Source: Streptomyces sp. ALI-76-A (GTDB lineage: Bacteria > Actinomycetota > Actinomycetes > Streptomycetales > Streptomycetaceae). Taken from it: a stretch of 64,000 nucleotides of DNA. Numbering within the stretch: the first letter of the stretch is position 1; each line of letters opens with the position of its first letter. Positions 1 to 64,000 of the stretch are shown here, in pieces. The stretch spans positions 7,316,001 through 7,380,000 of the forward strand of contig NZ_JASVWB010000002.1 in the NCBI RefSeq assembly GCF_030287445.1, written 5' to 3'. A model generated the notes under the pieces. It was given only the letters and a program-made list of their open reading frames with translations, had not been told where the DNA came from and did no database searches. A program made the position numbers and the translations under genes.

Positions 1-603
1 TCCAGCACCTGAAGGTCGGCCTCTGGCTGACCGGCGACAACGACAACCTGGTCGTCGAGAACAACCGCTTCCTCGACATGACCGCCGACGGCCTCAACCT
101 CAACGGCAACGCGCGCGGGGTCCGCGTCCGCCACAACTTCCTGCGCAACCAGGGCGACGACGCGCTCGCCATGTGGTCGCTGTACGCGCCGACCACGAAC
201 AGCAGCTTCGAGAACAACACCATCACCCAGCCGAACCTGGCCAACGGCATCGCGATCTACGGCGGCACCGACCTCACCGTCAGGAACAACCTGGTCCAGG
301 ACACCAACGCCCTCGGCAGCGGCATCGCGATCTCCAACCAGAAGTTCCTCGACCCGTTCCACCCGCTGGCCGGCACCATCACGGTCGACGGCAACACCCT
401 CGTGCGCACCGGGGCGATGAACCCCAACTGGATCCACGGTCGTCCCCGCGCGGGAGTACCGCTTCGACCCGGCGACCGGCAACGCCGTCACCGTCCCCCT
501 GCCGAGCGGAACGAACCTGCGGCACCTGCGGCTGCACGTCACCGCGAACACCGGATGGCCCGCGGCCCAGCTCAGAGAGGTGGAGGCGTATCGGACTTCG
601 TGA
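1..603 (+). pseudogene. Collapsed GH87-type beta-helix glycosidase (mycodextranase-like), 5' end outside window
   Basis: The reading frame open from base 3 encodes Asn-rich parallel beta-helix rungs (GLWLTGDNDN, NNRFLDMTADG, NNTITQPN), typical of secreted GH87 mycodextranases. At about position 432, after the residues GAMNPNW, the similarity jumps to a different frame. From 433 to the TGA at 601-603 that frame encodes FDPATGNAVTVPLPSG through WPAAQLREVEAYRTS, which looks like the end of an F5/8 type C (discoidin) carbohydrate-binding domain. The rest of the helix and most of the binding domain are missing, so this is an internal deletion with a frame change. Its 3' end overlaps the convergent ABC ATPase gene by 32 bases. 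The family call is by pattern memory; the decay is directly visible. Confidence 0.7.
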
Positions 604-1384
604 CCGACACCGTGGTCCCGCGCTTCGCCGCCTGGATCTGTTCGTAGACATGGGTCCGCAGTTCGGCGAAGCGCGGGGCCACCCGGGTGTGCAACTGGTC
701 GCGCTCGTCCGGCAGATCCACCTTGAGCTGCTCCTGCACGACGGTGGGGGAGGCGGACAGCACGACCACCCGCTCGCCGAGGTAGACGGCCTCGTCGATG
801 TCGTGGGTGACGAACAGGATCGTGATGCCGCGCTCCCGCCACAGCCGCCGCACCAGGTCCTCCAGGTCGGCGCGGGTCTGGGCGTCCACCGCCGCGAACG
901 GCTCGTCCATCAGCAGCACCCGGGGCTCGTAGGCGAGCGCACGGGCGATGGCCACGCGCTGCTGCATGCCGCCCGACAGCTGCCAGGGATACGCCCCGGC
1001 CGCGTCCGCGAGATCCACCGAGCGCAACGCGTCCGCCACCAGCTCACGGCGCCGCGCCTTGCCCAGGTCCTTCTTCTGCTTCAGAGGGAGTTCGACGTTC
1101 TCGCCGACCCGCATCCACGGGAACAGGCTGCGGCCGTACTCCTGGAAGACGAAGGCCATCCCGGGCGGCGGACCGGTCACCTTCCGCCCCTCCAGCAGCA
1201 CTTCGCCCGCCGTCGGCGCGAGCAGTCCGCCCATGCACTTCAGCAGGGTCGTCTTGCCGCAGCCCGACGGGCCCACCAGACAGACGAGTTCACCGGCGGC
1301 GACGGTGAAGGTCAGGTCGCGCACCGCCTCGACCCGCCGCCCGGATCCCTCGTAGACCTTCTTCAGGCCGCGTACGTCGAGCAT
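572..1384 (-). CDS. NitT/TauT-type ABC transporter ATP-binding protein
   Basis: This 270-residue ATPase energises the importer encoded upstream. It has Walker A GPSGCGKTT, Q-loop FVFQEYGRS, signature LSGGMQQR, Walker B VLLMDEPF and the switch histidine in VTHDIDEAV, which together place it with nitrate/sulfonate/taurine (SsuB/TauB-like) ATPases. The ATG at 1384 is preceded by a purine-rich GAGAAAGGG. It lies 20 bases downstream of the second permease gene in one leftward operon. Substrate cannot be read from the ATPase; the vanAB neighbours suggest an aromatic acid. Confidence 0.92.
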   Translation of the reverse strand: MLDVRGLKKVYEGSGRRVEAVRDLTFTVAAGELVCLVGPSGCGKTTLLKCMGGLLAPTAGEVLLEGRKVTGPPPGMAFVFQEYGRSLFPWMRVGENVELPLKQKKDLGKARRRELVADALRSVDLADAAGAYPWQLSGGMQQRVAIARALAYEPRVLLMDEPFAAVDAQTRADLEDLVRRLWRERGITILFVTHDIDEAVYLGERVVVLSASPTVVQEQLKVDLPDERDQLHTRVAPRFAELRTHVYEQIQAAKRGTTVSVTKSDTPPPL

Positions 1385-1404
1385 GCTCTGCCCTTTCTCG
1401 GACG

Positions 1405-2184
1405 TCACCGGGACCGCCGGGTGGAGGCGCGCAGACCGTGGTACCAGCCGAGCGCGCGCCGCTCGGCCAGCTGGAACACCACCGACAGCAGGAAGCCCAG
1501 CAGGCCCAGCACCAGGATCCCGGTCCACATGTCGGGGATCGCGAAACCGCGCTGGAACTGGACCACGGTGAAACCGAGACCGCTGCTGGCGGCGAACATC
1601 TCGCTGATGACCATGAGGATGATGCCGATCGACAGCGCCTGGCGCAGCCCCGCGAAGATCTGCGGGCTCGCCGAGCGCAGCACCACGTGGCGCAGGCGCG
1701 CGGCGCCCGTGATGCCGTACGAACGGGCGGTCTCGGCCAGCACGGAGTCCACCGCCCGCACGCCCTCGACGGTGTTGAGCAGGATCGGCCACACACAGCC
1801 GCTCGCGATCACGACGATCTTCATCGTGTCGCCGATGCCCGCGAACAGCATGATGACCGGGATCAGGACGGGCGGCGGCACCGCCCGCAGAAACTCCAGC
1901 ACCGGTTCGCACACCGCCCGCACCCGCCGGAAGGACCCGATGACCGTGCCGAGGGCGACGCCCACCACGGCCGCCGTCACGTAGCCGGCCGCGAGTCTGA
2001 GCACGCTGGGCAGCGCGTCCGTGCGCAGCCGTTCGCCCGTCCAGACGTCCGGGAAGGCCCGCAGGATGGTCCGCAGCGGAGGCCAGTACACGTCCGTGCT
2101 GTCGTCGGACGCCAGCCACCACACGGTCAGCAGCACGAGGGGCAGCGCGAGGACGAACACCACACGCAGCAGGAAGCGCCTCAC
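1405..2184 (-). CDS. NitT/TauT-type ABC transporter permease 2
   Basis: A 259-residue integral membrane protein with about six hydrophobic segments and the EAA loop typical of SsuC/TauC permeases (ETARSYGITGAARLRHVVLRSA). The GTG start at 2184 overlaps the TGA of the preceding permease in the sequence GTGA, so the two are probably translationally coupled. With its neighbour it would form the heterodimeric channel. Confidence 0.9.
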   Translation of the reverse strand: MRRFLLRVVFVLALPLVLLTVWWLASDDSTDVYWPPLRTILRAFPDVWTGERLRTDALPSVLRLAAGYVTAAVVGVALGTVIGSFRRVRAVCEPVLEFLRAVPPPVLIPVIMLFAGIGDTMKIVVIASGCVWPILLNTVEGVRAVDSVLAETARSYGITGAARLRHVVLRSASPQIFAGLRQALSIGIILMVISEMFAASSGLGFTVVQFQRGFAIPDMWTGILVLGLLGFLLSVVFQLAERRALGWYHGLRASTRRSR

Positions 2185-2954
2185 ACCACCACCTCCCCGC
2201 GCACCGACTGGTGCCAGGCCAGCGCCCGCCGCTCCACCGACCGCGCGCCCACGTTGATCAGCAGGCCCAGCAGTCCGGTCACCACGATCAACGCGTACAT
2301 GTCCGGGACCGCCTGCGAGTTCTGCGCCACGGCGATCCGGGCGCCCAGCCCGGGGGCACCGATGACGAGTTCGGTGGTGATCGTGAGGATCAGGGCGACG
2401 GCCGCCGCCAGCCGCACCCCGGTCATCACATAGGGGAGCGCGGTCGGCCACAGCACGTACCGGATCCGCGCCCAGGTGCCCAGCCCGTACGAGCGTGCCG
2501 TCTCCTCGGCGACCGGGTCGATGTCCTGCACGCCGTACAGGGTCTGGATCAGCACCTGCCAGAACGATGCGTACACCACCAGCAGCAGCACCGAGCGCAG
2601 TTCCGTCCCGTACAGCAGGACCGCCAGCGGGATCAGCGCGACGGACGGGATCGGGCGCAGGAACTCGATGGTGGAGGCGGTCACCTCGCGCAGATACGGC
2701 ACGACCGAGAGGACGACCCCCACGACGATCCCCGCGCACGCCGCGACCGCCAGCCCCACCGCCCAGCCGGTGAGCGTGTCGCCGAGCGCCGTCCAGAACG
2801 TGTCGTCGGCGAGTTCGCCGGCGAAGGCGTCGGCGATGCGGCTGGTGGGCGGGAAGTACGCCTCCTCGACCAGGCCGAGCCGCGGCACCGCCTCGCCCAG
2901 GGCGAGGAAGGCCACGAGTCCGGTCGCACCGAGGGCGATGTTCAGACCCTTCAC
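2181..2954 (-). CDS. NitT/TauT-type ABC transporter permease 1
   Basis: A 257-residue inner-membrane permease with an EAA-loop sequence ETARSYGLGTWARIRYVLWPTA. It resembles permease 2 across its length, suggesting a diverged pair forming a heterodimer. The GTG start at 2954 was chosen because it overlaps the stop of the binding-protein gene (GTGA). A longer frame reaching 3056 would extend into that gene. Confidence 0.9.
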   Translation of the reverse strand: MKGLNIALGATGLVAFLALGEAVPRLGLVEEAYFPPTSRIADAFAGELADDTFWTALGDTLTGWAVGLAVAACAGIVVGVVLSVVPYLREVTASTIEFLRPIPSVALIPLAVLLYGTELRSVLLLVVYASFWQVLIQTLYGVQDIDPVAEETARSYGLGTWARIRYVLWPTALPYVMTGVRLAAAVALILTITTELVIGAPGLGARIAVAQNSQAVPDMYALIVVTGLLGLLINVGARSVERRALAWHQSVRGEVVV

Positions 2955-3922
2955 GGCAGCAGCTTGTCCAGGTCGGGCTCCGCCTTGAACAGGCCGTCGT
3001 CCTGGCCCAGTTGCCGCAGCGTCTCGATGGAGGCGCGGTTCGCCTCGGCCGGCCACTTCGGCAGCGTCACCTGCTCCAGCACCGGAGCCGGGATCTTCGT
3101 GTACGTGGTGACGATCGCGCGGACCTCGTCCGGGTGGGCGTCGGCGTACGCCAGGGACTCCGCGGTGGCCGCCTCGAACTTCCTCACCACGTCCGGGTTC
3201 TGCTGCGCGTACCGCGTGGAGGTGAAGTACATGGCGACGGTGAGGTCCGGGGCGACGTCGACCAGGGGCGAGGCGATCTCCACGCCGCCCTGGCTCCTGA
3301 CGGTGGCGCTGGCCGGCTCGACCACGCTCACCGCGTCGATCCGGCCCTGGTCGAGGGCGGCGGGCATCTGGTCGAAGGCGAGCTCGACGAACGTGACCTT
3401 GTCGGGGTCGCCGCCCGCCTCACGCACCGCTTCGCGCACCGCGGTCTCGTTGATGTTCTTGAGCGTGTTGATGGCGACCTTCCGGCCCTCCAGGTCCTTC
3501 GCCGACTTGATGGCGCTGCCCTTCTTCACCATCAGGGCGTTGAAGTCCTTGCCCTGCACGCCCGTCGAGGCGATGCCGTTGACCACGGCCTTGACGGGCA
3601 CGTTGTTGGACTGGGCGATCATCAGCGACGTCACGTTGCTGAAGCCGAACTGGAACTGGCCGCTGACCACACCCGGCACGATGGCCGCGCCGCCCTGTGC
3701 GGTGGTGATGGTCAGTTTCAGGCCGTGTTTCCCGTAGAAGCCCTTTTTCTGCCCGAGATAGACGGGCGCCACGTCCACGATGGGGATGAGGCCCAGCTGG
3801 ACGGTGGTGGTGGTGCCGGACGACGGGGTGCTGCCCGGCGTACCGGAGTCGTCGGACGAGCCACAGGCCGCCGTGGCGAGAAGGACGGTGCCGGCCGCGA
3901 GACCGGCGAACAGACGACGCAT
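2951..3922 (-). CDS. ABC transporter substrate-binding lipoprotein (SsuA/NMT1-like)
   Basis: A 323-residue periplasmic-binding-fold protein. The N-terminus has an Arg-rich start, a hydrophobic stretch and a lipobox ending at Cys20 (LLATAAC), followed by a Ser/Thr-rich linker, so it should be lipid-anchored outside the cell. The body resembles NMT1/SsuA proteins (LGLIPIVDVAPVYLGQKKGF near residue 45). The ATG at 3922 sits just after a strong AGGAGG. It is first in the operon binding protein - permease - permease - ATPase, divergent from an IclR gene. Its position beside vanAB suggests vanillate or a related aromatic acid as ligand; this is inference only. Confidence 0.88.
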   Translation of the reverse strand: MRRLFAGLAAGTVLLATAACGSSDDSGTPGSTPSSGTTTTVQLGLIPIVDVAPVYLGQKKGFYGKHGLKLTITTAQGGAAIVPGVVSGQFQFGFSNVTSLMIAQSNNVPVKAVVNGIASTGVQGKDFNALMVKKGSAIKSAKDLEGRKVAINTLKNINETAVREAVREAGGDPDKVTFVELAFDQMPAALDQGRIDAVSVVEPASATVRSQGGVEIASPLVDVAPDLTVAMYFTSTRYAQQNPDVVRKFEAATAESLAYADAHPDEVRAIVTTYTKIPAPVLEQVTLPKWPAEANRASIETLRQLGQDDGLFKAEPDLDKLLP

Positions 3923-4011
3923 GGCTCCTCCTGTGCAGACTACGGTGTTCCGACAGGTTGTGCGCACACCGCACACTAGTGCTCGGCCAGGGTGGAGGGG
4001 AATGGAGAAAC

Positions 4012-4028
4012 GACCGTCCGGAACGGTC
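4012..4028. promoter_or_regulatory. Perfect inverted repeat in the divergent transporter/IclR promoter region
   Basis: GACCGT-CCGGA-ACGGTC has six-base perfect arms around a five-base centre and lies 90 bases from the binding-protein start and 44 bases from the IclR start. A symmetric site of this size between divergent genes fits an IclR-family operator, but binding is inferred. Confidence 0.45.
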
Positions 4029-4071
4029 AATGGGCAAGGATGACAAGGTCGTTGACAGTCAGGAGGGCGTG

Positions 4072-4887
4072 ATGCCCGAACCGGTCCGCGCACCGCACTT
4101 CGTGAGGTCCTTCGAACGGGGCCTCGCCGTCATCCGCTCCTTCGACGCCGAGAACCCGGCGCGCACGCTCAGCGAGGTGGCCCGCGCCTGCGATCTGACC
4201 CGCGCCGCCGCCCGCCGGCTGCTGCTCACCCTCACGGATCTCGGCTACGTCCAGTGCGACGGCCGGCACTTCCGGCTCACCCCGCGGGTCCTGGAACTCG
4301 GCTACGCCTACCTCGCGGGTCTGACCCTTCCTCAGCTCGCCGAGCCGCACCTGGAGCAACTCGTCTCGGAGATACGGGAGTCCTCGTCGCTGTGCGTGCT
4401 GGACGGCGACGACGTCGTGTACGTCGCCCGGGTGCCGACCCGCCGCATCATGTCCGCGACGATCACCGTGGGCACCCGCTTCCCGGCGCACGTGACCTCC
4501 GTGGGCCGGGTGATCCTCGCGGATCTGCCGGACGAGGAGATCGACGCCCGCCTCGCCCGCGCGGACCTGCGCCCGCTGACCGCCCGCACGATCGGCACGC
4601 CGGACGCCCTGCGGGCCGAACTGCGCCGGGTGCGGCGGCAGGGGTACGCGCTGGTCGACCAGGAGCTGGAGGAGGGGCTCCGGTCCGTCGCCGCCCCGGT
4701 GCGCGACCGGGACGGACAGGTGGTGGCCGGCGTGAACATCGCCGTGCACGCCGGCCGCACCTCCGTGGCGTCGGTCCGCAGCGACCTGCTGCCACGCCTG
4801 CTCGCGGCGGTGGCCCGGATCGAGGCCGACCTGCGGATCACAGGTCCAGGACGAGCCGCTTCCCCCGGCACCGGGACACACAGATGA
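4072..4887 (+). CDS. IclR-family transcriptional regulator (PcaR/PobR-like)
   Basis: A 271-residue regulator with an N-terminal winged helix (residues about 10-75, SEVARACDLTRAAARRLLLTL as recognition helix region) and a C-terminal IclR effector domain (about 85-260, with GTRFPAHVTSVGRVILADL). Such proteins sense aromatic acids in catabolic clusters. The ATG at 4072 was preferred to a frame opening at 3958 because AGGAGGG at 4061-4067 lies just upstream. It sits between the divergent transporter operon and the convergent vanAB genes, so it is the likely local regulator. The last 50 bases overlap the end of vanB on the other strand. Confidence 0.88.
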   Translation: MPEPVRAPHFVRSFERGLAVIRSFDAENPARTLSEVARACDLTRAAARRLLLTLTDLGYVQCDGRHFRLTPRVLELGYAYLAGLTLPQLAEPHLEQLVSEIRESSSLCVLDGDDVVYVARVPTRRIMSATITVGTRFPAHVTSVGRVILADLPDEEIDARLARADLRPLTARTIGTPDALRAELRRVRRQGYALVDQELEEGLRSVAAPVRDRDGQVVAGVNIAVHAGRTSVASVRSDLLPRLLAAVARIEADLRITGPGRAASPGTGTHR

Positions 4888-5773
4888 GCATCGTCTCGCC
4901 GGCCTCGCGTTCCTCGTCGCTGAGCACCGAGTCCCGGTGGTCCGGGGTGCCGTCCAGGACGTCCGTCTCGCAGGTGCCGCAGGTTCCCTCGGTGCAGGAG
5001 AACAGCACCTCGACCCCGGCGGCGCGCACGGTGTCGAGCACCGACACGTCCGCGGGGACGGTCAGCGTACGGCCGCTGCGCGCCAGCTCCACCTCGAACT
5101 CGGTGTCACCACCCGTCTCCTGGGCCTTCGGCTGGAAGCGCTCGACGTGCAGCGCCGCCGCCGGGCACCGCGCCTCCACCGCGTCCAGCAGCGGCCCGGG
5201 ACCGCAGCAGTACACCAGGGTGCCCTCGGGCAGGGCGTCGAGCACCGAGGCGAGGTCGAGCAGCCCCACCTCGTCCTGGGGGGCGATCGTGACGCGGTCG
5301 CCGTACCGGCTCAGTTCCCCGGTGAACGCCATGGACGCGCGCGTGCGGCCGCCGTACAGCAGGCTCCACTCGGCGCCCGCCGCCTCGGCCGCGGCCAGCA
5401 TCGGCAGCACGGGCGTGATGCCGATGCCGCCCGCGACGAAGCGGTAGCGGGGGGCGGGCAGCAGCGCGAAGTGGTTGCGCGGACCGCGCACCCGCACCGT
5501 GTCCTCCCGCGCCAGCCGCTCGTGCACATAGGCGGATCCACCGCGCCCGTCCGGCTCGCGGAGCACCGCGATCCGCCACGCGGCGCGGTCGGCCGGGTCG
5601 CCGCACAGGGAGTACTGCCGTTCCAGGCCGGGGCCGAGGACGACGTCGATGTGAGCGCCCGGCTCCCAGGCCGGCAGCGGCTCGCCCAGCGGGTGGCGCA
5701 GGGTCAGGGCGAGCACGCCGTCGGCCGCCGGCTCCCGGCCCGTGACGACGAGTTCGGCTTCGAACGCGGTCAT
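4838..5773 (-). CDS. vanB: Vanillate O-demethylase, ferredoxin-reductase subunit
   Basis: This 311-residue phthalate-dioxygenase-type reductase passes electrons from NAD(P)H to the Rieske oxygenase VanA. It has an FMN/FAD-binding barrel (RQYSLCGDP near residue 60), a nucleotide-binding domain (GGIGITPVLPML) and a C-terminal plant-type [2Fe-2S] domain with CTEGTCGTC and a later Cys near residue 300. The ATG at 5773 overlaps the stop of the small upstream ORF (ATGA). The order vanA - small ORF - vanB in one transcript supports the assignment. Confidence 0.88.
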   Translation of the reverse strand: MTAFEAELVVTGREPAADGVLALTLRHPLGEPLPAWEPGAHIDVVLGPGLERQYSLCGDPADRAAWRIAVLREPDGRGGSAYVHERLAREDTVRVRGPRNHFALLPAPRYRFVAGGIGITPVLPMLAAAEAAGAEWSLLYGGRTRASMAFTGELSRYGDRVTIAPQDEVGLLDLASVLDALPEGTLVYCCGPGPLLDAVEARCPAAALHVERFQPKAQETGGDTEFEVELARSGRTLTVPADVSVLDTVRAAGVEVLFSCTEGTCGTCETDVLDGTPDHRDSVLSDEEREAGETMLICVSRCRGKRLVLDL

Positions 5774-5997
5774 GAGCTGTGTCCTCGCGGCTCGTGTCCT
5801 TGGTGCGCGTTCGCGCGCGGCTCGTCTGCGTGCGGCTCGTGTCCTCGCGGGTGGGCGAGCATCCACTCCCACATCTCGACGGGATCCTGCGAGGAGTGCT
5901 CGCGACCGCAGTGACAGGTGCCGTGCAGGACGTCCGTGCCCGGCAGCCAGTCGATGCGGTAGACCTCGCGCGGCCGGTCGGGGAAGAGCTCCGTCAC
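5770..5997 (-). CDS. Small cysteine/histidine-rich protein between vanA and vanB
   Basis: A 75-residue protein that I do not recognise. It starts with GTG overlapping the vanA stop and ends overlapping the vanB ATG, so it is coupled on both sides. Residues 28-34 read CHCGREH, a compact possible metal-binding motif, followed by a conserved-looking DPVEMWEWMLAHP helix. The tail is low-complexity and His-rich, with GHEP repeats. Its position suggests a role in the demethylase system (assembly, metal or electron handling), but no function can be claimed. Confidence 0.75.
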   Translation of the reverse strand: MTELFPDRPREVYRIDWLPGTDVLHGTCHCGREHSSQDPVEMWEWMLAHPRGHEPHADEPRANAHQGHEPRGHSS

Positions 5998-7061
5998 AGG
6001 ACCTTCTCCACGGGCTTGTCGCCCTCCTCGACCAGCCGGGCGAGGATACGGCGGGCGGCGAGACCCCCGGTGTCGATGTTGATGCTCAGCTCCTGGTAGC
6101 CGGTCCGCTCGGTGCCCAGGGTCCGTTGCAGCAGGTTGAGCGCGTCGACGTCCTGCATGACCACGGTGTGGTTGTTGCCCCGAAGGAACTCGGTGACCTC
6201 GGCGTCCTCCGTCGCCCAGTCCCGCGAGACCATCCAGAAGTCGTACACCTTGCCGTCGTCGGACGGGGTGATGGCGTACGTGATCTCGGTGTGGAAGCCG
6301 TTCGGGTCGCTGCCGTCGGGCTCCGGCAGCACCCCGACCGGCGCGATCCGGCTGTGCAGCAGGTACAGGCACGGCGCGTGGTACTCGATGTCCTGCCAGC
6401 GGGTGATCCGCCCCTCGATGCCGGTGGACCTGGCGTAGAACGGCGGGCAGGCGGCGTCGTCCATGTGCCGGCTCACCCGCACGATCCCCGCGCCCTCGTC
6501 GACCTCCGTGGTGATCGGAGTCTCCGCGACCTCGGGCGTGCCGATGTACCCGCCGTGCAGATACGTCTCATGGGACAGGTCGAGCAGGTTGTCGACGAGG
6601 AGACCGTAGTCGGCGTCGATCGGCTCCATGCCGCGCACCGTGACCCAGCCGGGGGAGTCGAGGTGACGGGCGCGCGGGATCGTCTGCGGGTCGGCGAGCG
6701 CCGGGTCGCCGATCCACACCCAGACCAGGGAGTCCTGCTCGACGACCGGGTAGGAGGCGACGCGGGCGGTGCGCGGGACGCGTTTCTGCCCCGGCACGTA
6801 CACACACGTGCCGGTCGTGTCGTAGGTGAACCCGTGATACCCGCACACGATCCGGTCACCGTCGAGGCGGCTCTCGGACAGCGGGTAGCGGCGGTGCACA
6901 CAGCGGTCGTGCAGGACGACGGGCGTGCCCTCCTCCTCGGTCCGGTAGAACACGAGCGGCTCACCGAGGATCGTCCGCCCGAGCAGCTCCTCGCGGCCGA
7001 CCTCGTGGCTGTAGGCGGCGACGTACCACTGGTTCCTGGCGAACGCGGTCATGTGAGGCAT
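5994..7061 (-). CDS. vanA: Vanillate O-demethylase, Rieske oxygenase subunit
   Basis: The 355-residue oxygenase would convert vanillate to protocatechuate plus formaldehyde. The N-terminal Rieske domain carries C54-x-H56 and C73-x2-H76 (RCVHRRYP, IVCGYHG). The catalytic domain carries the mononuclear iron motif around NLLDLSHETYLH. The FARNQWYVAAYS start is characteristic of VanA. The start at 7061 has GGGAG eight bases upstream; an internal ATG at 7052 without such a site is the alternative. Its product feeds the pca genes at 17765-21614. Confidence 0.9.
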   Translation of the reverse strand: MPHMTAFARNQWYVAAYSHEVGREELLGRTILGEPLVFYRTEEEGTPVVLHDRCVHRRYPLSESRLDGDRIVCGYHGFTYDTTGTCVYVPGQKRVPRTARVASYPVVEQDSLVWVWIGDPALADPQTIPRARHLDSPGWVTVRGMEPIDADYGLLVDNLLDLSHETYLHGGYIGTPEVAETPITTEVDEGAGIVRVSRHMDDAACPPFYARSTGIEGRITRWQDIEYHAPCLYLLHSRIAPVGVLPEPDGSDPNGFHTEITYAITPSDDGKVYDFWMVSRDWATEDAEVTEFLRGNNHTVVMQDVDALNLLQRTLGTERTGYQELSINIDTGGLAARRILARLVEEGDKPVEKVL

Positions 7062-7128
7062 GGAAGCGGCTCCCGTCTCTCTTCGGTGGCGCCATCATCC
7101 GGAAGGACGTCGCGGCGCGGCAATGCCT

Positions 7129-7145
7129 CTTCCGTCCCGCGGAAG
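7129..7145. promoter_or_regulatory. Inverted repeat upstream of vanA
   Basis: CTTCCG-TCCCG-CGGAAG has perfect six-base arms, 68 bases upstream of vanA, in the 286-base gap before the divergent phospholipase gene. It is the same size and spacing as the repeat at 4012-4028, so both may be sites of the local IclR protein. The arms are not identical, which weakens that reading. Confidence 0.4.
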
Positions 7146-7347
7146 GCACGTGCGACCGCTTCGGTCCCGGGTCGACGCCCCGGCGCGACCGACGGCTCCC
7201 GGGGCCGGCACCCCCCGTACCCGTGACCTTCACACCGGCGCCACCGCACCCTTCCCTGCGGTTCGGTGCTCTTGGAACACTCCAAGCGCGCGTGTTCCGT
7301 CATGATCCGGCCGGTCTCGCCCCTCGAAGCGAAGAGGTCCCTCAGCC

Positions 7348-9399
7348 ATGTCCGAAGTCAACCGGCGCAGATTCCTCCAACTCGCGGGCGCCACCACGGC
7401 GTTCACCGCACTGTCGAACAGCATCCAGCGCGCCGCCGCGCTCCCGGCGAACCACCGCACGGGGACCATCCAGGACGTCGAGCACATCGTCGTCCTGATG
7501 CAGGAGAACCGTTCTTTCGACCACTACTTCGGCTCGCTGCGGGGCGTGCGCGGCTTCGGCGACCCGCGCCCGGTCACCCTGCCGAGCGGCAAGCCGGTCT
7601 GGTACCAGTCGGACGGCACCAAGGACCTGCTGCCCTTCCGCCCGGACGCCGACGACCTCGGCATGCAGTTCCTCGAAGGCCTGCCGCACTCCTGGCCCGA
7701 CGGCCAGGCCGCCTACCACGACGGCGCCTACGACCGGTGGGTGCCCGCGAAGGGCGCCACGACCATGGCGTACCTGACCCGCGAGGACATCCCGTTCCAC
7801 TACGCGCTCGCCGACACCTTCACCGTCTGCGACGCGTACCACTGCTCCTTCATCGGGTCCACCGACCCCAACCGCTACTACATGTGGAGCGGTTACACCG
7901 GCAACGACGGCCGGGGCGGCGGGCCGGTCCTCGGCAACGACGAACTGGGCTACGGCTGGACGACCTACCCCGAGCGCCTGGAGAAGGCCGGGATCTCCTG
8001 GAAGATCTACCAGGACATCGGCGACGGCCTGGACGCGGCCGGCTCCTGGGGCTGGATCCAGGACGCCTACCGCGGCAACTACGGCGACAACTCGCTGCTC
8101 TACTTCGACAAGTACCGCGACGCGAAGCCCGGCGACCCCTGGTACGACAAGGCCCGCACCGGCACCGACGTGAAGAACGGCGACGGCTACTTCGACCTGC
8201 TGAAGGCCGACGTCAAGGCCGGCCGGCTGCCGCAGATCTCCTACGTCACCGCCCCCGAGGCGTTCTCCGAGCACTCCAACTGGCCCTCGAACTACGGCGC
8301 CTGGTACATCGCCCAGGTGCTCGACGCGCTCACCTCGAACCCCGCGGTATGGGCGAAGACGGCCCTGTTCATCACCTACGACGAGAACGACGGCTTCTTC
8401 GACCACGTCGTGCCGCCGCTGCCGCCCCGCGACGCCGGCCAGGGCAAGTCCACGGTGGACGTGGGCCCGGACCTCTACCAGGGCGACCCCCAGCGGGTCG
8501 CGGGTCCCTACGGACTCGGCCCGCGGGTGCCGATGCTGGTCGTCTCGCCCTGGAGCAAGGGCGGTTACGTCTGCTCCGAGACCTTCGACCACACCTCCAT
8601 CCTGCGGTTCATGGAGCGTCGCTTCGGCGTGCGCGAGCCGAACATCTCGCCGTGGCGCCGGGCCGTCTGCGGCGACCTCACCTCCGCCTTCGACTTCTCC
8701 CGCAGGGACCCCCGGCCCGCCGCGCTGCCCGACACCGACGGCTACGAGCCGCAGGACCGCGACCGTCACCCCGACTACCGGCCCACGCCGCCCGCCGACC
8801 CGCGCCTGCCCCGGCAGGAACGCGGTCTGCGTCCGGCGCGCCCGCTCAAGTACGCGCCGTACGTGGACGGTTCCGCGGACACCGCGGCCGGGAGGTTCAC
8901 CCTGACCTTCGCGTCCGGCGCCAAGGCCGGCGGCGCCTTCCACGTCACCTCCGGCAACCGCGCCGACGGCCCGTGGACGTACACCACCGAGGCCGGCCGG
9001 ACGATCGCGGACACCTGGAACTCGGCCCACTCGAAGGGGGCGTACGACCTGACCGTGCACGGTCCCAACGGCTTCCTGCGCGCCTTCAAGGGGGCGAACA
9101 CGAAGGCCGGACCCGAGGTCACGGCACGGCACACCGGCGACGACGTCCAGCTGACCTTCACCAACCGGACGTCCGGCACGGCCCGGTTGAAGGTCGCCGA
9201 CGGCTACGGCGGCCGGACCAGGACCTTCACCGTGCGGGCCGGTACCACCGTGCGGCACACCGTCGACCTCACGGCGAGCCGGCGCTGGTACGACCTGACC
9301 GTCACCTCGGAGGCCGACCCGGCCTTCCTGCGCAGGTTCGCGGGACATGTCGAGAACGGGCGCGCGGGGGTGAGCGACCCGGCGGTCAGGACCGTGTAG
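7348..9399 (+). CDS. Tat-exported phosphocholine-specific phospholipase C
   Basis: A 683-residue secreted enzyme of the acid-phosphatase-like phospholipase C family. The N-terminus has a twin-arginine signal (NRRRFLQLAG) and ends near residue 32. The catalytic domain has the family signature MQENRSFDHYFGSLRG near residue 50, and a metal-site region DENDGFFDHVVPP near residue 350. Two repeated C-terminal domains follow (about 500-590 and 595-680). Length and architecture match Streptomyces homologues. It stands alone, divergent from vanA, and would release phosphate-containing head groups from phosphatidylcholine. Confidence 0.9.
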   Translation: MSEVNRRRFLQLAGATTAFTALSNSIQRAAALPANHRTGTIQDVEHIVVLMQENRSFDHYFGSLRGVRGFGDPRPVTLPSGKPVWYQSDGTKDLLPFRPDADDLGMQFLEGLPHSWPDGQAAYHDGAYDRWVPAKGATTMAYLTREDIPFHYALADTFTVCDAYHCSFIGSTDPNRYYMWSGYTGNDGRGGGPVLGNDELGYGWTTYPERLEKAGISWKIYQDIGDGLDAAGSWGWIQDAYRGNYGDNSLLYFDKYRDAKPGDPWYDKARTGTDVKNGDGYFDLLKADVKAGRLPQISYVTAPEAFSEHSNWPSNYGAWYIAQVLDALTSNPAVWAKTALFITYDENDGFFDHVVPPLPPRDAGQGKSTVDVGPDLYQGDPQRVAGPYGLGPRVPMLVVSPWSKGGYVCSETFDHTSILRFMERRFGVREPNISPWRRAVCGDLTSAFDFSRRDPRPAALPDTDGYEPQDRDRHPDYRPTPPADPRLPRQERGLRPARPLKYAPYVDGSADTAAGRFTLTFASGAKAGGAFHVTSGNRADGPWTYTTEAGRTIADTWNSAHSKGAYDLTVHGPNGFLRAFKGANTKAGPEVTARHTGDDVQLTFTNRTSGTARLKVADGYGGRTRTFTVRAGTTVRHTVDLTASRRWYDLTVTSEADPAFLRRFAGHVENGRAGVSDPAVRTV

Positions 9400-9463
9400 A
9401 GCCTGATCGGGGGCGGCTCACCGGGCCGGCCGGAAACCGACGGGGCCGGGGTAGTGTGCCCCG

Positions 9464-10285
9464 GTGACCACGCAATCGAACACACCTGCAGGCTGGTACC
9501 CGGACCCGCACGGAGCCGCGCAGACGCTCCGCTACTGGGACGGCGCGCAGTGGACCGACCACACCAACGCGGACCAGCAGGCCAAGGCCGCGCCGCAGAT
9601 GCCCCAGCAGCCGGCCGGCCCGGACCCGCGCGTCCAGCGTCAGGTGCAGCAGCAGGCCGGAGTCGCGCCGAGCGGCTCCGGCGGCGGCAGCCTGTTCACC
9701 GAGCCGGTGCTGGTGGTGAACCAGAAGGCCAAGCTGATCGAGCTGACCAACGAGTACACGGTCATGGACCAGAACGGCAACCAGCTCGGCTCGGTCGTCC
9801 AGGTCGGGCAGAGCGCGCTGAAGAAGGTCCTGCGCTTCGTCGCCAGCGTCGACCAGTTCATGACGCACAGGCTGGAGATCCGTGACGCCCACGGACAGCC
9901 GGTGCTGCTGCTGACCCGGCCCCGGAAGTTCGTCAGGTCCCGGGTGATCGTGACGCGTCCGGACGGTCAGCCGGTCGGCGAGATCGTCCAGCAGAACATG
10001 ATCGGCAAGATCAGCTTCGCCATGAACGTGAACGGACAGCAGGTCGGCGCGATCAAGGCGGAGAACTGGCGCGCCTGGAACTTCGCGATCGTCGACCACG
10101 CCGAGAACGAGGTCGCCCGGATCACCAAGACCTGGGAAGGCCTCGCCAAGACGATGTTCACCACCGCGGACAACTACGTCCTGCAGATCCACTACCAGCT
10201 GCCCGAGCCGCTGCTGAGCCTCGTCGTGGCGACGGCGCTCACCGTCGACACCGCGCTCAAGCAGGACTCGCGCGGACTGGGCTGA
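9464..10285 (+). CDS. DUF2510 plus scramblase/LURP-one-type protein
   Basis: A 273-residue protein. Residues 8-33 form a DUF2510 motif (PAGWYPDPHG, YWDGAQWTDHT), then a Gln/Pro-rich linker, then a phospholipid-scramblase or LURP-one-like beta barrel (about 75-270: LFTEPVLVVNQKAKLIEL, YTVMDQNGNQLG). No membrane segment precedes the barrel. The function of the family is poorly known; roles at the membrane are proposed. GTG at 9464 starts the frame; no strong ribosome-binding site is visible. Confidence 0.8.
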   Translation: MTTQSNTPAGWYPDPHGAAQTLRYWDGAQWTDHTNADQQAKAAPQMPQQPAGPDPRVQRQVQQQAGVAPSGSGGGSLFTEPVLVVNQKAKLIELTNEYTVMDQNGNQLGSVVQVGQSALKKVLRFVASVDQFMTHRLEIRDAHGQPVLLLTRPRKFVRSRVIVTRPDGQPVGEIVQQNMIGKISFAMNVNGQQVGAIKAENWRAWNFAIVDHAENEVARITKTWEGLAKTMFTTADNYVLQIHYQLPEPLLSLVVATALTVDTALKQDSRGLG

Positions 10286-10324
10286 GCCGGCTCACAGCGA
10301 GCCCGCCCCCCAGCGAGCCCGCCC

Positions 10325-10347
10325 ACAGCGGGTGCTGAGCCCGCTGT
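10325..10347. terminator. Bidirectional terminator hairpin
   Basis: ACAGCGGG and CCCGCTGT are perfect eight-base arms around a seven-base loop. The hairpin lies between the convergent scramblase-like and EamA genes, the expected place for a shared terminator. Confidence 0.6.
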
Positions 10348-10352
10348 TCACA

Positions 10353-10394
10353 GCTCGCCACCCACGGCTCGCCGCTCGCCACCCACGGCTCGCC
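10353..10394. repeat. Two perfect 21-bp tandem repeats
   Basis: A 21-base unit beginning GCTCGCCACCC occurs twice without a mismatch at 10353-10373 and 10374-10394, followed by a partial third copy. It fills the space between the terminator and the end of the EamA gene. Confidence 0.85.
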
Positions 10395-10403
10395 GCTCGC
10401 GGC

Positions 10404-11354
10404 TCACAACGAGGTGAGGTGTCCCGGCTCCGACGGCCGGGGCATCAGCACCGGTTCGGCCGTCGCGGATCCGGGCGCCAGCGCCAGCACCGCCACCACC
10501 GGATGTTCGTCCGGCGGTGTGACGTGCGGGGTGGCGTGCGGTGCCGCCCGGGTCAGCAGCAGGACGCCCCAGGCCGCGAGGCCCGCTCCGGCCAGCGCGA
10601 GGAGCACGCCCGCCGGGCCGCCCCGCGGCCGCTCGCCGAGCAGGGCCAGCCCGATCGCCACCGCGGCCACCGGATTGGCCAGGGTGACCACCGCGAGCGG
10701 GGCGCCGAGTCCGCCCCGGTAGGCCGTCTGGGACAGCAGCAGCCCGCCCGTCGCGAAGGCGGCGACGAGCAGTGCCACCCCGATCACCTCGATGCTCAGC
10801 AGCGGGCCGGAACGGTCCGTCACCGCCACCGTGACGGTCTGGGTGAGTGCCGAGGCGACCCCGGAGGCGAAGCCGGACGCCGTCGCGTGCCGCAGGCCGG
10901 GTCGGGCGCCCCGCCGCGCCAGCGCACCGATGAGGGTCGCCGTCACGCCCGCGACCGCCAGCGCCTCGGGCACGCTCAGCACGTCGTCGGGCGCGGGCCC
11001 GGACGCGGTGACCAGGATCGCCGACAGTCCGGCCAGGGTGAACGCGGTGCCCCGCCACTCCACCGCGCCGACCCGCCGCCCCGCGACCCGCGCGCCCAGC
11101 GGCACGGCCGCGACCAGGGTGAGCGCGCCGAGCGGCTGGACCACGGTCAGCGGACCGTACGTGAGGGCGACGACGTGCAGCAGCGCGGCCGCCGCGTTGA
11201 GCCCGACCGACCACCACCAGGCCCCCGAACCCAGCAGCCGCGGCAGGCCCGAGCCGGGATCGCGGGAGGCCAGGCGCTCCTGGGCGACGGCGGCGGCCGC
11301 GTAGGCGACGGCGGAGAACAGGGACAGGACGACGGCGAGCAGGGTGGCGTTCAT
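10404..11354 (-). CDS. EamA/DMT-type membrane transporter
   Basis: A 316-residue protein with about ten hydrophobic helices in two similar halves, as in drug/metabolite transporters (LTYGPLTVVQPLGALTLV and LAVVTLANPVAAVAIGLALLGE are the matching half-repeats). The soluble tail from about 275 is variable. The ATG at 11354 overlaps the stop of the PAP2 gene, so they form a coupled operon. Substrate is unknown. Confidence 0.82.
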   Translation of the reverse strand: MNATLLAVVLSLFSAVAYAAAAVAQERLASRDPGSGLPRLLGSGAWWWSVGLNAAAALLHVVALTYGPLTVVQPLGALTLVAAVPLGARVAGRRVGAVEWRGTAFTLAGLSAILVTASGPAPDDVLSVPEALAVAGVTATLIGALARRGARPGLRHATASGFASGVASALTQTVTVAVTDRSGPLLSIEVIGVALLVAAFATGGLLLSQTAYRGGLGAPLAVVTLANPVAAVAIGLALLGERPRGGPAGVLLALAGAGLAAWGVLLLTRAAPHATPHVTPPDEHPVVAVLALAPGSATAEPVLMPRPSEPGHLTSL

Positions 11355-12157
11355 CGGCCGGCCCCGACCAGGACGTTCTCGTCGGCCGCTACGAGCCGGT
11401 CGGGCACCCGGCGGGCTCGGGACACCGTGCGGCGCGGCAGGTGGATCGCCGCGAGCGCCACACCGAGCAGGGCGGCCGCCGCGAGCGCGTCCAGCCAGTA
11501 GTGGTTCGCCGTGCCGACGATCACCAGCAGGGTCAGCAGCGGGTGCAGCAGCCACAGCGGGCGCCAGCGGGACCTGGTCGCCACGATCAGGCCGATCGCC
11601 ACCATCAGCGCCCAGCCGAAGTGCAGCGAGGGCATCGCCGCGAACTGGTTGGACAGGTGGTCGGTCTGCGGCGGGCCGTACACCGACGGGCCGTACACCC
11701 GCGCGGTGTCGACCAGGCCGGCCGCGGCCGGCATGCGCGGCGGGGCGAGCGGGAACACCAGGTGCAGCACCAGGGCGGCGGCGGTCAGCGCGGCGAGGGC
11801 GCGGCGGGCCCGGACGTAGTGCGCGGGGCGGCGCAGGTAGAGCCAGACCAGGAAGGCCGCGGTGGCCGGGAAGTGGACCGTGGCGTAGTAGGTGTTCGCC
11901 AGGTGCGCGAGCGTGTCGCCGTGCAGCAGCAGGGACTGCACCGAGCCCTCGCCGGGCAGGTGGACGGCCCGCTCCAGGTCCCACACGCGGTCCGCGTTGC
12001 GGAAGGCATCGGCGGTGTGGCCCGTCGCCAGCTGCCGGCCGAACTTGTAGACGAGGAACAGCCCCGCGACGAGCAGCAGCTCACGGACGAGCGGCGGGCG
12101 CGCTGTCGCGGCCGGTTCCGCTCGGGATGTTCGGGAAGGCTCGGTGCGGGCATTCAT
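11351..12157 (-). CDS. PAP2-family membrane phosphatase (AUR1/inositolphosphotransferase-like)
   Basis: A 268-residue membrane protein with a type 2 phosphatidic acid phosphatase fold. The middle active-site motif is AAMPSLHFGWALM and the last GTANHYWLDALAAA, with six or so membrane helices. This C-terminal-type active-site arrangement fits the AUR1-like branch. The ATG at 12157 follows a G-rich site. It leads an operon with the EamA gene and faces the TetR gene across a 220-base region with strong palindromes. Confidence 0.83.
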   Translation of the reverse strand: MNARTEPSRTSRAEPAATARPPLVRELLLVAGLFLVYKFGRQLATGHTADAFRNADRVWDLERAVHLPGEGSVQSLLLHGDTLAHLANTYYATVHFPATAAFLVWLYLRRPAHYVRARRALAALTAAALVLHLVFPLAPPRMPAAAGLVDTARVYGPSVYGPPQTDHLSNQFAAMPSLHFGWALMVAIGLIVATRSRWRPLWLLHPLLTLLVIVGTANHYWLDALAAAALLGVALAAIHLPRRTVSRARRVPDRLVAADENVLVGAGR

Positions 12158-12235
12158 CCCCCGGCCCTTTCGCTGACGGTGGTGCGTGTGCCGATTCCGG
12201 ACGGGCTGGTGACTCGTACGGCACCGGAAAGTAAG

Positions 12236-12253
12236 CGGTACGGGTGCGTACCG
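12236..12253. promoter_or_regulatory. Probable TetR operator, distal half-site pair
   Basis: CGGTAC-GGGTGC-GTACCG has perfect six-base arms and shares the GTACCG element with the larger palindrome at 12262-12291. Confidence 0.5.
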
Positions 12254-12261
12254 ATACGATA

Positions 12262-12291
12262 GTGTACCGATACGCTTGCGTACCGGTACAC
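12262..12291. promoter_or_regulatory. Probable TetR operator, 30-bp palindrome
   Basis: The outer arms GTGTACCG and CGGTACAC match perfectly and the symmetry continues inward through TACGC/GCGTA with only two mismatched pairs. It lies 87 bases before the TetR start and 105 bases from the PAP2 start. The size and divergent position suit a TetR-family dimer repressing itself and the PAP2-EamA operon. Confidence 0.65.
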
Positions 12292-12377
12292 TGGCGTCTC
12301 GATTGACATGCGACACACTGGGACCACAGGGGAACGCGGGTCCCCAGGCCGCCGGACCCGAGTGAGGAGAAGAACAG

Positions 12378-12992
12378 ATGACGTCGCAGGCCGCGGACGG
12401 ACCGGAGACGGTCGCCGCCTCGCGCCGCTCCAAGATCACGCCCGAGCGTGAGCGGGAGTTCTTCGACGCCGTCCTCGAACAGATCCGTGAGTGCGGCTAT
12501 GACTCCGTGACCATGGAGCGGGTCGCCGCCAGCACCCGGTGCAGCAAGTCCACGCTCTACCGGCAGTGGCGCACCAAGCCCCAGTTCGTGGCGGCGGCCC
12601 TGCGCGCCAGCCGGCGGGTGCGGTTCGTCGGCATCGACACCGGTTCGCTCGCCGGGGACCTGCGCGAGGCCGCGCGGGCGGCGGGCGCCTGGTCGACGAG
12701 CGACACCAAGCTGGTCCACGCGCTCGGCCACGCCGTCACGCAGGACGGCGAGCTCGCCTGCGCGCTGCGTGAGGCGCTCGTGGATCCGGAGATCGCCGCG
12801 CTGGAGGAGATCCTGCGGCGGGGTGTGGAGCGCGGCGAGGTCGCGGCGGACCATCCGGCACTGGAGTACATCCCGGCGCAGATGTTCGGCGTCCTGCGCG
12901 CCCGCCCCGTGCTGGAGGGCAAGTACGCCGACCCCGACTACCTGGTCCGCTTCGTGGAGGCCGCCGTACTGCCGGCGCTGGGCCTGACCTGA
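12378..12992 (+). CDS. TetR/AcrR-family transcriptional regulator
   Basis: A 204-residue repressor. The N-terminal helix-turn-helix spans about residues 25-70 (GYDSVTMERVAASTRCSKSTLYRQW). The C-terminal part is a helical ligand and dimer domain resembling the TetR_C_16-like group. GAGGAGAAG precedes the ATG. The divergent PAP2-EamA operon and the palindromes between them are its likely targets. The ligand is unknown. Confidence 0.88.
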   Translation: MTSQAADGPETVAASRRSKITPEREREFFDAVLEQIRECGYDSVTMERVAASTRCSKSTLYRQWRTKPQFVAAALRASRRVRFVGIDTGSLAGDLREAARAAGAWSTSDTKLVHALGHAVTQDGELACALREALVDPEIAALEEILRRGVERGEVAADHPALEYIPAQMFGVLRARPVLEGKYADPDYLVRFVEAAVLPALGLT

Positions 12993-13072
12993 GACCCGGG
13001 CCGCCGTCCAGGGATGACCGGACGGTGACCTGCTCGCGCCGCACCGTGGGGACGGGGGCGGCGCGCACCCCC

Positions 13073-13117
13073 GGCCGGGTGGGGCGCCTCTCGAGCGGAG
13101 AGGCGCCCCACCCGGCC
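13073..13117. terminator. Strong bidirectional terminator hairpin
   Basis: The arms at 13073-13092 and 13098-13117 are 20 bases each and perfectly complementary around a five-base loop (GAGCG). The hairpin lies between the convergent TetR and DUF2510 genes. Confidence 0.85.
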
Positions 13118-13130
13118 GACGCGTGTCCCG

Positions 13131-14177
13131 TCAGACGTCCTGGCCGTTGCCGCCGCCCGTCGACACCTTGATGCCCTTGGTGATGTCGTCGATGACGGAC
13201 TGCGGCTCCCCGACGTCCACGCCGAAGCGGACGACGACCATCTGCCGCGGGTTCGCGGGGGAGGGGAAGGCCAGCGACTGGACGTACCCGTCGGCGCCCT
13301 TGCTGGTGACCGCCTTCCAGCGGACCAGGTAGCCCTTCTGCCCGGCCACGGTCACCGCCTTGGAGGCCAGCACGTCGTGCGAGGTGATCTCGCCGTAGCC
13401 CTTGCCGTACGACTCCTCGGCGTTGGCCGGGATGTCCGCCTTCGCCACCTGCTCGGCCGTGGACCCCTTGGTGCCGAGCGCCAGGGCGGGCGCCGAGTAC
13501 GCGCCGCCCTTCGTGCACGTCTGCGAGGTGTCGGCGGGGCAGTCGTAGGAGTCGTCCGACGTGATCTGCGCGCCCACCGAGATCTCCCGGCCGTACCAGC
13601 CGTCCGGGATCGGCAGGCTGATCCCGTCGACCGCGTCGGTCACCGAACCGCTCTCGATCTTCGGCGCCTCCGACTGGCCGGGCGCGGGGGAGCGGTCCGG
13701 TCCGGGGGACGCGCCGCCCGAACCGCCCGAACCGCCCGAACCGCCGGACTCACCGGAGCCTCCTGAGTCGCCGAAGGGGCCGCCCTGGCCGCCGGTCCCG
13801 CCCTGTCCCGGCCGCGAGTCGGCGGTGTCGCCGTTTCGGCCGCTGTCGGAGAGCGCGTACACGCCCACACCTATGCAGGCGAGGACCACGACGGCCGCGC
13901 CCACGGCTATGCCGGCCCGCAGTCCGCGCCGCGAGCCGCCCGGCGGCCTGCCGGGATACCCCGGGTGGCCCGGATACCCCGGATACCCCTGGTGGCCGGG
14001 GTACGCCGGGTGCGCCCCGGCGGCCGGCACCGGCGTCGGGGGACCCCACGCGGCGGCCGATCCCGCGGGGCGGGTCTGGTCCGTCCATGCCTTACCGTCC
14101 CACCAGCGTTCGGTGGCGGGAGCGTCACTTGTCTGCCCGGGGTCGGGATACCAGCCGGGGGGAGTCTCCTGCGTCAT
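13131..14177 (-). CDS. DUF2510 membrane protein with extracytoplasmic domain
   Basis: A 348-residue protein. Residues 6-32 are a DUF2510 motif (PPGWYPDPGQ, WWDGKAWTD). A Gly/Pro/Tyr-rich stretch with PGYPGHPGYPG repeats leads to one membrane helix (about 97-117, IAVGAAVVVLACIGVGVYAL). A low-complexity GSGG linker then leads to an outer domain of about 170 residues with four Cys, two of them in YDCPADTSQTC. The topology suggests a cytoplasmic N-terminus. Function unknown. Confidence 0.8.
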   Translation of the reverse strand: MTQETPPGWYPDPGQTSDAPATERWWDGKAWTDQTRPAGSAAAWGPPTPVPAAGAHPAYPGHQGYPGYPGHPGYPGRPPGGSRRGLRAGIAVGAAVVVLACIGVGVYALSDSGRNGDTADSRPGQGGTGGQGGPFGDSGGSGESGGSGGSGGSGGASPGPDRSPAPGQSEAPKIESGSVTDAVDGISLPIPDGWYGREISVGAQITSDDSYDCPADTSQTCTKGGAYSAPALALGTKGSTAEQVAKADIPANAEESYGKGYGEITSHDVLASKAVTVAGQKGYLVRWKAVTSKGADGYVQSLAFPSPANPRQMVVVRFGVDVGEPQSVIDDITKGIKVSTGGGNGQDV

Positions 14178-14671
14178 GCCCCCACCGTATGAGCACTCGG
14201 TGAAAGAGGGATGAGAGGGCTCCCGGTCGGCCCGGACCATTTCCGGCCGGTTCGACCTGCCTGGTCCGGCGGGGGCGGGGGGTGTCGCCCGGCCGGCGGG
14301 GTGGCTGGGGTTCACGCCCTCGCCCCTGCCGCGGCTCGCCGTCGCCCGCGAGCCCTGGACACCGGTGTCACCGACCGGACCGGCACTCGGCGGGCCGGAC
14401 CTCCCGCCCGGCACCCGCCCCGCACGTCTTCCCCGTCCTCACCGCGCACAGGTACTTCCCCCTGCCGATGGGACTCTCCGACCCGTCGCGTGACCGTTCC
14501 TGACAGTCAGTCAGGGTTCGTGACGGCAGGTCACGGGCACAACGCGTCGACCTCCGTACCCGACTTCACCCGTCATGGCAACAGGTGCCCGGACCGGCCT
14601 CCGCTTCGGCAGTCGGAGGGCTACTCTCGAGTTCTGTACGTCGTTCGGGTGACTGTGGGGGAGGGAGCGGG
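14178..14671. other. Gene-free interval with a short inverted repeat
   Basis: No convincing gene is seen in these 494 bases. The only clear structure is CCTGAC-AGTCA-GTCAGG at 14499-14515, an inverted repeat 157 bases before the LAL-type gene that could be an operator. Confidence 0.6.
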
Positions 14672-17356
14672 ATGACGGAGGTCGGGCCCACGGAGGCCGC
14701 CTCGGCCGCCCTGTGGGAGCGCGAGAAGGAAGTCGACGCCGTCGTCGGGGCGGTCGAGACCCTGCGCGCGGACAGTTCCTCCTCGGGCAGCCTGTTGGTG
14801 ATCCGGGGCGAGGCGGGCTTCGGCAAGACCGCCCTGCTCGCCGAGACCCGTCGCATCGCCGAACGGCACGGCTGCGCGGTGTGGTCGGCCCGCGGCGGGG
14901 AGACCCTCAGGTCCGTCCCCTTCAACGTCGTACGGCAGTTGCTGCAACCCGCGCTGCTGTCCCTGATGCCGGAGGAGGCCCGCGAGTACCTCGGCGACTG
15001 GTACGACATCGCCGGACCCGCCCTCGGCATCACCGAGCCCGGCGAGCGGCAGGCCGACCCGCAGGGCGTCACCGAGGGACTGGTCGCCGCGGTGCGCCGG
15101 CTGGCCCGGCGCGACTGGCCGCTGGTGCTGCTGATCGACGACGCCCACTGGGCCGACCAGGAGACCCTGCGCTGGCTCGCCGCCTTCGCCGAGCGCCTGG
15201 ACGACCTGTCCGTCCTGGTCGTGGTGGCCCGCCGCCCGGGTGAGGTGACCGGCGAGAGCGCCCGGCTCCTCGACGCGGTCGCCGCCACCGCGGGCCACCC
15301 CGCCACCACCCTGAGCGCCCTCACCCCGCAGGCGACCGCCGGACTCACCCGCGCCACCCTCGGCGACCACGCCGACGCCCCTTTCTGCCGCGAGGTGTGG
15401 GCCGTCACCGACGGCAACCCGTACGAGACCGTGGAACTCCTCGCCAAGGTGCGCGACAGCGGGCTGGCGCCCACCGAGGCCGCCGCGGGCGAACTGCGCG
15501 CCCTGAACCGCGCGGCCCGCGGCGGCGGCCTGGTCGCCCGCCTGGAGGAACTCGGCATCGACGCCACCCGGTTCGCCTGGGCGGCCGCGATCCTCGGCAC
15601 CGGCATCTCCGTCGACCTGGTGGCCAAACTCGCCACCCTCAGCCGCGCCGAGGCGGTGCGCTGCGCCGAACTCCTGCGCAACGCGCGGATCCTGACCGCC
15701 CCGGATCCGGCGAACGCCCAAGCGGGCGGCGGCGACCTGGAGTTCGTCCACCCGCTGATCGCCACCGCCGTCTACGACTCCATACCGCCCGCACTGTGCA
15801 CCGCGATGCACGGTATCGCCGCGCAGGTCGTCACGGACTCCGGTCTCGGCGCCGCGGCCGCCTCCCGGCACCTCCTCCAGGTCCACCCGGACGACGACGA
15901 GGAGCTCGTCGAGCAGCTGCGCGAGGCAGCCCGGGACCATCTCGCGGTCGGCGCCCCCGACGCGGCCCGCCGCTGCCTCGAACGCGCCCTGCTGGAACCC
16001 CCGTCGCCCGAGGTGCACGCGCGCGTCCTCTACGAACTGGGCTGCGCCACCCTGCTGACCGCGCCCGCCCGGACCATCGACCATCTGCAGACCGCGCTCG
16101 CCCTGCCGGGCCTCGACGGCGCCGCCCGCGTCGACGCCGTCTTCCGCCTCTCCCAGGCACTCCTGCACAACGACCAGCTGGAGGAGGCCGTCCGCACGGT
16201 CGAGGCGGAGGCCGCCCGGCACGAACCCGGGCCCGCCCGGATGCGGCTCCAGGCCGTGCAGTACATGTGGGAGGGCATCCACGCGGGCGAGGCCACCTCC
16301 CCGGGACGCTCCGAGCGCCTCGCCGGACTCGCCCGCGGCTGCACCGGCCGGGACAACGCCGAGCGTGCCCTGCTGATCCTGCGCGGCTTCGACGCCATGA
16401 CCCACGGCGAGAACGCCGAGGAGATCGTCGAACTGTGCGACCGCGCCCTCGTCAACGGCCTGCTCGCGCCCGGACTGGGCTGGACGGACAGCGAGTGGGG
16501 CGTCGAACTCCCCATGATGCTGGCCTCCTCGTACGCCTACACCGACCGGCTCGACCGGGCGGACAGCCTGTTCACCCAGGCCCTGCGCGCCTACGAGTCG
16601 GCCGGCTGGAGCGGCGGCCACCTCGCCCTCGCGCACGCCTACGTCGGCCTCGGGCACCGCAGGCGCGGCCGGCTCCGCGAGGCGGAGGCGTCCCTGCGCG
16701 AGTCGCTGCGCATCGCCGAACGCGTCGGGCGCGGCCTGCCCCTGTACTGGTCGGCGACCTGCAACCTCGTCGACACCCTGCTCGCCCGCGGCCACGTCGA
16801 CGAGGCCTGGTCGATCGCCGGACAGTACGGCTTCGCCCCGCCCTACCCCTCCACCATCGTGCTGCCGGACCCCCGTTCGGTGCGGGGCCGTCTGCTGCTC
16901 GCGGTCGGCCGCTTCGAGGAGGGCGTCAACGAACTGGAGGCCGCGGAGAAGGCCGCGGCCGCGCGCGGACACCACAACCCGGTGCTGGTGCCGGGGGCCG
17001 TCGACCTCGCCAGAGCCCTCGCGGTGGAGGACCCGGGCCGGGCCGCCCAGCTCGCCACCGACGCCCGCCGGCACGCCGAGCGCTTCGGCACGGACACCGC
17101 CATAGGTGAGGCCCTGCGCTGCGCCGCCGCCCTGGAGACGGGCCAGCGCGCGGTCCGGCTGGCCGCCCAGGCGGTCGCCTACCTGGAGGCCTCACCCTGC
17201 CAGTACGAACACGCGGCGGCCCGCGTCGAGTACGGCATCCTGTCCCGCTCGGCCGCCGAGCTCGAGCGGGGCCTGGCCCTGGCACGTTCCTGCGGAGCGG
17301 ACGGCCTGGCCGTCCAGGCGAGCGCGGTGCTGGAGACGGGACGCGGGCTGCGGTAG
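14672..17356 (+). CDS. LAL-type AAA ATPase/TPR regulator lacking its C-terminal HTH
   Basis: An 894-residue protein built like large LuxR-family regulators. It has an N-terminal AAA ATPase (Walker A RGEAGFGKTALLAE near residue 45, Walker B LVLLIDDAHWAD near 155) and a long helical, TPR-like region (about 400-880). These regulators normally end in a LuxR helix-turn-helix, but this frame stops at ETGRGLR, just where that domain should begin. The ATG at 14672 follows GAGGGAG. Without the HTH it may be non-functional as an activator or act through protein contacts. Confidence 0.82.
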   Translation: MTEVGPTEAASAALWEREKEVDAVVGAVETLRADSSSSGSLLVIRGEAGFGKTALLAETRRIAERHGCAVWSARGGETLRSVPFNVVRQLLQPALLSLMPEEAREYLGDWYDIAGPALGITEPGERQADPQGVTEGLVAAVRRLARRDWPLVLLIDDAHWADQETLRWLAAFAERLDDLSVLVVVARRPGEVTGESARLLDAVAATAGHPATTLSALTPQATAGLTRATLGDHADAPFCREVWAVTDGNPYETVELLAKVRDSGLAPTEAAAGELRALNRAARGGGLVARLEELGIDATRFAWAAAILGTGISVDLVAKLATLSRAEAVRCAELLRNARILTAPDPANAQAGGGDLEFVHPLIATAVYDSIPPALCTAMHGIAAQVVTDSGLGAAAASRHLLQVHPDDDEELVEQLREAARDHLAVGAPDAARRCLERALLEPPSPEVHARVLYELGCATLLTAPARTIDHLQTALALPGLDGAARVDAVFRLSQALLHNDQLEEAVRTVEAEAARHEPGPARMRLQAVQYMWEGIHAGEATSPGRSERLAGLARGCTGRDNAERALLILRGFDAMTHGENAEEIVELCDRALVNGLLAPGLGWTDSEWGVELPMMLASSYAYTDRLDRADSLFTQALRAYESAGWSGGHLALAHAYVGLGHRRRGRLREAEASLRESLRIAERVGRGLPLYWSATCNLVDTLLARGHVDEAWSIAGQYGFAPPYPSTIVLPDPRSVRGRLLLAVGRFEEGVNELEAAEKAAAARGHHNPVLVPGAVDLARALAVEDPGRAAQLATDARRHAERFGTDTAIGEALRCAAALETGQRAVRLAAQAVAYLEASPCQYEHAAARVEYGILSRSAAELERGLALARSCGADGLAVQASAVLETGRGLR

Positions 17357-17764
17357 GCGGCTGAGGGGTCCGGCGGACGAGCGGGTGCCGGTCACCTCCG
17401 CCGGCCGCCCGCGCGCCTCCGGGCCGTACGGACCCGCGTTGGCCCGCGTGGGCCCGCGCCGGCCGAGTGCCGTCGAAGCGGCGGCCGGCCCCGGTCGCCG
17501 GGTGGCCGGCGCCAGGACACCCGGCAGGCAGTCGGCGACCCTGTTTCGGGACTGCTCCGCCCTCGCGGACCATCGCCGCGCCGACGAGCTGTTCCGTACG
17601 GTCCGGATCCCGCCCGCGGGCGACAACCCTGGCCCCAGCGGACCGGCTGGAAGAGGACGTACCGGTCCACGGCGGAAGCGGCACCGGTGATCAGGGATGG
17701 TGCTCATGCCTCCGTCACCGCGGGACGCGGGCGTCAGCGGCCCCTGACACCGCCACCGCATGCG
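17357..17764. other. Gene-free interval, possibly a decayed HTH coding tail
   Basis: No intact frame is convincing in these 408 bases. Around 17490-17640 two forward frames carry fragments faintly like a LuxR HTH (RRVAG, TLF, SRTIAAPTS), consistent with a frameshifted remnant of the domain missing from the upstream regulator. The resemblance is weak. Confidence 0.3.
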
Positions 17765-18898
17765 TCACCCCGCCGAGCCCTCCTCCCCCTCCTCCGCGAG
17801 CACCCGCTGAGCCGTCGCGAAGGCCGAGTTCGCCGCCGGCACCCCGCAGTACACGGCCGTCTGCAGCAGCACCGCGCCGATCTCGTCGGGCGTGAGCCCG
17901 TTGCGCCGGGCGGCCCGTACGTGCATGGCCAGCTCGTCGTAGTGGCCGTGCGCGACCAGGGCCGTCAGGGTGATCATGCTGCGTTCGCGGCGGGTGAGGG
18001 TCGGGTCCGTCCAGATCTCGCCCCACGCGTAGCGGGAGATGAAGTCCTGGAAGCGTGCGGTGAACGGGGTCTGCCGGGCCTGCGCCCGGTCCACGTGGGT
18101 GTCGCCGAGGACCTGGCGCCGTACCTCCATGCCCCGCTCCGCCCCGCCGTCGAAGTGTGCCCGCAGGGCGGTGAGCACCGCCCGCGGGCACTGCGCGGGC
18201 GCGAGATGCGAGGCTCCCGGGATCTCGACGAGCGCGGCGCCGGGGACGGCGTCCGCGATCTCCCGCAGATGGGCCGGCGGTGTCGCCGGATCCTGCCGGC
18301 CCGCGACCAGCAGGGTGGGGACGCGGATGCCGTCCAGCCGGTCCCGCAGGTCGAACGCGGCCAGCGCGTCACAGCACGCGGCGTACGCCCCGGGGTCGGC
18401 GTCCCGGTGGTCACGCACGAGTTCCGGCACGGTGAACCCGTCGGTGAACCAGCGGGCGTCGGCGCTCTCGGCGAGCGCGTCCAGGCCCTCGCGCCGCACC
18501 TGCTCGGCCCGTTCCCTCCACGGCCTGGAACCGTTGAAGTGGGCCGAGGAGCAGATCACCGCCAGCGACGACACCCGTTCCGGGTGGTGCACCGCCAGGT
18601 GCAGCCCGACCGCGCCGCCCAGGGACACGCCCGCGTACGCGAACCGGTCGACGCCCAGGGAGTCGGCGAGCGCCAGCACCAGAGCGGCGAGGTCCGCGAC
18701 GGTGGCGCCGGGACCGATCAGGCCGGCCGCGGAGCCACCGTGCCCGGGCAGATCCCAGCGGATCACCCGGTGGGTGACGGACAGTTCGGGCGCGACCAGG
18801 TCCCACAGGGCGTACGACGTGCCCAGCGAGGGCCCGAGGAGCAGCGGGGGAGCGGTGGCGGGCCCCTCGGTACGGTGGTTGAGCAGCCGGTCGGTCAA
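17765..18898 (-). CDS. pcaL: Fused 3-oxoadipate enol-lactonase / 4-carboxymuconolactone decarboxylase
   Basis: A 377-residue fusion that catalyses two consecutive steps, to 3-oxoadipate. Residues about 1-250 are an alpha/beta hydrolase (PcaD) with nucleophile elbow GVSLGG and catalytic His in GASHLAP. Residues about 255-375 are the PcaC decarboxylase (RYAWGEIWTDPTLTRRERSM, GLTPDEIGAVLLQTAVYCGVPAAN). The TTG at 18898 overlaps the pcaB stop (TTGA). The fused form is normal in actinomycetes. Confidence 0.93.
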   Translation of the reverse strand: MTDRLLNHRTEGPATAPPLLLGPSLGTSYALWDLVAPELSVTHRVIRWDLPGHGGSAAGLIGPGATVADLAALVLALADSLGVDRFAYAGVSLGGAVGLHLAVHHPERVSSLAVICSSAHFNGSRPWRERAEQVRREGLDALAESADARWFTDGFTVPELVRDHRDADPGAYAACCDALAAFDLRDRLDGIRVPTLLVAGRQDPATPPAHLREIADAVPGAALVEIPGASHLAPAQCPRAVLTALRAHFDGGAERGMEVRRQVLGDTHVDRAQARQTPFTARFQDFISRYAWGEIWTDPTLTRRERSMITLTALVAHGHYDELAMHVRAARRNGLTPDEIGAVLLQTAVYCGVPAANSAFATAQRVLAEEGEEGSAG

Positions 18899-20232
18899 CG
18901 TCGCTCCAGAGCACGGTCGGTGAGGGCGCCGGCAGCGCCCGTGTAGCGGGCGGGGTCGGTGAGCTCGTCGAGGCCGACATCGATGTGCTTCAAGTCGGCT
19001 TCCTCGGCCAGGAGTTCGCGCAGGGGCCGGCCCTCGCTGTACGTACGCCGGGCCAGGTCCGTGAGCAGGGACTTGGCGCGGGCGCGGCCGAGCAGCGGCG
19101 CCAGCACGGCGGACAGCCGCTCGGACACGATCAGCCCGTGGGTGAGGTCGAGGTGCTGCCGCATGACGTCCGGGTGCACCCGCAGCCCCTCGGCGAGTTC
19201 GGCGGCGTCCCGGGCCGCGCCGCCGACCAGTCGGAGCAGGTCCCGCAGCGGCTCCCACTCGGCGTGCCAGGCCCCGGCCGGACGTTCGTCCTGCGCCACC
19301 AGCGACCCGTACAGCGTGGCGGCGAGCTGTGGGGCGCGCCGGGCCGCCGCCGCGATCAGCGTGGAGCGGACGGGGTTCGCCTTGTGCGGCATGGCCGACG
19401 AACCGCCGCCGCTGCCCTCGGTCACCTCGGCGATCTCGGTGCGGGACAGGGTGAGCACGTCCACGGCGACCTTGCCCAGCGCCCCGGCGGTGAAGGCCAG
19501 GGCCCCCGCGAGGTCGGCCACCGGGGTGCGCAGGGTGTGCCAGGGGAGCGGGGGCGCCTGGAGGCCGAGTTCGCGCGCGTAGGCCCGCGGCACGGCCGCC
19601 GGGTCCGCCGCGCCGTACGCCTCGAAGGCGGCCAGCGTGCCGGCGGCGCCGCCGAGTTGGGCGGGCAGCGCGTCCCGTACCGCCGCCGTCCGGTCCCGCG
19701 CGTCGAGCACCAGGGACCGCCATCCGGCAGCCTTGAGACCGAACGTCGTGGGGACGGCGTGCTGGGTCAGTGTCCGCCCCGGCATCGCCGTGTCCCGGTG
19801 GCCGGCGGCGAGCCGGGCCAGCGCCCGCTCGGTGCGGCCGAGGTCGTCCAGGACGAGGGCGAGGGTCCGCCCGGCCACCAGCATCATCGCCGTGTCCATG
19901 ATGTCCTGGCTGGTGGCGCCCCGGTGGACGTACGGGCCGTACTCCTCGCCGGCCTCTCGCGTCAGGTCGGCGACCAGCGGGATGACGGGGTTCCCGCCGC
20001 CGCGCGCGCGCCGCGCGAGCGAGCCCGCGTCGAAGCGGCCGGCCTCGGCCGCCCGGGTCACCGCCGCGGCGGCCTGTGCCGGGGCGAGCCCCAACGCGGC
20101 CTGGGCGCGGGTCAGCGCGGCCTCCGCGTCGAGCAGCGCCTGGAGAAAGGCGCTGTCGCAGGTCGCGGACGCGGCGGGGGAGTCCGCCCACCCGGGGGCG
20201 AGCAGACCGGTGTCCGAGAACACGGATGTCAC
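18895..20232 (-). CDS. pcaB: 3-carboxy-cis,cis-muconate cycloisomerase
   Basis: A 445-residue member of the fumarase/aspartase superfamily, converting 3-carboxymuconate to 4-carboxymuconolactone. The signature loop GSSAMPHKANPVRS is present near residue 270 and HRGATSQDIMDTA near 105. The GTG at 20232 overlaps the pcaG stop (GTGA), continuing the coupled operon. Confidence 0.93.
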   Translation of the reverse strand: MTSVFSDTGLLAPGWADSPAASATCDSAFLQALLDAEAALTRAQAALGLAPAQAAAAVTRAAEAGRFDAGSLARRARGGGNPVIPLVADLTREAGEEYGPYVHRGATSQDIMDTAMMLVAGRTLALVLDDLGRTERALARLAAGHRDTAMPGRTLTQHAVPTTFGLKAAGWRSLVLDARDRTAAVRDALPAQLGGAAGTLAAFEAYGAADPAAVPRAYARELGLQAPPLPWHTLRTPVADLAGALAFTAGALGKVAVDVLTLSRTEIAEVTEGSGGGSSAMPHKANPVRSTLIAAAARRAPQLAATLYGSLVAQDERPAGAWHAEWEPLRDLLRLVGGAARDAAELAEGLRVHPDVMRQHLDLTHGLIVSERLSAVLAPLLGRARAKSLLTDLARRTYSEGRPLRELLAEEADLKHIDVGLDELTDPARYTGAAGALTDRALERR

Positions 20233-20834
20233 TGGAACTCCAGGAAGACCGTCTCGCCTTCGCCCTGAAGGCGGATGTCGAAACGGTACGTGCCGTTGCC
20301 CTGGGCCACGGCGATCAGCGTGTCGCGCCGCGCCGCGTCCAGCCGCGCCAGCAGCGGGTCCGCGGCGAGCGCCGCCTCGTCGCCCGGCAGGTAGATCCGG
20401 GTGAACAGGTGCACCAGCAGTCCGCGCGCGAAGACGCACACGCTGAGGTACGGGGCGCTGTGACCCCGCGCGCCGGGCCGCAGCGTGCGCGCCGACCAGT
20501 GGCCGCTCGCGTCCGTCTCCATGCGGCCCCAGCCGGTGAACTCCACGCCGTTGCGGCCGAGGAAGCCACCGCTGGCCGGGTCGCGCCGCATCGAGCCGTC
20601 GACCGCCGGCAGGTTGCCGTCCGGGTCGGGCCCCCACAGCTCCACGAACGCGTCGGGCAGCGGTTCGCCCTCGCCGTCGTACACGCGCCCGTGCACGGCG
20701 ATCGTGTCCGGGTGGCCGAGCGGGGCGATGTCGCCGCCGCCGCGGAACGGCAGCGCGTGGCCGAAGAACGGGCCGACCGTGTGCGACGGGGTGGGCAGCA
20801 CGGTCTCCGGGCGACTTGTGTCGATCCTCGTCAT
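20229..20834 (-). CDS. pcaG: Protocatechuate 3,4-dioxygenase alpha subunit
   Basis: A 201-residue intradiol dioxygenase subunit (TPSHTVGPFFGHALP at the N-terminus, VELWGPDPDGN in the barrel). The alpha subunit pairs with PcaH, which carries the iron ligands. It follows pcaH after six bases and precedes pcaB with a four-base overlap. Confidence 0.92.
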   Translation of the reverse strand: MTRIDTSRPETVLPTPSHTVGPFFGHALPFRGGGDIAPLGHPDTIAVHGRVYDGEGEPLPDAFVELWGPDPDGNLPAVDGSMRRDPASGGFLGRNGVEFTGWGRMETDASGHWSARTLRPGARGHSAPYLSVCVFARGLLVHLFTRIYLPGDEAALAADPLLARLDAARRDTLIAVAQGNGTYRFDIRLQGEGETVFLEFQ

Positions 20835-20840
20835 GGCAGG

Positions 20841-21614
20841 TCAGCGTCCTTCTTCGAGCCAGGTGGCATGCGGTCCGTCGAGCACGATGTCCCAGTGGTA
20901 GCCCATCGAGAACTCCGGCACCGACAGGCTGTGGTCGTAGGTCGCCACCAGCCGCTGCCTGGCCGCGTCGTCCGTCACCGACTGGATGATCGGGTCGTAC
21001 GGGAACAGCGGGTCGTTCGGGAAGTACATCTGCGTCACCAACCGCTGTGTGAACGCCGAACCGAAGAGCGAGAAGTGGATGTGGGCCGGCCGCCAGGCGT
21101 TGACGTGCTGACGCCACGGGTACGGGCCCGGCTGGACGGTGGTGAACCGGTAGAAGCCGCTGTCGTCGGTCAGGGTGCGGCCCACGCCGGTGAAGTTCGG
21201 GTCCAGCGGGGCGTCGTGCTGCTCGCGCTGGTGCGCGTAGCGGCCCGCCGAGTTCGCCTGCCAGATCTCGACCAGCTGGCCGCGGACCGGGCGCCCGTCG
21301 CGGTCGAGGAGCCGGCCGGAGACGGTGACGCGCTCGCCGATGGGCTCGCCGTTGTGCTGCCGGGTCAGGTCGTTGTCGATCTCGGTGATGTCCCGTTCCC
21401 CGAAGGCGGGGGAGGCCAGCTCCACCAGCTCCGGGTCCCGGCTCACGTCGATCGCGACCGGCGGCTGCTTGGGGTGCCGCAGGACCGACGAGCGGTACGG
21501 GGCGTAGTCGCGGCGCGGCTGGTGCTCGACGGGTGCCCCGTCGGCGATCCGCCTCTCGTACGCGGCGTGCTCGGCCGCGATCTCCAGGTCGATGTCGTGC
21601 TGCGTGAGAGTCAT
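20841..21614 (-). CDS. pcaH: Protocatechuate 3,4-dioxygenase beta subunit
   Basis: The 257-residue catalytic subunit that opens the ring of protocatechuate. Expected iron-ligand residues lie in the segments AGRYAHQ (Tyr), YPWRQHVNAWRPAHIHFSL (Tyr and His). The ATG at 21614 overlaps the stop of the upstream pcaI/pcaF chimera (ATGA), so translation of pcaH may depend on the remnant frame. Confidence 0.93.
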   Translation of the reverse strand: MTLTQHDIDLEIAAEHAAYERRIADGAPVEHQPRRDYAPYRSSVLRHPKQPPVAIDVSRDPELVELASPAFGERDITEIDNDLTRQHNGEPIGERVTVSGRLLDRDGRPVRGQLVEIWQANSAGRYAHQREQHDAPLDPNFTGVGRTLTDDSGFYRFTTVQPGPYPWRQHVNAWRPAHIHFSLFGSAFTQRLVTQMYFPNDPLFPYDPIIQSVTDDAARQRLVATYDHSLSVPEFSMGYHWDIVLDGPHATWLEEGR

Positions 21615-22186
21615 GAGGTTTCCTGGGATTCCTGACGGTCTCGTCGGACCGGGGGCGCGGAGTCGCCCCGGGCGGGGCGCGGGGAACGGCGCGGCAGGCC
21701 GCGGCCGGCCCACGGTTGGTGGACGTGCTCGATCCGGGACGGGTCCGCCCGGGGGGCACGGGCGAGGAGTTCACGCGGGGCGGCGGCCGGGTCCTCCGGC
21801 CGCACCGGCGTCAGGGCGCCGTCGGAGCGCCCGACCGGGGTACGGACCGCGTCGACGGTGTGGACGGACCGCACGTCAGGCAGGTACGGGCGGACGAACT
21901 TCTCGAACGCGCCGATGCGGGAGCCGGTCACCCGGGCGATCCGCCCCGCCGGCCGCAGCACCGGCAGGCCGGTGTCCATCGCCCCGCACGTGTGGGAGAC
22001 CACGCGGAGAGAGCCGGTCCCGCGCCCGTACGGCGCCTGGATCGGTACGTTCGGCACACCGCTCGGCACACCGCTCGGACCGAAGCCGCCGACCGCGTGC
22101 GACGCGCCGTCCGGCACGTCGGCCACGGCCTCCAGGGCCGTGGCGACCACCTTGTCCATCCGTGAAGCCCCATCCCGTACGCGCAC
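21611..22186 (-). pseudogene. In-frame chimera of pcaI and pcaF fragments
   Basis: This 191-codon frame begins with the N-terminus of a 3-oxoadipate CoA-transferase alpha subunit (MDKVVATALEAVADVPDG, AVGGFG, GRIARVTGS; residues about 10-103, preferred start 22159). It then turns into the N-terminus of a thiolase (VDAVRTPVGR, RPEDPAAA, DPSRIEHV; residues about 109-155), followed by an unrelated Arg-rich tail. The rest of pcaI, all of pcaJ and most of pcaF are absent. A 12-base tandem duplication at 22052-22075 adds the extra residues SGVP. The catalytic residues of both enzymes are missing. Its stop overlaps the pcaH ATG. Confidence 0.8.
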
Positions 22187-22210
22187 CCAGGTCCGCGACC
22201 GTCACAGTCG

Positions 22211-22260
22211 AGTCAGTCGGAATTAGTCAGCGCACTGATTATCTCAGCGAGGTGTCCCTC
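22211..22260. promoter_or_regulatory. Candidate pca promoter/operator region
   Basis: The only A/T-rich patch of the pca/pcaV gap contains TCAG-CGCA-CTGA with partial outward symmetry, 70 or so bases before the leftward pca frame. It is a plausible PcaV site; binding is inferred. Confidence 0.4.
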
Positions 22261-22351
22261 ACGCTGCCACCGGCGCGGCGGGGCGTCAAGGGCCCGGGTA
22301 GCCGGAGGTCACGTCGTCGCGTCGGCCCCGAGACAGTGCCGGTGCCGCCGA

Positions 22352-22377
22352 GTATTGTTCAGTACACCAACGAATAC
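22352..22377. promoter_or_regulatory. Candidate PcaV operator at the pcaV promoter
   Basis: The arms GTATTGTT and AACGAATAC form an imperfect inverted repeat around a nine-base centre. It lies 82 bases before pcaV, fitting autoregulation by a MarR-family dimer. Confidence 0.4.
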
Positions 22378-22382
22378 GACCC

Positions 22383-22415
22383 GCGACATACGACCCGCGA
22401 CATACGATCCGCGAA
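22383..22415. repeat. Short direct repeats before pcaV
   Basis: CGCGACATACGA(C/T)C occurs twice in tandem, followed by a related CGCGAACACGAC. The repeats fall in the presumed 5' untranslated region of pcaV. Confidence 0.55.
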
Positions 22416-22458
22416 CACGACCGACGATCACGGCACGAACACGACCTCGGGAGCGCAC

Positions 22459-22923
22459 ATGGCCGCGGTGGACCTCTCCACCCACCCCGGGCACCTGGCC
22501 CGGCGGCTCCAGCAGGCGCACTACCTGCTGTGGAACACGATGGTCTCCGAGGAGATCACCTCGCCCCAGTTCGCGGTCCTCAACGCCCTGGTCGCCGAGC
22601 CCGGGCTCGACCAGCGCACGGTCGGCGAGCGGGTGGGGCTCGACCGGTCCACGATCGCCGAGGTGATCAGCCGGCTGGACCGGCGGGGACTGCTCGACAA
22701 GGTCCGCGACCCTCAGGACGGCCGCCGCTTCCTGCTGCGTCCGACCGACGAGGGGCTGCGCACCCACCGCAAGCTGACCGTACGCACGGCCCGCATGAAC
22801 CAGGTGTTCCTGGCCCCCCTCTCGGCAGCGGAGCAGAGCGTCTTCCTCGACCTCATCCGCCGGGTCTCGGACGCGGCCGAAGGGCTCCGCAACCCCGCGG
22901 AACCCCTGGCCACCCGCACCTGA
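22459..22923 (+). CDS. pcaV: MarR-family regulator of the pca genes
   Basis: A 154-residue winged-helix protein (SPQFAVLNALV, LDQRTVGERVGLDRSTIAEVISRLDRRGL, RDPQDGRR wing). It is divergent from the pca operon, as is pcaV in S. coelicolor, whose product represses that operon and responds to protocatechuate. The ATG at 22459 begins the conserved part; a much longer upstream frame is not supported. The promoter repeats between the two genes are its likely sites. Confidence 0.85.
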   Translation: MAAVDLSTHPGHLARRLQQAHYLLWNTMVSEEITSPQFAVLNALVAEPGLDQRTVGERVGLDRSTIAEVISRLDRRGLLDKVRDPQDGRRFLLRPTDEGLRTHRKLTVRTARMNQVFLAPLSAAEQSVFLDLIRRVSDAAEGLRNPAEPLATRT

Positions 22924-22938
22924 GCCCGCGCCCGCGCC

Positions 22939-23946
22939 TCACGCCCCGGTGAACACGACCCACACCTGTCCCTCGGCGAAGTTCACCGGCGTGCCGTCCG
23001 CCGTCGTGAACCCGGTGCCGTCCGTGGCCGATCGGCGCTCCCACCGCACGTCGTAGGAGCGTCCGTCGCGCAGCACCTCCGCCGTCCCGGAGCCGACCGT
23101 CTCGGTGTACGGCGTGTTGTTGCCGAGGAAGTCGCGGAAGGCCGACGCGCGCACCTTCACGTGCTGCACGACCACCGTCGCCGGGGCCACCCGCTCCCCG
23201 TCGGACGTCTCGGTCGGTGCCCCGTCCGTCGAGAGCAGCCAGCCGGCCCGCTCCGCGGACCAGGTGAAGGTGAAGCGGGCCGCCGGATAGCGCACGGTCC
23301 GGGACTCCCGGGGCTCCCCGCCCGCGGGCGCGGGGCCGTAGCGGAAGCCGGTGGTCAGGGCGTCGGCGCCGGGCGCGGAGGCCGGCAGCTCGCCGGGGCG
23401 CAGATAGAGGTTGTGCGGAGCGGCCCGGTCGGGGTCGCGGTAGAACGCGTCGGCCGCCTTCTCGGGGGTCCGCGCGTCCAGCCGCGCCTTGTCGATCAGG
23501 GGCATCAGCCTGCCCTGCGCGCCGGAGAAGGCGAGTGCCGGCCGCTCGAACTGGGCCAGCAGTTCCAGGTCCGACTCGCGGGCGCTGCGCACCGGCCCGA
23601 CCGCCTTCGGCAGCTCGCTCGCGTACACCGCCATCAGCCGGCTCAGCCCGCCCTCGACCTGCTCGACGTACACGAGGTCCGCCGCGTCGAGGCCGGTGTG
23701 CGGCCGGGCCGCCCGCGCGTTGTCGAGCTTCACGGCGAGCACGGAGGCACCGGTGGGGCCGCTCTCGTCCCGCCCCTCGCTCGGGCTCTGTCGCGACGAC
23801 GGTGACTGTCCGCGGCCGTCGTCGGCCGGGCCGCCCGCACCCGTGCAGCCCGCCGCCAGCGCGGCCGACATCGTGGCGGCCAGCAGCGCGGCCGTCGTGG
23901 CGGCGCGCCGCGTGCGTGCCTGCTGTCCCATGCCCACCGTTGCCAC
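22939..23946 (-). CDS. DUF3048 lipoprotein (YerB-like)
   Basis: A 335-residue secreted lipoprotein. The Arg-rich start, a hydrophobic segment and AALAAGC provide a lipobox near residue 34, followed by a Ser/Gly/Asp-rich linker. The body begins with VLAVKLDNARAARPHTGLDAADLVYVEQVEGGLSR in overlapping segments and has the DUF3048 core GPVRSARESDLE. The family function is not established. A start at the internal ATG 23931 is equally possible. It is divergent from the alcohol dehydrogenase gene. Confidence 0.82.
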   Translation of the reverse strand: MATVGMGQQARTRRAATTAALLAATMSAALAAGCTGAGGPADDGRGQSPSSRQSPSEGRDESGPTGASVLAVKLDNARAARPHTGLDAADLVYVEQVEGGLSRLMAVYASELPKAVGPVRSARESDLELLAQFERPALAFSGAQGRLMPLIDKARLDARTPEKAADAFYRDPDRAAPHNLYLRPGELPASAPGADALTTGFRYGPAPAGGEPRESRTVRYPAARFTFTWSAERAGWLLSTDGAPTETSDGERVAPATVVVQHVKVRASAFRDFLGNNTPYTETVGSGTAEVLRDGRSYDVRWERRSATDGTGFTTADGTPVNFAEGQVWVVFTGA

Positions 23947-24065
23947 CCATCTCGTGCTGTCGATTGTGCGCTTATCGGCGCATTGATGGCCATACTCGAT
24001 CGATTCCGATCACGCTCGCTGGACAGGCCGATCGGCCCAGGCGGTGCGGCGCGCGGCGATTCGCG

Positions 24066-24097
24066 GCGGTGGCGCCCGGGTACCCGGGCGCCACCGC
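24066..24097. promoter_or_regulatory. Perfect 32-bp palindrome upstream of the alcohol dehydrogenase
   Basis: The sequence is fully self-complementary with its centre at the GGGT/ACCC junction, and ends 34 bases before the dehydrogenase ATG. It has no loop or T-run, so it may be an operator or a cruciform-forming element rather than a terminator. Confidence 0.6.
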
Positions 24098-24131
24098 AGA
24101 CCGGACACGCCGACGTGACGAGGAGCGCGCG

Positions 24132-25322
24132 ATGAAGGCAGTGACCTGGCAGGGCAAGCGGGACGTACGGGTGGAGACCGTGCCCGATCCGACGATCCAG
24201 GAGCCGACGGACGCCGTCATCCGCGTCACCTCCAGCGGACTGTGCGGCTCCGACCTGCACCTCTACGAGGTGCTCACCCCGTTCATGACACCGGGCGACA
24301 TCCTCGGTCACGAACCCATGGGCATCGTCGAGGCGGTCGGCGCCGGGGTCCCGGACCTCAAGGCGGGCGACCGGGTCGTGGTGCCGTTCCAGATCGCCTG
24401 CGGCGGCTGCTGGATGTGCATGACCGGCCTGCCCACCCAGTGCGAGACCACCCAGGTCACCAGCGAGGGCATGGGCGCCGCCCTGTTCGGCTACACCCGC
24501 CTGTACGGGGCCGTACCGGGCGGCCAGGCCGAGTACCTGCGCGTGCCGCAGGCCCAGTACGGCCCGATCAAGGTCCCCGAGGGACCGCCCGACGACCGGT
24601 TCGTCTACCTCTCCGACGTGCTGCCCACCGCCTGGCAGGCGGTCGCCTACGCCGACGTCCCGCAGGGCGGCAGCATCGCCGTGCTGGGCCTCGGACCGAT
24701 CGGGGACATGGCGTGCCGGGTCGCCCAGGTGCGCGGCGCCGGCCGGGTGTTCGGCGTGGACCTGGTGACCGAGCGGCTGCGCCGGGCCCGCGCGCGGGGC
24801 GTGGAGACGTACGACCTCAGGAGCTTCGACAGCGAGAAGGAGCTGGTCCAGGCGATCCGCGACGAGACCGACGGGCGCGGCCCGGACGCGGTGATCGACG
24901 CCGTCGGCACCGAGGCCCACGGCAGCGCCGTCGCCAAGCTGGCCCAGCAGGCCTCGGCCCTGCTGCCGCACAAGATCAGCGGGCCGTTCGCGGAGCGCTT
25001 CAGCGTGGACCGGCTCGCCGCCTTCCACACCGCCATCGAGCTCGTGCGCCGGGGCGGCACGATCTCGCTGTCCGGCGTCTACGGCGGGATGGCCGACCCG
25101 CTGCCGATGCTCACCATGTTCGACAAGCAGATCCAGATCCGGATGGGCCAGGCCAACGTCCGCCGCTGGGTCGACGAGATCATCCCGTACCTCACCGACG
25201 AGGACCCGCTCGGCGTCGACGACTTCGCCACCCACCGGCTGCCGCTGGCGGACGCCCCGCAGGCGTACGAGATGTTCCAGCGCAAGCGGGACGGCGCCGT
25301 GAAGGTCCTGATGACACCGTGA
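24132..25322 (+). CDS. Zinc-dependent alcohol dehydrogenase (glutathione-independent formaldehyde dehydrogenase-like)
   Basis: A 396-residue medium-chain dehydrogenase/reductase. Catalytic zinc ligands are in SGLCGSDLHLYE and GHEPMG. The structural-zinc region is CGGCWMCMTGLPTQCE. The nucleotide-binding fold has VLGLGPIGDMA near residue 190. The long insert (residues about 120-150) and overall length fit the group that includes formaldehyde dehydrogenases. A role in removing formaldehyde made by VanAB is possible but not shown. GAGGAGCG precedes the ATG. Confidence 0.86.
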   Translation: MKAVTWQGKRDVRVETVPDPTIQEPTDAVIRVTSSGLCGSDLHLYEVLTPFMTPGDILGHEPMGIVEAVGAGVPDLKAGDRVVVPFQIACGGCWMCMTGLPTQCETTQVTSEGMGAALFGYTRLYGAVPGGQAEYLRVPQAQYGPIKVPEGPPDDRFVYLSDVLPTAWQAVAYADVPQGGSIAVLGLGPIGDMACRVAQVRGAGRVFGVDLVTERLRRARARGVETYDLRSFDSEKELVQAIRDETDGRGPDAVIDAVGTEAHGSAVAKLAQQASALLPHKISGPFAERFSVDRLAAFHTAIELVRRGGTISLSGVYGGMADPLPMLTMFDKQIQIRMGQANVRRWVDEIIPYLTDEDPLGVDDFATHRLPLADAPQAYEMFQRKRDGAVKVLMTP

Positions 25323-25323
25323 G

Positions 25324-26394
25324 TCAGGCCCCGGTGCCGAGGATCTCCGCCAGGTCGTAGCGCACCGGCTCCTCCAGCTGCGCGTACGTGCAGCTCTCGG
25401 GGGACCGGTCCGGGCGCCAGCGCCGGAAGCGGGCCGTGTGCCGGAAGCGCGCGCCGTTCTCCATGTGGTCGTACGCCACCTCGGCGACCCGCTCGGGCCG
25501 CAGCGGCACCCAGGACAGGTCCTTCTTGCCCGACCAGCGGCTGGGCGCGCCGGGCAGCCGTGCGCTCTCGTGCGCCGCCGCCTCGGCCCAGGCCGCCCAC
25601 GGGTGGCCCGTGACGTCGTCCATGCGCAGCGGCTCCAGCTCCTCGATCAGCTCGGCGCGCCGCTTCATCGGGAACGCGGCGGACACGCCCACGTGCTGGA
25701 GGGCGCCCCGGTCGTCGTGCAGGCCGAGCAGCAGCGAGCCGACGACCGGGCCGCTCTTGTGCAGGCGGTAGCCCGCGACGACCACGTCCGCCGTCCGCTC
25801 GTGCTTGACCTTGAACATGGCGCGCTCGTCCTGGAGGTAGCGCACGGTCAGCGGCTTGGCGACGACGCCGTCCAGGCCGGCCCCCTCGTACTGCTCGAAC
25901 CACTGCCGGGCCACGTCGATGTCGGTCGTCGCCGGCGCCACGTGCACCGGCGCCGTCACCCCGGACAGGGCCGTGGTCAGCAGCGTCCGGCGGTCGCCCA
26001 GCGGGACGTCCAGCAGTGACTCGTCCCCCAGCGCCAGCAGGTCGAAGGCCACGAACGACGACGGCGTCCGCTCGGCCAGCGTCCGCACCCGGGAGTCCGC
26101 CGGGTGGATGCGCTCGGTCAGCGCGTCGAAGTCCAGCCGCCCGTCCCGCGCGATGACGATCTCCCCGTCCAGCACGCACCGCTTCGGCAACCGCTCCTTC
26201 AGTGCCGCCACCAGCTCGGGGAAGTACCTGGTCAGCGGCTTGCCCGTCCGGCTGCCCAGCTCGACCTCGGGCCCGTCGCGGAACACGATCGACCGGAACC
26301 CGTCCCACTTCGCCTCGTAGTGCATGCCGGGCGGGATCGCCGCCACCGACTTGGCGAGCATGGGCTTCACGGGCGGCATCACGGGCAGATCCAT
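25324..26394 (-). CDS. ATP-dependent DNA ligase (LigC/LigD-ligase-like)
   Basis: A 356-residue stand-alone ligase. The adenylated lysine is K29 in EAKWDGFR. Other nucleotidyltransferase motifs are LDGEIV, FDLLAL, LDGVVAKP and MFKVKHE, followed by the OB-fold region (GYRLHKSGPVVGSLLLGL). It corresponds to the ligase part of LigD used in non-homologous end joining. The polymerase part is encoded divergently 74 bases away; no Ku gene is in the window. Confidence 0.9.
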   Translation of the reverse strand: MDLPVMPPVKPMLAKSVAAIPPGMHYEAKWDGFRSIVFRDGPEVELGSRTGKPLTRYFPELVAALKERLPKRCVLDGEIVIARDGRLDFDALTERIHPADSRVRTLAERTPSSFVAFDLLALGDESLLDVPLGDRRTLLTTALSGVTAPVHVAPATTDIDVARQWFEQYEGAGLDGVVAKPLTVRYLQDERAMFKVKHERTADVVVAGYRLHKSGPVVGSLLLGLHDDRGALQHVGVSAAFPMKRRAELIEELEPLRMDDVTGHPWAAWAEAAAHESARLPGAPSRWSGKKDLSWVPLRPERVAEVAYDHMENGARFRHTARFRRWRPDRSPESCTYAQLEEPVRYDLAEILGTGA

Positions 26395-26468
26395 GCTCCG
26401 ATTCTGCGCCGAGATCGAATGAAATGCCCGGTGTGCGAGGTTTGCGCGGTGCGCCTACCGTGGCTCGC

Positions 26469-27509
26469 ATGGGTGACGCGGTGGAACTGGAGGCGGGCGG
26501 CCGGACCGTACGGCTGTCCAGCCCGGACAAGGTCTTCTTCCCGGAGCGCGGCTTCACCAAGCTGGACCTCGCCCGCTACTACCAGGCCGTCGGCCCCGGC
26601 ATCCTGCGCGCGCTGCGCGACCGGCCCACCACCCTGGAGCGCTACCCGGACGGAGTCACCGGCGAGTCGTTCTTCCAGAAGCGGGCGCCCAAGAACATGC
26701 CCGACTGGATCCCCACCGCCCACATCACCTTCCCCAGCGGCCGCAGCGCCGACGAGATGTGTCCCACCGAGGAGGCCGCCTTCCTGTGGGCCGCCCAGTT
26801 CGGCACCCTCACCTTCCACCCCTGGCCGGTGCGCCGCGACGACGTCGACCGCCCCGACGAACTCCGCATCGACCTCGACCCGCAGCCCGGCACCGACTAC
26901 GACGACGCCGTCCGCGCCGCCCACGAACTGCGTGCCGTGCTCGACGAGTTCGGCGGCCTGCGCGGCTGGCCCAAGACCTCCGGCGGCCGGGGCCTGCACG
27001 TCTTCGTCCCGATCGAACCGCGCTGGACCTTCACCCAGGTGCGGCGCGCCGCCATCGCCGTCGGACGCGAGATGGAGCGCCGCATGCCCGAGCACGTGAC
27101 GATCAAGTGGTGGAAGGAGGAGCGGGGCGCCCGTATCTTCCTGGACTACAACCAGACCGCCCGGGACCGCACGATCGCCTCCGCCTACTCCGTACGGCCG
27201 CGCCCGCACGCCCCGGTGTCGGCGCCCCTGCGCTGGGAGGAGGTCGGCACCGCACACCCCCGGGACTTCGACCTCGCGACCATGCCGGGCCGCTTCGCCG
27301 AACTGGGCGACGTGCACGCCGACATGGACGAGCACGCCTTCTCGCTGGAGGCGCTGCTGGAACTGGCGCGCCGCGACGAGCACGATCACGGACTCGGTGA
27401 TCTGCCGTATCCGCCGGAGTACCCGAAGATGCCGGGGGAGCCGAAGCGGGTGCAGCCCAGCAAGGCAAGGAAGGAGGCGCCTTCACCGAAGGCGCCTCCC
27501 GGGTCGTGA
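26469..27509 (+). CDS. LigD-type DNA polymerase/primase domain protein
   Basis: A 346-residue archaeo-eukaryotic primase-family polymerase, equivalent to the polymerase domain of LigD, which fills ends before ligation. Catalytic aspartates lie in LRIDLDPQPG. Other motifs are KTSGGRGLHVFVP and IFLDYNQTARDRTIASAYS. It is separate from, and divergent to, the ligase gene. The last eleven codons are made by a terminator hairpin, giving the tail EAPSPKAPPGS. Confidence 0.9.
   Translation: MGDAVELEAGGRTVRLSSPDKVFFPERGFTKLDLARYYQAVGPGILRALRDRPTTLERYPDGVTGESFFQKRAPKNMPDWIPTAHITFPSGRSADEMCPTEEAAFLWAAQFGTLTFHPWPVRRDDVDRPDELRIDLDPQPGTDYDDAVRAAHELRAVLDEFGGLRGWPKTSGGRGLHVFVPIEPRWTFTQVRRAAIAVGREMERRMPEHVTIKWWKEERGARIFLDYNQTARDRTIASAYSVRPRPHAPVSAPLRWEEVGTAHPRDFDLATMPGRFAELGDVHADMDEHAFSLEALLELARRDEHDHGLGDLPYPPEYPKMPGEPKRVQPSKARKEAPSPKAPPGS
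27473..27499. terminator. Terminator hairpin inside the 3' end of the polymerase gene
   Basis: GGAGGCGCCTTC and GAAGGCGCCTCC are perfect 12-base arms around the three-base loop ACC. The stop codon lies just beyond the hairpin. It also serves the convergent DUF1080 gene ending at 27567. Confidence 0.75.
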
Positions 27510-27566
27510 TCCCGCCGTGCGGTGGCCGGATGGCCTGGTGGCCGGGCGGCCTCGTGGGTCCGGGAC

Positions 27567-29774
27567 CTACAACTCCTTGATCCGGATGTCCCGGTACGAG
27601 ACGACGTCCGTCGTGCCGTGCACCTGGAGTCCGACGTAGCCGGAGGCGAACCGCCGCCCGTCCGTGCCCGGGTCGTCCGAGCGGGGCGGGGAGAAGTCCT
27701 GGCCGCCGAGGTTGTCGAACTCGTTGATCAGCACGCCGTTGCGGTAGACCGAGTAGTGCTGGCCGACCACCCGGATCTCGTAGTCGTTCCACGTGCCCTT
27801 CTGGGTGACGCCGGCCCCGGCGAGCCCCACCCGGTCGAAGCCGTAGACCGAGCCCGTCTTGTACATGTCGCCGTCGGGCCGGTCGAGCACCTGCACCTCG
27901 TGCCCGTACTTGATGGCGACCCACTCCGGCCGCGACTCCTCCGGGTGGCCGTGGACCCCCGGGAACCGCACGAACACACCCGAGTTGGCGTTGCCGGTGT
28001 CCGGAGCGTCGTCACGCCACTGGAGCCTGAGCGAGAAGTCGCCGTACTTGCGCTGCGGGAACCACAGCATCCCGAGGCCGGCCTTCGTGGTGCCGGAGGT
28101 GATCGATCCGTCGGCGTTCAGCGCGAACGAACCGCCGCCCACCTGCTGCCACTTGGCGAAGGACTCAGCGCTGCCGTCGAGGAGCGGACGGTAGCCCTCG
28201 GTCTGGCCGGGCGTGCCGAGCCCCGACGCGCGGGCCGCCTCCTGGACGGTGTCGTACTCGCGCTGGTCGACCACTCCTTCCCGCAGCAGTCTGTCCAGGA
28301 CCGTCCTGACGTGCTTGAGGAACAGCGCGTGCGAGGTCCACTCCTTCTCGTCCTCGATCAACTCGCCGATGCGGCACCGGTTGTTCGTCACCCGGTTGGG
28401 CACACCCGAGTCGACCGTGCCGACGATCACCGTCAGCCGCTCGTCGTACTCCGGGCAGGCGGGCGCGGGCACCCCGCCGCCGACCACCACCGAGAAGCTC
28501 ACCGTGCGCGCGGCGGAGGTGTTGCCCGCCTTGTCGCTCGCCCGGTAGGCCACGGTGTGCGCCCCCGCACGGTCGACCACGACCGGGGCGCTGTAGGCGA
28601 TGTACGGGCCACCGTCGAGGGAGTACTCGATCCGGTCGACCCCCGACCCGCCGTGGTTGTCGGCGGCGCTCACGGTGACCCGGGCCCGCCCCACGTACGC
28701 CCCGTCGGAGTTCCGGGTGCCGTCGACGGCCACACCGGTCGTCGGCGCGGTCGTGTCCTGCGGGGTCGCCGCGACCACCGTGAACCGCACGCTCTTCTCG
28801 GCGGCCACGTTGCCGGCCTTGTCGGTGGCCCGGTAGCGGACGGTGTGCGTGCCCACCTGGTGCACCATCACGGGGGCGGTGTACGGCTGCCAGGCGCCGG
28901 TACCGACCGCGTACTCGATGGTGTTGACCCCGGAGCCGGTGTCGGAGGCCGTGACGGTGACGGTGGCCATGTCGACGTACGTCCCGTCGGCGTTCTGCTG
29001 CCCGCTCACCGTCGCCGAGGTGTCCGGCGGGGCCGTGTCGTCGGAGGCCGGCGGGACGACCGTGAACCGGACGCTCTTCTCCGGCGAGACGTTGCCCGCC
29101 TTGTCGAGCGCGCGGTACCGGATCGTGTGACCGCCGACCTGGTCGACGACGACGGGCGCGGTGTACGGAAGCCAGTCGCCGGTGTCGCCGACCGCGTACT
29201 GGACGGCGTCGACACCCGACCCGCCGTCCTCGTCGGTCGCGCTGATCGCGACGCTCGCCGAACCGACGTACTCGCCCTGCGCGTTCTGCGCCCCGGTCAC
29301 CCGCGCGGCCGTCTCGGGCGGTGTGGTGTCCTCGCCGCCGCCCTCGGTCACCACGAGGATGCCCTGCATCTGACCGTGGCCGGGGATCGTGCAGTGGTAG
29401 AAGTAACGGCCCGGGGTGAGCGTGACCTCGGCGGTGTGGCGTCCGCCCAGGTCGTCGTTCGGGTTGGCGAGGATGTTCAGCGCCACGTCGTCGTTGAACT
29501 CCGGATCCGAGGTCACGAACGTCAACGTGTGCGGCATCCCGAGGGTGTTGCCGGTGGCCTCGCTGTTCTCGAACACGATGGTCGCCGGGCCCGCGACGGC
29601 CGTCGCCGGCGCGGAGGTGTATGTGTCGATGTCGTTGCCGGCGGTCCAGGTCAGCACCTGGGCGGCGGCCGGCTCCGCCGCCTCCTCGGTTCCCGCGACG
29701 GACACCGTCTGCAGTCCGAGCATCACCAGCACGGCCGCCAACAGGGCCGCCCACAAGGGTCGTCGCTGTCTCAC
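27567..29774 (-). CDS. Secreted cupredoxin / Ig-like / DUF1080 (3-keto-disaccharide hydrolase-type) protein
   Basis: A 735-residue exported protein with a signal peptide at residues 1-28. Residues about 35-145 are a cupredoxin with the copper ligands visible in YFYHCTIPGHGQMQG and an earlier His in MPHTL. Three repeats of about 85 residues follow (each ending HTIRYRALDKAGNVS-like), of the OmpL47/Ig type. The C-terminal 200 residues are a DUF1080 laminin-G-like domain (GMLWFPQRKYGDFSLRLQW, NSGVFVRFPG). GTG at 29774 overlaps the stop of the upstream gene (GTGA). The architecture suggests sugar-derivative hydrolysis coupled to redox chemistry at the cell surface; activity is unproven. Confidence 0.82.
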   Translation of the reverse strand: MRQRRPLWAALLAAVLVMLGLQTVSVAGTEEAAEPAAAQVLTWTAGNDIDTYTSAPATAVAGPATIVFENSEATGNTLGMPHTLTFVTSDPEFNDDVALNILANPNDDLGGRHTAEVTLTPGRYFYHCTIPGHGQMQGILVVTEGGGEDTTPPETAARVTGAQNAQGEYVGSASVAISATDEDGGSGVDAVQYAVGDTGDWLPYTAPVVVDQVGGHTIRYRALDKAGNVSPEKSVRFTVVPPASDDTAPPDTSATVSGQQNADGTYVDMATVTVTASDTGSGVNTIEYAVGTGAWQPYTAPVMVHQVGTHTVRYRATDKAGNVAAEKSVRFTVVAATPQDTTAPTTGVAVDGTRNSDGAYVGRARVTVSAADNHGGSGVDRIEYSLDGGPYIAYSAPVVVDRAGAHTVAYRASDKAGNTSAARTVSFSVVVGGGVPAPACPEYDERLTVIVGTVDSGVPNRVTNNRCRIGELIEDEKEWTSHALFLKHVRTVLDRLLREGVVDQREYDTVQEAARASGLGTPGQTEGYRPLLDGSAESFAKWQQVGGGSFALNADGSITSGTTKAGLGMLWFPQRKYGDFSLRLQWRDDAPDTGNANSGVFVRFPGVHGHPEESRPEWVAIKYGHEVQVLDRPDGDMYKTGSVYGFDRVGLAGAGVTQKGTWNDYEIRVVGQHYSVYRNGVLINEFDNLGGQDFSPPRSDDPGTDGRRFASGYVGLQVHGTTDVVSYRDIRIKEL

Positions 29775-32266
29775 CGGGTCCCCCTCGCCAGCTGTCCGGC
29801 GGCCGGAGTGGGTCCGCCGCCCGTGTAGGTGACCCGCCACAGCGCCGACTTGGCGTCCGAGGTGAAGAAGCCGCGCCCGTAGTCGAGGACGTACAGGGCA
29901 CCGTCCGGGCCGAACGTCCAGTCCATGAGGTTCTTGATGCCGTCGTTGCCGATCGGCACGATCTTCTTCAGGGACTCCGAGTGGACCGGCAGACCGCCGT
30001 CGCCGTGGTTCGCCGGGTCGGTGAGCACGGCGTTGCGCGGCTGGTCGCCGTCGTAGAAGTCACCGACGAACCACTTGCCGTCCCAGTAGGAGGGCCACTT
30101 CGTGGAGCTGGCGCTCGCCGCGTCGTAGCGGTAGACCGGCCCGTTCATCGCGGCCTGTCCGCCGCCCTTGAGCCACGGCAGCCGGTAGGTGGCCTCCTCC
30201 TGCCGGTAGGACGGGACACCGTCGGCGTCGCGCGGGAAGTCCGGCGCGCCGCCCTGCGGTGAGTACCAGATGTTGTTGCCGGTGATCGGCGGCAGGTTGA
30301 CCAGGCCGTCGTTGTTCGGCGACTCGTTCTTCGGGTGGTCGCAGTCGTACCAGCCGAGCGGCTGGGCCGGATCGGGCAGGTTGCGGTCCCGGTAGGGCTG
30401 CTTGTTGCCCATGCAGTAGGGCCAGCCCCGGTTGCTCGCCTTGGTGATCACGGCGAACGTGTCGTACTTGGCGGGTCCCCAGGTCGTCGACGGCGCACCC
30501 GCGTCCGGGCCGACCCAGCCCGCGTAGAGGACGTCGGTCTGCCGGTCGACGAAGATGCGCGCCGGGTTGCGCACACCCATCACGTAGATCTCGCCGCGGG
30601 TCTTGCCGCCGCCCTCGTCGGTCTCCCGGCCGGTGAAGAGGTTGCCGTCGGGGAGCGTGTACGTCCCGTCGGGCTCCGGGTGGATGCGCAGGATCTTGCC
30701 GTTGAGGTTGTTGGTGTTGCCGGCGGTGCGCCGGGCGTCGGCGAAGGACACGCCCTTGTAGGCGGGCTGCGGGTTGTTGCCGGAGTAACCGCCGCTGAAG
30801 CCGCTGGAGTTGTTGTCACCGGTGGCGATGTACAGGTTGCCCTTGGAGTCCCAGGCCATGCCGCCGCCCGCGTGGCAGCAACTGTGCACCTGCACCGGCC
30901 AGTCGAGCAGCACCTTCTCGCTGCTGAGGTCCAGCTTGTTCGTCGCGAGGTCCAGCGTGAAGCGGGAGACGCGCCGTTCGGCCATCCGCTTGTCGCGGTC
31001 GAGTCCCGAGTGGGGCGTGTAGTGCAGGTAGACCCAGCCGTTCTGCTGGAAGCGCGGGTCGAGTTCGATGCCGAGCAGGCCCTCCTCGACCTTGACCAGC
31101 TCGTCGCCGCCGCCCTTGTTGCCGAACACCGTCAACTCGCCCGCCAGGGTGACCTTCTTGGCCGCCGGGTCGTAGACGTGGATCTGGCCCCGGCCCTTGC
31201 CGATGTCCGGGTTGTTCCAGTCGGTGATCACGGGCTGGGCGGAGTCGGCACCGCCCCGGCCGATGTAGAGCACTCGGCCGTCGGGCGCGGTGACCAGGCC
31301 GTGCGGTTCACCGATCTGGTCGTTCTGCCCGGGCTGGTTGGGCTGGGTGAGCCGCTCCGCCTTGTAGTTGCGGGTGATCGTCGCCTTGCAGTCGGCCTGC
31401 GCCAGACGGGTGGTCCACAGCAGCGCGCCGCGCAGATGCGCCCGGAAGTCGGTCTCGTCGTACGACGACACCGTGCCGCCCATGCCGGAGTAGAAGGAGC
31501 GTCCGCCGTCGTAGTCACGGCACCAGCTCACCGGGTGGTCCCAGCCGTTGGCGCCCGTCCCCGGCTGGTAGGTCGACTCCCGTACACGGGCGACCGTGTG
31601 CACGTCTCCCGACGGGTTCTTGACCCAGTTGAGCCACCGGTCAGGGCGTTTCCACTGGACCGGCAGGTCCCGGGTGGCCGGATGCCGGCGGTCGCCGACC
31701 TCGACGGTGGCCCGCTGCACGGTCGTCGGGCTGGACGCGGCCGGGCGGGCGCCGACCAGGCCGGTGAACCAGTCCGAGTACGGCTCCGCGCGGGCCGCGT
31801 CATGGAGGCCGACGAAGCCGCCGCCGGCCTCCATGTAGGACTCCAGGCCCGCCTCCTGCTCCGGGTCGAGGACGTCTCCGCCGCCGGTCAGGAACACGAT
31901 CGCGTTGTAGGTGCCCAGCTCGGCCTCGTCGGTGAAGACCGCGGCGTCGTCCGTCGCCTCGACCTGGTAGCGCTGGTCCGCCGGGCCGGTCGCTCCGAGG
32001 TCCTCGATGGCCTCGATCCCGGCGTTCACGACGGGGGACTCGTCCCCGGCCGCGGCGGACCCGTGGAAGATCAGCACGCGTACATTCGCGCCGCCCGGCG
32101 GCGACTTGACGGACATCGTTGTCAGGTCCGGATCCCCGTCCGGACGCGCGGTGGCCGCCGGGCCCGACAGCAGCCCGGCGGCGACGACCCCGGTGGCGAC
32201 GGTGGCCACCCAGGCCCGTCTTCTGGTACGTCTCGTCCCTTTCGTGCTCAACCCTCGTAAGTGCAT
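29771..32266 (-). CDS. Secreted ThuA-like / glucose-sorbosone dehydrogenase fusion
   Basis: An 831-residue exported protein. The signal peptide runs to about residue 41 (LLSGPAATA). Residues about 60-290 are a ThuA-like, glutamine-amidotransferase-fold domain (VRVLIFHGSAAAG, GGGFVGLHDAA, DHPVSWCRDYDGGRSFYSGMG). Residues about 320-825 are a six-bladed PQQ-type sorbosone dehydrogenase propeller (EPHGLVTAPDGRVLYIGR, GLLGIELDPRF, HAGGGMAWDSKGNLYIATGDN). The ATG at 32266 follows GAGGAGGT. It is coupled to the cupredoxin/DUF1080 gene, and the two probably act together on extracellular sugars. Confidence 0.85.
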   Translation of the reverse strand: MHLRGLSTKGTRRTRRRAWVATVATGVVAAGLLSGPAATARPDGDPDLTTMSVKSPPGGANVRVLIFHGSAAAGDESPVVNAGIEAIEDLGATGPADQRYQVEATDDAAVFTDEAELGTYNAIVFLTGGGDVLDPEQEAGLESYMEAGGGFVGLHDAARAEPYSDWFTGLVGARPAASSPTTVQRATVEVGDRRHPATRDLPVQWKRPDRWLNWVKNPSGDVHTVARVRESTYQPGTGANGWDHPVSWCRDYDGGRSFYSGMGGTVSSYDETDFRAHLRGALLWTTRLAQADCKATITRNYKAERLTQPNQPGQNDQIGEPHGLVTAPDGRVLYIGRGGADSAQPVITDWNNPDIGKGRGQIHVYDPAAKKVTLAGELTVFGNKGGGDELVKVEEGLLGIELDPRFQQNGWVYLHYTPHSGLDRDKRMAERRVSRFTLDLATNKLDLSSEKVLLDWPVQVHSCCHAGGGMAWDSKGNLYIATGDNNSSGFSGGYSGNNPQPAYKGVSFADARRTAGNTNNLNGKILRIHPEPDGTYTLPDGNLFTGRETDEGGGKTRGEIYVMGVRNPARIFVDRQTDVLYAGWVGPDAGAPSTTWGPAKYDTFAVITKASNRGWPYCMGNKQPYRDRNLPDPAQPLGWYDCDHPKNESPNNDGLVNLPPITGNNIWYSPQGGAPDFPRDADGVPSYRQEEATYRLPWLKGGGQAAMNGPVYRYDAASASSTKWPSYWDGKWFVGDFYDGDQPRNAVLTDPANHGDGGLPVHSESLKKIVPIGNDGIKNLMDWTFGPDGALYVLDYGRGFFTSDAKSALWRVTYTGGGPTPAAGQLARGTR

Positions 32267-32455
32267 GGGCACCTCCTCGGTCACAGCGACAGCGCCAAGG
32301 AAGCTAGACCCCTTCGCGTGGCTCGCCAAGACTTATGACCGAACTGGCCCCAACTTTGTCCTGGGTGTGGAGAAACACGGGGCGGGCCGCTACCGTCTCA
32401 CACGCTCATCACAGGTACGTCTCCGCAAATTCCGTATCAGGGTGGGGAGTTCGGC

Positions 32456-33451
32456 ATGGACAGACGCGGGTTCAACCGACGGCTGCTGCTCGGCGGCACG
32501 GTCGTCGCGACATCGTTGTCCCTCGGGCCCGAGGCCACGAGTGCCGCCGCCCCGGCGCGCACCGCCCCGGCCGGCGGTGAGGTGAGACGCCTGAAACTGT
32601 ACGCCGAGAGGCTGGCCGACGGGCAGATGGGATACGGCTTGGAGAAGGGCGGGGCCACCATCCCCGGACCGCTGATCGAACTCAACGAGGGCGACACCGT
32701 GCACATCGAGTTCGAGAACACGACGGACGTGGCGGTGAGTCTGCACACGCACGGGCTGGACTACGAGATCACCAGCGACGGCACGAAACAGAACGGCAGC
32801 GACGTGGAGCCGGGCGGCACCCGCACCTACACCTGGCGCACCCATGCCCCCGGCCGCCGCAAGGACGGCACCTGGCGGGCCGGCAGCGCGGGCTACTGGC
32901 ACTACCACGACCATGTCGTCGGCACGGAACACGGCACCGTAGGCATCCGCAAGGGCCTGTACGGGGCGGTGATCGTCCGCCGCCAGGGAGACATCCTGCC
33001 CGACCGGACGCACACGATCGTCTTCAACGACATGCTGATCAACAACCGGCCCCCGCACAGCGGGCCGAACTTCGAGGCCACGGTGGGGGATCGCGTCGAG
33101 TTCGTGATGATCACGCACGGCGAGTTCTACCACACCTTCCACATGCACGGTCATCGCTGGGCGGACAACCGCACCGGCATGCTCACCGGTCCCGACGACC
33201 CGAGCCAGGTCATCGACAACAAGATCGTCGGCCCGGCGGACTCCTTCGGCTTCCAGGTGATCGCGGGGGAGGGCGTGGGAGCGGGCGCGTGGATGTACCA
33301 CTGCCACGTGCAGAGTCACTCCGACATGGGGATGGTGGGGCTGTTCCTGGTGAAGAAGACGGACGGGACGATCCCGGGCTACGAGCCGCACGGGCGCGCG
33401 GGCGGTGACGAAGACGGGGCCGGTCGCGAAGAGTCCGGTCACGCGCACTGA
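32456..33451 (+). CDS. Small two-domain laccase (SLAC-type multicopper oxidase)
   Basis: A 331-residue secreted oxidase with a Tat-type signal ([14 protein letters not shown]). Copper-ligand clusters are [21 protein letters not shown] and [12 protein letters not shown]. Two cupredoxin domains make this the small trimeric laccase type of Streptomyces, which oxidises phenols and lignin model compounds. The ATG follows GGGGAG. Its location near the vanillate and protocatechuate genes fits lignin-derived aromatic use. Confidence 0.92.
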
Positions 33452-33549
33452 TCCGCCGGAGCGGGTGTTCACCGCCGTCCGCCGTCCGCCGCCCGCCGCC
33501 CGCCGCACACGGCCCACCGCCCGGCGGTCCCGGCACGGGCGGTGACGCC

Positions 33550-33561
33550 GAGAGCGCTCTC
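33550..33561. promoter_or_regulatory. LacI-type operator
   Basis: GAGAGCGCTCTC is a perfect palindrome with the central CG step usual for LacI-family operators, 58 bases before the LacI gene. Autoregulation is inferred. A TATCCT at 33584-33589 may be the -10 box. Confidence 0.6.
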
Positions 33562-33619
33562 ACGGCTGCTCCGTCCCCGGGGCTATCCTGATCGGCACCC
33601 GCCGGTGAGGAGTCCCGAA

Positions 33620-34651
33620 GTGACCGAGACAGTGCCCCGTCCGACCCTGGAGGCCGTGGCCGCGCTGGCCGGGGTGTCGCGGGCCACCGCCTCCCGGGTG
33701 GTCAACGGCGGGGACGGGGTGCGGGAGCCGCTCGTCGAACGGGTCCGGCGGGCGGTCGAGGAACTCGGGTACGTGCCCAACCAGGCCGCCCGCAGTCTGG
33801 TGACCAGACGGCACGACGCGATCGCCGTGGTCGTCGCCGAACCGGAGACGCGGGTCTTCGCCGACCCGTTCTTCGCCCTGCAACTACGCGGGATCAGCAA
33901 GGAGTTGACGGCTCACGACAACCAGCTGGTGCTGCTGCTCACCGAGGGCCGCGACGACCACGCCCGGGTCGGCCGCTATCTCGCCGGCGGTCACGTCGAC
34001 GGGGCGCTGGTGTTCTCCCTGCACCTCGACGACCCGCTGCCCGGGCTGATCCGGCGGGCCGGGATCCCGACCGTCTTCGGCGGCCGCCCCGGCTGGAACG
34101 ACGGCGACGGCGACGGGGTCGTGTACGTCGACAGCGACAACCGGGGCGGCGCCCGCCAGGCCGTACGCCATCTCGTCGGCCTCGGCCGCACCCGCGTCGC
34201 CCACATCACCGGCCCCCTCGACCAGACCTCGGCGGCGGACCGGCTCGACGGGTTCCGTGACGTCCTGCCCGACGCCGACCCGCGGACGGTGGCCGAGGGC
34301 GACTTCACGCCGGCGGGCGGCGAACGGGCGATGCGGGAACTCCTCGACCGCTGCCCCGACGTGGACGCCGTGTTCGCCGCCAACGACCTCACCGCCGCCG
34401 GTGCGCTGCGGGTGCTGCGCGAGCACGGGCGGCGGGTGCCCGACGACGTGGCCGTGATCGGCTTCGACGACATGCTGCCCGTCGCCGAGCAGACCGATCC
34501 GCCGCTCACGACGATCCGTCAGGACATCGAGGAGATGGGCCGGCTGATGGCCCGCCTGCTGCTGCGCGGCCCCGGCCGCCCCACCGCCGAGGAGACGGAG
34601 TCGCCCGGCGTGGTCCTGCCGACGACCCTGGTCCGCCGCGCCACCGCCTGA
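33620..34651 (+). CDS. LacI-family transcriptional regulator
   Basis: A 343-residue regulator. The helix-turn-helix is at residues about 10-35 (TLEAVAALAGVSRATASRVVNG), the hinge at EELGYVPNQAARSLVTRR, and a periplasmic-binding-fold sugar-sensing domain follows. The GTG at 33620 has GAGGAG eight bases upstream. A frame open from 33542 would cover the operator and is not preferred. Its sugar ligand is unknown; the ThuA/DUF1080 pair is a conceivable target. Confidence 0.9.
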   Translation: MTETVPRPTLEAVAALAGVSRATASRVVNGGDGVREPLVERVRRAVEELGYVPNQAARSLVTRRHDAIAVVVAEPETRVFADPFFALQLRGISKELTAHDNQLVLLLTEGRDDHARVGRYLAGGHVDGALVFSLHLDDPLPGLIRRAGIPTVFGGRPGWNDGDGDGVVYVDSDNRGGARQAVRHLVGLGRTRVAHITGPLDQTSAADRLDGFRDVLPDADPRTVAEGDFTPAGGERAMRELLDRCPDVDAVFAANDLTAAGALRVLREHGRRVPDDVAVIGFDDMLPVAEQTDPPLTTIRQDIEEMGRLMARLLLRGPGRPTAEETESPGVVLPTTLVRRATA

Positions 34652-34807
34652 CGCCGCCAGGGCCTGTCCGCCTCCGGTGTCGGACGCGTGTTCTCGGCGT
34701 GCCGGGTGCGGAGCCTCGTACTGGACGTACTCGGGCTTCGTTCCGCGCCCGGTGCGGCGAGAGCGCGCGCATGGTGGCGCGAGGCAGGCGGAAGGACCGG
34801 ACGGGCC

Positions 34808-35599
34808 CTACGCCTCCTGCGGCGGCACGCTCTTGAGCACCGCGAAGCGGGCACCGTAGGGATCCGTGAGCTCGGCGATCCGGCCGACGTCCGCCAGGTC
34901 CGTCGCCGGCAGCCGCACGGTGCCGCCCCGCTCCAGTGCCGTGCCGACCGCCGCGTCCGCGTCCGGCACCTCGAAGTACGGCAGCCAGGTCCCGGACGGC
35001 GCCTGCGTCGGGTCGTCCTCCAGTGGGACGAGGCCGCCGAACATGGAACCGGGTTCGGTGCCCTCCGGGTGGACGGTGGTGTACGTGTCCCCGGCGAAGG
35101 TGAGCGCGGAGGTCTCCCAGCCGAACAGCGCGTGGTAGAAGCCGGCGGCGGCGGGGAGGTCCGGGGTGTACAGCTCCAGCCAGCACAGTGCGCCGGGCTC
35201 CTGCACGACGTCCAGACCCTTGTTGGCCGCGGGCTGCCAGATGCCGAAGGACACGCCCGCCTGGTCGGCGAGGATCGCCATGCGGCCCAGGTCCATGACG
35301 TCCATGGGCTGCATGAGCACCGAGCCGTGCGCCTGCTCGGCGGCCTTCGCGGTGGCGTCGGCGTCCGGCGTCTGGAAGTACACGGTCCAGGAGGGCGGGC
35401 CCTGGTCCGGGGTGGTCTGCATCCCGCCCGCGGCTGTCCTGCCGTCGAGCTGGAAGAGGCCGTAGCCGCCGACCTCGGGCCCGCCCGGCCGGTACTCCCA
35501 GCCGAGGAGCGCGCCGTAGAAGGAGGCGGCGCTCTCGATGTCGGGAGTGCCGAGGTCGAGCCAGTTGGGAGCGCCGGTGACATAGCGGGTGGTGAGCAT
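34808..35599 (-). CDS. VOC-family (glyoxalase/bleomycin-resistance-like) two-domain protein
   Basis: A 263-residue protein made of two similar vicinal-oxygen-chelate halves (GAPNWLDLGTPDIESAASFYGALLGWE and GALCWLELYTPDLPAAAGFYHALFGWE). Metal-ligand positions are not all obvious, so it may bind rather than transform a ligand. Streptomyces carry many such proteins. The ATG at 35599 follows GAGGGGC. Confidence 0.85.
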   Translation of the reverse strand: MLTTRYVTGAPNWLDLGTPDIESAASFYGALLGWEYRPGGPEVGGYGLFQLDGRTAAGGMQTTPDQGPPSWTVYFQTPDADATAKAAEQAHGSVLMQPMDVMDLGRMAILADQAGVSFGIWQPAANKGLDVVQEPGALCWLELYTPDLPAAAGFYHALFGWETSALTFAGDTYTTVHPEGTEPGSMFGGLVPLEDDPTQAPSGTWLPYFEVPDADAAVGTALERGGTVRLPATDLADVGRIAELTDPYGARFAVLKSVPPQEA

Positions 35600-35838
35600 C
35601 GCTGCCCCTCCTCTGCGGGGTCCCGTTGCCTGCACTGCCGAGTCTGACACCACCCACTGACAAGCGCGCGAGGTTCACCCGAGGAGACCGGTCACCGACG
35701 GACTCGTCGTACCGCGCTCCGCGCGCCGCCGTGCGCCGGGCTGCCCGGCCGGGTCATCATCGGGCGGCCGGAGGTCCGGGACGCGGCGTTGATCCCACGT
35801 TGATGGAACGTTTTTCGCCGACCGGCACGATCTCGTCC

Positions 35839-36084
35839 ATGCACATCGACACCATCACCCCGGCCGATCCCGGCTGGCAGACGCAGGCCCTGTGCGCACA
35901 GACCGGGGCGGACTTCTTCTTCCCCGAGCCGGGCAGCTCGGTACGGGAGGCGAAGCGCATCTGCGGCATGTGCGAGATGCGTCCCGCGTGCCTGGAGTAC
36001 GCGCTGGCCAACGACGAGCGCTTCGGAGTGTGGGGCGGCCTGTCGGAGAAGGAACGCCTGCAACTCAGGCGCACGCGACCGTGA
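35839..36084 (+). CDS. WhiB-like iron-sulfur regulator
   Basis: An 81-residue Wbl protein. Four cluster-binding cysteines are visible (ALCAQTG, then ICGMCEMRPAC), followed by the G(V/I)WGG turn (RFGVWGGLSEKER) and a basic end. It would bind a [4Fe-4S] cluster and act with sigma factor. The start is uncertain: 35839 gives the usual short N-terminus, while ATG 35803 would add 12 residues; neither has a clear ribosome-binding site, so leaderless translation is possible. Confidence 0.85.
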   Translation: MHIDTITPADPGWQTQALCAQTGADFFFPEPGSSVREAKRICGMCEMRPACLEYALANDERFGVWGGLSEKERLQLRRTRP

Positions 36085-36675
36085 CCCACCGGGACGACGG
36101 CCGCCGGCCGGCCTGAACGCAGGGTTCCGGGGCGGGTCGCCGAGGCGGGCCCATGACCCGTCGGCCGACTGACGAGATACGGCCACGGGCCGTCCGCCGG
36201 CTGTCGAGATGCGGCTGCGGCCCGTCACCCGGCCGCAGCCCGGGCAGCGGCTGAGCCCAAGGCGAACGAGCCCAAGGTGAACGAGCCCAAGGCGAACGAG
36301 CCCAAGGTGAACGAGTACCACCGGGCCACGACGGGCGGTACGGCGCAACCTCCGGGGTTCGGCTCCCGGTGTCGCGCGTGTCGTCGGGGTGTGGCCGCGG
36401 GCCGTCGGCCGGTTGTCGGGGTGTGGCTCGTCCGGGGCCGCCGACGTGGCCGCAACCCCCGCGGCGGCCGGGCGCGACAGCGCGACGCGCACGGGTTCCG
36501 TCAGGCCGCTCCGTGTCTCAGGTGCGTGCGGTCACCGGCGCGCGGGTGCGAGCGGGGTGTCCGGAACTCACCCCGGTCTGCTGCTGCGGCGGCCAGGGCC
36601 GGGGCGCGGCGCCGGGACGGACGCGGCGGGACCGGTGCACCGGTCCCGCCGCGCCCGACTCCTCGGACGGTGAGG
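36085..36675. other. Gene-free interval with repeats
   Basis: No convincing gene in 591 bases. It holds four 15-base tandem repeats (36253-36312) and degenerate copies of a longer element on either side of them (around 36170-36225 and 36389-36435, each with a GTCGRGRTGYGGC-like core). Open frames here are by-products of base bias. Confidence 0.6.
36253..36312. repeat. Four 15-bp tandem repeats
   Basis: GAGCCCAAGG(C/T)GAAC repeats four times, with C and T strictly alternating at the eleventh base, suggesting that a 30-base unit duplicated. On paper it would encode EPKANEPKVN, but there is no supported gene. Confidence 0.85.
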
Positions 36676-37653
36676 TCAGCCCGCCGCGCGGGCCGCCATC
36701 CGCGCCTTGCGCGCGGCCAGCTTCTCGTCGAACTTCGAGGCCTCGGCGTCCAGGCCGCCCATGTACATGCCGAGCTCCTCCTGCGCCTTGAGACCCTCCG
36801 GACCGAGGCCGTCGATGTCCAGGACCCTCAGGAAGCGCAGCACGGGCTGGAGCACGTCGTCATGGTGGATGCGCATGTTGTAGATCTCGCCGATCGCCAT
36901 CTGCGCGGCGGCCCGCTCGAAGCCGGGCATGCCGTGACCGGGCATCCGGAAGTTCACGATCACGTCGCGCACCGCCTGCATCGTCAGGTCGGGCGCCAGC
37001 TCGAAGGCGGCCTTCAGCAGGTTCCGGTAGAAGACCATGTGCAGGTTCTCGTCGGTCGCGATGCGCGCCAGCATGCGGTCGCAGACCGGGTCCCCGGACT
37101 GGTGGCCGGTGTTGCGGTGCGAGACACGGGTCGCCAGCTCCTGGAAGGCGACGTACGCCACCGAGTGGAGCATCGAGTGGCGGTTGTCCGACTCGAAGCC
37201 CTCGGCCATGTGGGCCATCCGGAACTGCTCCAGCTTGTCCGGGTCCACCGCGCGCGAGGTGAGCAGGTAGTCGCGCATCACGATGCCGTGCCGGCCCTCC
37301 TCCGCGGTCCAGCGGTGCACCCAGGTGCCCCAGGCGCCGTCACGGCCGAACAGCGAGGCGATCTCGTGGTGGTAGCTGGGGAGGTTGTCCTCCGTGAGAA
37401 GGTTGACCACCAGCGCGATCCGGCCGATCTCGGTGACCTTGGACTGCTCCTTCTCCCACGCCTGGCCGTCCTCGAAGAGGCCGGGGAAGTTGCGGCCGTC
37501 ACTGAACGGCACGTACTCGTGCGGCATCCAGTCCTTGGCGACCTTCAGGTGCCGGTTGAGCTCCTGCTCGACCACTTCCTCCAGCGCGTACAGCAGGCGG
37601 GCGTCGGTCCAGGCGGAGGACGGGCTGCCGAGGTGAGGGGAAGTGATCGTCAC
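36676..37653 (-). CDS. Acyl-ACP desaturase (di-iron)
   Basis: A 325-residue soluble stearoyl-ACP-desaturase-like enzyme introducing a double bond into acyl chains. The two iron-binding motifs are EEGRHG (residues about 115-120) and DENLHM (about 200-205). The GTG at 37653 follows GGAG. Three tandem inverted repeats sit upstream at 37717-37762, implying tight repression. Membrane-fluidity control is the likely role. Confidence 0.9.
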   Translation of the reverse strand: MTITSPHLGSPSSAWTDARLLYALEEVVEQELNRHLKVAKDWMPHEYVPFSDGRNFPGLFEDGQAWEKEQSKVTEIGRIALVVNLLTEDNLPSYHHEIASLFGRDGAWGTWVHRWTAEEGRHGIVMRDYLLTSRAVDPDKLEQFRMAHMAEGFESDNRHSMLHSVAYVAFQELATRVSHRNTGHQSGDPVCDRMLARIATDENLHMVFYRNLLKAAFELAPDLTMQAVRDVIVNFRMPGHGMPGFERAAAQMAIGEIYNMRIHHDDVLQPVLRFLRVLDIDGLGPEGLKAQEELGMYMGGLDAEASKFDEKLAARKARMAARAAG

Positions 37654-37716
37654 GGGTACTCCATGGGGACGCGGAACGTGAAGACGGAAACAGTCGGCGA
37701 GCGGTGCCGACCTGTA

Positions 37717-37762
37717 CCTACGGAATCGTAGGCTACGTATCCGTAGGTTACGAAACCGTAGG
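37717..37762. promoter_or_regulatory. Three tandem TACG-N4-CGTA operators upstream of the desaturase gene
   Basis: CCTACG-gaat-CGTAGG, CTACG-tatc-CGTAG and TTACG-aaac-CGTAG follow each other at 15- to 16-base spacing, 64-110 bases before the GTG. All share the symmetric core TACG-N4-CGTA. Such an array suits cooperative binding of a dimeric repressor on successive faces of the helix. The regulator is not in the neighbourhood. Confidence 0.75.
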
Positions 37763-37864
37763 TTAAGAACGGTGTAAAGATCCCTGATCAGGCGGGTACC
37801 CCGGGCGTGGCGAACGATTCCTATATCCCAGGTCCGGGGCCGGAGGGCCCTCGCGGCGACGAGG

Positions 37865-38641
37865 TCAGGCGTACAGCTCCCGCATCCGCACCGAGAGGCA
37901 TGTCACACAGCCCTCGAGCTTCTCGAACTCGCCGATGTCCACCAGGACGGGCTCGTGGCCGAGGTCGGCGAGCAGGTCCGCGGTCTTCGGCGCGCTCGAC
38001 GCCATCAGCAGCCGGTCACCGCCGAGCAGCACCACGTGCGCCCCGGACTCCTCCGGCACCGACAGGAAACGCGGGAACAGCGACGGCCTGTCCACCTTCG
38101 GGATGTGCCCGATGACCGTCCCGTCCGGCAGCGCGGTGACCGCCGACTTCAGATGCAGCACCTTGCTCACCGGTACGGCGACGACCCGCGCCCCGAGCGG
38201 CTCGAAGGCGGCCCGCACCTGCTGGACGCCGGCCGCGTTGGTGCGTCCGCCCCGGCCGACGTAGATCGTGTCGTCGATCTTCAGCACGTCGCCGCCGTCC
38301 AGGGTGCCCGGATCCCAGACCCAGTTCACCGAGCAGCCGAGGCGGGCCACTGCCTCCTCGACGCCCGTGGTCTCCTCGCGCCGGGACTCGGCGCCGGGCC
38401 GGGCGATCAGCGCGACGTTCCGGTACATGACCACGGTGTCCTCGACGAACACCGAGTCCGGGCAGTCCTCGGCCGCCTCCACCTCGACCGTCTCCCAGCC
38501 GTGCGTGCGCAGGGCCTCGACGTACGCCTCCCACTGTTCGAGCGCGAGGCCGGCATCGACCTTGTCCCGCTCGATGTGCGTCACCAGGCCTTCGGCGAGG
38601 CGCGGACCGGGGCGGCGGACGAGGGCCTTCTTGCTGGGCAC
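37865..38641 (-). CDS. Dimethylarginine dimethylaminohydrolase-like amidinotransferase-fold enzyme
   Basis: A 258-residue protein with the DDAH fold. Substrate-site segments are CPDSVFVEDTVVM and WDPGTLDGGDVLKI. The catalytic His lies in VLHLKSAVT and the nucleophilic Cys in EGCVTCLSVRMREL. Such enzymes hydrolyse methylated arginine to citrulline. The GTG at 38641 has GGAG upstream; a longer frame to 38842 lacks similarity. Confidence 0.88.
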   Translation of the reverse strand: MPSKKALVRRPGPRLAEGLVTHIERDKVDAGLALEQWEAYVEALRTHGWETVEVEAAEDCPDSVFVEDTVVMYRNVALIARPGAESRREETTGVEEAVARLGCSVNWVWDPGTLDGGDVLKIDDTIYVGRGGRTNAAGVQQVRAAFEPLGARVVAVPVSKVLHLKSAVTALPDGTVIGHIPKVDRPSLFPRFLSVPEESGAHVVLLGGDRLLMASSAPKTADLLADLGHEPVLVDIGEFEKLEGCVTCLSVRMRELYA

Positions 38642-38869
38642 GAGCGGGACTCCGTATCGGATGGGAGGTGTCGGGACCGTGCCGACGGTGCTCCGGGATC
38701 GCCGGAAGCCGTCGGGCGTCAGCGGACCATCATGCAGCGCCGTGCCGCCGGACGACACCCCCGGGGCCGCCGGCCGGGTCGGCACGCCGTGCTGACGGCA
38801 CGGGGAGAGGCGTCCAGGGGGCACTTTGGGATCACCTGGCACCGCGGTGAGACGTCGCCTGCCAGGGCC

Positions 38870-39811
38870 CTAGACCGTCCCGGCCCGCAGGTGGTCGCGC
38901 AGGCGGCGGGCGACCTGGCCCATGAGGGCCTCGGCGTCGGGCTGGCTGCCCGCGGCCACCTGCGACTCGGTCAGGGCGGCGACGGCGTAGGTCCGGCCGT
39001 CGGCGTGTTCGACGACGCCGACCTCGTGGCGCAGATTGAGCAGGGTGCCGGTCTTGGACGACCAGGTGGAGGCGTCGGAGGTGAAGTCCGGGGCGAGGCG
39101 GTGGCGCAGCAGGTTGTCGGCCAGGAGGCCGCGCAGGCGGGCGGCGATGTCGGGGTGGATCGCCGGGGCCCCGGCACCCGGAGTACGGGCCCGGGGCCGC
39201 CAGAGCGCCTGGAGGAGGTCGACGAAGGCGCGTGCCGTGCCGGTGTTGGCGCGCGAGGTGTCCAGCTGCGGCAGCCGGTGGCCGCGCCCCGGTGTGCCGG
39301 ACTCGATCGCGAGGGCGTGGGCGAGGTGCACCTCCGCCGGGTCGAAACGCTCCACCGGCGTTTCGGTCAGTTCGTGCATGGTGTGCCGTACGGAGATGCC
39401 CCGCAGTCCGAACGCGTGCACGGTCGCCGCGACCTGGTCGGGCGGGGTGAGTGCGAAGAGGGCGTCGGCGGCGACGCTGTCGCTGACGCAGACGCTGAGG
39501 TAGAGCAGGTCGTCGACGGCGATCCGGGCGCTGTGGCGGAACCGGCTCAGGCCGGTCGGCCCCGGGGTGGTGATCCGCCCGGGTGTCACCTCGATCGTCG
39601 CGGCGCCGTCGAGTTCTCCGCGCCGGATGCGTTCCAGTGTCGCCAGCGCGAGCGGGACCTTGGTGAGGGACGCGACCGGGAACTCTATGTCGGGTTCGAT
39701 GCCGATCTCCTCGCCGGTGTCCAGGTCACGGACCAGGAACGAGCCGCCCAGCCCGCCCTCGCGCAACGTCCGGCGCAGCTGCCCGAGCAGTCTCTCGGTG
39801 TTCGTGTTCAC
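38870..39811 (-). CDS. blaB: Serine beta-lactamase-like regulatory protein
   Basis: A 313-residue protein with the class A beta-lactamase fold but no signal peptide. The SxxK motif is S48-L-T-K51, the second motif reads SDS rather than SDN, and SSKTGT is present near residue 265. In S. cacaoi, blaA (LysR type) and blaB (a penicillin-recognising-like protein) control beta-lactamase production, and the order here matches. The GTG at 39811 overlaps the blaA stop (GTGA). The name rests on this arrangement and on recalled literature. Confidence 0.75.
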   Translation of the reverse strand: MNTNTERLLGQLRRTLREGGLGGSFLVRDLDTGEEIGIEPDIEFPVASLTKVPLALATLERIRRGELDGAATIEVTPGRITTPGPTGLSRFRHSARIAVDDLLYLSVCVSDSVAADALFALTPPDQVAATVHAFGLRGISVRHTMHELTETPVERFDPAEVHLAHALAIESGTPGRGHRLPQLDTSRANTGTARAFVDLLQALWRPRARTPGAGAPAIHPDIAARLRGLLADNLLRHRLAPDFTSDASTWSSKTGTLLNLRHEVGVVEHADGRTYAVAALTESQVAAGSQPDAEALMGQVARRLRDHLRAGTV

Positions 39812-40785
39812 AAGGACTCCTCCGGGGACCGCCTGGACTGAGAGGACGCCGTGGCTCGCGTGAGCTGTGTGGCACGCGCGGAACGCGGGGACGGCGGGGG
39901 TTGTGTGGCGCCCAGGCACCGGGCGACGGCGTCCGCGCACGTCCGGCCCGTGCGGGCGGCGTCGGTGTCCGTCTCGTCGGCCACGGCCAGGGCGTACCCC
40001 CGTGCGAAGCCGGGGCCGAGCTCGCCGACGGGCCGCCAGTGCAGGCCCAGCTCCCGGGCCTGCGCCGGCGAGCACAGCAGGGTGTCGTCCCGGCTCAGCA
40101 CGTCCGCCGCGGCGGCCGCCACGGTCCGGGTCACGGCCAGCTGCGCCGGGCGCAGCCCGACGGCGTCGCGCAGACGGGCCAGACGGTCCCGGACGTGCGG
40201 CACGTCGTCCTCCGGCTGGAGCCACACGCGGCGCGGTCGCCGCGCGCGTCCGGCCCGGCCTGGGCGCAGGACGTCCAGGTAGACCGCCGAGCCGCCCGGG
40301 TCGTCCGCGAGCGCCAGTCCCAGCGGCACCGTCCAGGCCGCCTCGCGGGGCGGTACCGCCAGCAGGGCCGCGCGCACCTGCCGGGAGGTCAGCAGGTCAG
40401 CGCGCTCCGCGGGGCCGGCGGGGCGCGGGTCGAGGAGGATCCCGTGGTCGTGCGCCGCCGCGATGAGGTGGGCGAGGGCGCCCGTGGGGCAGATGGCCGG
40501 GACGGCGATGCGCAGCGGTCGGTGCCGCGCGGTCTCCGCCTCGTGGTCGAGCCGGTCGGCCAGCCGCACCAACTGCTGGGCCAGCGGCAGCATGTCCCGG
40601 CCGAACGGGGTCAGGGTCACCGCACGCGCGGACCGCTCCAGCAGACGCTCGCCCAGGCGTTGTTCGAGCGCGGCGACGCGGCGGCTCACGACCGACTGGG
40701 CCGTCCGGGCCGCCGCCGCGCCCACCGTGAAACTGCCGTGCTCGCTCACGCTGACGAACGCACGGCAGGCCGCTACAAGATCCAC
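39808..40785 (-). CDS. blaA: LysR-family regulator of the beta-lactamase gene
   Basis: A 325-residue LysR-type regulator. The winged helix is at residues 1-60 ([44 protein letters not shown]). It begins with GTG at 40785 and is divergent from the beta-lactamase gene, sharing a 136-base promoter region, the usual arrangement for an activator and its target. It is coupled to the downstream blaB-like gene. Confidence 0.82.
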
Positions 40786-40921
40786 GGGGCCACTATGCCA
40801 AAACAGCATGGGAGCGCGTCCACGCGTCTTGGACACCGGTGCCCGTCCGGCCCGAGGGTGGCCGGACAAGCACGTCGACGCTTCGACACGTCGGCACTTC
40901 GAGGTCCTGGAGGTCCCATCC

Positions 40922-41872
40922 ATGACGTACCCGCATCGCATGCGCCGCGGCGCCGCCTGGGCGGCCGGGTTGCTCGCCCTCGTCGCGCTCCCGGCATGCG
41001 GCCAGGAGACCGGGTCCGCGTCCGGTTCCGCCGTGGGCTCCCCGCGGTCGACGGCCGCCTCCGCGGCGGCCCCGGGAGCCACCGCGGGCGCGTTCCGGCG
41101 GTTGGAGCGCGAGTTCGACGCGCGGCTCGGTGTGTACGCCCTGGACACCGGTACCGGCCGGACGGTCGCCTACCAGGCGGACGAACGGTTCGCGTACGCC
41201 TCGACCTTCAAGGCGCTCGCGGTGGGAGCCGTGCTTCAGCGGCGTGGCCTGGAGGGGCTCGACAAGGTGGTCACCTTCTCGCGCGAGGACGTGGTCGCCA
41301 ACTCGCCCGTGACCGAGAACTTCGTCGAGACCGGGATGAGCCTGCGCGAACTGTGCGCCGCCACCCTCTGGTACAGCGACAACACGGCGGCCAACCTGCT
41401 CTTCGACGAGCTCGGCGGCCCCGACGGCCTGGAGAAGGCCCTGGAACGACTCGGCGACGACGTCACCGAGATGGACCGGTACGAGCCGGAGCTCAGCGAC
41501 GGCACGCCGGGCGACATCCGTGACACGAGCACGCCCCGCGCGTTGGCGGGGAGCCTGCGGGCGTTCCTGCTCGGCAAGGCCCTGGACAGGGAGGAGCGCG
41601 CTCTGCTCAGGACGTGGATGAAGACGAACACCACCGGCGAGACGCTCATCATGGCCGGCCTCCCGGACGACTGGACCGTGGCCGACAAGAGCGGCACCGC
41701 CGGGTACGGCGGACGCAACGACATCGCCGTGGTGTGGCCGGACGACGGCGCCGATCCCATCGTGCTGGCGGTCCTGTCCAGCCGGGACGAGCAGGACGCC
41801 GAACGCCGCGACGCACTGATCGCCGAGGCGGCCACCGTGGCGGTGGACGGCCTGGGCGGCCGGGGAGCGTAG
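40922..41872 (+). CDS. bla: Class A beta-lactamase, lipoprotein
   Basis: A 316-residue enzyme that hydrolyses beta-lactam rings outside the cell. The lipobox ends at Cys26 (VALPAC), followed by a Ser/Ala-rich linker. The active site has S94-T-F-K97, YSDNT, the omega-loop Glu in EPELSD, and DKSGTAGYG (K-S-G). The ATG at 40922 follows GGAGG. It is divergent from blaA. Confidence 0.92.
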
Positions 41873-41887
41873 CCCGCCGGGGCCGAC

Positions 41888-41959
41888 GGTGCCCGGCTTG
41901 GCGGTGCCTGGCCTCGCGGTGTCCGGCCTCACGGTCCCCGGCCTCACGACCGGCCTCAC
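41888..41959. repeat. Degenerate 15-bp tandem repeats after the beta-lactamase gene
   Basis: Four copies of a GGTGYCCGGCCTCRC-like unit and a shortened fifth follow each other just before the terminator. Similar units recur as CCGGCCGGCTGGGACG pairs downstream. Confidence 0.7.
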
Positions 41960-41969
41960 GGCTCGTCAG

Positions 41970-42003
41970 GCCGGCCGGGACGGGCGCGACCGTCCCGGCC
42001 GGC
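41970..42003. terminator. Bidirectional terminator hairpin
   Basis: Fourteen-base perfect arms (41970-41983 and 41990-42003) flank the loop GCGCGA between the convergent beta-lactamase and UvrA-like genes. Confidence 0.8.
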
Positions 42004-42079
42004 TGGGACGCCACCCCCGGCCGGCTGGGACGGCATCCCGGAGACACCCGCCCCACCGGCACCCTGGCCCCGCCCCGTC

Positions 42080-44389
42080 TCACCGCCCTGTGACGACCTC
42101 CACCTCCACCTCCGTTCCTTCCGTCTCCGCTCCCTCCGCCGTCACCCGTCGAAGGTGCTCCCCGGTGAACGAGCCCTCAGCGTCGAGAAGTTGACGGGGT
42201 GTGCCCTCGAAGACGAGCCGGCCGCCGTCCCGGCCGCCGCCCGGCCCGAGGTCGACGATCCAGTCGGCGTGCGCCACGACGTCCAGGTTGTGCTCGACGA
42301 CCACGACCGTGTTGCCCGTGTCGACCAGCCGGTCCAGCAGCGCGAGCAGCCCGTCGACGTCGGACATGTGCAGTCCGGTCGTCGGTTCGTCCAGGACGTA
42401 CACCGCCCCGGTCCGGTGCAGCCGCGTCGCCAGCTTGATGCGCTGGCGTTCGCCGCCGGAGAGCGTGGACAGCGGCTGCCCCAGCGTGAGGTAGGCGAGG
42501 CCGACGTCGGCCAGCGCGCGCAGCCGGCGCCGTACGCCCGGGTCGTCGAAGAAGCCGAGTGCCTCGCCGGCCGTCATCTCCAGGACGTCCGCGACGGACC
42601 GGCCGTCGACGGTCAGCCGCAGCACCTCGTCCTTGAAGCGCCGCCCCTCGCAGTCGTGGCAGGTCGTCGTCACCGGGTCCATGAACGCCAGGTCGGTGTA
42701 AAGGATGCCGCGCCCCTCGCAGGTCCCGCACGCCCCGGCCGAGTTGAAGCTGAAGAGCCCCGGTCCGGTCCCCGTCTCCCGGGCGAAGATCTTCCGGACC
42801 GTGTCCATGATCCCGACGTAGGTCGCCGGTGTGGACCGCCCGGAGATCCCGATCGACGACTGGTCGACGACCACGGCGTCGGGGTGGGCGGCGGTCAGCT
42901 CCGCGGCCAGTGTGCTCTTCCCGGACCCGGCGACCCCGGTGACCACGGTCAGCACGCCGGTCGGGAACTCCACGGTCAGGTCCCGCAGATTGTGCCGGCC
43001 GGCGCCCTTCACCCACAGCCCGCCGGTGGCTCGCCGCACCTCCTCCTTGACCCGCGTACGGCGGCGCAGGCAGCGCCCGGTCGGGGTGTCCGACCCGGCC
43101 AGCTCGGCCGGCGTCCCCTCGAACACCACCCGTCCGCCGTCGGCTCCGGCGCCCGGCCCCATGTCGACGACGTGGTCGGCGAGCGCGATGACGTCCGGGT
43201 CGTGCTCGACGACCAGCACGGTGTTCCCCTTGTCGCGCAGCCGCAGCAACAGGTCGCCGAGCCGTCCGACGTCCCGCGGGTGCAGACCCACACTGGGTTC
43301 GTCGAAGATGTACGTCATCCCGGTCAGGCTGGAGCCGAGGTGCCGCACGGTCTTCAGCCGCTGTCCCTCGCCGCCGGAGAGCGTGGCGGTCTCCCGGTCG
43401 AGGCTGAGGTAACCGAGACCGATCGCGTCGATGCGTTCGAGGGCGGTGATCGCGGCCCGGGCGACGGGCGTGGCGACCGGGTCGTCGATCTCCCTCAGCA
43501 CGCCGATCAGGTCACTGACCTGCATCCGGGCGCAGTCGGCGATGGTGCGGCCGTTGATCCGGGTGGCGAGCGCCGCCCGGTTGAGCCGGGCGCCGGCGCA
43601 GGCGGGGCAGGTGCCCTCGGTCAGGAACTCCCGTACGAGGTCGCGGGTCTTCTGGCTCATGCCGGACAGGTCGCGCTTCAGGTACAGCCGCTCGAACCGG
43701 TCGGCGAGCCCCTCGTACTCGGTGGTCCAGGTGCCGCCGCTGCCGTTGACGGTGACCTTGCTGCCGGGGCGGCCGTGCATCAGGAACTCCCGCTCGGCGG
43801 CGGTGAACGCGCCGACCGGCTTGTGCGGGTCCAGGTCGTCGGAGTTCGTGTACGCCTGCCCCTGCCAGGTCCCCGCCGCGAACGGCGGGAAGCGCACCGC
43901 CCCGTCGGCCAGTGACCGCTCCGGGTCCAGGATGCGGTCCCAGTCCGGCCGCACCACCCGCCCGAGCCCGTCGCAGTCGGGGCACATGCCCGCCGGGTCG
44001 TTGAACGAGTACGCCGTCGCCGGTCCGGCGCTCGGGGTGCCGTGCCGGGAGAACAGCACGCGGATCACCGAGTAGACGTCGGTCATCGTGCCGACGGTGG
44101 AGCGGGAGTGGCCCCCGATCTGCCGCTGGTCGACCACGATGGCGGGGGTGAGGTCCTCCAGCGTGTCGGCGTGCGGCCGCTCGTACTTGGGCAGCCGGTT
44201 GCGCACGAACCAGGTGAACGTCTCGTTCAGCTGGCGCTGCGACTCGACCGCGATCGTGTCGAAGACGACGGACGACTTCCCCGATCCCGAAACGCCGGTG
44301 AACACGGTCAGCCGGCCCTTCGGGATGCGGAGCGTGACGTCCTCGAGGTTGTTCTGCCGGGCTCCGGTGAGGGTGATGAAATCGGACAT
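42080..44389 (-). CDS. UvrA-like ATPase (drug-resistance/UvrA2 type)
   Basis: A 769-residue double ATPase. The two nucleotide-binding domains have GVSGSGKSS with LSGGEGQR and GVAGSGKST with LSGGERQR. Zinc-finger-like CxxC pairs are [17 protein letters not shown] and [16 protein letters not shown]. At about 770 residues it is shorter than true UvrA (about 950) and lacks the UvrB-binding region, as in DrrC-like proteins linked to resistance to DNA-binding drugs. It adjoins an ABC-F gene, making a pair of resistance-type ATPases. Confidence 0.88.
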
Positions 44390-44399
44390 GCACCCGACG

Positions 44400-46025
44400 C
44401 TAGAAGGGATACCCGACAGCTTCTGACGTGATTTCCCTCAGTTCTCCGTTCTCCAGCAGCAGCCACCGGGTGATGCCGACCGACTCCAGGAACGGCAGGT
44501 CGTGGCTGGCCACGATCAGCGCCCCCTCGTACGACTCCAGGGCGGTCGTGAGCTGCCGCACGCTCGCCATGTCCAGGTTGTTCGTCGGCTCGTCCAGCAT
44601 CAGCAGCTGGGGCGCGGGCTCCGCCAGCATCAGCGCGGCGAGGGTCGCCCGGAAGCGTTCGCCGCCCGACAGGGTGGCCGCCTTCTGGTCCGCGCGGGCG
44701 CCCCGGAACAGGAAGCGGGCGAGCCGGGCCCGGATCCGGTTGCGGGTGGCGTCCGGCGCGAACCGGGCCACGTTCTCGGCGACGGTCAGCTCGCCGTCGA
44801 GCACGTCCAGCCGCTGCGGCAGGAAGCGGAGCGGGACGTGGGCCCGCACGTCGCCGGACAGCGGCTCCAGCTCCCCGGCGACCGTCCGCAGCAGCGTCGT
44901 CTTGCCCGCGCCGTTGCGCCCGACCAGGGCGATCCGCTCCGGACCGTGCAGCTCGAAACCTCCCTCCACCCGTGCCCCGTGGGCCAGGTGCACATCCTGG
45001 AGGGTGAGGACGGTACGGCCCTGGGGTACGGCCGTGTACGGCAGGTCGACGCGGATCTCGTCGTCGTCCCGCACGGCCTCGGCCGCCTCGTCGAGCCGTT
45101 CCCTCGCCTCGGCGAGCTTCTCCTCGTGCATGATGCGGTGCTTGCCCGCGGACTCCTGCGCCGCGCGCTTGCGGGCCCCCATGACGATCTTCGGCTCGCG
45201 CTTCTGGTCCCACATCTTCTGTCCGTACCGCCTGCGTCGGGCCAACTTGACCTGCGCGTCGACCAGTTCACGCTTCTGCTTCTTGAGATCGGCCTCGGCG
45301 ACGCGCACCATCCGTTCCGCGGCCTCCTGTTCGGTGGCGAGCGCGTCCTCGTACGCCGAGAGGTTGCCGCCGTACCAGGTGATCCCGCCGGAGCGCAGAT
45401 CGGCGATCTGGTCGACCAGGTCGAGCAGTTCGCGGTCGTGGCTGACCACGACCATGATCCCCGGCCAGGCCGCGACGGCCGCGTAGAGCCGCCTGCGCGC
45501 GTACAGGTCGAGGTTGTTGGTGGGCTCGTCGAGCAGCAGCACGTCCGGCCGGCGCAGCAGCAGCGCGGCCAGCCGCAGCAGCACCGACTCGCCGCCCGAC
45601 ACCTCGCCGATCGTGCGGTCCAGCCCGATGTGGCCGAGCCCGAGTTCGCCGAGGGTGGCGAGGGCCCGCTCCTCCACGTCCCAGTCGTCGCCGACCGTCT
45701 CGAAGTGTTCCTCGGCCACGTCACCGGCCTCGATCGCGTGCAGCGCGGCCCGCCGGGCGGCGATGCCGAGCGCCTCGTCGACCCTCAGGGCGGTGTCGAG
45801 CGTGACGTTCTGCGGGAGGTGACCGACCTCGCCCGCGACGCGCACGGTGCCGTCGGCCGGAGTCAGCCGGCCGGCGATCAGCTTCAGCAGGGTCGACTTC
45901 CCCGACCCGTTGACGCCGACGAGACCGGTGCGGCCCGGACCGAAGGCGACGTCGAGGCCCTCGAAGACGGAGGTGCCGTCGGGCCAGGTGAAGGAGAGGG
46001 ATGTACAGGTGATGGACGCAGACAT
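44400..46025 (-). CDS. ABC-F ATPase, probable ribosome-protecting antibiotic resistance protein
   Basis: A 541-residue soluble protein with two ATPase domains (GVNGSGKST and VSGGESVLLRL; GRNGAGKTT and LSGGERFRATL) joined by a charged interdomain helix (about 235-310, Lys/Arg/Glu-rich). It has no membrane segment, so it is of the ABC-F kind that acts on the ribosome. The ATG at 46025 follows GGAGG. Its 226-base leader has a promoter, a possible three-codon ORF and a hairpin, suggesting antibiotic-induced attenuation. It ends 10 bases before the UvrA-like gene. Confidence 0.88.
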   Translation of the reverse strand: MSASITCTSLSFTWPDGTSVFEGLDVAFGPGRTGLVGVNGSGKSTLLKLIAGRLTPADGTVRVAGEVGHLPQNVTLDTALRVDEALGIAARRAALHAIEAGDVAEEHFETVGDDWDVEERALATLGELGLGHIGLDRTIGEVSGGESVLLRLAALLLRRPDVLLLDEPTNNLDLYARRRLYAAVAAWPGIMVVVSHDRELLDLVDQIADLRSGGITWYGGNLSAYEDALATEQEAAERMVRVAEADLKKQKRELVDAQVKLARRRRYGQKMWDQKREPKIVMGARKRAAQESAGKHRIMHEEKLAEARERLDEAAEAVRDDDEIRVDLPYTAVPQGRTVLTLQDVHLAHGARVEGGFELHGPERIALVGRNGAGKTTLLRTVAGELEPLSGDVRAHVPLRFLPQRLDVLDGELTVAENVARFAPDATRNRIRARLARFLFRGARADQKAATLSGGERFRATLAALMLAEPAPQLLMLDEPTNNLDMASVRQLTTALESYEGALIVASHDLPFLESVGITRWLLLENGELREITSEAVGYPF

Positions 46026-46165
46026 ACGGAAGCCTCCGCGGTTGCTCGGTGCGGGCACGGGCAGACGCGTATCGAGACACCGGCGACCAGGGAGGAGAGG
46101 CCCGGGGGCAGGGAACGGCCCTGTTCCGCGAAGGACGGCTCGAACGCCGAGGTCGCACGCGGCGG

Positions 46166-46184
46166 CACACACCCCAGGTGTGTG
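46166..46184 (-). promoter_or_regulatory. Leader hairpin of the ABC-F gene
   Basis: CACACACC and GGTGTGTG are perfect eight-base arms round a three-base loop, with a further CGCG pairing outside. It lies 18 bases after the possible leader peptide stop and so could be opened or closed by a ribosome stalled there. There is no T-run, so simple intrinsic termination is not certain. Confidence 0.55.
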
Positions 46185-46202
46185 ACGCGGTGTCTCAGAA
46201 CC

Positions 46203-46214
46203 TCAGACGAGCAA
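46203..46214 (-). CDS. Possible three-codon leader peptide (Met-Leu-Val) of the ABC-F gene
   Basis: TTG CTC GTC TGA follows AGGAGAAGGACG, a strong and well-spaced ribosome-binding site that serves no longer supported frame. It is about 30 bases after the predicted transcription start and just upstream of a hairpin. A ribosome held on this short ORF by an antibiotic could alter downstream folding. This is a sequence-based inference. Confidence 0.5.
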   Translation of the reverse strand: MLV

Positions 46215-46250
46215 CGTCCTTCTCCTATCGACGGCAACAGAACCGCCAAC

Positions 46251-46280
46251 ACCGTACGAGCGGCTCTCGACGGCTGTCAA
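46251..46280 (-). promoter_or_regulatory. Promoter of the ABC-F gene
   Basis: TTGACA (46280-46275) and TACGGT (46256-46251) are separated by 18 bases, a good housekeeping-type promoter reading leftwards. The expected start of transcription is near 46244, about 220 bases before the ABC-F ATG. Confidence 0.65.
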
Positions 46281-46323
46281 CGCATTAACGTCGGCCCCGA
46301 TCCCACCCTCCGAAGGAGTCCCC

Positions 46324-46962
46324 GTGCCCCACGGCTCGCTCTCGCTCCCGGCCCGCCTGTGCCTGCTGGCCTGGAACAGTACGGAGACGGAGACCGGCGG
46401 GGCCGGCCGGCTGCCCCCTCTGGTCCGGGCCGGTGCCCTCGTCGAGCTGGCGCAACGCGGCCTGCTCATCGACGACGACGGCATCGCCACCCCCGCCGAC
46501 CTGGACTCCGGCACGGGCGACGCGGTCCTCGACGGACTCCTGGAACTGGTCCGGGAGTCCCGGCCGCACCGGTGGCGGACCTGGGTGACCCTGCGGGCGC
46601 GGATCACGCTGGACGCCGTACGGGAGCAACTGGCCGCCGAAGGTCACCTGCGGGCCGAGAAGAGGCGCGTCCTCGGGGTGTTCCCGACCGTGGAGTACGC
46701 CCTGGACCGCGGCGCCGTCCTGGAGGCGCTGTGCGAGCGGACACGGGAGGCGGTAGGGGGTCCGTTCCCGGTCGCCGAGCTCTCCGAGCGGGACGCGGCC
46801 GTCGCCGCGCTCGCGGACGCCGCCGGGCTGGTGCCGGGCGCCGGGCCCGTACCGGGGCGTCTCGAAGAGCTCACCGAGCGCGGTGGAGCGGCGACCGCCG
46901 TGCTGCGGACGGTCCTCCGGGAGGTGCGGACGACGAGGGTGGCGTCGGCCGTCGCCGACTGA
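46324..46962 (+). CDS. GPP34 (GOLPH3/Vps74-like) family protein
   Basis: A 212-residue protein of the GPP34 family, whose eukaryotic members bind phosphoinositides. Visible features are SLPARLCLLAWN at the start, LVRAGALVELAQRGLL, and the C-terminal RVLGVFPTVEYAL. Streptomyces have several paralogues with unknown roles. GTG at 46324 follows AAGGAG. It is divergent from the ABC-F gene. Confidence 0.82.
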   Translation: MPHGSLSLPARLCLLAWNSTETETGGAGRLPPLVRAGALVELAQRGLLIDDDGIATPADLDSGTGDAVLDGLLELVRESRPHRWRTWVTLRARITLDAVREQLAAEGHLRAEKRRVLGVFPTVEYALDRGAVLEALCERTREAVGGPFPVAELSERDAAVAALADAAGLVPGAGPVPGRLEELTERGGAATAVLRTVLREVRTTRVASAVAD

Positions 46963-47382
46963 ACCTGTCCCGGCGTCCCGGGCCTGGCCGTGGGCGCCGA
47001 CGGATCCTCGTCCCCGGGGCCGTCGAGCCCGGGTGGTGAAGGAGTTCGTCGACGGGAGCGGCGGGCCGTCCCCGCGTGCCGGCCGGTCCGGCGGGCAGCC
47101 GGCCGCCGTGGGGGGGAGCACCTGAGCGTCGGCTCGCGTGTCGCCCATGCCGCGCACGTCCTGGTCCGTCGCGCGGCGCGGGAGCTGTCGGGCGCGGGAA
47201 CCCAGGCGTCACCGACGGACGGACTCGACCCCTGCGGGCAACCCAGGCGTCACCGACGGACGGACTCGACCCCGGCGAGGTCGACGCGCCGCCGAGACGG
47301 TCAGCCCGGTGCCTTCGAGGGACGCCGGCCCGCACGGGTCAGCAGGCGTGCCCGAGGGCTCAGCGGGTGGGACGCGGAACGG
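46963..47382. other. Gene-free interval with a 41-bp-period repeat
   Basis: No supported gene in 420 bases. A 34-base segment beginning AACCCAGGCGTCACC occurs identically at 47199-47232 and 47240-47273. Confidence 0.6.
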
Positions 47383-47799
47383 TCAGCAGGCGTCCCGCAT
47401 CAGCTCCGCCAGGTCGTGGTCCAGGTCCAGGTACACGTGCTCCAGACCGACCGGCACCAGCTCGCCGGTCGCCTCCAGGAACCTCCGCAGCTCGCCCGAG
47501 CGGACGTGCACGACGGCGGTGCCCTCGGGGGCGTGGAACTCCAGGACGGTGCGGTCGTACCCGTACGGCCGCACGCGTACGTCCCCGTGGCCCTGAGGCT
47601 CCTGGAGGCCGGCCGACAGCAGCTCGCGGCTGAAGGTCCAGCAGACCTCCACGCCCTCCAGGGTGGCCGGGGCCGGGAAGGTCATGCGGACGGCGAACGG
47701 GTCGCGCCGGTCGTAGTGCAGCGTGGCGGGGATGCTCGGCATCCGCGGCGCGGCGGCGACGAGACGGGCCTCTACGGGCTGCTCGATGACGATGGACAA
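47383..47799 (-). CDS. ssgD: SsgA-like sporulation/cell-division protein
   Basis: A 138-residue SALP-family protein (PVEARLVAAAPRMPSIPATLHYDRRDPFAVRMTF in overlapping segments; VCWTFSRELL; GDVRVRPYG). These actinomycete proteins control septum formation and wall remodelling during sporulation. The TTG at 47799 is preceded by GGGAG and gives the usual family length; a frame opening at 47919 adds 40 unrelated residues. The symbol ssgD rests on recalled gene order near the laccase and whiB-like genes and is tentative. Confidence 0.78.
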   Translation of the reverse strand: MSIVIEQPVEARLVAAAPRMPSIPATLHYDRRDPFAVRMTFPAPATLEGVEVCWTFSRELLSAGLQEPQGHGDVRVRPYGYDRTVLEFHAPEGTAVVHVRSGELRRFLEATGELVPVGLEHVYLDLDHDLAELMRDAC

Positions 47800-48043
47800 C
47801 GCCTTGCTCCCTTGCGACGGCTGGACGGACTCCGGGGATGAGGCCGGGCACTGGAAGAGACGCTGGAATGAGTCGATCCGTGCACACGATTGTCGAGTGA
47901 CCTCTGTCACCGCGTTCATTCACGGGAGTGACGAAGCTCTTCTCGTGGGTCCCGAAGGCCAGTTGGGGCGAGTGCGGCAAAACCGCACACGGCGGACGCG
48001 GTCCTCTGGACGGCACCTGGAGGGTGGGCTAGCTTCGCCCGCC

Positions 48044-49249
48044 ATGAGGCGCTTGGGGATCACGCGACGCACGAGACGTACGAGCCGGATGGCCGGGATC
48101 GCTGGGACGGAGGCCGGGATGGCCGGAATGACCCCGACGCCCCCGACCATCGGGACGAGCCCGCTGACCCGTATCCGCCGGCCCGCCCGGACCGTCATCG
48201 CGGGCGCGGCCTGCGTGGCGGCGCTCGCCGTCCTGACCGCCGCGCCCGCGCAGGCACAGCAGGCGCCCGGCCGGACCCCGCACTGGGAACCGAAGGACAC
48301 CGCGAGCCCGGAGGTCCGCTTCCGGGGCCTGGCGGCGGTCGGCCGGAGCACCGCCTGGGTCGCCGGGACGCGGGGCACCGTGCTGCGCACCACCGACGGC
48401 GGCGCGAACTGGCGGAACGTCTCGCCGCCGGGCGCCGCCGCGCTCCAGTTCCGGGACGTCGAGGCGTTCGACGCGCGGCGCGCGGTGGTGCTGGCCATCG
48501 GCGAGGGCGAGGCGTCCCGGGTGTACCGCACCGACGACGGCGGCGAGACCTGGACCGAGTCCTTCCGCAACACCGACCCGAGGGCCTTCTACGACTGCCT
48601 CACCTTCTTCGACCGCCGCCACGGTCTCGCGATGAGCGACCCGGTGGACGGGAAGTTCCGCATCCTGTCGACCGGCGACGGCGGCCGCACCTGGACGGTG
48701 CTGCCCAGTGCCGGGATGCCGGCCGCGCAGGCGGGCGAGGCGGGCTTCGCGGCCAGCGGCCAGTGCCTGGTCTCCGCCGGCCCCCGGGACGTGTGGCTGG
48801 CGACCGGCGGGGCCGCCCGCGCGCGGGTGCTGCACTCCGCCGACCGCGGGCTGACCTGGACGGCCGCCGACCTGCCGGTCCCGGCCGGCGACCCGGCCCG
48901 TGGCGTCTTCGGGCTCGCCTTCCGCGACCGTACGCACGGCCTCGCGGTCGGCGGCGACTACCGCGCGGACCAGGCCTCCCCGCAGGCGGCCGCCCGCACC
49001 GCCGACGGGCCCCGCACCTGGCGGCCCGCCGCCGAGCCGCCGCCCGCCTACCGCTCCGGCGTCTCCTGGCTCCCGCACAGCCGCACGGCCGCCCTCGCCG
49101 TCGGCCCGACCGGCACGGACCTGACGACGGACGGCGGCCGCACCTGGCGGACGGTGGACCCGGGCTCCTACGACACCGTGGACTGCGCCCCCGACCTGAG
49201 CTGCTGGGCGGCAGGAGAACAAGGGCGGGTGGCCCGGCTGGAAAGCTGA
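48044..49249 (+). CDS. Secreted YCF48/BNR-type beta-propeller protein
   Basis: A 401-residue exported protein. The signal segment is unusually late (about residues 48-75, IAGAACVAALAVLTAAPAQA), so the true start may be one of the ATGs near 48119. The mature part has six or more propeller repeats with Asp-box motifs (TTDGGANWRNV, TDDGGETWTE, TGDGGRTWTV, SADRGLTWTA, TTDGGRTWRTV). Similar proteins are annotated as oxidoreductases or photosystem-assembly-like; function is unknown. Confidence 0.82.
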   Translation: MRRLGITRRTRRTSRMAGIAGTEAGMAGMTPTPPTIGTSPLTRIRRPARTVIAGAACVAALAVLTAAPAQAQQAPGRTPHWEPKDTASPEVRFRGLAAVGRSTAWVAGTRGTVLRTTDGGANWRNVSPPGAAALQFRDVEAFDARRAVVLAIGEGEASRVYRTDDGGETWTESFRNTDPRAFYDCLTFFDRRHGLAMSDPVDGKFRILSTGDGGRTWTVLPSAGMPAAQAGEAGFAASGQCLVSAGPRDVWLATGGAARARVLHSADRGLTWTAADLPVPAGDPARGVFGLAFRDRTHGLAVGGDYRADQASPQAAARTADGPRTWRPAAEPPPAYRSGVSWLPHSRTAALAVGPTGTDLTTDGGRTWRTVDPGSYDTVDCAPDLSCWAAGEQGRVARLES

Positions 49250-49319
49250 CGGCGGGCGGCCGGGCCAGGTGCGCCGGATTCCGGGTACCCGTCCACCCCA
49301 CGCGAGAGGAGTGGCGGAC

Positions 49320-49649
49320 ATGCCCAGTGGTTCCAGCCCCAAGCGGGAACGCCAGTACGAGCACATCAAGGAGAGCGCGAAGGACCGCGGTGAGAGCACC
49401 GGACGCGCCAAGGAGATCGCCGCGCGGACGGTGAACAAGGAGCGCGCCCGGTCCGGCGAGGCCGAGACGGCCAGTCGCACCTCGACCCAGGACATGTCGT
49501 CCGGCAAGCGCGGCGGTCAGCGGTCCGGCAAGGGTTCCCAGGGCCCCACGTACGACCAGCTGTACGAAGAGGCCAAGAAGCGCGGCATCCAGGGCCGCTC
49601 GGACATGAACAAGAGTCAGCTCCAGCGCGCGCTGGGCGACAAGGGCTGA
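49320..49649 (+). CDS. Small basic protein, Rho N-terminal/SAP-like C-terminus
   Basis: A 109-residue highly charged protein, often labelled plasmid stabilization protein in Streptomyces. The N-terminal half is Lys/Arg/Glu-rich (KRERQYEHIKESAKDRGES). The last 35 residues (PTYDQLYEEAKKRGIQGRSDMNKSQLQRAL in part) form a helix-extended-helix typical of SAP or Rho N-terminal domains. GAGAGGAG precedes the ATG. Nucleic-acid binding is plausible. Confidence 0.8.
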   Translation: MPSGSSPKRERQYEHIKESAKDRGESTGRAKEIAARTVNKERARSGEAETASRTSTQDMSSGKRGGQRSGKGSQGPTYDQLYEEAKKRGIQGRSDMNKSQLQRALGDKG

Positions 49650-49697
49650 CCCCGGCGCCGTGGCCGCCCGCGCGGTAACCGTACGCTCGTTGCCACC

Positions 49698-50387
49698 ATG
49701 ACGACCGTACGCATTCCCGCGGGCTGGCCCGCGACCGAGGACGAGGCCCGCGCGGTCCAGGACGAGCTGCGGGCGCGGGTGACGCTCGACCAGCCGGGCC
49801 CGCCGCCCGGCACCGGGCATGTGACCGGCGTCGACGTGGCCTACGACGACGAACGTGACCTCGTCGCGGCCGCGGCCGTCGTGCTGGACGCGGCGCGGCT
49901 CACCGTCGTCGCGCGGGCCACGGCCGTCGGCCGGGTCTCCTTCCCGTACGTGCCGGGCCTGCTCGCCTTCCGCGAGATCCCCACGGTCCTGGCCGCCCTG
50001 GAACGGCTGCCGTGCCCGCCCGGCCTGGTCGTCTGCGACGGCTACGGCCTCGCCCACCCGCGCCGCTTCGGCCTCGCCAGCCACCTCGGCGTCCTCGCCG
50101 GCCTGCCCACGATCGGCGTCGCCAAGAACCCCTTCACCTTCACGTACGACGATCCCGGCACCCCGCGCGGCAGTACGTCCCCGCTGCTCGCCGGCACCGA
50201 GGAGGTCGGCCGCGCGCTGCGCACCCGTGACGGAGTGAAACCGGTGTTCGTCTCCGTCGGCCACCGCGTCGACCTGGACGGCGCCTGCGCCCACACCCTC
50301 GCCCTGACCCCCGCCTACCGCCTCCCGGAAACGACCCGCGCGGCCGACGCGCTCTGCCGCGAGACCCTGCGGGAAGCGACCGCCTGA
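49698..50387 (+). CDS. nfi: Endonuclease V (deoxyinosine-specific)
   Basis: A 229-residue repair nuclease that nicks DNA near deaminated adenine. Family motifs are GVDVAYDDE (catalytic Asp46), FPYVPGLLAFRE, CDGYGLAHPRRFGLASHLG, IGVAKN and VSVGHRVDL. The length is typical. It is alone on its transcript, 48 bases after the small basic protein gene. Confidence 0.92.
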   Translation: MTTVRIPAGWPATEDEARAVQDELRARVTLDQPGPPPGTGHVTGVDVAYDDERDLVAAAAVVLDAARLTVVARATAVGRVSFPYVPGLLAFREIPTVLAALERLPCPPGLVVCDGYGLAHPRRFGLASHLGVLAGLPTIGVAKNPFTFTYDDPGTPRGSTSPLLAGTEEVGRALRTRDGVKPVFVSVGHRVDLDGACAHTLALTPAYRLPETTRAADALCRETLREATA

Positions 50388-50596
50388 CGGGAGCCGACCG
50401 CCGGACGGGACGGCCCGCCGGGGGAGGCGACCACCTGCCGGCGGCGGCCCGCAGGAGGCCGACGGCCTACCGGGGAGGCAACCAGCCGCCACCGACGGCC
50501 CGCCGACAGTGCCGGTCCGCCGGAAGCGGCCTGAGTACCTCGTCTGAGTACCTGTACGGATGTGCGGACACGCATGCCCTCGGCAGGCTGGGGCGC

Positions 50597-50743
50597 ATGA
50601 CGACACACCGTGCCCCCCAGCCCCTCGCCGACCCCGAACGGCCCGTCGAGCGTGCCGTGACCGCCGCGCTGATCCTCGCCGTGGTGGCGGGACTCGCCTG
50701 GATCGGCGGCATGATCTACACCGTCGTCCAGTGGCCGTCGTAG
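50597..50743 (+). CDS. Small single-pass membrane protein
   Basis: A 48-residue protein beginning MTTHRAPQPLADPERPVE, with one hydrophobic helix (ALILAVVAGLAWIGGMIYTVV) and a short polar end. The codon third positions are GC-rich, supporting coding. It ends seven bases before the convergent enoyl-reductase-like gene. Function unknown. Confidence 0.65.
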   Translation: MTTHRAPQPLADPERPVERAVTAALILAVVAGLAWIGGMIYTVVQWPS

Positions 50744-50749
50744 GACCGG

Positions 50750-51928
50750 TCAGCGGGTCGCGACGACCCGGAACGTGATCCCCGCCCGGCGCAGTCGCTC
50801 GGTCAGCGCGTCGCCCATCGCGACCGCCGTGGTGACCTGACCGGCGCTCGGCGGCAGGTCGTCGAGGGCGAGGGACATCGCCGACTCGGCGAACATCTTC
50901 GCCGTCTCTCCGTACCCGGGGTCGCCGCCCGCGACCTCCGTGCACACCCGCCGGCCGCCGCCCTCGCCGACGAACCGCACCCGGAACCAGCTCTTCGCGC
51001 GCTTCTCCGGACCCGGCCCCTCCCCGGGCTTGAGCCGGGCGGACAGCCAGCGCCGCGCGGGCGGCAGTTGGGCGGCGGCCAGCACCGCGCCCACCGCCGC
51101 GACCCCGCCCACCGCCACCGGCAGGCGCCGTACCGCCGCGTACTCGCGGTAGCGGAAGTCGGGTCCGTACCGTTCCAGCGCCCGCGCGGAGCGCCGGACG
51201 ACCTGCGCGTCGATCGTCGGCAGCGGCAGCGCCCAGGCACCGACCTCCGGTGCGAAACGTGGTGCTCCGGTCGGAGCGGAGACCCGCCGGCCGATCAGCC
51301 GGGGCTCGTGCCGGCCCCGGTCCCGGGCGGCGGCGATCATCCGCCGTCCGCGCGCGACCTGGTTGAGCGCCGAGGCGAAGGTGCCGCCCGAGAAGGCCGC
51401 GTCCGCCGTCACGAACCCGTCCACCCTGAGCGGCACCCCCTCGGGCAGCCGGCGGACCGTGAAGTACACCCCCAGGTCGTGCGGCACCGAGTCGAACCCG
51501 CAGGCGTGCACCAGCCGCGCGCCCGTCTCCCGCGCGCGGGCGTCGTGACGGACGTACGTCAGGTCCACGAACTCCGGCTCCCCCGTGAGGTCGAGACAGT
51601 CCGTGCCGGTGTCCGCGCACGCGGCGACCAGCTCCTCGCCGTACGTCACGTAGGGGCCCACCGTCGTGGCCACCACGCGCGCGTGCTCGGCGAGCGCGCG
51701 CAGCGAGGCCGGGTCGGCCACGTCCGCCCGCAGCACCCCGACGTCCGTGCCGCCGGGCAGCCGCTGGCGCAGTTCCCGGAGTTTCGCCTCGCTGCGTCCG
51801 GCGATCGCCCAGCGCAGCCCCTCGGGGGCGTGCGCGGCCAGGTACTCCGCGGTGAGCGTCCCCACGAAGCCGGTGGCTCCGAAGAGCACGATGTCGTACG
51901 GACGATCCGCTCTGTTCGTCCTGCTCAT
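50750..51928 (-). CDS. Saccharopine-dehydrogenase-family / trans-acting enoyl reductase-like protein
   Basis: A 392-residue oxidoreductase. The Rossmann motif is VLFGATGFVGTLTAEYLA at residue 14 onwards, and a central segment HACGFDSVPHDLGVYF is typical of the group related to mycobacterial Rv2449c/Rv2953. The protein may reduce a lipid-linked substrate. It stands divergent from the MmcQ/YjbR gene. Confidence 0.85.
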   Translation of the reverse strand: MSRTNRADRPYDIVLFGATGFVGTLTAEYLAAHAPEGLRWAIAGRSEAKLRELRQRLPGGTDVGVLRADVADPASLRALAEHARVVATTVGPYVTYGEELVAACADTGTDCLDLTGEPEFVDLTYVRHDARARETGARLVHACGFDSVPHDLGVYFTVRRLPEGVPLRVDGFVTADAAFSGGTFASALNQVARGRRMIAAARDRGRHEPRLIGRRVSAPTGAPRFAPEVGAWALPLPTIDAQVVRRSARALERYGPDFRYREYAAVRRLPVAVGGVAAVGAVLAAAQLPPARRWLSARLKPGEGPGPEKRAKSWFRVRFVGEGGGRRVCTEVAGGDPGYGETAKMFAESAMSLALDDLPPSAGQVTTAVAMGDALTERLRRAGITFRVVATR

Positions 51929-52021
51929 GACACCCCTTGGTCTCGTCGCACGCGCCGTTGTCGGTGGCCGAGGCTAGCGTGAGGAGTGCGGTGCCCGACA
52001 ACGAGGCCGGAGGTGGCACAG

Positions 52022-52402
52022 GTGGCCGTGCCGAAGAGCGCCCTGAGGAAATGGGAGAAAGTGCGCGCGTTCGCGCTCGCGATGCCCGGCGCGACGGAGG
52101 AGTTCCCCTGGGGCGAGAGCGTCGCCAAGGTCGACAAGAAGGTGTTCGTCTTCCTCGGCGTCACCGACGGCGGCTATCCGCTGGGCGTGACGGTCAAGCT
52201 CAAGGACGAGGCCGCCCATGCCCACGCGCTGACCTGCCCGGGTGCCGAACCCGCCGGGTACGGCCTCGGGAAGTCCGGCTGGGTGAGGGTCCCGCTGGAG
52301 CCGCAGGGCGCCCCCGCCGCCGAGCTGCTGTGCGACTGGGTGGAGGAGAGCTACCGCGCGATAGCCACGAAGCGACGGACGGCGGAGCTGGACGCGCGCT
52401 GA
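52022..52402 (+). CDS. MmcQ/YjbR-family protein
   Basis: A 126-residue protein of the CyaY-like YjbR fold (ALAMPGATEEFPWGE, KVFVFLGV, SGWVRVPL). It is a DNA-binding-like or adaptor fold with no assigned function. The GTG at 52022 follows GGAGG at a good distance. Confidence 0.82.
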   Translation: MAVPKSALRKWEKVRAFALAMPGATEEFPWGESVAKVDKKVFVFLGVTDGGYPLGVTVKLKDEAAHAHALTCPGAEPAGYGLGKSGWVRVPLEPQGAPAAELLCDWVEESYRAIATKRRTAELDAR

Positions 52403-52510
52403 GGGACGGCGGGCCAACTGAGCGCTTGCTCGCCCAGGTCTTGTGCCGGCCGTACGGCGTTCCTAGCATCACTGGTGTTACATCGGTTGTGTCACATCTC
52501 TGGGGGCTGG

Positions 52511-53641
52511 ATGGCAACGACGCCAGGGCAGGGCCCGCTCACCGGCGTGCGCGTGGTCGAGCTGGCCGGTATCGGGCCCGGCCCGTTCGCCGCCATGCTC
52601 CTCGCCGACCTGGGCGCCGACGTGGTCCGCGTGGACCGGCCCGGCGGCCCCGGACTCGCGATCGATCCCGCGTACGACGTCACCAACCGGAACAAGCGCT
52701 CGGTGATCGTCGACCTGAAGGCGGCCGACGGCCCCGCCCGCGTCCTGGACCTCGCCGCGCACGCCGACATCCTCGTCGAGGGCTACCGGCCCCAGGTCGC
52801 CGAACGCCTCGGCGTCGGCCCCGAGGCGTGCCACGCCCGCAACCCGCGCCTCGTCTACGGCCGGATGACCGGCTGGGGCCAGCAGGGCCCCCTCGCCGCA
52901 CGCGCGGGCCACGACATCGCCTACATCGCCGTCACCGGCACCCTCGGCATGATCGGTGCCCCGGACGGGCCCCCTGCCGTCCCCGCCAACCTGCTCGGGG
53001 ACTACGCGGGCGGCTCCCTCTACCTCGTCGTCGGAATCCTCGCCGCCCTCCACCACGCGCGCGCGAGCGGCACCGGCCAGGTCGTGGACGCCGCCATCGT
53101 CGACGGCACCGCCCACCTCTCCGCGATGATCCACGGCATGCTCGCCGCCGGCGGCTGGCAGGACCGGCGCGGGGCCAACCTCCTGGACGGCGGCTGCCCC
53201 TACTACGGCACCTACGAGACCGCCGACGGCCGTCACATGGCGGTCGGCGCCCTCGAACCGCAGTTCTACGACACGTTCCTGGACCTGCTCGGCCTCACGG
53301 ACTTCGCCACGGCCCGCAAGGACTGGACCCGCTGGAGCGAACTGCGCGAGGCGGTCGCCGCCCGCTTCAGGACCCGTACCCGCGACGAGTGGACGGAGGT
53401 CTTCGAGGGCACCGACGCCTGCGTGGCCCCCGTCCTGTCGCTGCGCGAGGCCCCGCACCACCCGCACCTCGCCGCGCGCGGCACCTTCACCGACCACGGC
53501 GGCATCACCCAGCCCGCGCCCGCCCCCCGCTTCTCGGCGACCCCGACGGCGGTCCGCGCCGGCCCCGCCCGGCCCGGCGCCGACACGGCGGACGTGGCCC
53601 GCGACTGGGACGTACCGGACCTCCTGAAGGGCCCCGAATGA
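52511..53641 (+). CDS. CaiB/BaiF-family CoA transferase (alpha-methylacyl-CoA racemase-like)
   Basis: A 376-residue class III CoA-transferase-fold protein. The N-terminal signature is GVRVVELAGIGPGPFAAMLLADLGADVVRVD, read in overlapping parts, and GHDIAYIA and GQVVDAAIVDG are conserved. The racemase subgroup keeps catalytic His and Asp in these segments. It opens a fatty-acid operon with the remnant minigene, fadA and fadB. The ATG at 52511 follows a G-rich stretch. Confidence 0.86.
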   Translation: MATTPGQGPLTGVRVVELAGIGPGPFAAMLLADLGADVVRVDRPGGPGLAIDPAYDVTNRNKRSVIVDLKAADGPARVLDLAAHADILVEGYRPQVAERLGVGPEACHARNPRLVYGRMTGWGQQGPLAARAGHDIAYIAVTGTLGMIGAPDGPPAVPANLLGDYAGGSLYLVVGILAALHHARASGTGQVVDAAIVDGTAHLSAMIHGMLAAGGWQDRRGANLLDGGCPYYGTYETADGRHMAVGALEPQFYDTFLDLLGLTDFATARKDWTRWSELREAVAARFRTRTRDEWTEVFEGTDACVAPVLSLREAPHHPHLAARGTFTDHGGITQPAPAPRFSATPTAVRAGPARPGADTADVARDWDVPDLLKGPE

Positions 53642-53700
53642 AGCGGCGGATCCTCACCCCCGAGCACGACGACTTCTCCCCCGAAAGGCTTGACCTGTGA
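53638..53700 (+). pseudogene. Twenty-codon remnant of an acyl-CoA dehydrogenase gene
   Basis: [13 protein letters not shown] resembles the start of an acyl-CoA dehydrogenase (MKRTxFxxEHxxF), followed at once by seven residues and a stop. Its ATG overlaps the CaiB stop (ATGA) and its TGA overlaps the fadA GTG (GTGA). The middle of the gene, several hundred codons, is missing, but the frame and both couplings are intact. It also contains the fadA ribosome-binding site. The family call rests on 13 residues plus context. Confidence 0.6.
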
Positions 53701-54911
53701 GCACCGAAGCGTACGTGTACGACGCGATCCGCACCCCGCGCGGCCGCGGCAAGGCGAGCGGCGCCCTGCACGGCACCAAGCCCATCGACCTGGTCGTCGG
53801 GCTCATCCACGAGATCCGTGACCGCTTCCCGGGTCTGGACCCGGCCGCCGTCGACGACATCGTCCTGGGCGTCGTCGGCCCGGTCGGCGACCAGGGCTCC
53901 GACATCGCCCGGATCGCCGCCATCGCCGCCGGACTGCCGGACACGGTCGCGGGCGTCCAGGAGAACCGCTTCTGTGCCTCGGGCCTGGAAGCCGTCAACA
54001 TGGCCGCAGCGAAGATCCGTTCGGGCTGGGAGGACCTGGTCCTCGCGGGCGGCGTGGAGTCCATGTCCCGGGTGCCGATGGCCTCGGACGGCGGCGCCTG
54101 GTTCAACGACCCGATGACGAACCTCGCCGTCAACTTCGTGCCGCAGGGCATCGGCGCCGACCTCATCGCCACCATCGAGGGCTTCTCCCGGCGGGACGTC
54201 GACGAGTACGCCGCCCTCTCGCAGGAGCGGGCGGCCACCGCCTGGAAGGAGGGCCGCTTCGACCGTTCCGTCGTCCCCGTGAAGGACCGCGCCGGGCTGG
54301 TCGTCCTCGACCACGACGAGCACCCGCGCCCCGGCACCACCGCCGACTCGCTGGCCACGCTGAAGCCGTCCTTCGCGGACATCGGAGACCTGGGCGGCTT
54401 CGACGCCGTGGCCCTGCAGAAGTACCACTGGGTGGAGAAGATCGACCACGTCCACCACGCGGGCAACTCCTCCGGCATCGTCGACGGCGCCTCGCTGGTC
54501 GCCATCGGCTCGAAGGAGATCGGCGAGCGCCACGGGCTCACCCCGCGCGCGCGGATCGTCTCCGCCGCCGTCTCCGGCTCCGAGCCCACCATCATGCTCA
54601 CCGGCCCCGCGCCCGCCACCCGCAAGGCGCTCGCACGGGCCGGGCTGACCATCGACGACATCGACCTGGTCGAGATCAACGAGGCCTTCGCGGCGGTCGT
54701 CCTGCGCTTCGTGAAGGACATGGGCCTGACCCTCGACAAGGTCAACGTCAACGGCGGCGCCATCGCGCTGGGCCACCCGCTCGGTGCCACCGGCGCCATG
54801 ATCCTCGGCTCCCTCGTCGACGAACTGGAGCGCCAGGACAAGCGGTACGGCCTCGCCACCCTGTGCGTCGGCGGCGGCATGGGCATCGCCACGATCGTCG
54901 AACGCGTCTGA
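53697..54911 (+). CDS. fadA: Acetyl-CoA C-acyltransferase (thiolase)
   Basis: A 404-residue thiolase that cleaves 3-ketoacyl-CoA. The nucleophilic Cys93 lies in [18 protein letters not shown] and [14 protein letters not shown] contain other active-site residues, and the second Cys is in LCVGGGMG near the end. The GTG at 53697 overlaps the remnant minigene. It pairs with fadB as the alpha2-beta2 fatty-acid oxidation complex. Confidence 0.92.
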
Positions 54912-54957
54912 ATCCCCGGCGGAATTCGGAACCGAGAGACCTCTACGGAGACCCTTC

Positions 54958-57153
54958 ATGACACAGAGCACCACCATCCGCTGGGAACAGGACCGCACCG
55001 GCGTCGTCACCCTCGTCCTCGACGACCCGCACCAGTCCGCGAACACCATGAACCAGGCGTTCCGCGACTCCCTCGCGGTGATCACCGACCGCCTGGAGGC
55101 CGAGAAGGACACCATCCGCGGCATCATCGTCACCTCCGCGAAGAAGACCTTCTTCGCCGGTGGCGACCTGCGCGACCTGATCCGGGTCACGCCCGAGACC
55201 GCCCAGGACCTGTTCGACGGCGGCATGGCGATCAAGCGGAACCTGCGCCGCATCGAGACCCTCGGCAAGCCGGTCGTCGCCGCCCTGAACGGCGCGGCCC
55301 TCGGCGGCGGCTACGAGATCGCCCTCGCCTGCCATCACCGCATCGCCCTGGACGCGCCCGGCTCGAAGATCGGCTGCCCCGAGGTCACCCTGGGCCTGCT
55401 CCCCGGAGGCGGCGGCGTCGTCCGCGCGGTACGCCTGCTCGGCATCGCCGACGCGCTGCTGAAGGTCCTCCTCCAGGGCACCCAGTACAGCCCGCGGCGC
55501 GCCCTGGAGAACGGCCTGGTCGACGACGTGGCCGCCACGCGGGAGGAGCTGCTCGCCAAGGCCCGCGCCTACATCGAGGCACACCCCGAGTCCCGGCAGC
55601 CCTGGGACCGGCCGGGCTACCGCATCCCGGGCGGCACCCCCGCCCACCCCAAGTTCGCGGCGAACCTGCCCGCCTTCCCGGCCACGCTGCGCAAGCAGAC
55701 CGACGGCGCCCCCTACCCGGCCCCGCGGAGCATCCTCGCCGCCGCCGTCGAGGGCTCCCAGGTCGACTTCGAGACCGCGCAGGTCGTCGAGGCCCGCTAC
55801 TTCGTCGAACTGGCCGCCGGCCAGACCTCGAAGAACATGATCCAGGCGTTCTTCTTCGACCTCCAGGCCGTCAACTCCGGCGCCAACCGCCCGAAGGGAC
55901 ACGAGTCCCGCCAGGTCCGCAGGGTCGCCGTCCTCGGCGCCGGGATGATGGGCGCGGGCATCGCCTACGCGTGCGCCCGCGCGGGCATCGACGTCGTCCT
56001 GAAGGACGTGTCCCTGGAAGCGGCCGTCAAGGGCAAGGGGCACTCCGAGAAGCTGTGCGCCAAGGCCGTGACCCGGGGCCGTACCACCCAGGAGAAGGCG
56101 GACACGCTGCTCGGGCGCATCACCCCGACGGCCGACCCCGCCGACCTCGCGGGCTGCGACGCCGTCATCGAGGCCGTCTTCGAGGACACCTCGCTCAAGC
56201 ACAAGGTGTTCCAGGAGATCCAGCACCTCGTCGAGCCGGACGCGCTGCTCTGCTCCAACACCTCCACCCTGCCCATCACCGCGCTGGCCGAAGGCGTGGA
56301 GCGCCAGGCCGACTTCATCGGACTGCACTTCTTCTCGCCGGTCGACCGGATGCCCCTCGTCGAGATCATCAAGGGCGAACGCACCGGCGACGAAGCCCTC
56401 GCGCGCGCCTTCGACCTGGTCCGGCAGATCAACAAGACGCCGATCGTCGTCAACGACTCGCGCGGCTTCTTCACCTCCCGCGTCATCGGGCACTTCCTCA
56501 ACGAGGGGGTCGCGATGGTCGGCGAGGGCATCGAGCCCGCGTCGGTCGAGCAGGCGGCGGCCCAGGCGGGCTACCCGGCCAAGGTGCTGTCCCTGATGGA
56601 CGAGCTGACGCTCACCCTCGCCCGCAGGATCCGCCAGGAGACCAGGCGGGCGGTCGAGGAGACGGGCGGCACCTGGACGCCCCACCCCGCCGACGCCGTC
56701 ATCGACCGCATGGTCGACGAGTTCGGGCGCACCGGCCGCAGCGGCGGCGCGGGCTTCTACGCGTACGGGGAGGACGGCGGGCGGACGGGACTGTGGCCGG
56801 GCCTGCGCGAGCACTTCACGCGCGCGGGAGCCGAGATCCCCTTCCGGGACATGCAGGAACGCATGCTGTTCGCCGAGGCGCTCGACACCGTCAGGCTCCT
56901 CGAAGAGGGCGTGCTGACCTCCGTCGCGGACGCCAACATCGGCTCGATCCTCGGCATCGGCTTCCCGGGCTGGACCGGCGGGGTCCTGCAATACATCAAC
57001 GGCTACGACGGCGGCACCGGGGCGGGTGCGGGCCTGCCCGCCTTCGTGGCACGCGCGCGTGAACTCGCCGAGCGCTACGGGGAGCGGTTCACGCCTCCGG
57101 CGCTGCTGGTCGACAAGGCGGAGAAGGGGGAGACCTTCAGCGACAACCGCTGA
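54958..57153 (+). CDS. fadB: Multifunctional fatty-acid oxidation enzyme (enoyl-CoA hydratase / 3-hydroxyacyl-CoA dehydrogenase)
   Basis: A 731-residue fusion. Residues about 10-200 are a crotonase domain (FFAGGDLRDLIRV, GAALGGGYEIALACHHRIA, GCPEVTLGLLPGGGG). Residues about 320-620 are the 3-hydroxyacyl-CoA dehydrogenase (VAVLGAGMMGAGIAYACA for NAD, SNTSTLPIT, GLHFFSPVDRMPLVEII), with a C-terminal extension to 731. It is separated from fadA by 46 bases including GGAGA before the ATG. Confidence 0.92.
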   Translation: MTQSTTIRWEQDRTGVVTLVLDDPHQSANTMNQAFRDSLAVITDRLEAEKDTIRGIIVTSAKKTFFAGGDLRDLIRVTPETAQDLFDGGMAIKRNLRRIETLGKPVVAALNGAALGGGYEIALACHHRIALDAPGSKIGCPEVTLGLLPGGGGVVRAVRLLGIADALLKVLLQGTQYSPRRALENGLVDDVAATREELLAKARAYIEAHPESRQPWDRPGYRIPGGTPAHPKFAANLPAFPATLRKQTDGAPYPAPRSILAAAVEGSQVDFETAQVVEARYFVELAAGQTSKNMIQAFFFDLQAVNSGANRPKGHESRQVRRVAVLGAGMMGAGIAYACARAGIDVVLKDVSLEAAVKGKGHSEKLCAKAVTRGRTTQEKADTLLGRITPTADPADLAGCDAVIEAVFEDTSLKHKVFQEIQHLVEPDALLCSNTSTLPITALAEGVERQADFIGLHFFSPVDRMPLVEIIKGERTGDEALARAFDLVRQINKTPIVVNDSRGFFTSRVIGHFLNEGVAMVGEGIEPASVEQAAAQAGYPAKVLSLMDELTLTLARRIRQETRRAVEETGGTWTPHPADAVIDRMVDEFGRTGRSGGAGFYAYGEDGGRTGLWPGLREHFTRAGAEIPFRDMQERMLFAEALDTVRLLEEGVLTSVADANIGSILGIGFPGWTGGVLQYINGYDGGTGAGAGLPAFVARARELAERYGERFTPPALLVDKAEKGETFSDNR

Positions 57154-57211
57154 CCGCGCGGACGCGGGCGGGTGCGGCGCCCGCCCGCCACAGCCCGCCC
57201 GCCCCGCGCCC

Positions 57212-57236
57212 GGGCGTCCCGACGGCCGGGACGCCC
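57212..57236. terminator. Terminator after fadB
   Basis: GGGCGTCCCG and CGGGACGCCC are perfect ten-base arms around ACGGC, followed by CCTTGTG. It probably ends the CaiB-fadA-fadB transcript. Confidence 0.75.
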
Positions 57237-57278
57237 CCTTGTGCCCCGCCCGCCGGTCACCGCACTCGGCCCACGGAG

Positions 57279-57400
57279 ACGCGGACCACGCCGGTGACCG
57301 GAGCGGCACAGGGCCTCGGACAGGAGCTCGCCGTCGCACTCGCCGGACGCGGCTACCGGGTGGCCGTGCTCGACGTGTCAGGCGGACCGGCTCACGCTGA
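57279..57400 (+). pseudogene. Remnant of a short-chain dehydrogenase gene
   Basis: The frame encodes TTPVTGAAQGLGQELAVALAGRG and YRVAVLDV, the nucleotide-binding start of a short-chain dehydrogenase, with no ATG. After about residue 35 the similarity stops. A 20-base element (GTGTCAGGCGGACCGG(C)) ending the fragment is repeated 40 bases later at 57416, inside the end of the MerR gene. Confidence 0.55.
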
Positions 57401-57418
57401 CCCGGTGCGCCGGGCGTG

Positions 57419-58210
57419 TCAGGCGGACCGGCCCACGGCCGGCTCCGAGGCGCTCGACGTGCCGGGTGACCCGGCCACCGGCGCCCGCGCGGGCGTGAGC
57501 CACTCGCGCAGCTCCTCCTTCAGCGACCGCTGGAAGGTGGTCAGCAGCGCCTGCACCACCAAGGGCCGCATGTGCTCGGACAGCGATCTCACGTCCCGCG
57601 CGTCCCGCTCCGCGACCTCGTCGTGGAAGAGCCGCGCCAGCTCGCGCGCCGCCGCCCGCGAGTGCTCGACGAGCACCTGCCGCGACGCGAGGATCGCCTC
57701 CTGCGACAGCGGTACGTCGAGCAGCCGCACGCCGAGCCGCAGCAGCCCGAGATCGACGCGGTACCCGTCACCGCCGTCACCGCCGTCACCGCCGTCGCCG
57801 TCGTCGGCCCGGACCACGTCCATCGCGGCGAGCCGCGCCACCTCGTCGTCGTCCAGCTCCCGCCCCGCCCGCCGCTGGAGTTCCTCCCGGGTGACCGTCT
57901 CCACCGTGTCCGGGGCCCAGGAGGCCACCACGGCGCGGTGGATGGCGAGGTCGTGCGGGCTCAGTCCGGGCGGCAGCCGGTCCAGGTAGCGCTCGATGGC
58001 CGCCAGTGTCATGCCCTGCTGCTGCAACTCCTCGATGAGAGCGAGCCGCGCGAGGTGGTCCCGCCCGTAGTGACCGACGCGCCGTGGACCGAGCTCCGGC
58101 GGGGGCAGCAGACCCTTGGTGCCGTAGAAGCGGACCGTGCGGACCGTGACCCCCGCGCGCGCGGCCAGCTCGTCGATCGTGAGGGTCGGCTCCCCGGTGT
58201 CGGTCGTCAT
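57419..58210 (-). CDS. MerR-family transcriptional regulator
   Basis: A 263-residue regulator. The MerR winged helix covers residues about 9-75 (TIDELAARAGVTVRTVRFYGTKGLLPPP). A DGDGGDGGDGGDG stretch near 140 comes from nine-base repeats at about 57768-57800. The C-terminal part is helical, and no effector domain is recognised. It is divergent from the amino acid permease gene. Confidence 0.86.
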   Translation of the reverse strand: MTTDTGEPTLTIDELAARAGVTVRTVRFYGTKGLLPPPELGPRRVGHYGRDHLARLALIEELQQQGMTLAAIERYLDRLPPGLSPHDLAIHRAVVASWAPDTVETVTREELQRRAGRELDDDEVARLAAMDVVRADDGDGGDGGDGGDGYRVDLGLLRLGVRLLDVPLSQEAILASRQVLVEHSRAAARELARLFHDEVAERDARDVRSLSEHMRPLVVQALLTTFQRSLKEELREWLTPARAPVAGSPGTSSASEPAVGRSA

Positions 58211-58454
58211 GTGCAGCAGTATCGCTGTCTCACCGAAGCTGTGTCACCGACGATGTGAAGCTTCTCCGGAGTTCCGCCGGGGGCCCTCGGTGCCCCTGTG
58301 AAGGTTTCGCCGTGTGAGGTGTGCCATCGCGTGCCGGGCGCCTGCCGGGGGAAGGCGCCCCGTCGGCCCGTGCCCCGACCGGGGACGCGCGCCGCGACAC
58401 GTCCGGACACCCGAGCGGGACCCGCCGGGGGCGCACCAGAGAGTGGAACCACCC

Positions 58455-59921
58455 GTGAGCAAGGACGCCGTGGAATCGGCACAGGTCGCCTCCCGCACCG
58501 ACGTGGCACAGGTGCCCGCGGACGCGGGCGACGCCGGCTACAGCAAGGACCTCAAGGCCCGTCACGTCAACATGATCGCCATCGGCGGCGCGATCGGCAC
58601 CGGCCTCTTCCTGGGCGCCGGCGGCCGTCTGCACAGCGCGGGCCCCGCGCTCGCGCTCGCCTATCTCGTCTGCGGCGTCTTCGCCTTCTTCGTGGTGCGG
58701 GCGCTCGGCGAACTCGTCCTCTACCGTCCCTCCTCCGGCTCGTTCGTGTCGTACGCGCGCGAGTTCCTCGGCGAGAAGGGCGCGTACGTCGCCGGCTGGA
58801 TGTACTTCCTGAACTGGTCGACGACCGGGATCGCCGACATCACCGCCATCGCGCTGTACACGCACTACTGGAGCCTGTTCACCGACATCCCGCAGTGGGT
58901 GCTCGCCCTGATCGCCCTCGCGGTGGTCCTCGCGGTGAACCTGATCTCGGTGAAGTACTTCGGCGAGATGGAGTTCTGGTTCGCGATCATCAAGGTGGCC
59001 ACCCTCGTCGGGTTCATGCTGATCGGCGTCTTCCTGCTGGCCACCCAGCGCGAGGTGGGCGGGCGGACCCCGGGCACGAGCGTGATCACCGACAACGGCG
59101 GCGTCCTTCCGCACGGTGTGCTGCCGGTCGTCCTCGTGATGCAGGGCGTGATCTTCGCGTACGCCGCCCTGGAACTGGTCGGCGTCGCCGCGGGCGAGAC
59201 CGCCGAGCCGGAGAAGGTCGTCCCGCGCGCGGTGAACTCCATCATGTGGCGGGTCGGCCTGTTCTACGTCGGCTCGGTCGTCCTCCTCGCCCTCCTCCTG
59301 CCCGGCTCCGCCTACTCGGCCGACGAGAGCCCCTTCGTCACGGTCCTGTCGAAGATCGGCGTCCCGGCGGCCGGCGACGTGATGAACCTGGTGGTGCTGA
59401 CCGCCGCCATGTCGTCCCTGAACTCGGGCCTGTACTCCACCGGGCGCATCCTGCGTTCCATGGCGATGGCGGGCTCGGCGCCACGGTTCACCGCCCGGAT
59501 GAACCGCAGCCAGGTGCCCTACGGCGGCATCCTGCTGACCTGCGGGGTGTGCGTGCTCGGCGTCGGCCTGAACTACCTCATGCCCAGCCAGGCCTTCGAG
59601 ATCGTGCTGAACGTCGCCTCCCTGGGCATCATCAGCACCTGGGTGAGCATCATGGTGTGCCACCTGGTCTTCGTCCGCCGGGCCCGGGCCGGTCTGCTGG
59701 CCCGCCCCTCCTTCCGCCTGCCGTTCAGCCCGGCCACGGAGATCACCACGATCGCCTTCCTCCTCGCCTGCCTCGGCATGATGGCCAACGACCCCGAGAT
59801 CGGCCGCAGGACCCTGCTCCTCATCCCCGTCATCGCCCTCCTGCTGATCGCCGGCTGGTTCGGCGTCCGACGCAGGGTGTCGCAGACGGCGGACAACGAA
59901 CTGTCCGGCTTCACGAAGTAG
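58455..59921 (+). CDS. APC-family amino acid permease (CycA/AnsP-like)
   Basis: A 488-residue transporter with 12 membrane helices. The consensus start of the amino acid transporter family is visible ([24 protein letters not shown]), as are [23 protein letters not shown] and [14 protein letters not shown]. It resembles D-serine/D-alanine/glycine and asparagine permeases. GTG at 58455 begins VSKDAVESA; a frame from 58314 is less likely. Confidence 0.88.
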
Positions 59922-59992
59922 CGGACAGGTGCGCGTGTGCCGGTGGTGCCGCCCGCTTCCCCGCCCTCGGCTCTGCCGGCGAACGCCCAGGG

Positions 59993-60055
59993 AGGCCCCC
60001 GAGGGGCGCGGGAAACCGCGCGACCAGCGCCCACGACCCGCACCCACCCACCACG
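59993..60055. repeat. Streptomyces intergenic REP-like element
   Basis: The stretch around GAGGGGCGCGGGAAACCGCGCGA and the following CCAGC, Pro-codon-like CCCAC tail matches a dispersed palindromic intergenic element familiar from many Streptomyces genomes. It lies between the convergent permease and peptidase genes and can fold through CGCG arms. Confidence 0.6.
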
Positions 60056-60095
60056 CTCAGCCCGACGGCCCCCGGACCCCGGGCGCACGCGAGTC

Positions 60096-61589
60096 TCACC
60101 GCGCGTGCACGCCGTTCGTCGCCGCGATCTTCGCCCACGACTTCGGCGGTACGGCCACCGCCGCACCCCGCGCCACGGACGCGTCGCGGGCCGCGGCCGC
60201 CGTCGGCTTCACCGGCTGGTACAGCCAGGTGTCGAACAGCGCGGCCAACGATGTGCCGGACACCTGTTCGGCGTACTCCCGGAAGTCGGCCACCGACGCG
60301 TTGCCGTGCGCATACGTCCGCGGCCAGCCCTTCAGGACGGCGAAGAACGCCTCGTCGCCGATCTCCTCGCGCAGCGCCTGCACAGCTAGCGCGCCCCGGT
60401 CGTAGACCGCGAGATGGAACTGGTTCTCCGGCCCCGGATCACCGGGCCGCACCGTCCAGAACGGGTCGTCGGCCGGGTGCGAGGCGTACACGTGGTCGGC
60501 GAGCTCCCGCGTGGTGCCCTCGCCCTCGTGCTCGGACCACAGCCACTGCGCGTACCGCGCGAAGCCCTCGTTGATCCAGATGTCCTTCCAGCCCGCGACG
60601 GACACCAGGTCGCCGTACCACTGGTGGGCCAGCTCGTGCACGACCACGGAGGTGTTCGACCCGTTCGCGAACTGCCGGGGGCTGTAGAAGGGCCGGGTCT
60701 GCGTCTCCAGCGCGTACCCGGTGGTCACGTTCGGGACGTACCCGCCGAGCGCGTTGTACGGATACGGCCCGAAGTACCCGGTCAGCCAGTCCGCGATCTC
60801 CCCGGTCCGCTCGATGCTCGCCCGGGCCGCGCCGGCGTGGTCGCCCAGGTCCTTGCTGTAGGCGTTCAGGACCGGAACGCCGCTCTCGGTCGTCCCGGTC
60901 GTGACGTCGAACCGGCCGACGGCCAGCGTCGCGAGATACGTGGCCTGCGGCTTGTTCGACCGCCAGCTGTACCGCGTCCAGCCGGCCCGTGAACTCGTCG
61001 ACTGGAGCGTGCCGTTGGAGATGGCCTGGGTGCCGTCGGGCACCTGCGCCGACACGTCGTAGGTGGCCTTGTCGAGGGGGTGGTCGTTGCTGGGGAACCA
61101 CCACCAGGCCGCCTCCGGCTCGTTCGCCGCGACCCCGCCGTCCGGTGTGCGCAGCCAGTTGGTGAAGCCGTACGCCCGCTTCGACGACGGCACACCGCTG
61201 TAGCGCACCACGATCGTGACCGCGGTGCCCTTGGCCAGCGGGGTCTTCGGCGTGATCTCCAGTTCGTGCTCGCCGGAGGTGGCGAACGCCGCGCGCACGC
61301 CGTCCACCCGCACCTCGCTGACGTCCAGCAGGAAGTCCAGGTCGAACCGCGACAGGTCCTGCGTGGTGCGGGCCAGCAGCGTCGCCGTCCCCTGCAACTC
61401 GTCCGTCCGCGGCTGGTACTTGAGCCGCAGGTCGTAGTGGGAGACGTCGTATCCGCCGTTGCCGTAGTCCGGGTAGTAGGGGTCACCGATGCCCGGTGCG
61501 CCGGGGGAGTGGCTCGCGGCCGACGCCGGGATCGCCAGCAGCAGCGAGGCCGCGGCGAGAGCGCCCGGCGCGAAGATTCTGCGGTGCAC
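60096..61589 (-). CDS. Secreted M1-family zinc aminopeptidase
   Basis: A 497-residue exported metallopeptidase. The signal peptide ends near residue 25 (AIPASAASHS). The zinc site is HELAHQWYGD with the third ligand in NEGFARY 18 residues later. The usual GAMEN-type segment reads as YALETQTRP. The C-terminal ERAP-like region is missing, as in the short Streptomyces members. GTG at 61589. Confidence 0.9.
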   Translation of the reverse strand: MHRRIFAPGALAAASLLLAIPASAASHSPGAPGIGDPYYPDYGNGGYDVSHYDLRLKYQPRTDELQGTATLLARTTQDLSRFDLDFLLDVSEVRVDGVRAAFATSGEHELEITPKTPLAKGTAVTIVVRYSGVPSSKRAYGFTNWLRTPDGGVAANEPEAAWWWFPSNDHPLDKATYDVSAQVPDGTQAISNGTLQSTSSRAGWTRYSWRSNKPQATYLATLAVGRFDVTTGTTESGVPVLNAYSKDLGDHAGAARASIERTGEIADWLTGYFGPYPYNALGGYVPNVTTGYALETQTRPFYSPRQFANGSNTSVVVHELAHQWYGDLVSVAGWKDIWINEGFARYAQWLWSEHEGEGTTRELADHVYASHPADDPFWTVRPGDPGPENQFHLAVYDRGALAVQALREEIGDEAFFAVLKGWPRTYAHGNASVADFREYAEQVSGTSLAALFDTWLYQPVKPTAAAARDASVARGAAVAVPPKSWAKIAATNGVHAR

Positions 61590-61764
61590 GAAAGCTCCAA
61601 GTCGTAGGTGCCCGAAGTCCGTTCGCAGCCTATTGAGTCCCTGTGGGCCCGGACCTGTCCATGGCCGCCGCTGTCACACGCATGCCATTCGGCCGTCATC
61701 CCCGCGCGGACGTCCCGACCGCACCACGCGCGCTGACGCCCCCTTTCTGCACGGGAGTTGACCG

Positions 61765-62163
61765 ATGTACCGTCCGCGCATGCCGACACGCATGCGCTCA
61801 ACGACCTGGAGATCGCTCGCCGCGGTGGCCCCAGCAGCCCTGATGGCCGCCCTTCTCACCCCGGCCGCGGCCCACGCCGCCCCGCGCGAGAGCCGGCCCG
61901 TCCACTCGTACGACAACGCCGTCCGGGAGGCCGTCTGGGTGGACACCGGACTCGACGGCGACGGTGACGGGCGGACCGACCGGGTCGCGGCGGACATCGT
62001 CCGGCCGCGCGAACCCGCCCAGCAGGGCCGCAGGATTCCCGTGATCATGGACGCCAGCCCGTACTACTCCTGCTGCGGGCGCGGCAACGAGAGTCAGCTC
62101 AAGACGTACGACGCGAGCGGCAAGGTCGTCCAGATGCCGCTGTTCTACGACAACTATCGTTAG
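61765..62163 (+). pseudogene. Secreted Xaa-Pro dipeptidyl-peptidase-like gene truncated by an integrated element
   Basis: The 132-codon frame encodes a signal peptide (about residues 1-38) and the start of an S15/PepX-like peptidase (DNAVREAVWVDTG, RIPVIMDASPYYSCCGRGNES, MPLFYDNY). Family members continue for some 500 residues, typically FYDNYFVPRGYA. Here the frame ends RTER-less, at NYR-stop, and the catalytic Ser, Asp and His are all missing. From about 62156 the sequence is lower in GC and unrelated. The GGGAG before the ATG and the host-like codon use before the break support disruption rather than a short gene. Confidence 0.75.
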
Positions 62164-62280
62164 CCCTCTGACCTGCGGAAACGCGCGGTCTTTCGCGTAA
62201 CGTACGCCTCCCTGACAGCTCGGTCAAGGGCCGTTCGAACGTGTCATTCGAACAAGTATCCGAATAGAGGCGCACGTCAA

Positions 62281-62300
62281 ACTAGGTTTTCTTTCCTAGT
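62281..62300. promoter_or_regulatory. Inverted repeat in the element's control region
   Basis: ACTAGG and CCTAGT are perfect six-base arms around TTTTCTTT, 147 bases before the first gene of the element. It may be a repressor site or the terminator of a leftward transcript. Confidence 0.5.
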
Positions 62301-62374
62301 CGTACAACCTTCGAAGCTCTACGCGTTCTATACTCGACTCGAAGCTAGACGCTGGCCGCTAGCCAAGCTTCCAG

Positions 62375-62404
62375 TTGACAGCTAGTTGCGCACTTCCCTA
62401 CCTT
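62375..62404 (+). promoter_or_regulatory. Promoter of the first gene of the element
   Basis: TTGACA (62375-62380) and TACCTT (62399-62404) are 18 bases apart, giving transcription from about 62411 and a 36-base leader before the ATG at 62447. CTAG sequences overlap it at 62382 and 62411, as expected for operators. Confidence 0.6.
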
Positions 62405-62446
62405 GATCAACTAGTTCCGACCGTCAGACCTGAAGGGTTTCCCCCT

Positions 62447-62929
62447 ATGCCGGCCCCTAGACAGCTCCCATCGAGCGACGTGTTGCGCTCTCTGCGCGCC
62501 CAGGGCATGACCTATGAGCAGATCGGCGAGATGTACGGCGTCACGAAGGGTGCCGTCTACCTTCAGTTGCGTGATGCCAAGATCTCGAAGGCCCGCCCGG
62601 ATCACAGCCGCTACATTCCTTGGACTGTGAAGACCGAGCACGCCCAGGCCCGACCGAACGCCATGCTCCGTCTCTACTCGCGCCGAGAGCAGAACGATCC
62701 GATTCCTGCCGTGAAAGAGCGCATGTTGGATAAGTGGCTTGAAGAACTCAAAGCCGCTGACGTTGTGGTCTGCTACAACCGCGAGCAGGCCCCCAATCCG
62801 GCTAGCCCTACGGGCGGTTGGTACTACTCGAAGCGCCGGCCTTCGGATGGCGACAGCCTCATTCGCTTCGAGGAAGAGAAGAAGCGGAACGACTCTTCGA
62901 AGGTGGTCGACCCTTCGGGCACCGCTTAG
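62447..62929 (+). CDS. Phage-type helix-turn-helix protein of unknown role
   Basis: A 160-residue protein. Residues about 12-38 are a helix-turn-helix of the sigma-70 region 4/resolvase kind (LRAQGMTYEQIGEMYGVTKGAVYLQL). The rest has short helices (MLDKWLEELKAADVVVCYNRE) and a GGWYYSKRRP segment. The codon use is less GC-biased than that of host genes. Similar proteins occur in actinophages, but I cannot name a function. Confidence 0.72.
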   Translation: MPAPRQLPSSDVLRSLRAQGMTYEQIGEMYGVTKGAVYLQLRDAKISKARPDHSRYIPWTVKTEHAQARPNAMLRLYSRREQNDPIPAVKERMLDKWLEELKAADVVVCYNREQAPNPASPTGGWYYSKRRPSDGDSLIRFEEEKKRNDSSKVVDPSGTA

Positions 62930-62962
62930 CCCGTTTAAACCAAACCTGCGCGTGCACCGATG

Positions 62963-62986
62963 GGCCGCCCCTGTATGGGGGCGGCC
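62963..62986 (+). terminator. Terminator after the HTH gene
   Basis: GGCCGCCCC and GGGGCGGCC are perfect nine-base arms with a six-base loop, followed by TTGCTGTGTTCT, a moderately T-rich tail. Confidence 0.75.
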
Positions 62987-63136
62987 TTGCTGTGTTCTGA
63001 AACTATCATTTGACTCCGCCAGGGGCATCGAGCGAAGATATACATGTCAGCGAGGGAAGGCCACGGAGGAACCGGCGAGAAAGTCGGGGACGTGAGCGAA
63101 ACCGAGCAAACGAAACCCCGGCATAAGTGAGGCGTC

Positions 63137-63472
63137 TTGTCGAATTCCTGCGAGGCCGATCCGGACCTTTGGTTTTCGGAAAGGGCCGAGGATATAGCCC
63201 AGGCGAAAGAAGCGTGCGGCTTCTGCCCGGTTCGCACCGAGTGTGCCGAGTTGGGTAAAGATGAGGAGTTCGGCGTTTGGGGTGGCATGACCCCCGAGGA
63301 GAGGCGCACTGCTCAGCGCTTTTTGGTCATTATGGTCGAAGAGCTGAACAACGCTCGCATCCGACGGATGCACGCTGAAGGCATCTCCATCTCGGCCATG
63401 GCCCGTGAACTCAGCATCCCCCGTAAGACTTTGGCGGACCGACTTCGCCGAATGACGGGACTGGCCGCCTAG
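63137..63472 (+). CDS. Phage-type WhiB-like protein with C-terminal helix-turn-helix
   Basis: A 111-residue protein. Residues 1-60 are a WhiB-like iron-sulfur domain with Cys5, Cys27, Cys30 and Cys36 (SCEADPD, ACGFCPVRTEC) and the FGVWGGMTPEER turn. Residues about 75-105 add a resolvase-like helix-turn-helix (MHAEGISISAMARELSIPRKTL). The TTG at 63137 follows GAGG. Phage WhiB proteins can block host WhiB function; the added DNA-binding tail is unusual. Confidence 0.8.
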   Translation: MSNSCEADPDLWFSERAEDIAQAKEACGFCPVRTECAELGKDEEFGVWGGMTPEERRTAQRFLVIMVEELNNARIRRMHAEGISISAMARELSIPRKTLADRLRRMTGLAA

Positions 63473-63488
63473 GTAAGGTCCGCCTTAC
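63473..63488. terminator. Inverted repeat after the WhiB-like gene
   Basis: GTAAGG-TCCG-CCTTAC starts directly after the TAG and could be a short terminator or a regulator site. The stem has only six pairs. Confidence 0.4.
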
Positions 63489-63512
63489 TTACTCCCGCGT
63501 TCAGTTTTCCGC

Positions 63513-63528
63513 GTTACGAACACGTAAC
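63513..63528. promoter_or_regulatory. TACG-N4-CGTA palindrome in the element
   Basis: GTTACG-AACA-CGTAAC has perfect six-base arms and shares the TACG-N4-CGTA core with the three sites upstream of the desaturase gene at 37717-37762. It lies 136 bases before the next gene. Confidence 0.5.
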
Positions 63529-63663
63529 AGGTGAACCAATGCCGTCCGGTATGTGTACGCGGAGTGAAGGTTTCCGGTTACAGTTTTTAGACACCAACCT
63601 CACAGGGACCAGGGGTCACAGGTTGGCAGTGTGCGGAAGAAGTAACGGCCTCGGGGAACGCCC

Positions 63664-63954
63664 ATGTTGGTAGATAGCTCTCAAGGATTGGACCTCAACA
63701 ATGCGGGGGACGATCTTCAGGGCGTTGATGTTCTGTACGACCTGCCGAAAGTGCTCTCGGTTGCGAGACTGAGATACGCGAACGGAACGCGAATGGAATT
63801 CGCGTACTGTCGACAGAACGCAGAAGAAGAGGATTACGAAATAGCTCGGTCCATGTCCCCGAATGACGCGGTTCCCCTGAAGGGATACCCGAGTGACACT
63901 CTCGGGTGCGGACATGACGACGAGTACACTACGGCTTGTTGGGTCTTCCACTAG
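63664..63954 (+). CDS. Hypothetical protein of the integrated element
   Basis: A 96-residue acidic protein that I do not recognise (VDSSQGLDLNNAGDDLQGVDVL; RLRYANGTRMEFAY). The codon use is less GC-rich than that of the host part. It ends CWVFH. The ribosome-binding site is weak (GGGGAA). Confidence 0.6.
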   Translation: MLVDSSQGLDLNNAGDDLQGVDVLYDLPKVLSVARLRYANGTRMEFAYCRQNAEEEDYEIARSMSPNDAVPLKGYPSDTLGCGHDDEYTTACWVFH

Positions 63955-64000
63955 GCCGTGCACAACTTAAAAGACTTCTAGGGGCACCTCCCCCAGGGTG

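Follow-up and report, generated by a model that had tools for sequence, protein, structure and literature searches.

What does an upstream open reading frame (uORF) of three codons, with its own ribosome-binding site (RBS), do in front of an ABC-F gene, and does its peptide matter? The question is raised by a 64,000-nt stretch of DNA from Streptomyces sp. ALI-76-A (hereafter, the window), the minus strand of which carries, in this order, a promoter, a strong RBS, the uORF TTG-CTC-GTC-TGA, a hairpin and the ATG of the ABC-F gene at 46025, with 177 nt between the uORF stop and this ATG. An earlier note on this DNA had proposed antibiotic-sensing, ribosome-mediated attenuation with an unusually short sensor peptide and the hairpin behind it; promoter, RBS, uORF, hairpin and leader length were all recovered where it had placed them. 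The features referred to below are as follows (positions in the window):

46284..46289, minus strand: AT-rich GTTAAT, 3 bp 5' of the -35; candidate WblC/WhiB7 element (GAAAWY), 4 of 6 positions
46280-46275, minus strand: -35, TTGACA (the same hexamer in 76 of 154 scored leaders)
46256-46251, minus strand: -10, TACGGT, spacer 18 nt (the same hexamer in 64 of 154 scored leaders)
46226-46218, minus strand: uORF RBS, AGGAGAAGG; GGAG and GGACGTTG unchanged throughout the alignment of 82 leaders
46214-46203, minus strand: uORF TTG CTC GTC TGA (Met-Leu-Val), are5scL1-type; the ortholog's version is published
46200..46204, minus strand: P1 5' arm GAGGT, overlapping the uORF stop; putative partner of 46149-46153
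46196-46186, minus strand: segment A, GAGACACCGCG, beginning 7 nt past the uORF stop; predicted covarying helix with B
46184-46166, minus strand: hairpin CACACACC-TGG-GGTGTGTG, a variable loop within the P1 domain, differing in length and sequence among relatives
46149..46153, minus strand: P1 3' arm ACCTC; putative partner of GAGGT at 46200-46204
46133..46142, minus strand: P2 3' arm, CGAGCCGTCC; complementary to the uORF RBS and start (46219-46215 and 46212-46208)
46119..46128, minus strand: P0 3' arm, CGGAACAGGG; complementary to 46240-46232, candidate intrinsic terminator
46082-46074, minus strand: segment B, CGGTGTCTC, about 50 nt 5' of the ABC-F start; partner A, or possibly the ABC-F Shine-Dalgarno region
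46033..46037, minus strand: segment C, the ABC-F Shine-Dalgarno sequence GGAGG
44400..46025, minus strand: ABC-F gene, 541 aa from ATG, ortholog of are5sc/SCO6720

The observation as such is already known, since a conserved antibiotic-sensing leader is described in the ortholog. Koberska et al. 2025 (PMC12421871) report on the leader of are5sc (SCO6720) in S. coelicolor, which contains a Met-Leu-Val uORF, are5scL1. According to the text of that paper, the uORF is translated in vitro, lincosamide, streptogramin A and pleuromutilin drugs stall ribosomes at its start codon in toeprint assays, and are5sc leader reporters are induced by antibiotics, the TX reporter responding at the transcript level in S. 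coelicolor. Ribosome-mediated attenuation of the ABC-F gene by a three-codon uORF, as envisaged in the earlier note, thus has a published precedent. The two leaders share the same ABC-F ortholog and the same TTG-initiated Met-Leu-Val uORF with an RBS of its own. The 20-nt are5sc target site given in PMC12421871 is found exactly in the ABC-F genes of two relatives (L084 and L088); the version in the window's gene has 2 mismatches. When up to 3 mismatches were allowed, 101 sites were found among the loci, every one of them within this ABC-F gene. The window thus carries this same element, from another species or strain. In the window, the overlapping second frame of are5sc (MRS/LRS) reads CTG AGG TTC TGA (LRF), and some relatives, for example L012, have a broken version, which is consistent with the lack of translation reported for this frame in PMC12421871; given that report, it was not taken as a defining feature of are5sc-type leaders. 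Judged by titles and abstract openings, no further account of this leader was found in the literature; SCO6720 is mentioned a single time in PMC6637917. What is added here is comparative throughout: a uORF conserved in length while its peptide drifts, the A:B helix, and the spread through the family. These additions are set against the text of PMC12421871, in which folds of the are5sc leader are drawn in supplementary Fig. S4.

The ABC-F protein scored highest among NCBIfam models with NF000355 (antibiotic-resistance ABC-F protein), at 330.1 bits and below the curated cut-off of 380, so that it would count at best as a divergent member of this model. A strong match (E-value at most 1e-150) is present in at least 289 of the 295 sampled genomes of the genus, and the gene was found in 52 of 61 genomes, representing 13 of 17 genera, from the rest of the family (E-values up to 1e-120). 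The best 80 named relatives are all Streptomyces. In the window, a UvrA-like gene (42080-44389, minus strand) starts about 10 nt past the ABC-F gene, perhaps within one operon; in 24 of 80 relatives, the ABC-F gene is likewise followed, at no more than 400 nt, by a UvrA-like gene on the same strand.

The position and consensus of WblC promoters were taken from the account in PMC7157823, and the six bases before the -35 appear to resemble that motif. Positions -9 to -4 hold G (52%), A/T (82%), A/T (95%), A (94%), A/T (97%) and C/T (83%) in the 154 of 180 leaders that entered the promoter tally; in the other 26, no -35 was scored by the script. A strict scan of the window for a sigma-70 promoter at this site returned none. 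Transcription is expected to start at about 46244, and the predicted 5' untranslated region of about 219 nt compares with the 232 bp published for are5sc.

In total, 187 ABC-F loci with a tblastn anchor were collected, of which L001, a duplicate of the window, was dropped and L082, the window's gene, was kept, leaving 186. The first 88 of the loci comprised 87 relatives and the window's own gene, which has two ids and was counted once. Distant leaders were sampled from the remaining genera of the family (leaving out ABC-F copies of about 54% identity), from 50 of the 84 genus genomes without the strict pattern, and from 40 further upstream stretches; 30 loci of these 50 genomes and 20 further stretches yielded leaders. 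Scoring was automatic for 180 of the 186 loci and by eye for six, in which the uORF reads TTGCTGATCTGA (L147), TTGCTCTACTGA (L149, L151, L153) or TTG CTC CTG TAA (L159), the sixth being L128.

This comparison revealed that the length of the uORF is kept and its peptide is not. The sequence TTGCTCGTCTGA is present in 85 of the first 88 loci, the variants being L038, L072 and L075. A start codon, exactly two sense codons and a stop codon were found in 180 of the 186 loci, the window included, and in all 39 other-genus loci examined (20 + 19). The exceptions are five leaders with three sense codons (encoding MLHI) and L128, where the stop is displaced and the usual place has no in-frame stop. Among the 180 automatically scored leaders, the start codon is TTG in 179 and GTG in one, the stop codon is TGA in every case (the by-eye locus L159 uses TAA), and 20 peptides occur: MLV (115), MRI (27), MLY (6), MLF (5), MLHI (5), and others including MKV, MSI, MEG and MAG. 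The brevity noticed in the earlier note is thus a kept character, whereas the role of a sensor that it had assigned to the peptide finds no support in 20 versions. The lack of conservation that it had named beforehand as refuting evidence was not seen in the loci compared, in which the short frame is kept.

The RBS and uORF pattern, with at most 1 mismatch allowed, was found in at least 207 of 291 genomes of the genus, while the reversed control pattern had no match among those listed for these genomes. A relaxed pattern was present in 15 of 197 genomes of a class-level sample, that is, in 15 of 16 from the own genus and in none of 181 from other families; the family was represented in this sample by the own genus alone, and weaker relatives could escape the relaxed pattern. 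Downstream of these 15 uORFs, an ABC-F gene of this group was found in 14. The fifteenth locus (L202, G192:C18) has the uORF TTG CTT CAC TGA before a decayed copy, with close matches to the C-terminal part of the gene only.

The next question is what RNA structure the ribosome on the uORF might control. The fold energy of 46260-46026 is ordinary (z of -1.07 against its own shuffles), and, together with the null scans of the window, this means that the function is not proven from the window alone and that the case rests on comparison. RNAalifold analysis of 82 Streptomyces leaders (alignment A1, 82 of the 88 leaders, with L060, L068, L074, L076, L080 and L081 left out) gave double changes in 2 of 34 pairs, and, as the divergence among these leaders is too small, other genera were brought in. 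In the enlarged set, segment A, just past the uORF stop, is predicted to pair with segment B, near the ABC-F start, in a helix that covaries across genera. The arms of the standard leader are GAGACACCGCG (A) and (CG)CGGTGTCTC (B), and they change together in L113 (GCGATCACCGCG with CGCGGTGCTCGC), L110 (GGAGACCCGC with GCGGGTCTCC) and L134 (CGGCACCG with CGGTGCCG). When the arms were located from motifs, without regard to complementarity, which was feasible for 158 of 180 leaders (6 had no CAYC after the stop and 16 no GGTG downstream), 676 of 790 cells at offsets 4-8 were paired, compared to 437 in the best slid control. Each of these offsets exceeded all 1000 shuffles and showed two or more Watson-Crick types; offset 9, past the helix end, did not exceed all of the shuffles. 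Covariation was also seen when the register was chosen by complementarity.

The signal was examined further with relatedness taken into account. When the set was cut to 22 sequences differing in A, 85 of 110 cells were paired versus at most 61 in slid controls, with only one of the five offsets topping all shuffles. In an exchange of partners among 17 clusters, none of 5000 permutations reached the sum of 414 obtained with the own partners (best permutation, 412), and 6 of the 17 cluster representatives did no better with their own partner. A swap test with B given (11 clusters) yielded a median P of 0 for A:B, and the A:C control showed nothing (median P, 0.86). No clear A:B helix was seen in the MLHI clade, L106, L107, L125 and some other leaders. 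In the MLHI clade (L127, L129, L133, L135 and L137), with its three sense codons, uORF length and helix have changed together; L106 and L125 have short leaders, with the uORF at 66 and 110 nt from the start of the gene, respectively; the uORF is kept in them and the helix is unconvincing. In L128, the stretch between A and B is gone and the arms are kept as a local hairpin.

Another conserved alternative helix downstream of the uORF, P1, accompanies the covarying A:B. An exact 5-nt complement for P1 is present in 138 of 151 leaders as against 19 of 151 after shuffling, and its arms change in concert in L159, the leader with the TAA stop; its swap test gave a median P of only 0.063. Because P1 and A:B interleave, they could exist together only as a pseudoknot. 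The hairpin at 46184-46166 is unlikely to be the switch itself, and the role that the earlier note had given it was rejected, as it varies in length and sequence among relatives. Two other candidates were dropped: a pairing of the uORF with GAGCAAC 5' of the Shine-Dalgarno sequence (P4, seen by eye), since the uORF of L075 is changed with no compensating change, and a small hairpin within the uORF proposed by RNAalifold, which, read by eye, is not kept in variants such as TTGCTCTACTGA.

Partition-function models were used for the competition among these segments, with an assumed ribosome footprint of -15 to +16 around the P-site codon. The fold tests covered the 151 of 180 leaders with a motif-like B and a located Shine-Dalgarno sequence, a selection that favors leaders with A:B. 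In the model, the P1 5' arm is covered and A stays accessible when the ribosome is on the uORF start codon, and the front of A is covered when it is at the stop. The mean A:B probability was 0.57 with the ribosome on the start codon, 0.05 with the ribosome at the stop and 0.09 with no ribosome, and it was higher at the start than at the stop in 126 of the 151 leaders and lower in 5. For the window, the modelled values were 0.85, 0.00005 and 0.0007, respectively.

Pairing of B with the Shine-Dalgarno region across the family is plausible. When the stretch from B to the gene start was folded, 113 of 151 leaders had at least three Shine-Dalgarno nucleotides in pairs with B, compared to 63 of 151 with B shuffled, and the Shine-Dalgarno side is altered along with B in the L113 clade. 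The swap test for this pairing was not significant (median P, 0.15), so that general covariation is unsupported. Over the 151 leaders, mean Shine-Dalgarno pairing with B and the next 22 nt was 0.26 with the ribosome on the start codon, 0.50 at the stop and 0.48 with no ribosome. Total Shine-Dalgarno pairing fell from 0.88 (stop) to 0.81 (start), being lower in 90 leaders and higher in 19, and in the window from 0.99 to 0.80; since this drop is small, equilibrium models alone show no clean release. Pairing with B and the next 22 nt had a probability of 0.05 in the tail of the window alone, and in a slightly longer tail the Shine-Dalgarno sequence was placed in a local hairpin instead. In the full model of the window, the values were 0.0009 with no ribosome, 0.004 at the stop and 0.62 on the start codon. 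These figures are the reverse of a simple release and speak against it, and the window is a poor example in this respect.

Based on these results, the leader is an are5sc-type attenuator in which, probably, a ribosome stalled on the uORF start codon lets A:B form and thereby frees the ABC-F Shine-Dalgarno sequence, the peptide being irrelevant. A ribosome would initiate on the three-codon uORF immediately after its transcription. With no drug present, it would finish, and either leave or sit at the stop and cover the front of A, or P1 would lock A away; B, left free, would pair with the Shine-Dalgarno region, and expression of the gene would stay low. Blockers of the first peptide bond (lincosamides, streptogramin A and pleuromutilins) would hold the ribosome on TTG, where it would cover the P1 5' arm and not A, so that A could pair with B and the Shine-Dalgarno region would be released. 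The uORF would then act as a tripwire of fixed length at the start codon, its peptide content being immaterial. For the ortholog, stalling and induction were demonstrated by others; the present comparison contributes the conserved uORF length, despite a changing peptide, and the A:B covariation; the competition between A:B and Shine-Dalgarno pairing and the geometry of the ribosome are inferred.

Three other explanations concern the uORF and the promoter. Joint sensing of the Met-Leu-Val peptide and the drug, in the manner of an ErmCL-type arrest, would agree with this peptide being the commonest, but a kept length with a drifting peptide is predicted by start-codon stalling and not by peptide sensing, peptides such as MKV, MSI, MEG and MAG are among the 20 found, and the stalling described in PMC12421871 occurs at the start codon, before any peptide is made; this explanation is very improbable. 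Just as little credence is given to an untranslated uORF, the conserved nucleotides of which would serve RNA structure or protein binding only. Its DNA is indeed identical in 85 of 88 loci, none of the three variants is synonymous, and the RBS and start are complementary to 46142-46133; however, the length of the frame survives nucleotide changes at codons 2 and 3, L159 still has a two-sense-codon frame with its stop changed to TAA, and the ortholog's uORF is translated in vitro according to PMC12421871. The WblC-like element stands at the reported place, as would be expected if a WblC-type promoter alone gave the antibiotic response and the leader were incidental. This is nevertheless highly unlikely, because the leader is conserved in sequence, length and covariation, and because, in PMC12421871, the are5sc promoter-only fusion is constitutively active with no antibiotic, whereas the leader-bearing constructs respond.

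More weight is due to the published model, a purely transcriptional attenuator in which the stalled ribosome would prevent a premature terminator, perhaps formed by P0/P2 and a U-rich tract, A:B being then a fold of the read-through RNA. The antibiotic-induced transcriptional are5sc fusion in S. coelicolor (PMC12421871) favors a terminator, and the terminator of lmrC is backed by mutation and RT-PCR in PMC8546547; P0 and P2 complementarities are present in the window, and many Streptomyces leaders are T-rich after P0. However, in the published fusion the reporter RBS comes after a retained third of the coding sequence (PMC12421871), so polarity from lost translation could also contribute to a reduced reporter transcript. 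A strict scan for a U-tailed terminator in the leader of the window returned none, and this leader lacks a clear T run after P0. The P0 5' arm is found in 91 of 106 main-cluster leaders and 6 of 45 others, a crude U-tract pattern after P0 in 51 of 106 and 7 of 45, and L004 has no tract region altogether. Moreover, B is made after the tract, which leaves A:B covariation across genera unexplained by this model, and a purely transcriptional attenuator is on balance doubted, though a credible possibility. An intrinsic terminator (P0/P2 with the U-rich tract) may add transcriptional control in part of Streptomyces, and it is likelier that the translational three-segment switch is the core and the terminator an addition. 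The wider proposal of a family-wide, peptide-free uORF switch, with Shine-Dalgarno release (A:B versus B:Shine-Dalgarno) as the ancestral output and intrinsic termination gained later in part of Streptomyces, is put forward tentatively, as somewhat short of probable.

In translational attenuation of the ermC type, the helices are mutually exclusive and a stalled ribosome frees the Shine-Dalgarno sequence; the drug-bound ribosome is arrested there by a specific peptide, whereas in the are5sc type it stalls on the start codon. The lmrC attenuator of S. lincolnensis, as described in PMC8546547, resembles the present leader in its ARE5-subfamily ABC-F gene, the same inducing drugs and a uORF in a long leader, but is transcriptional, and its uORF2 overlaps the terminator and is required to form it. 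The ABC-F gene vmlR of B. subtilis is similar by its description in PMC9226507 (transcription and translation attenuation with pleuromutilin, lincosamide and streptogramin A), although it belongs to another phylum.

The ABC-F gene that follows this leader has a strong match in nearly every genome sampled from the genus, so the leader may be the means by which most of these bacteria sense blockers of the peptidyl transferase center. If the length-only reading is true, the uORF would be a clear example from nature of a regulatory frame under selection for the position of the ribosome and not for its product, and frames of this kind readily escape searches based on peptide conservation. With the A:B helix, there is a testable alternative to the published terminator model.

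Elsewhere in the window, the frames 40463-41872 (plus strand) and 38870-40225 (minus strand) have translations that, by eye, resemble class A beta-lactamases. The sole Rfam match of the window at the gathering threshold is RF01781 (ASdes TB sRNA) at 37232-37299 on the plus strand (65.9 bits). A tandem pair of 41-nt repeats, 95% identical, occupies 47196-47277, between a frame ending near 46962 and an opposite-strand frame ending near 47383.
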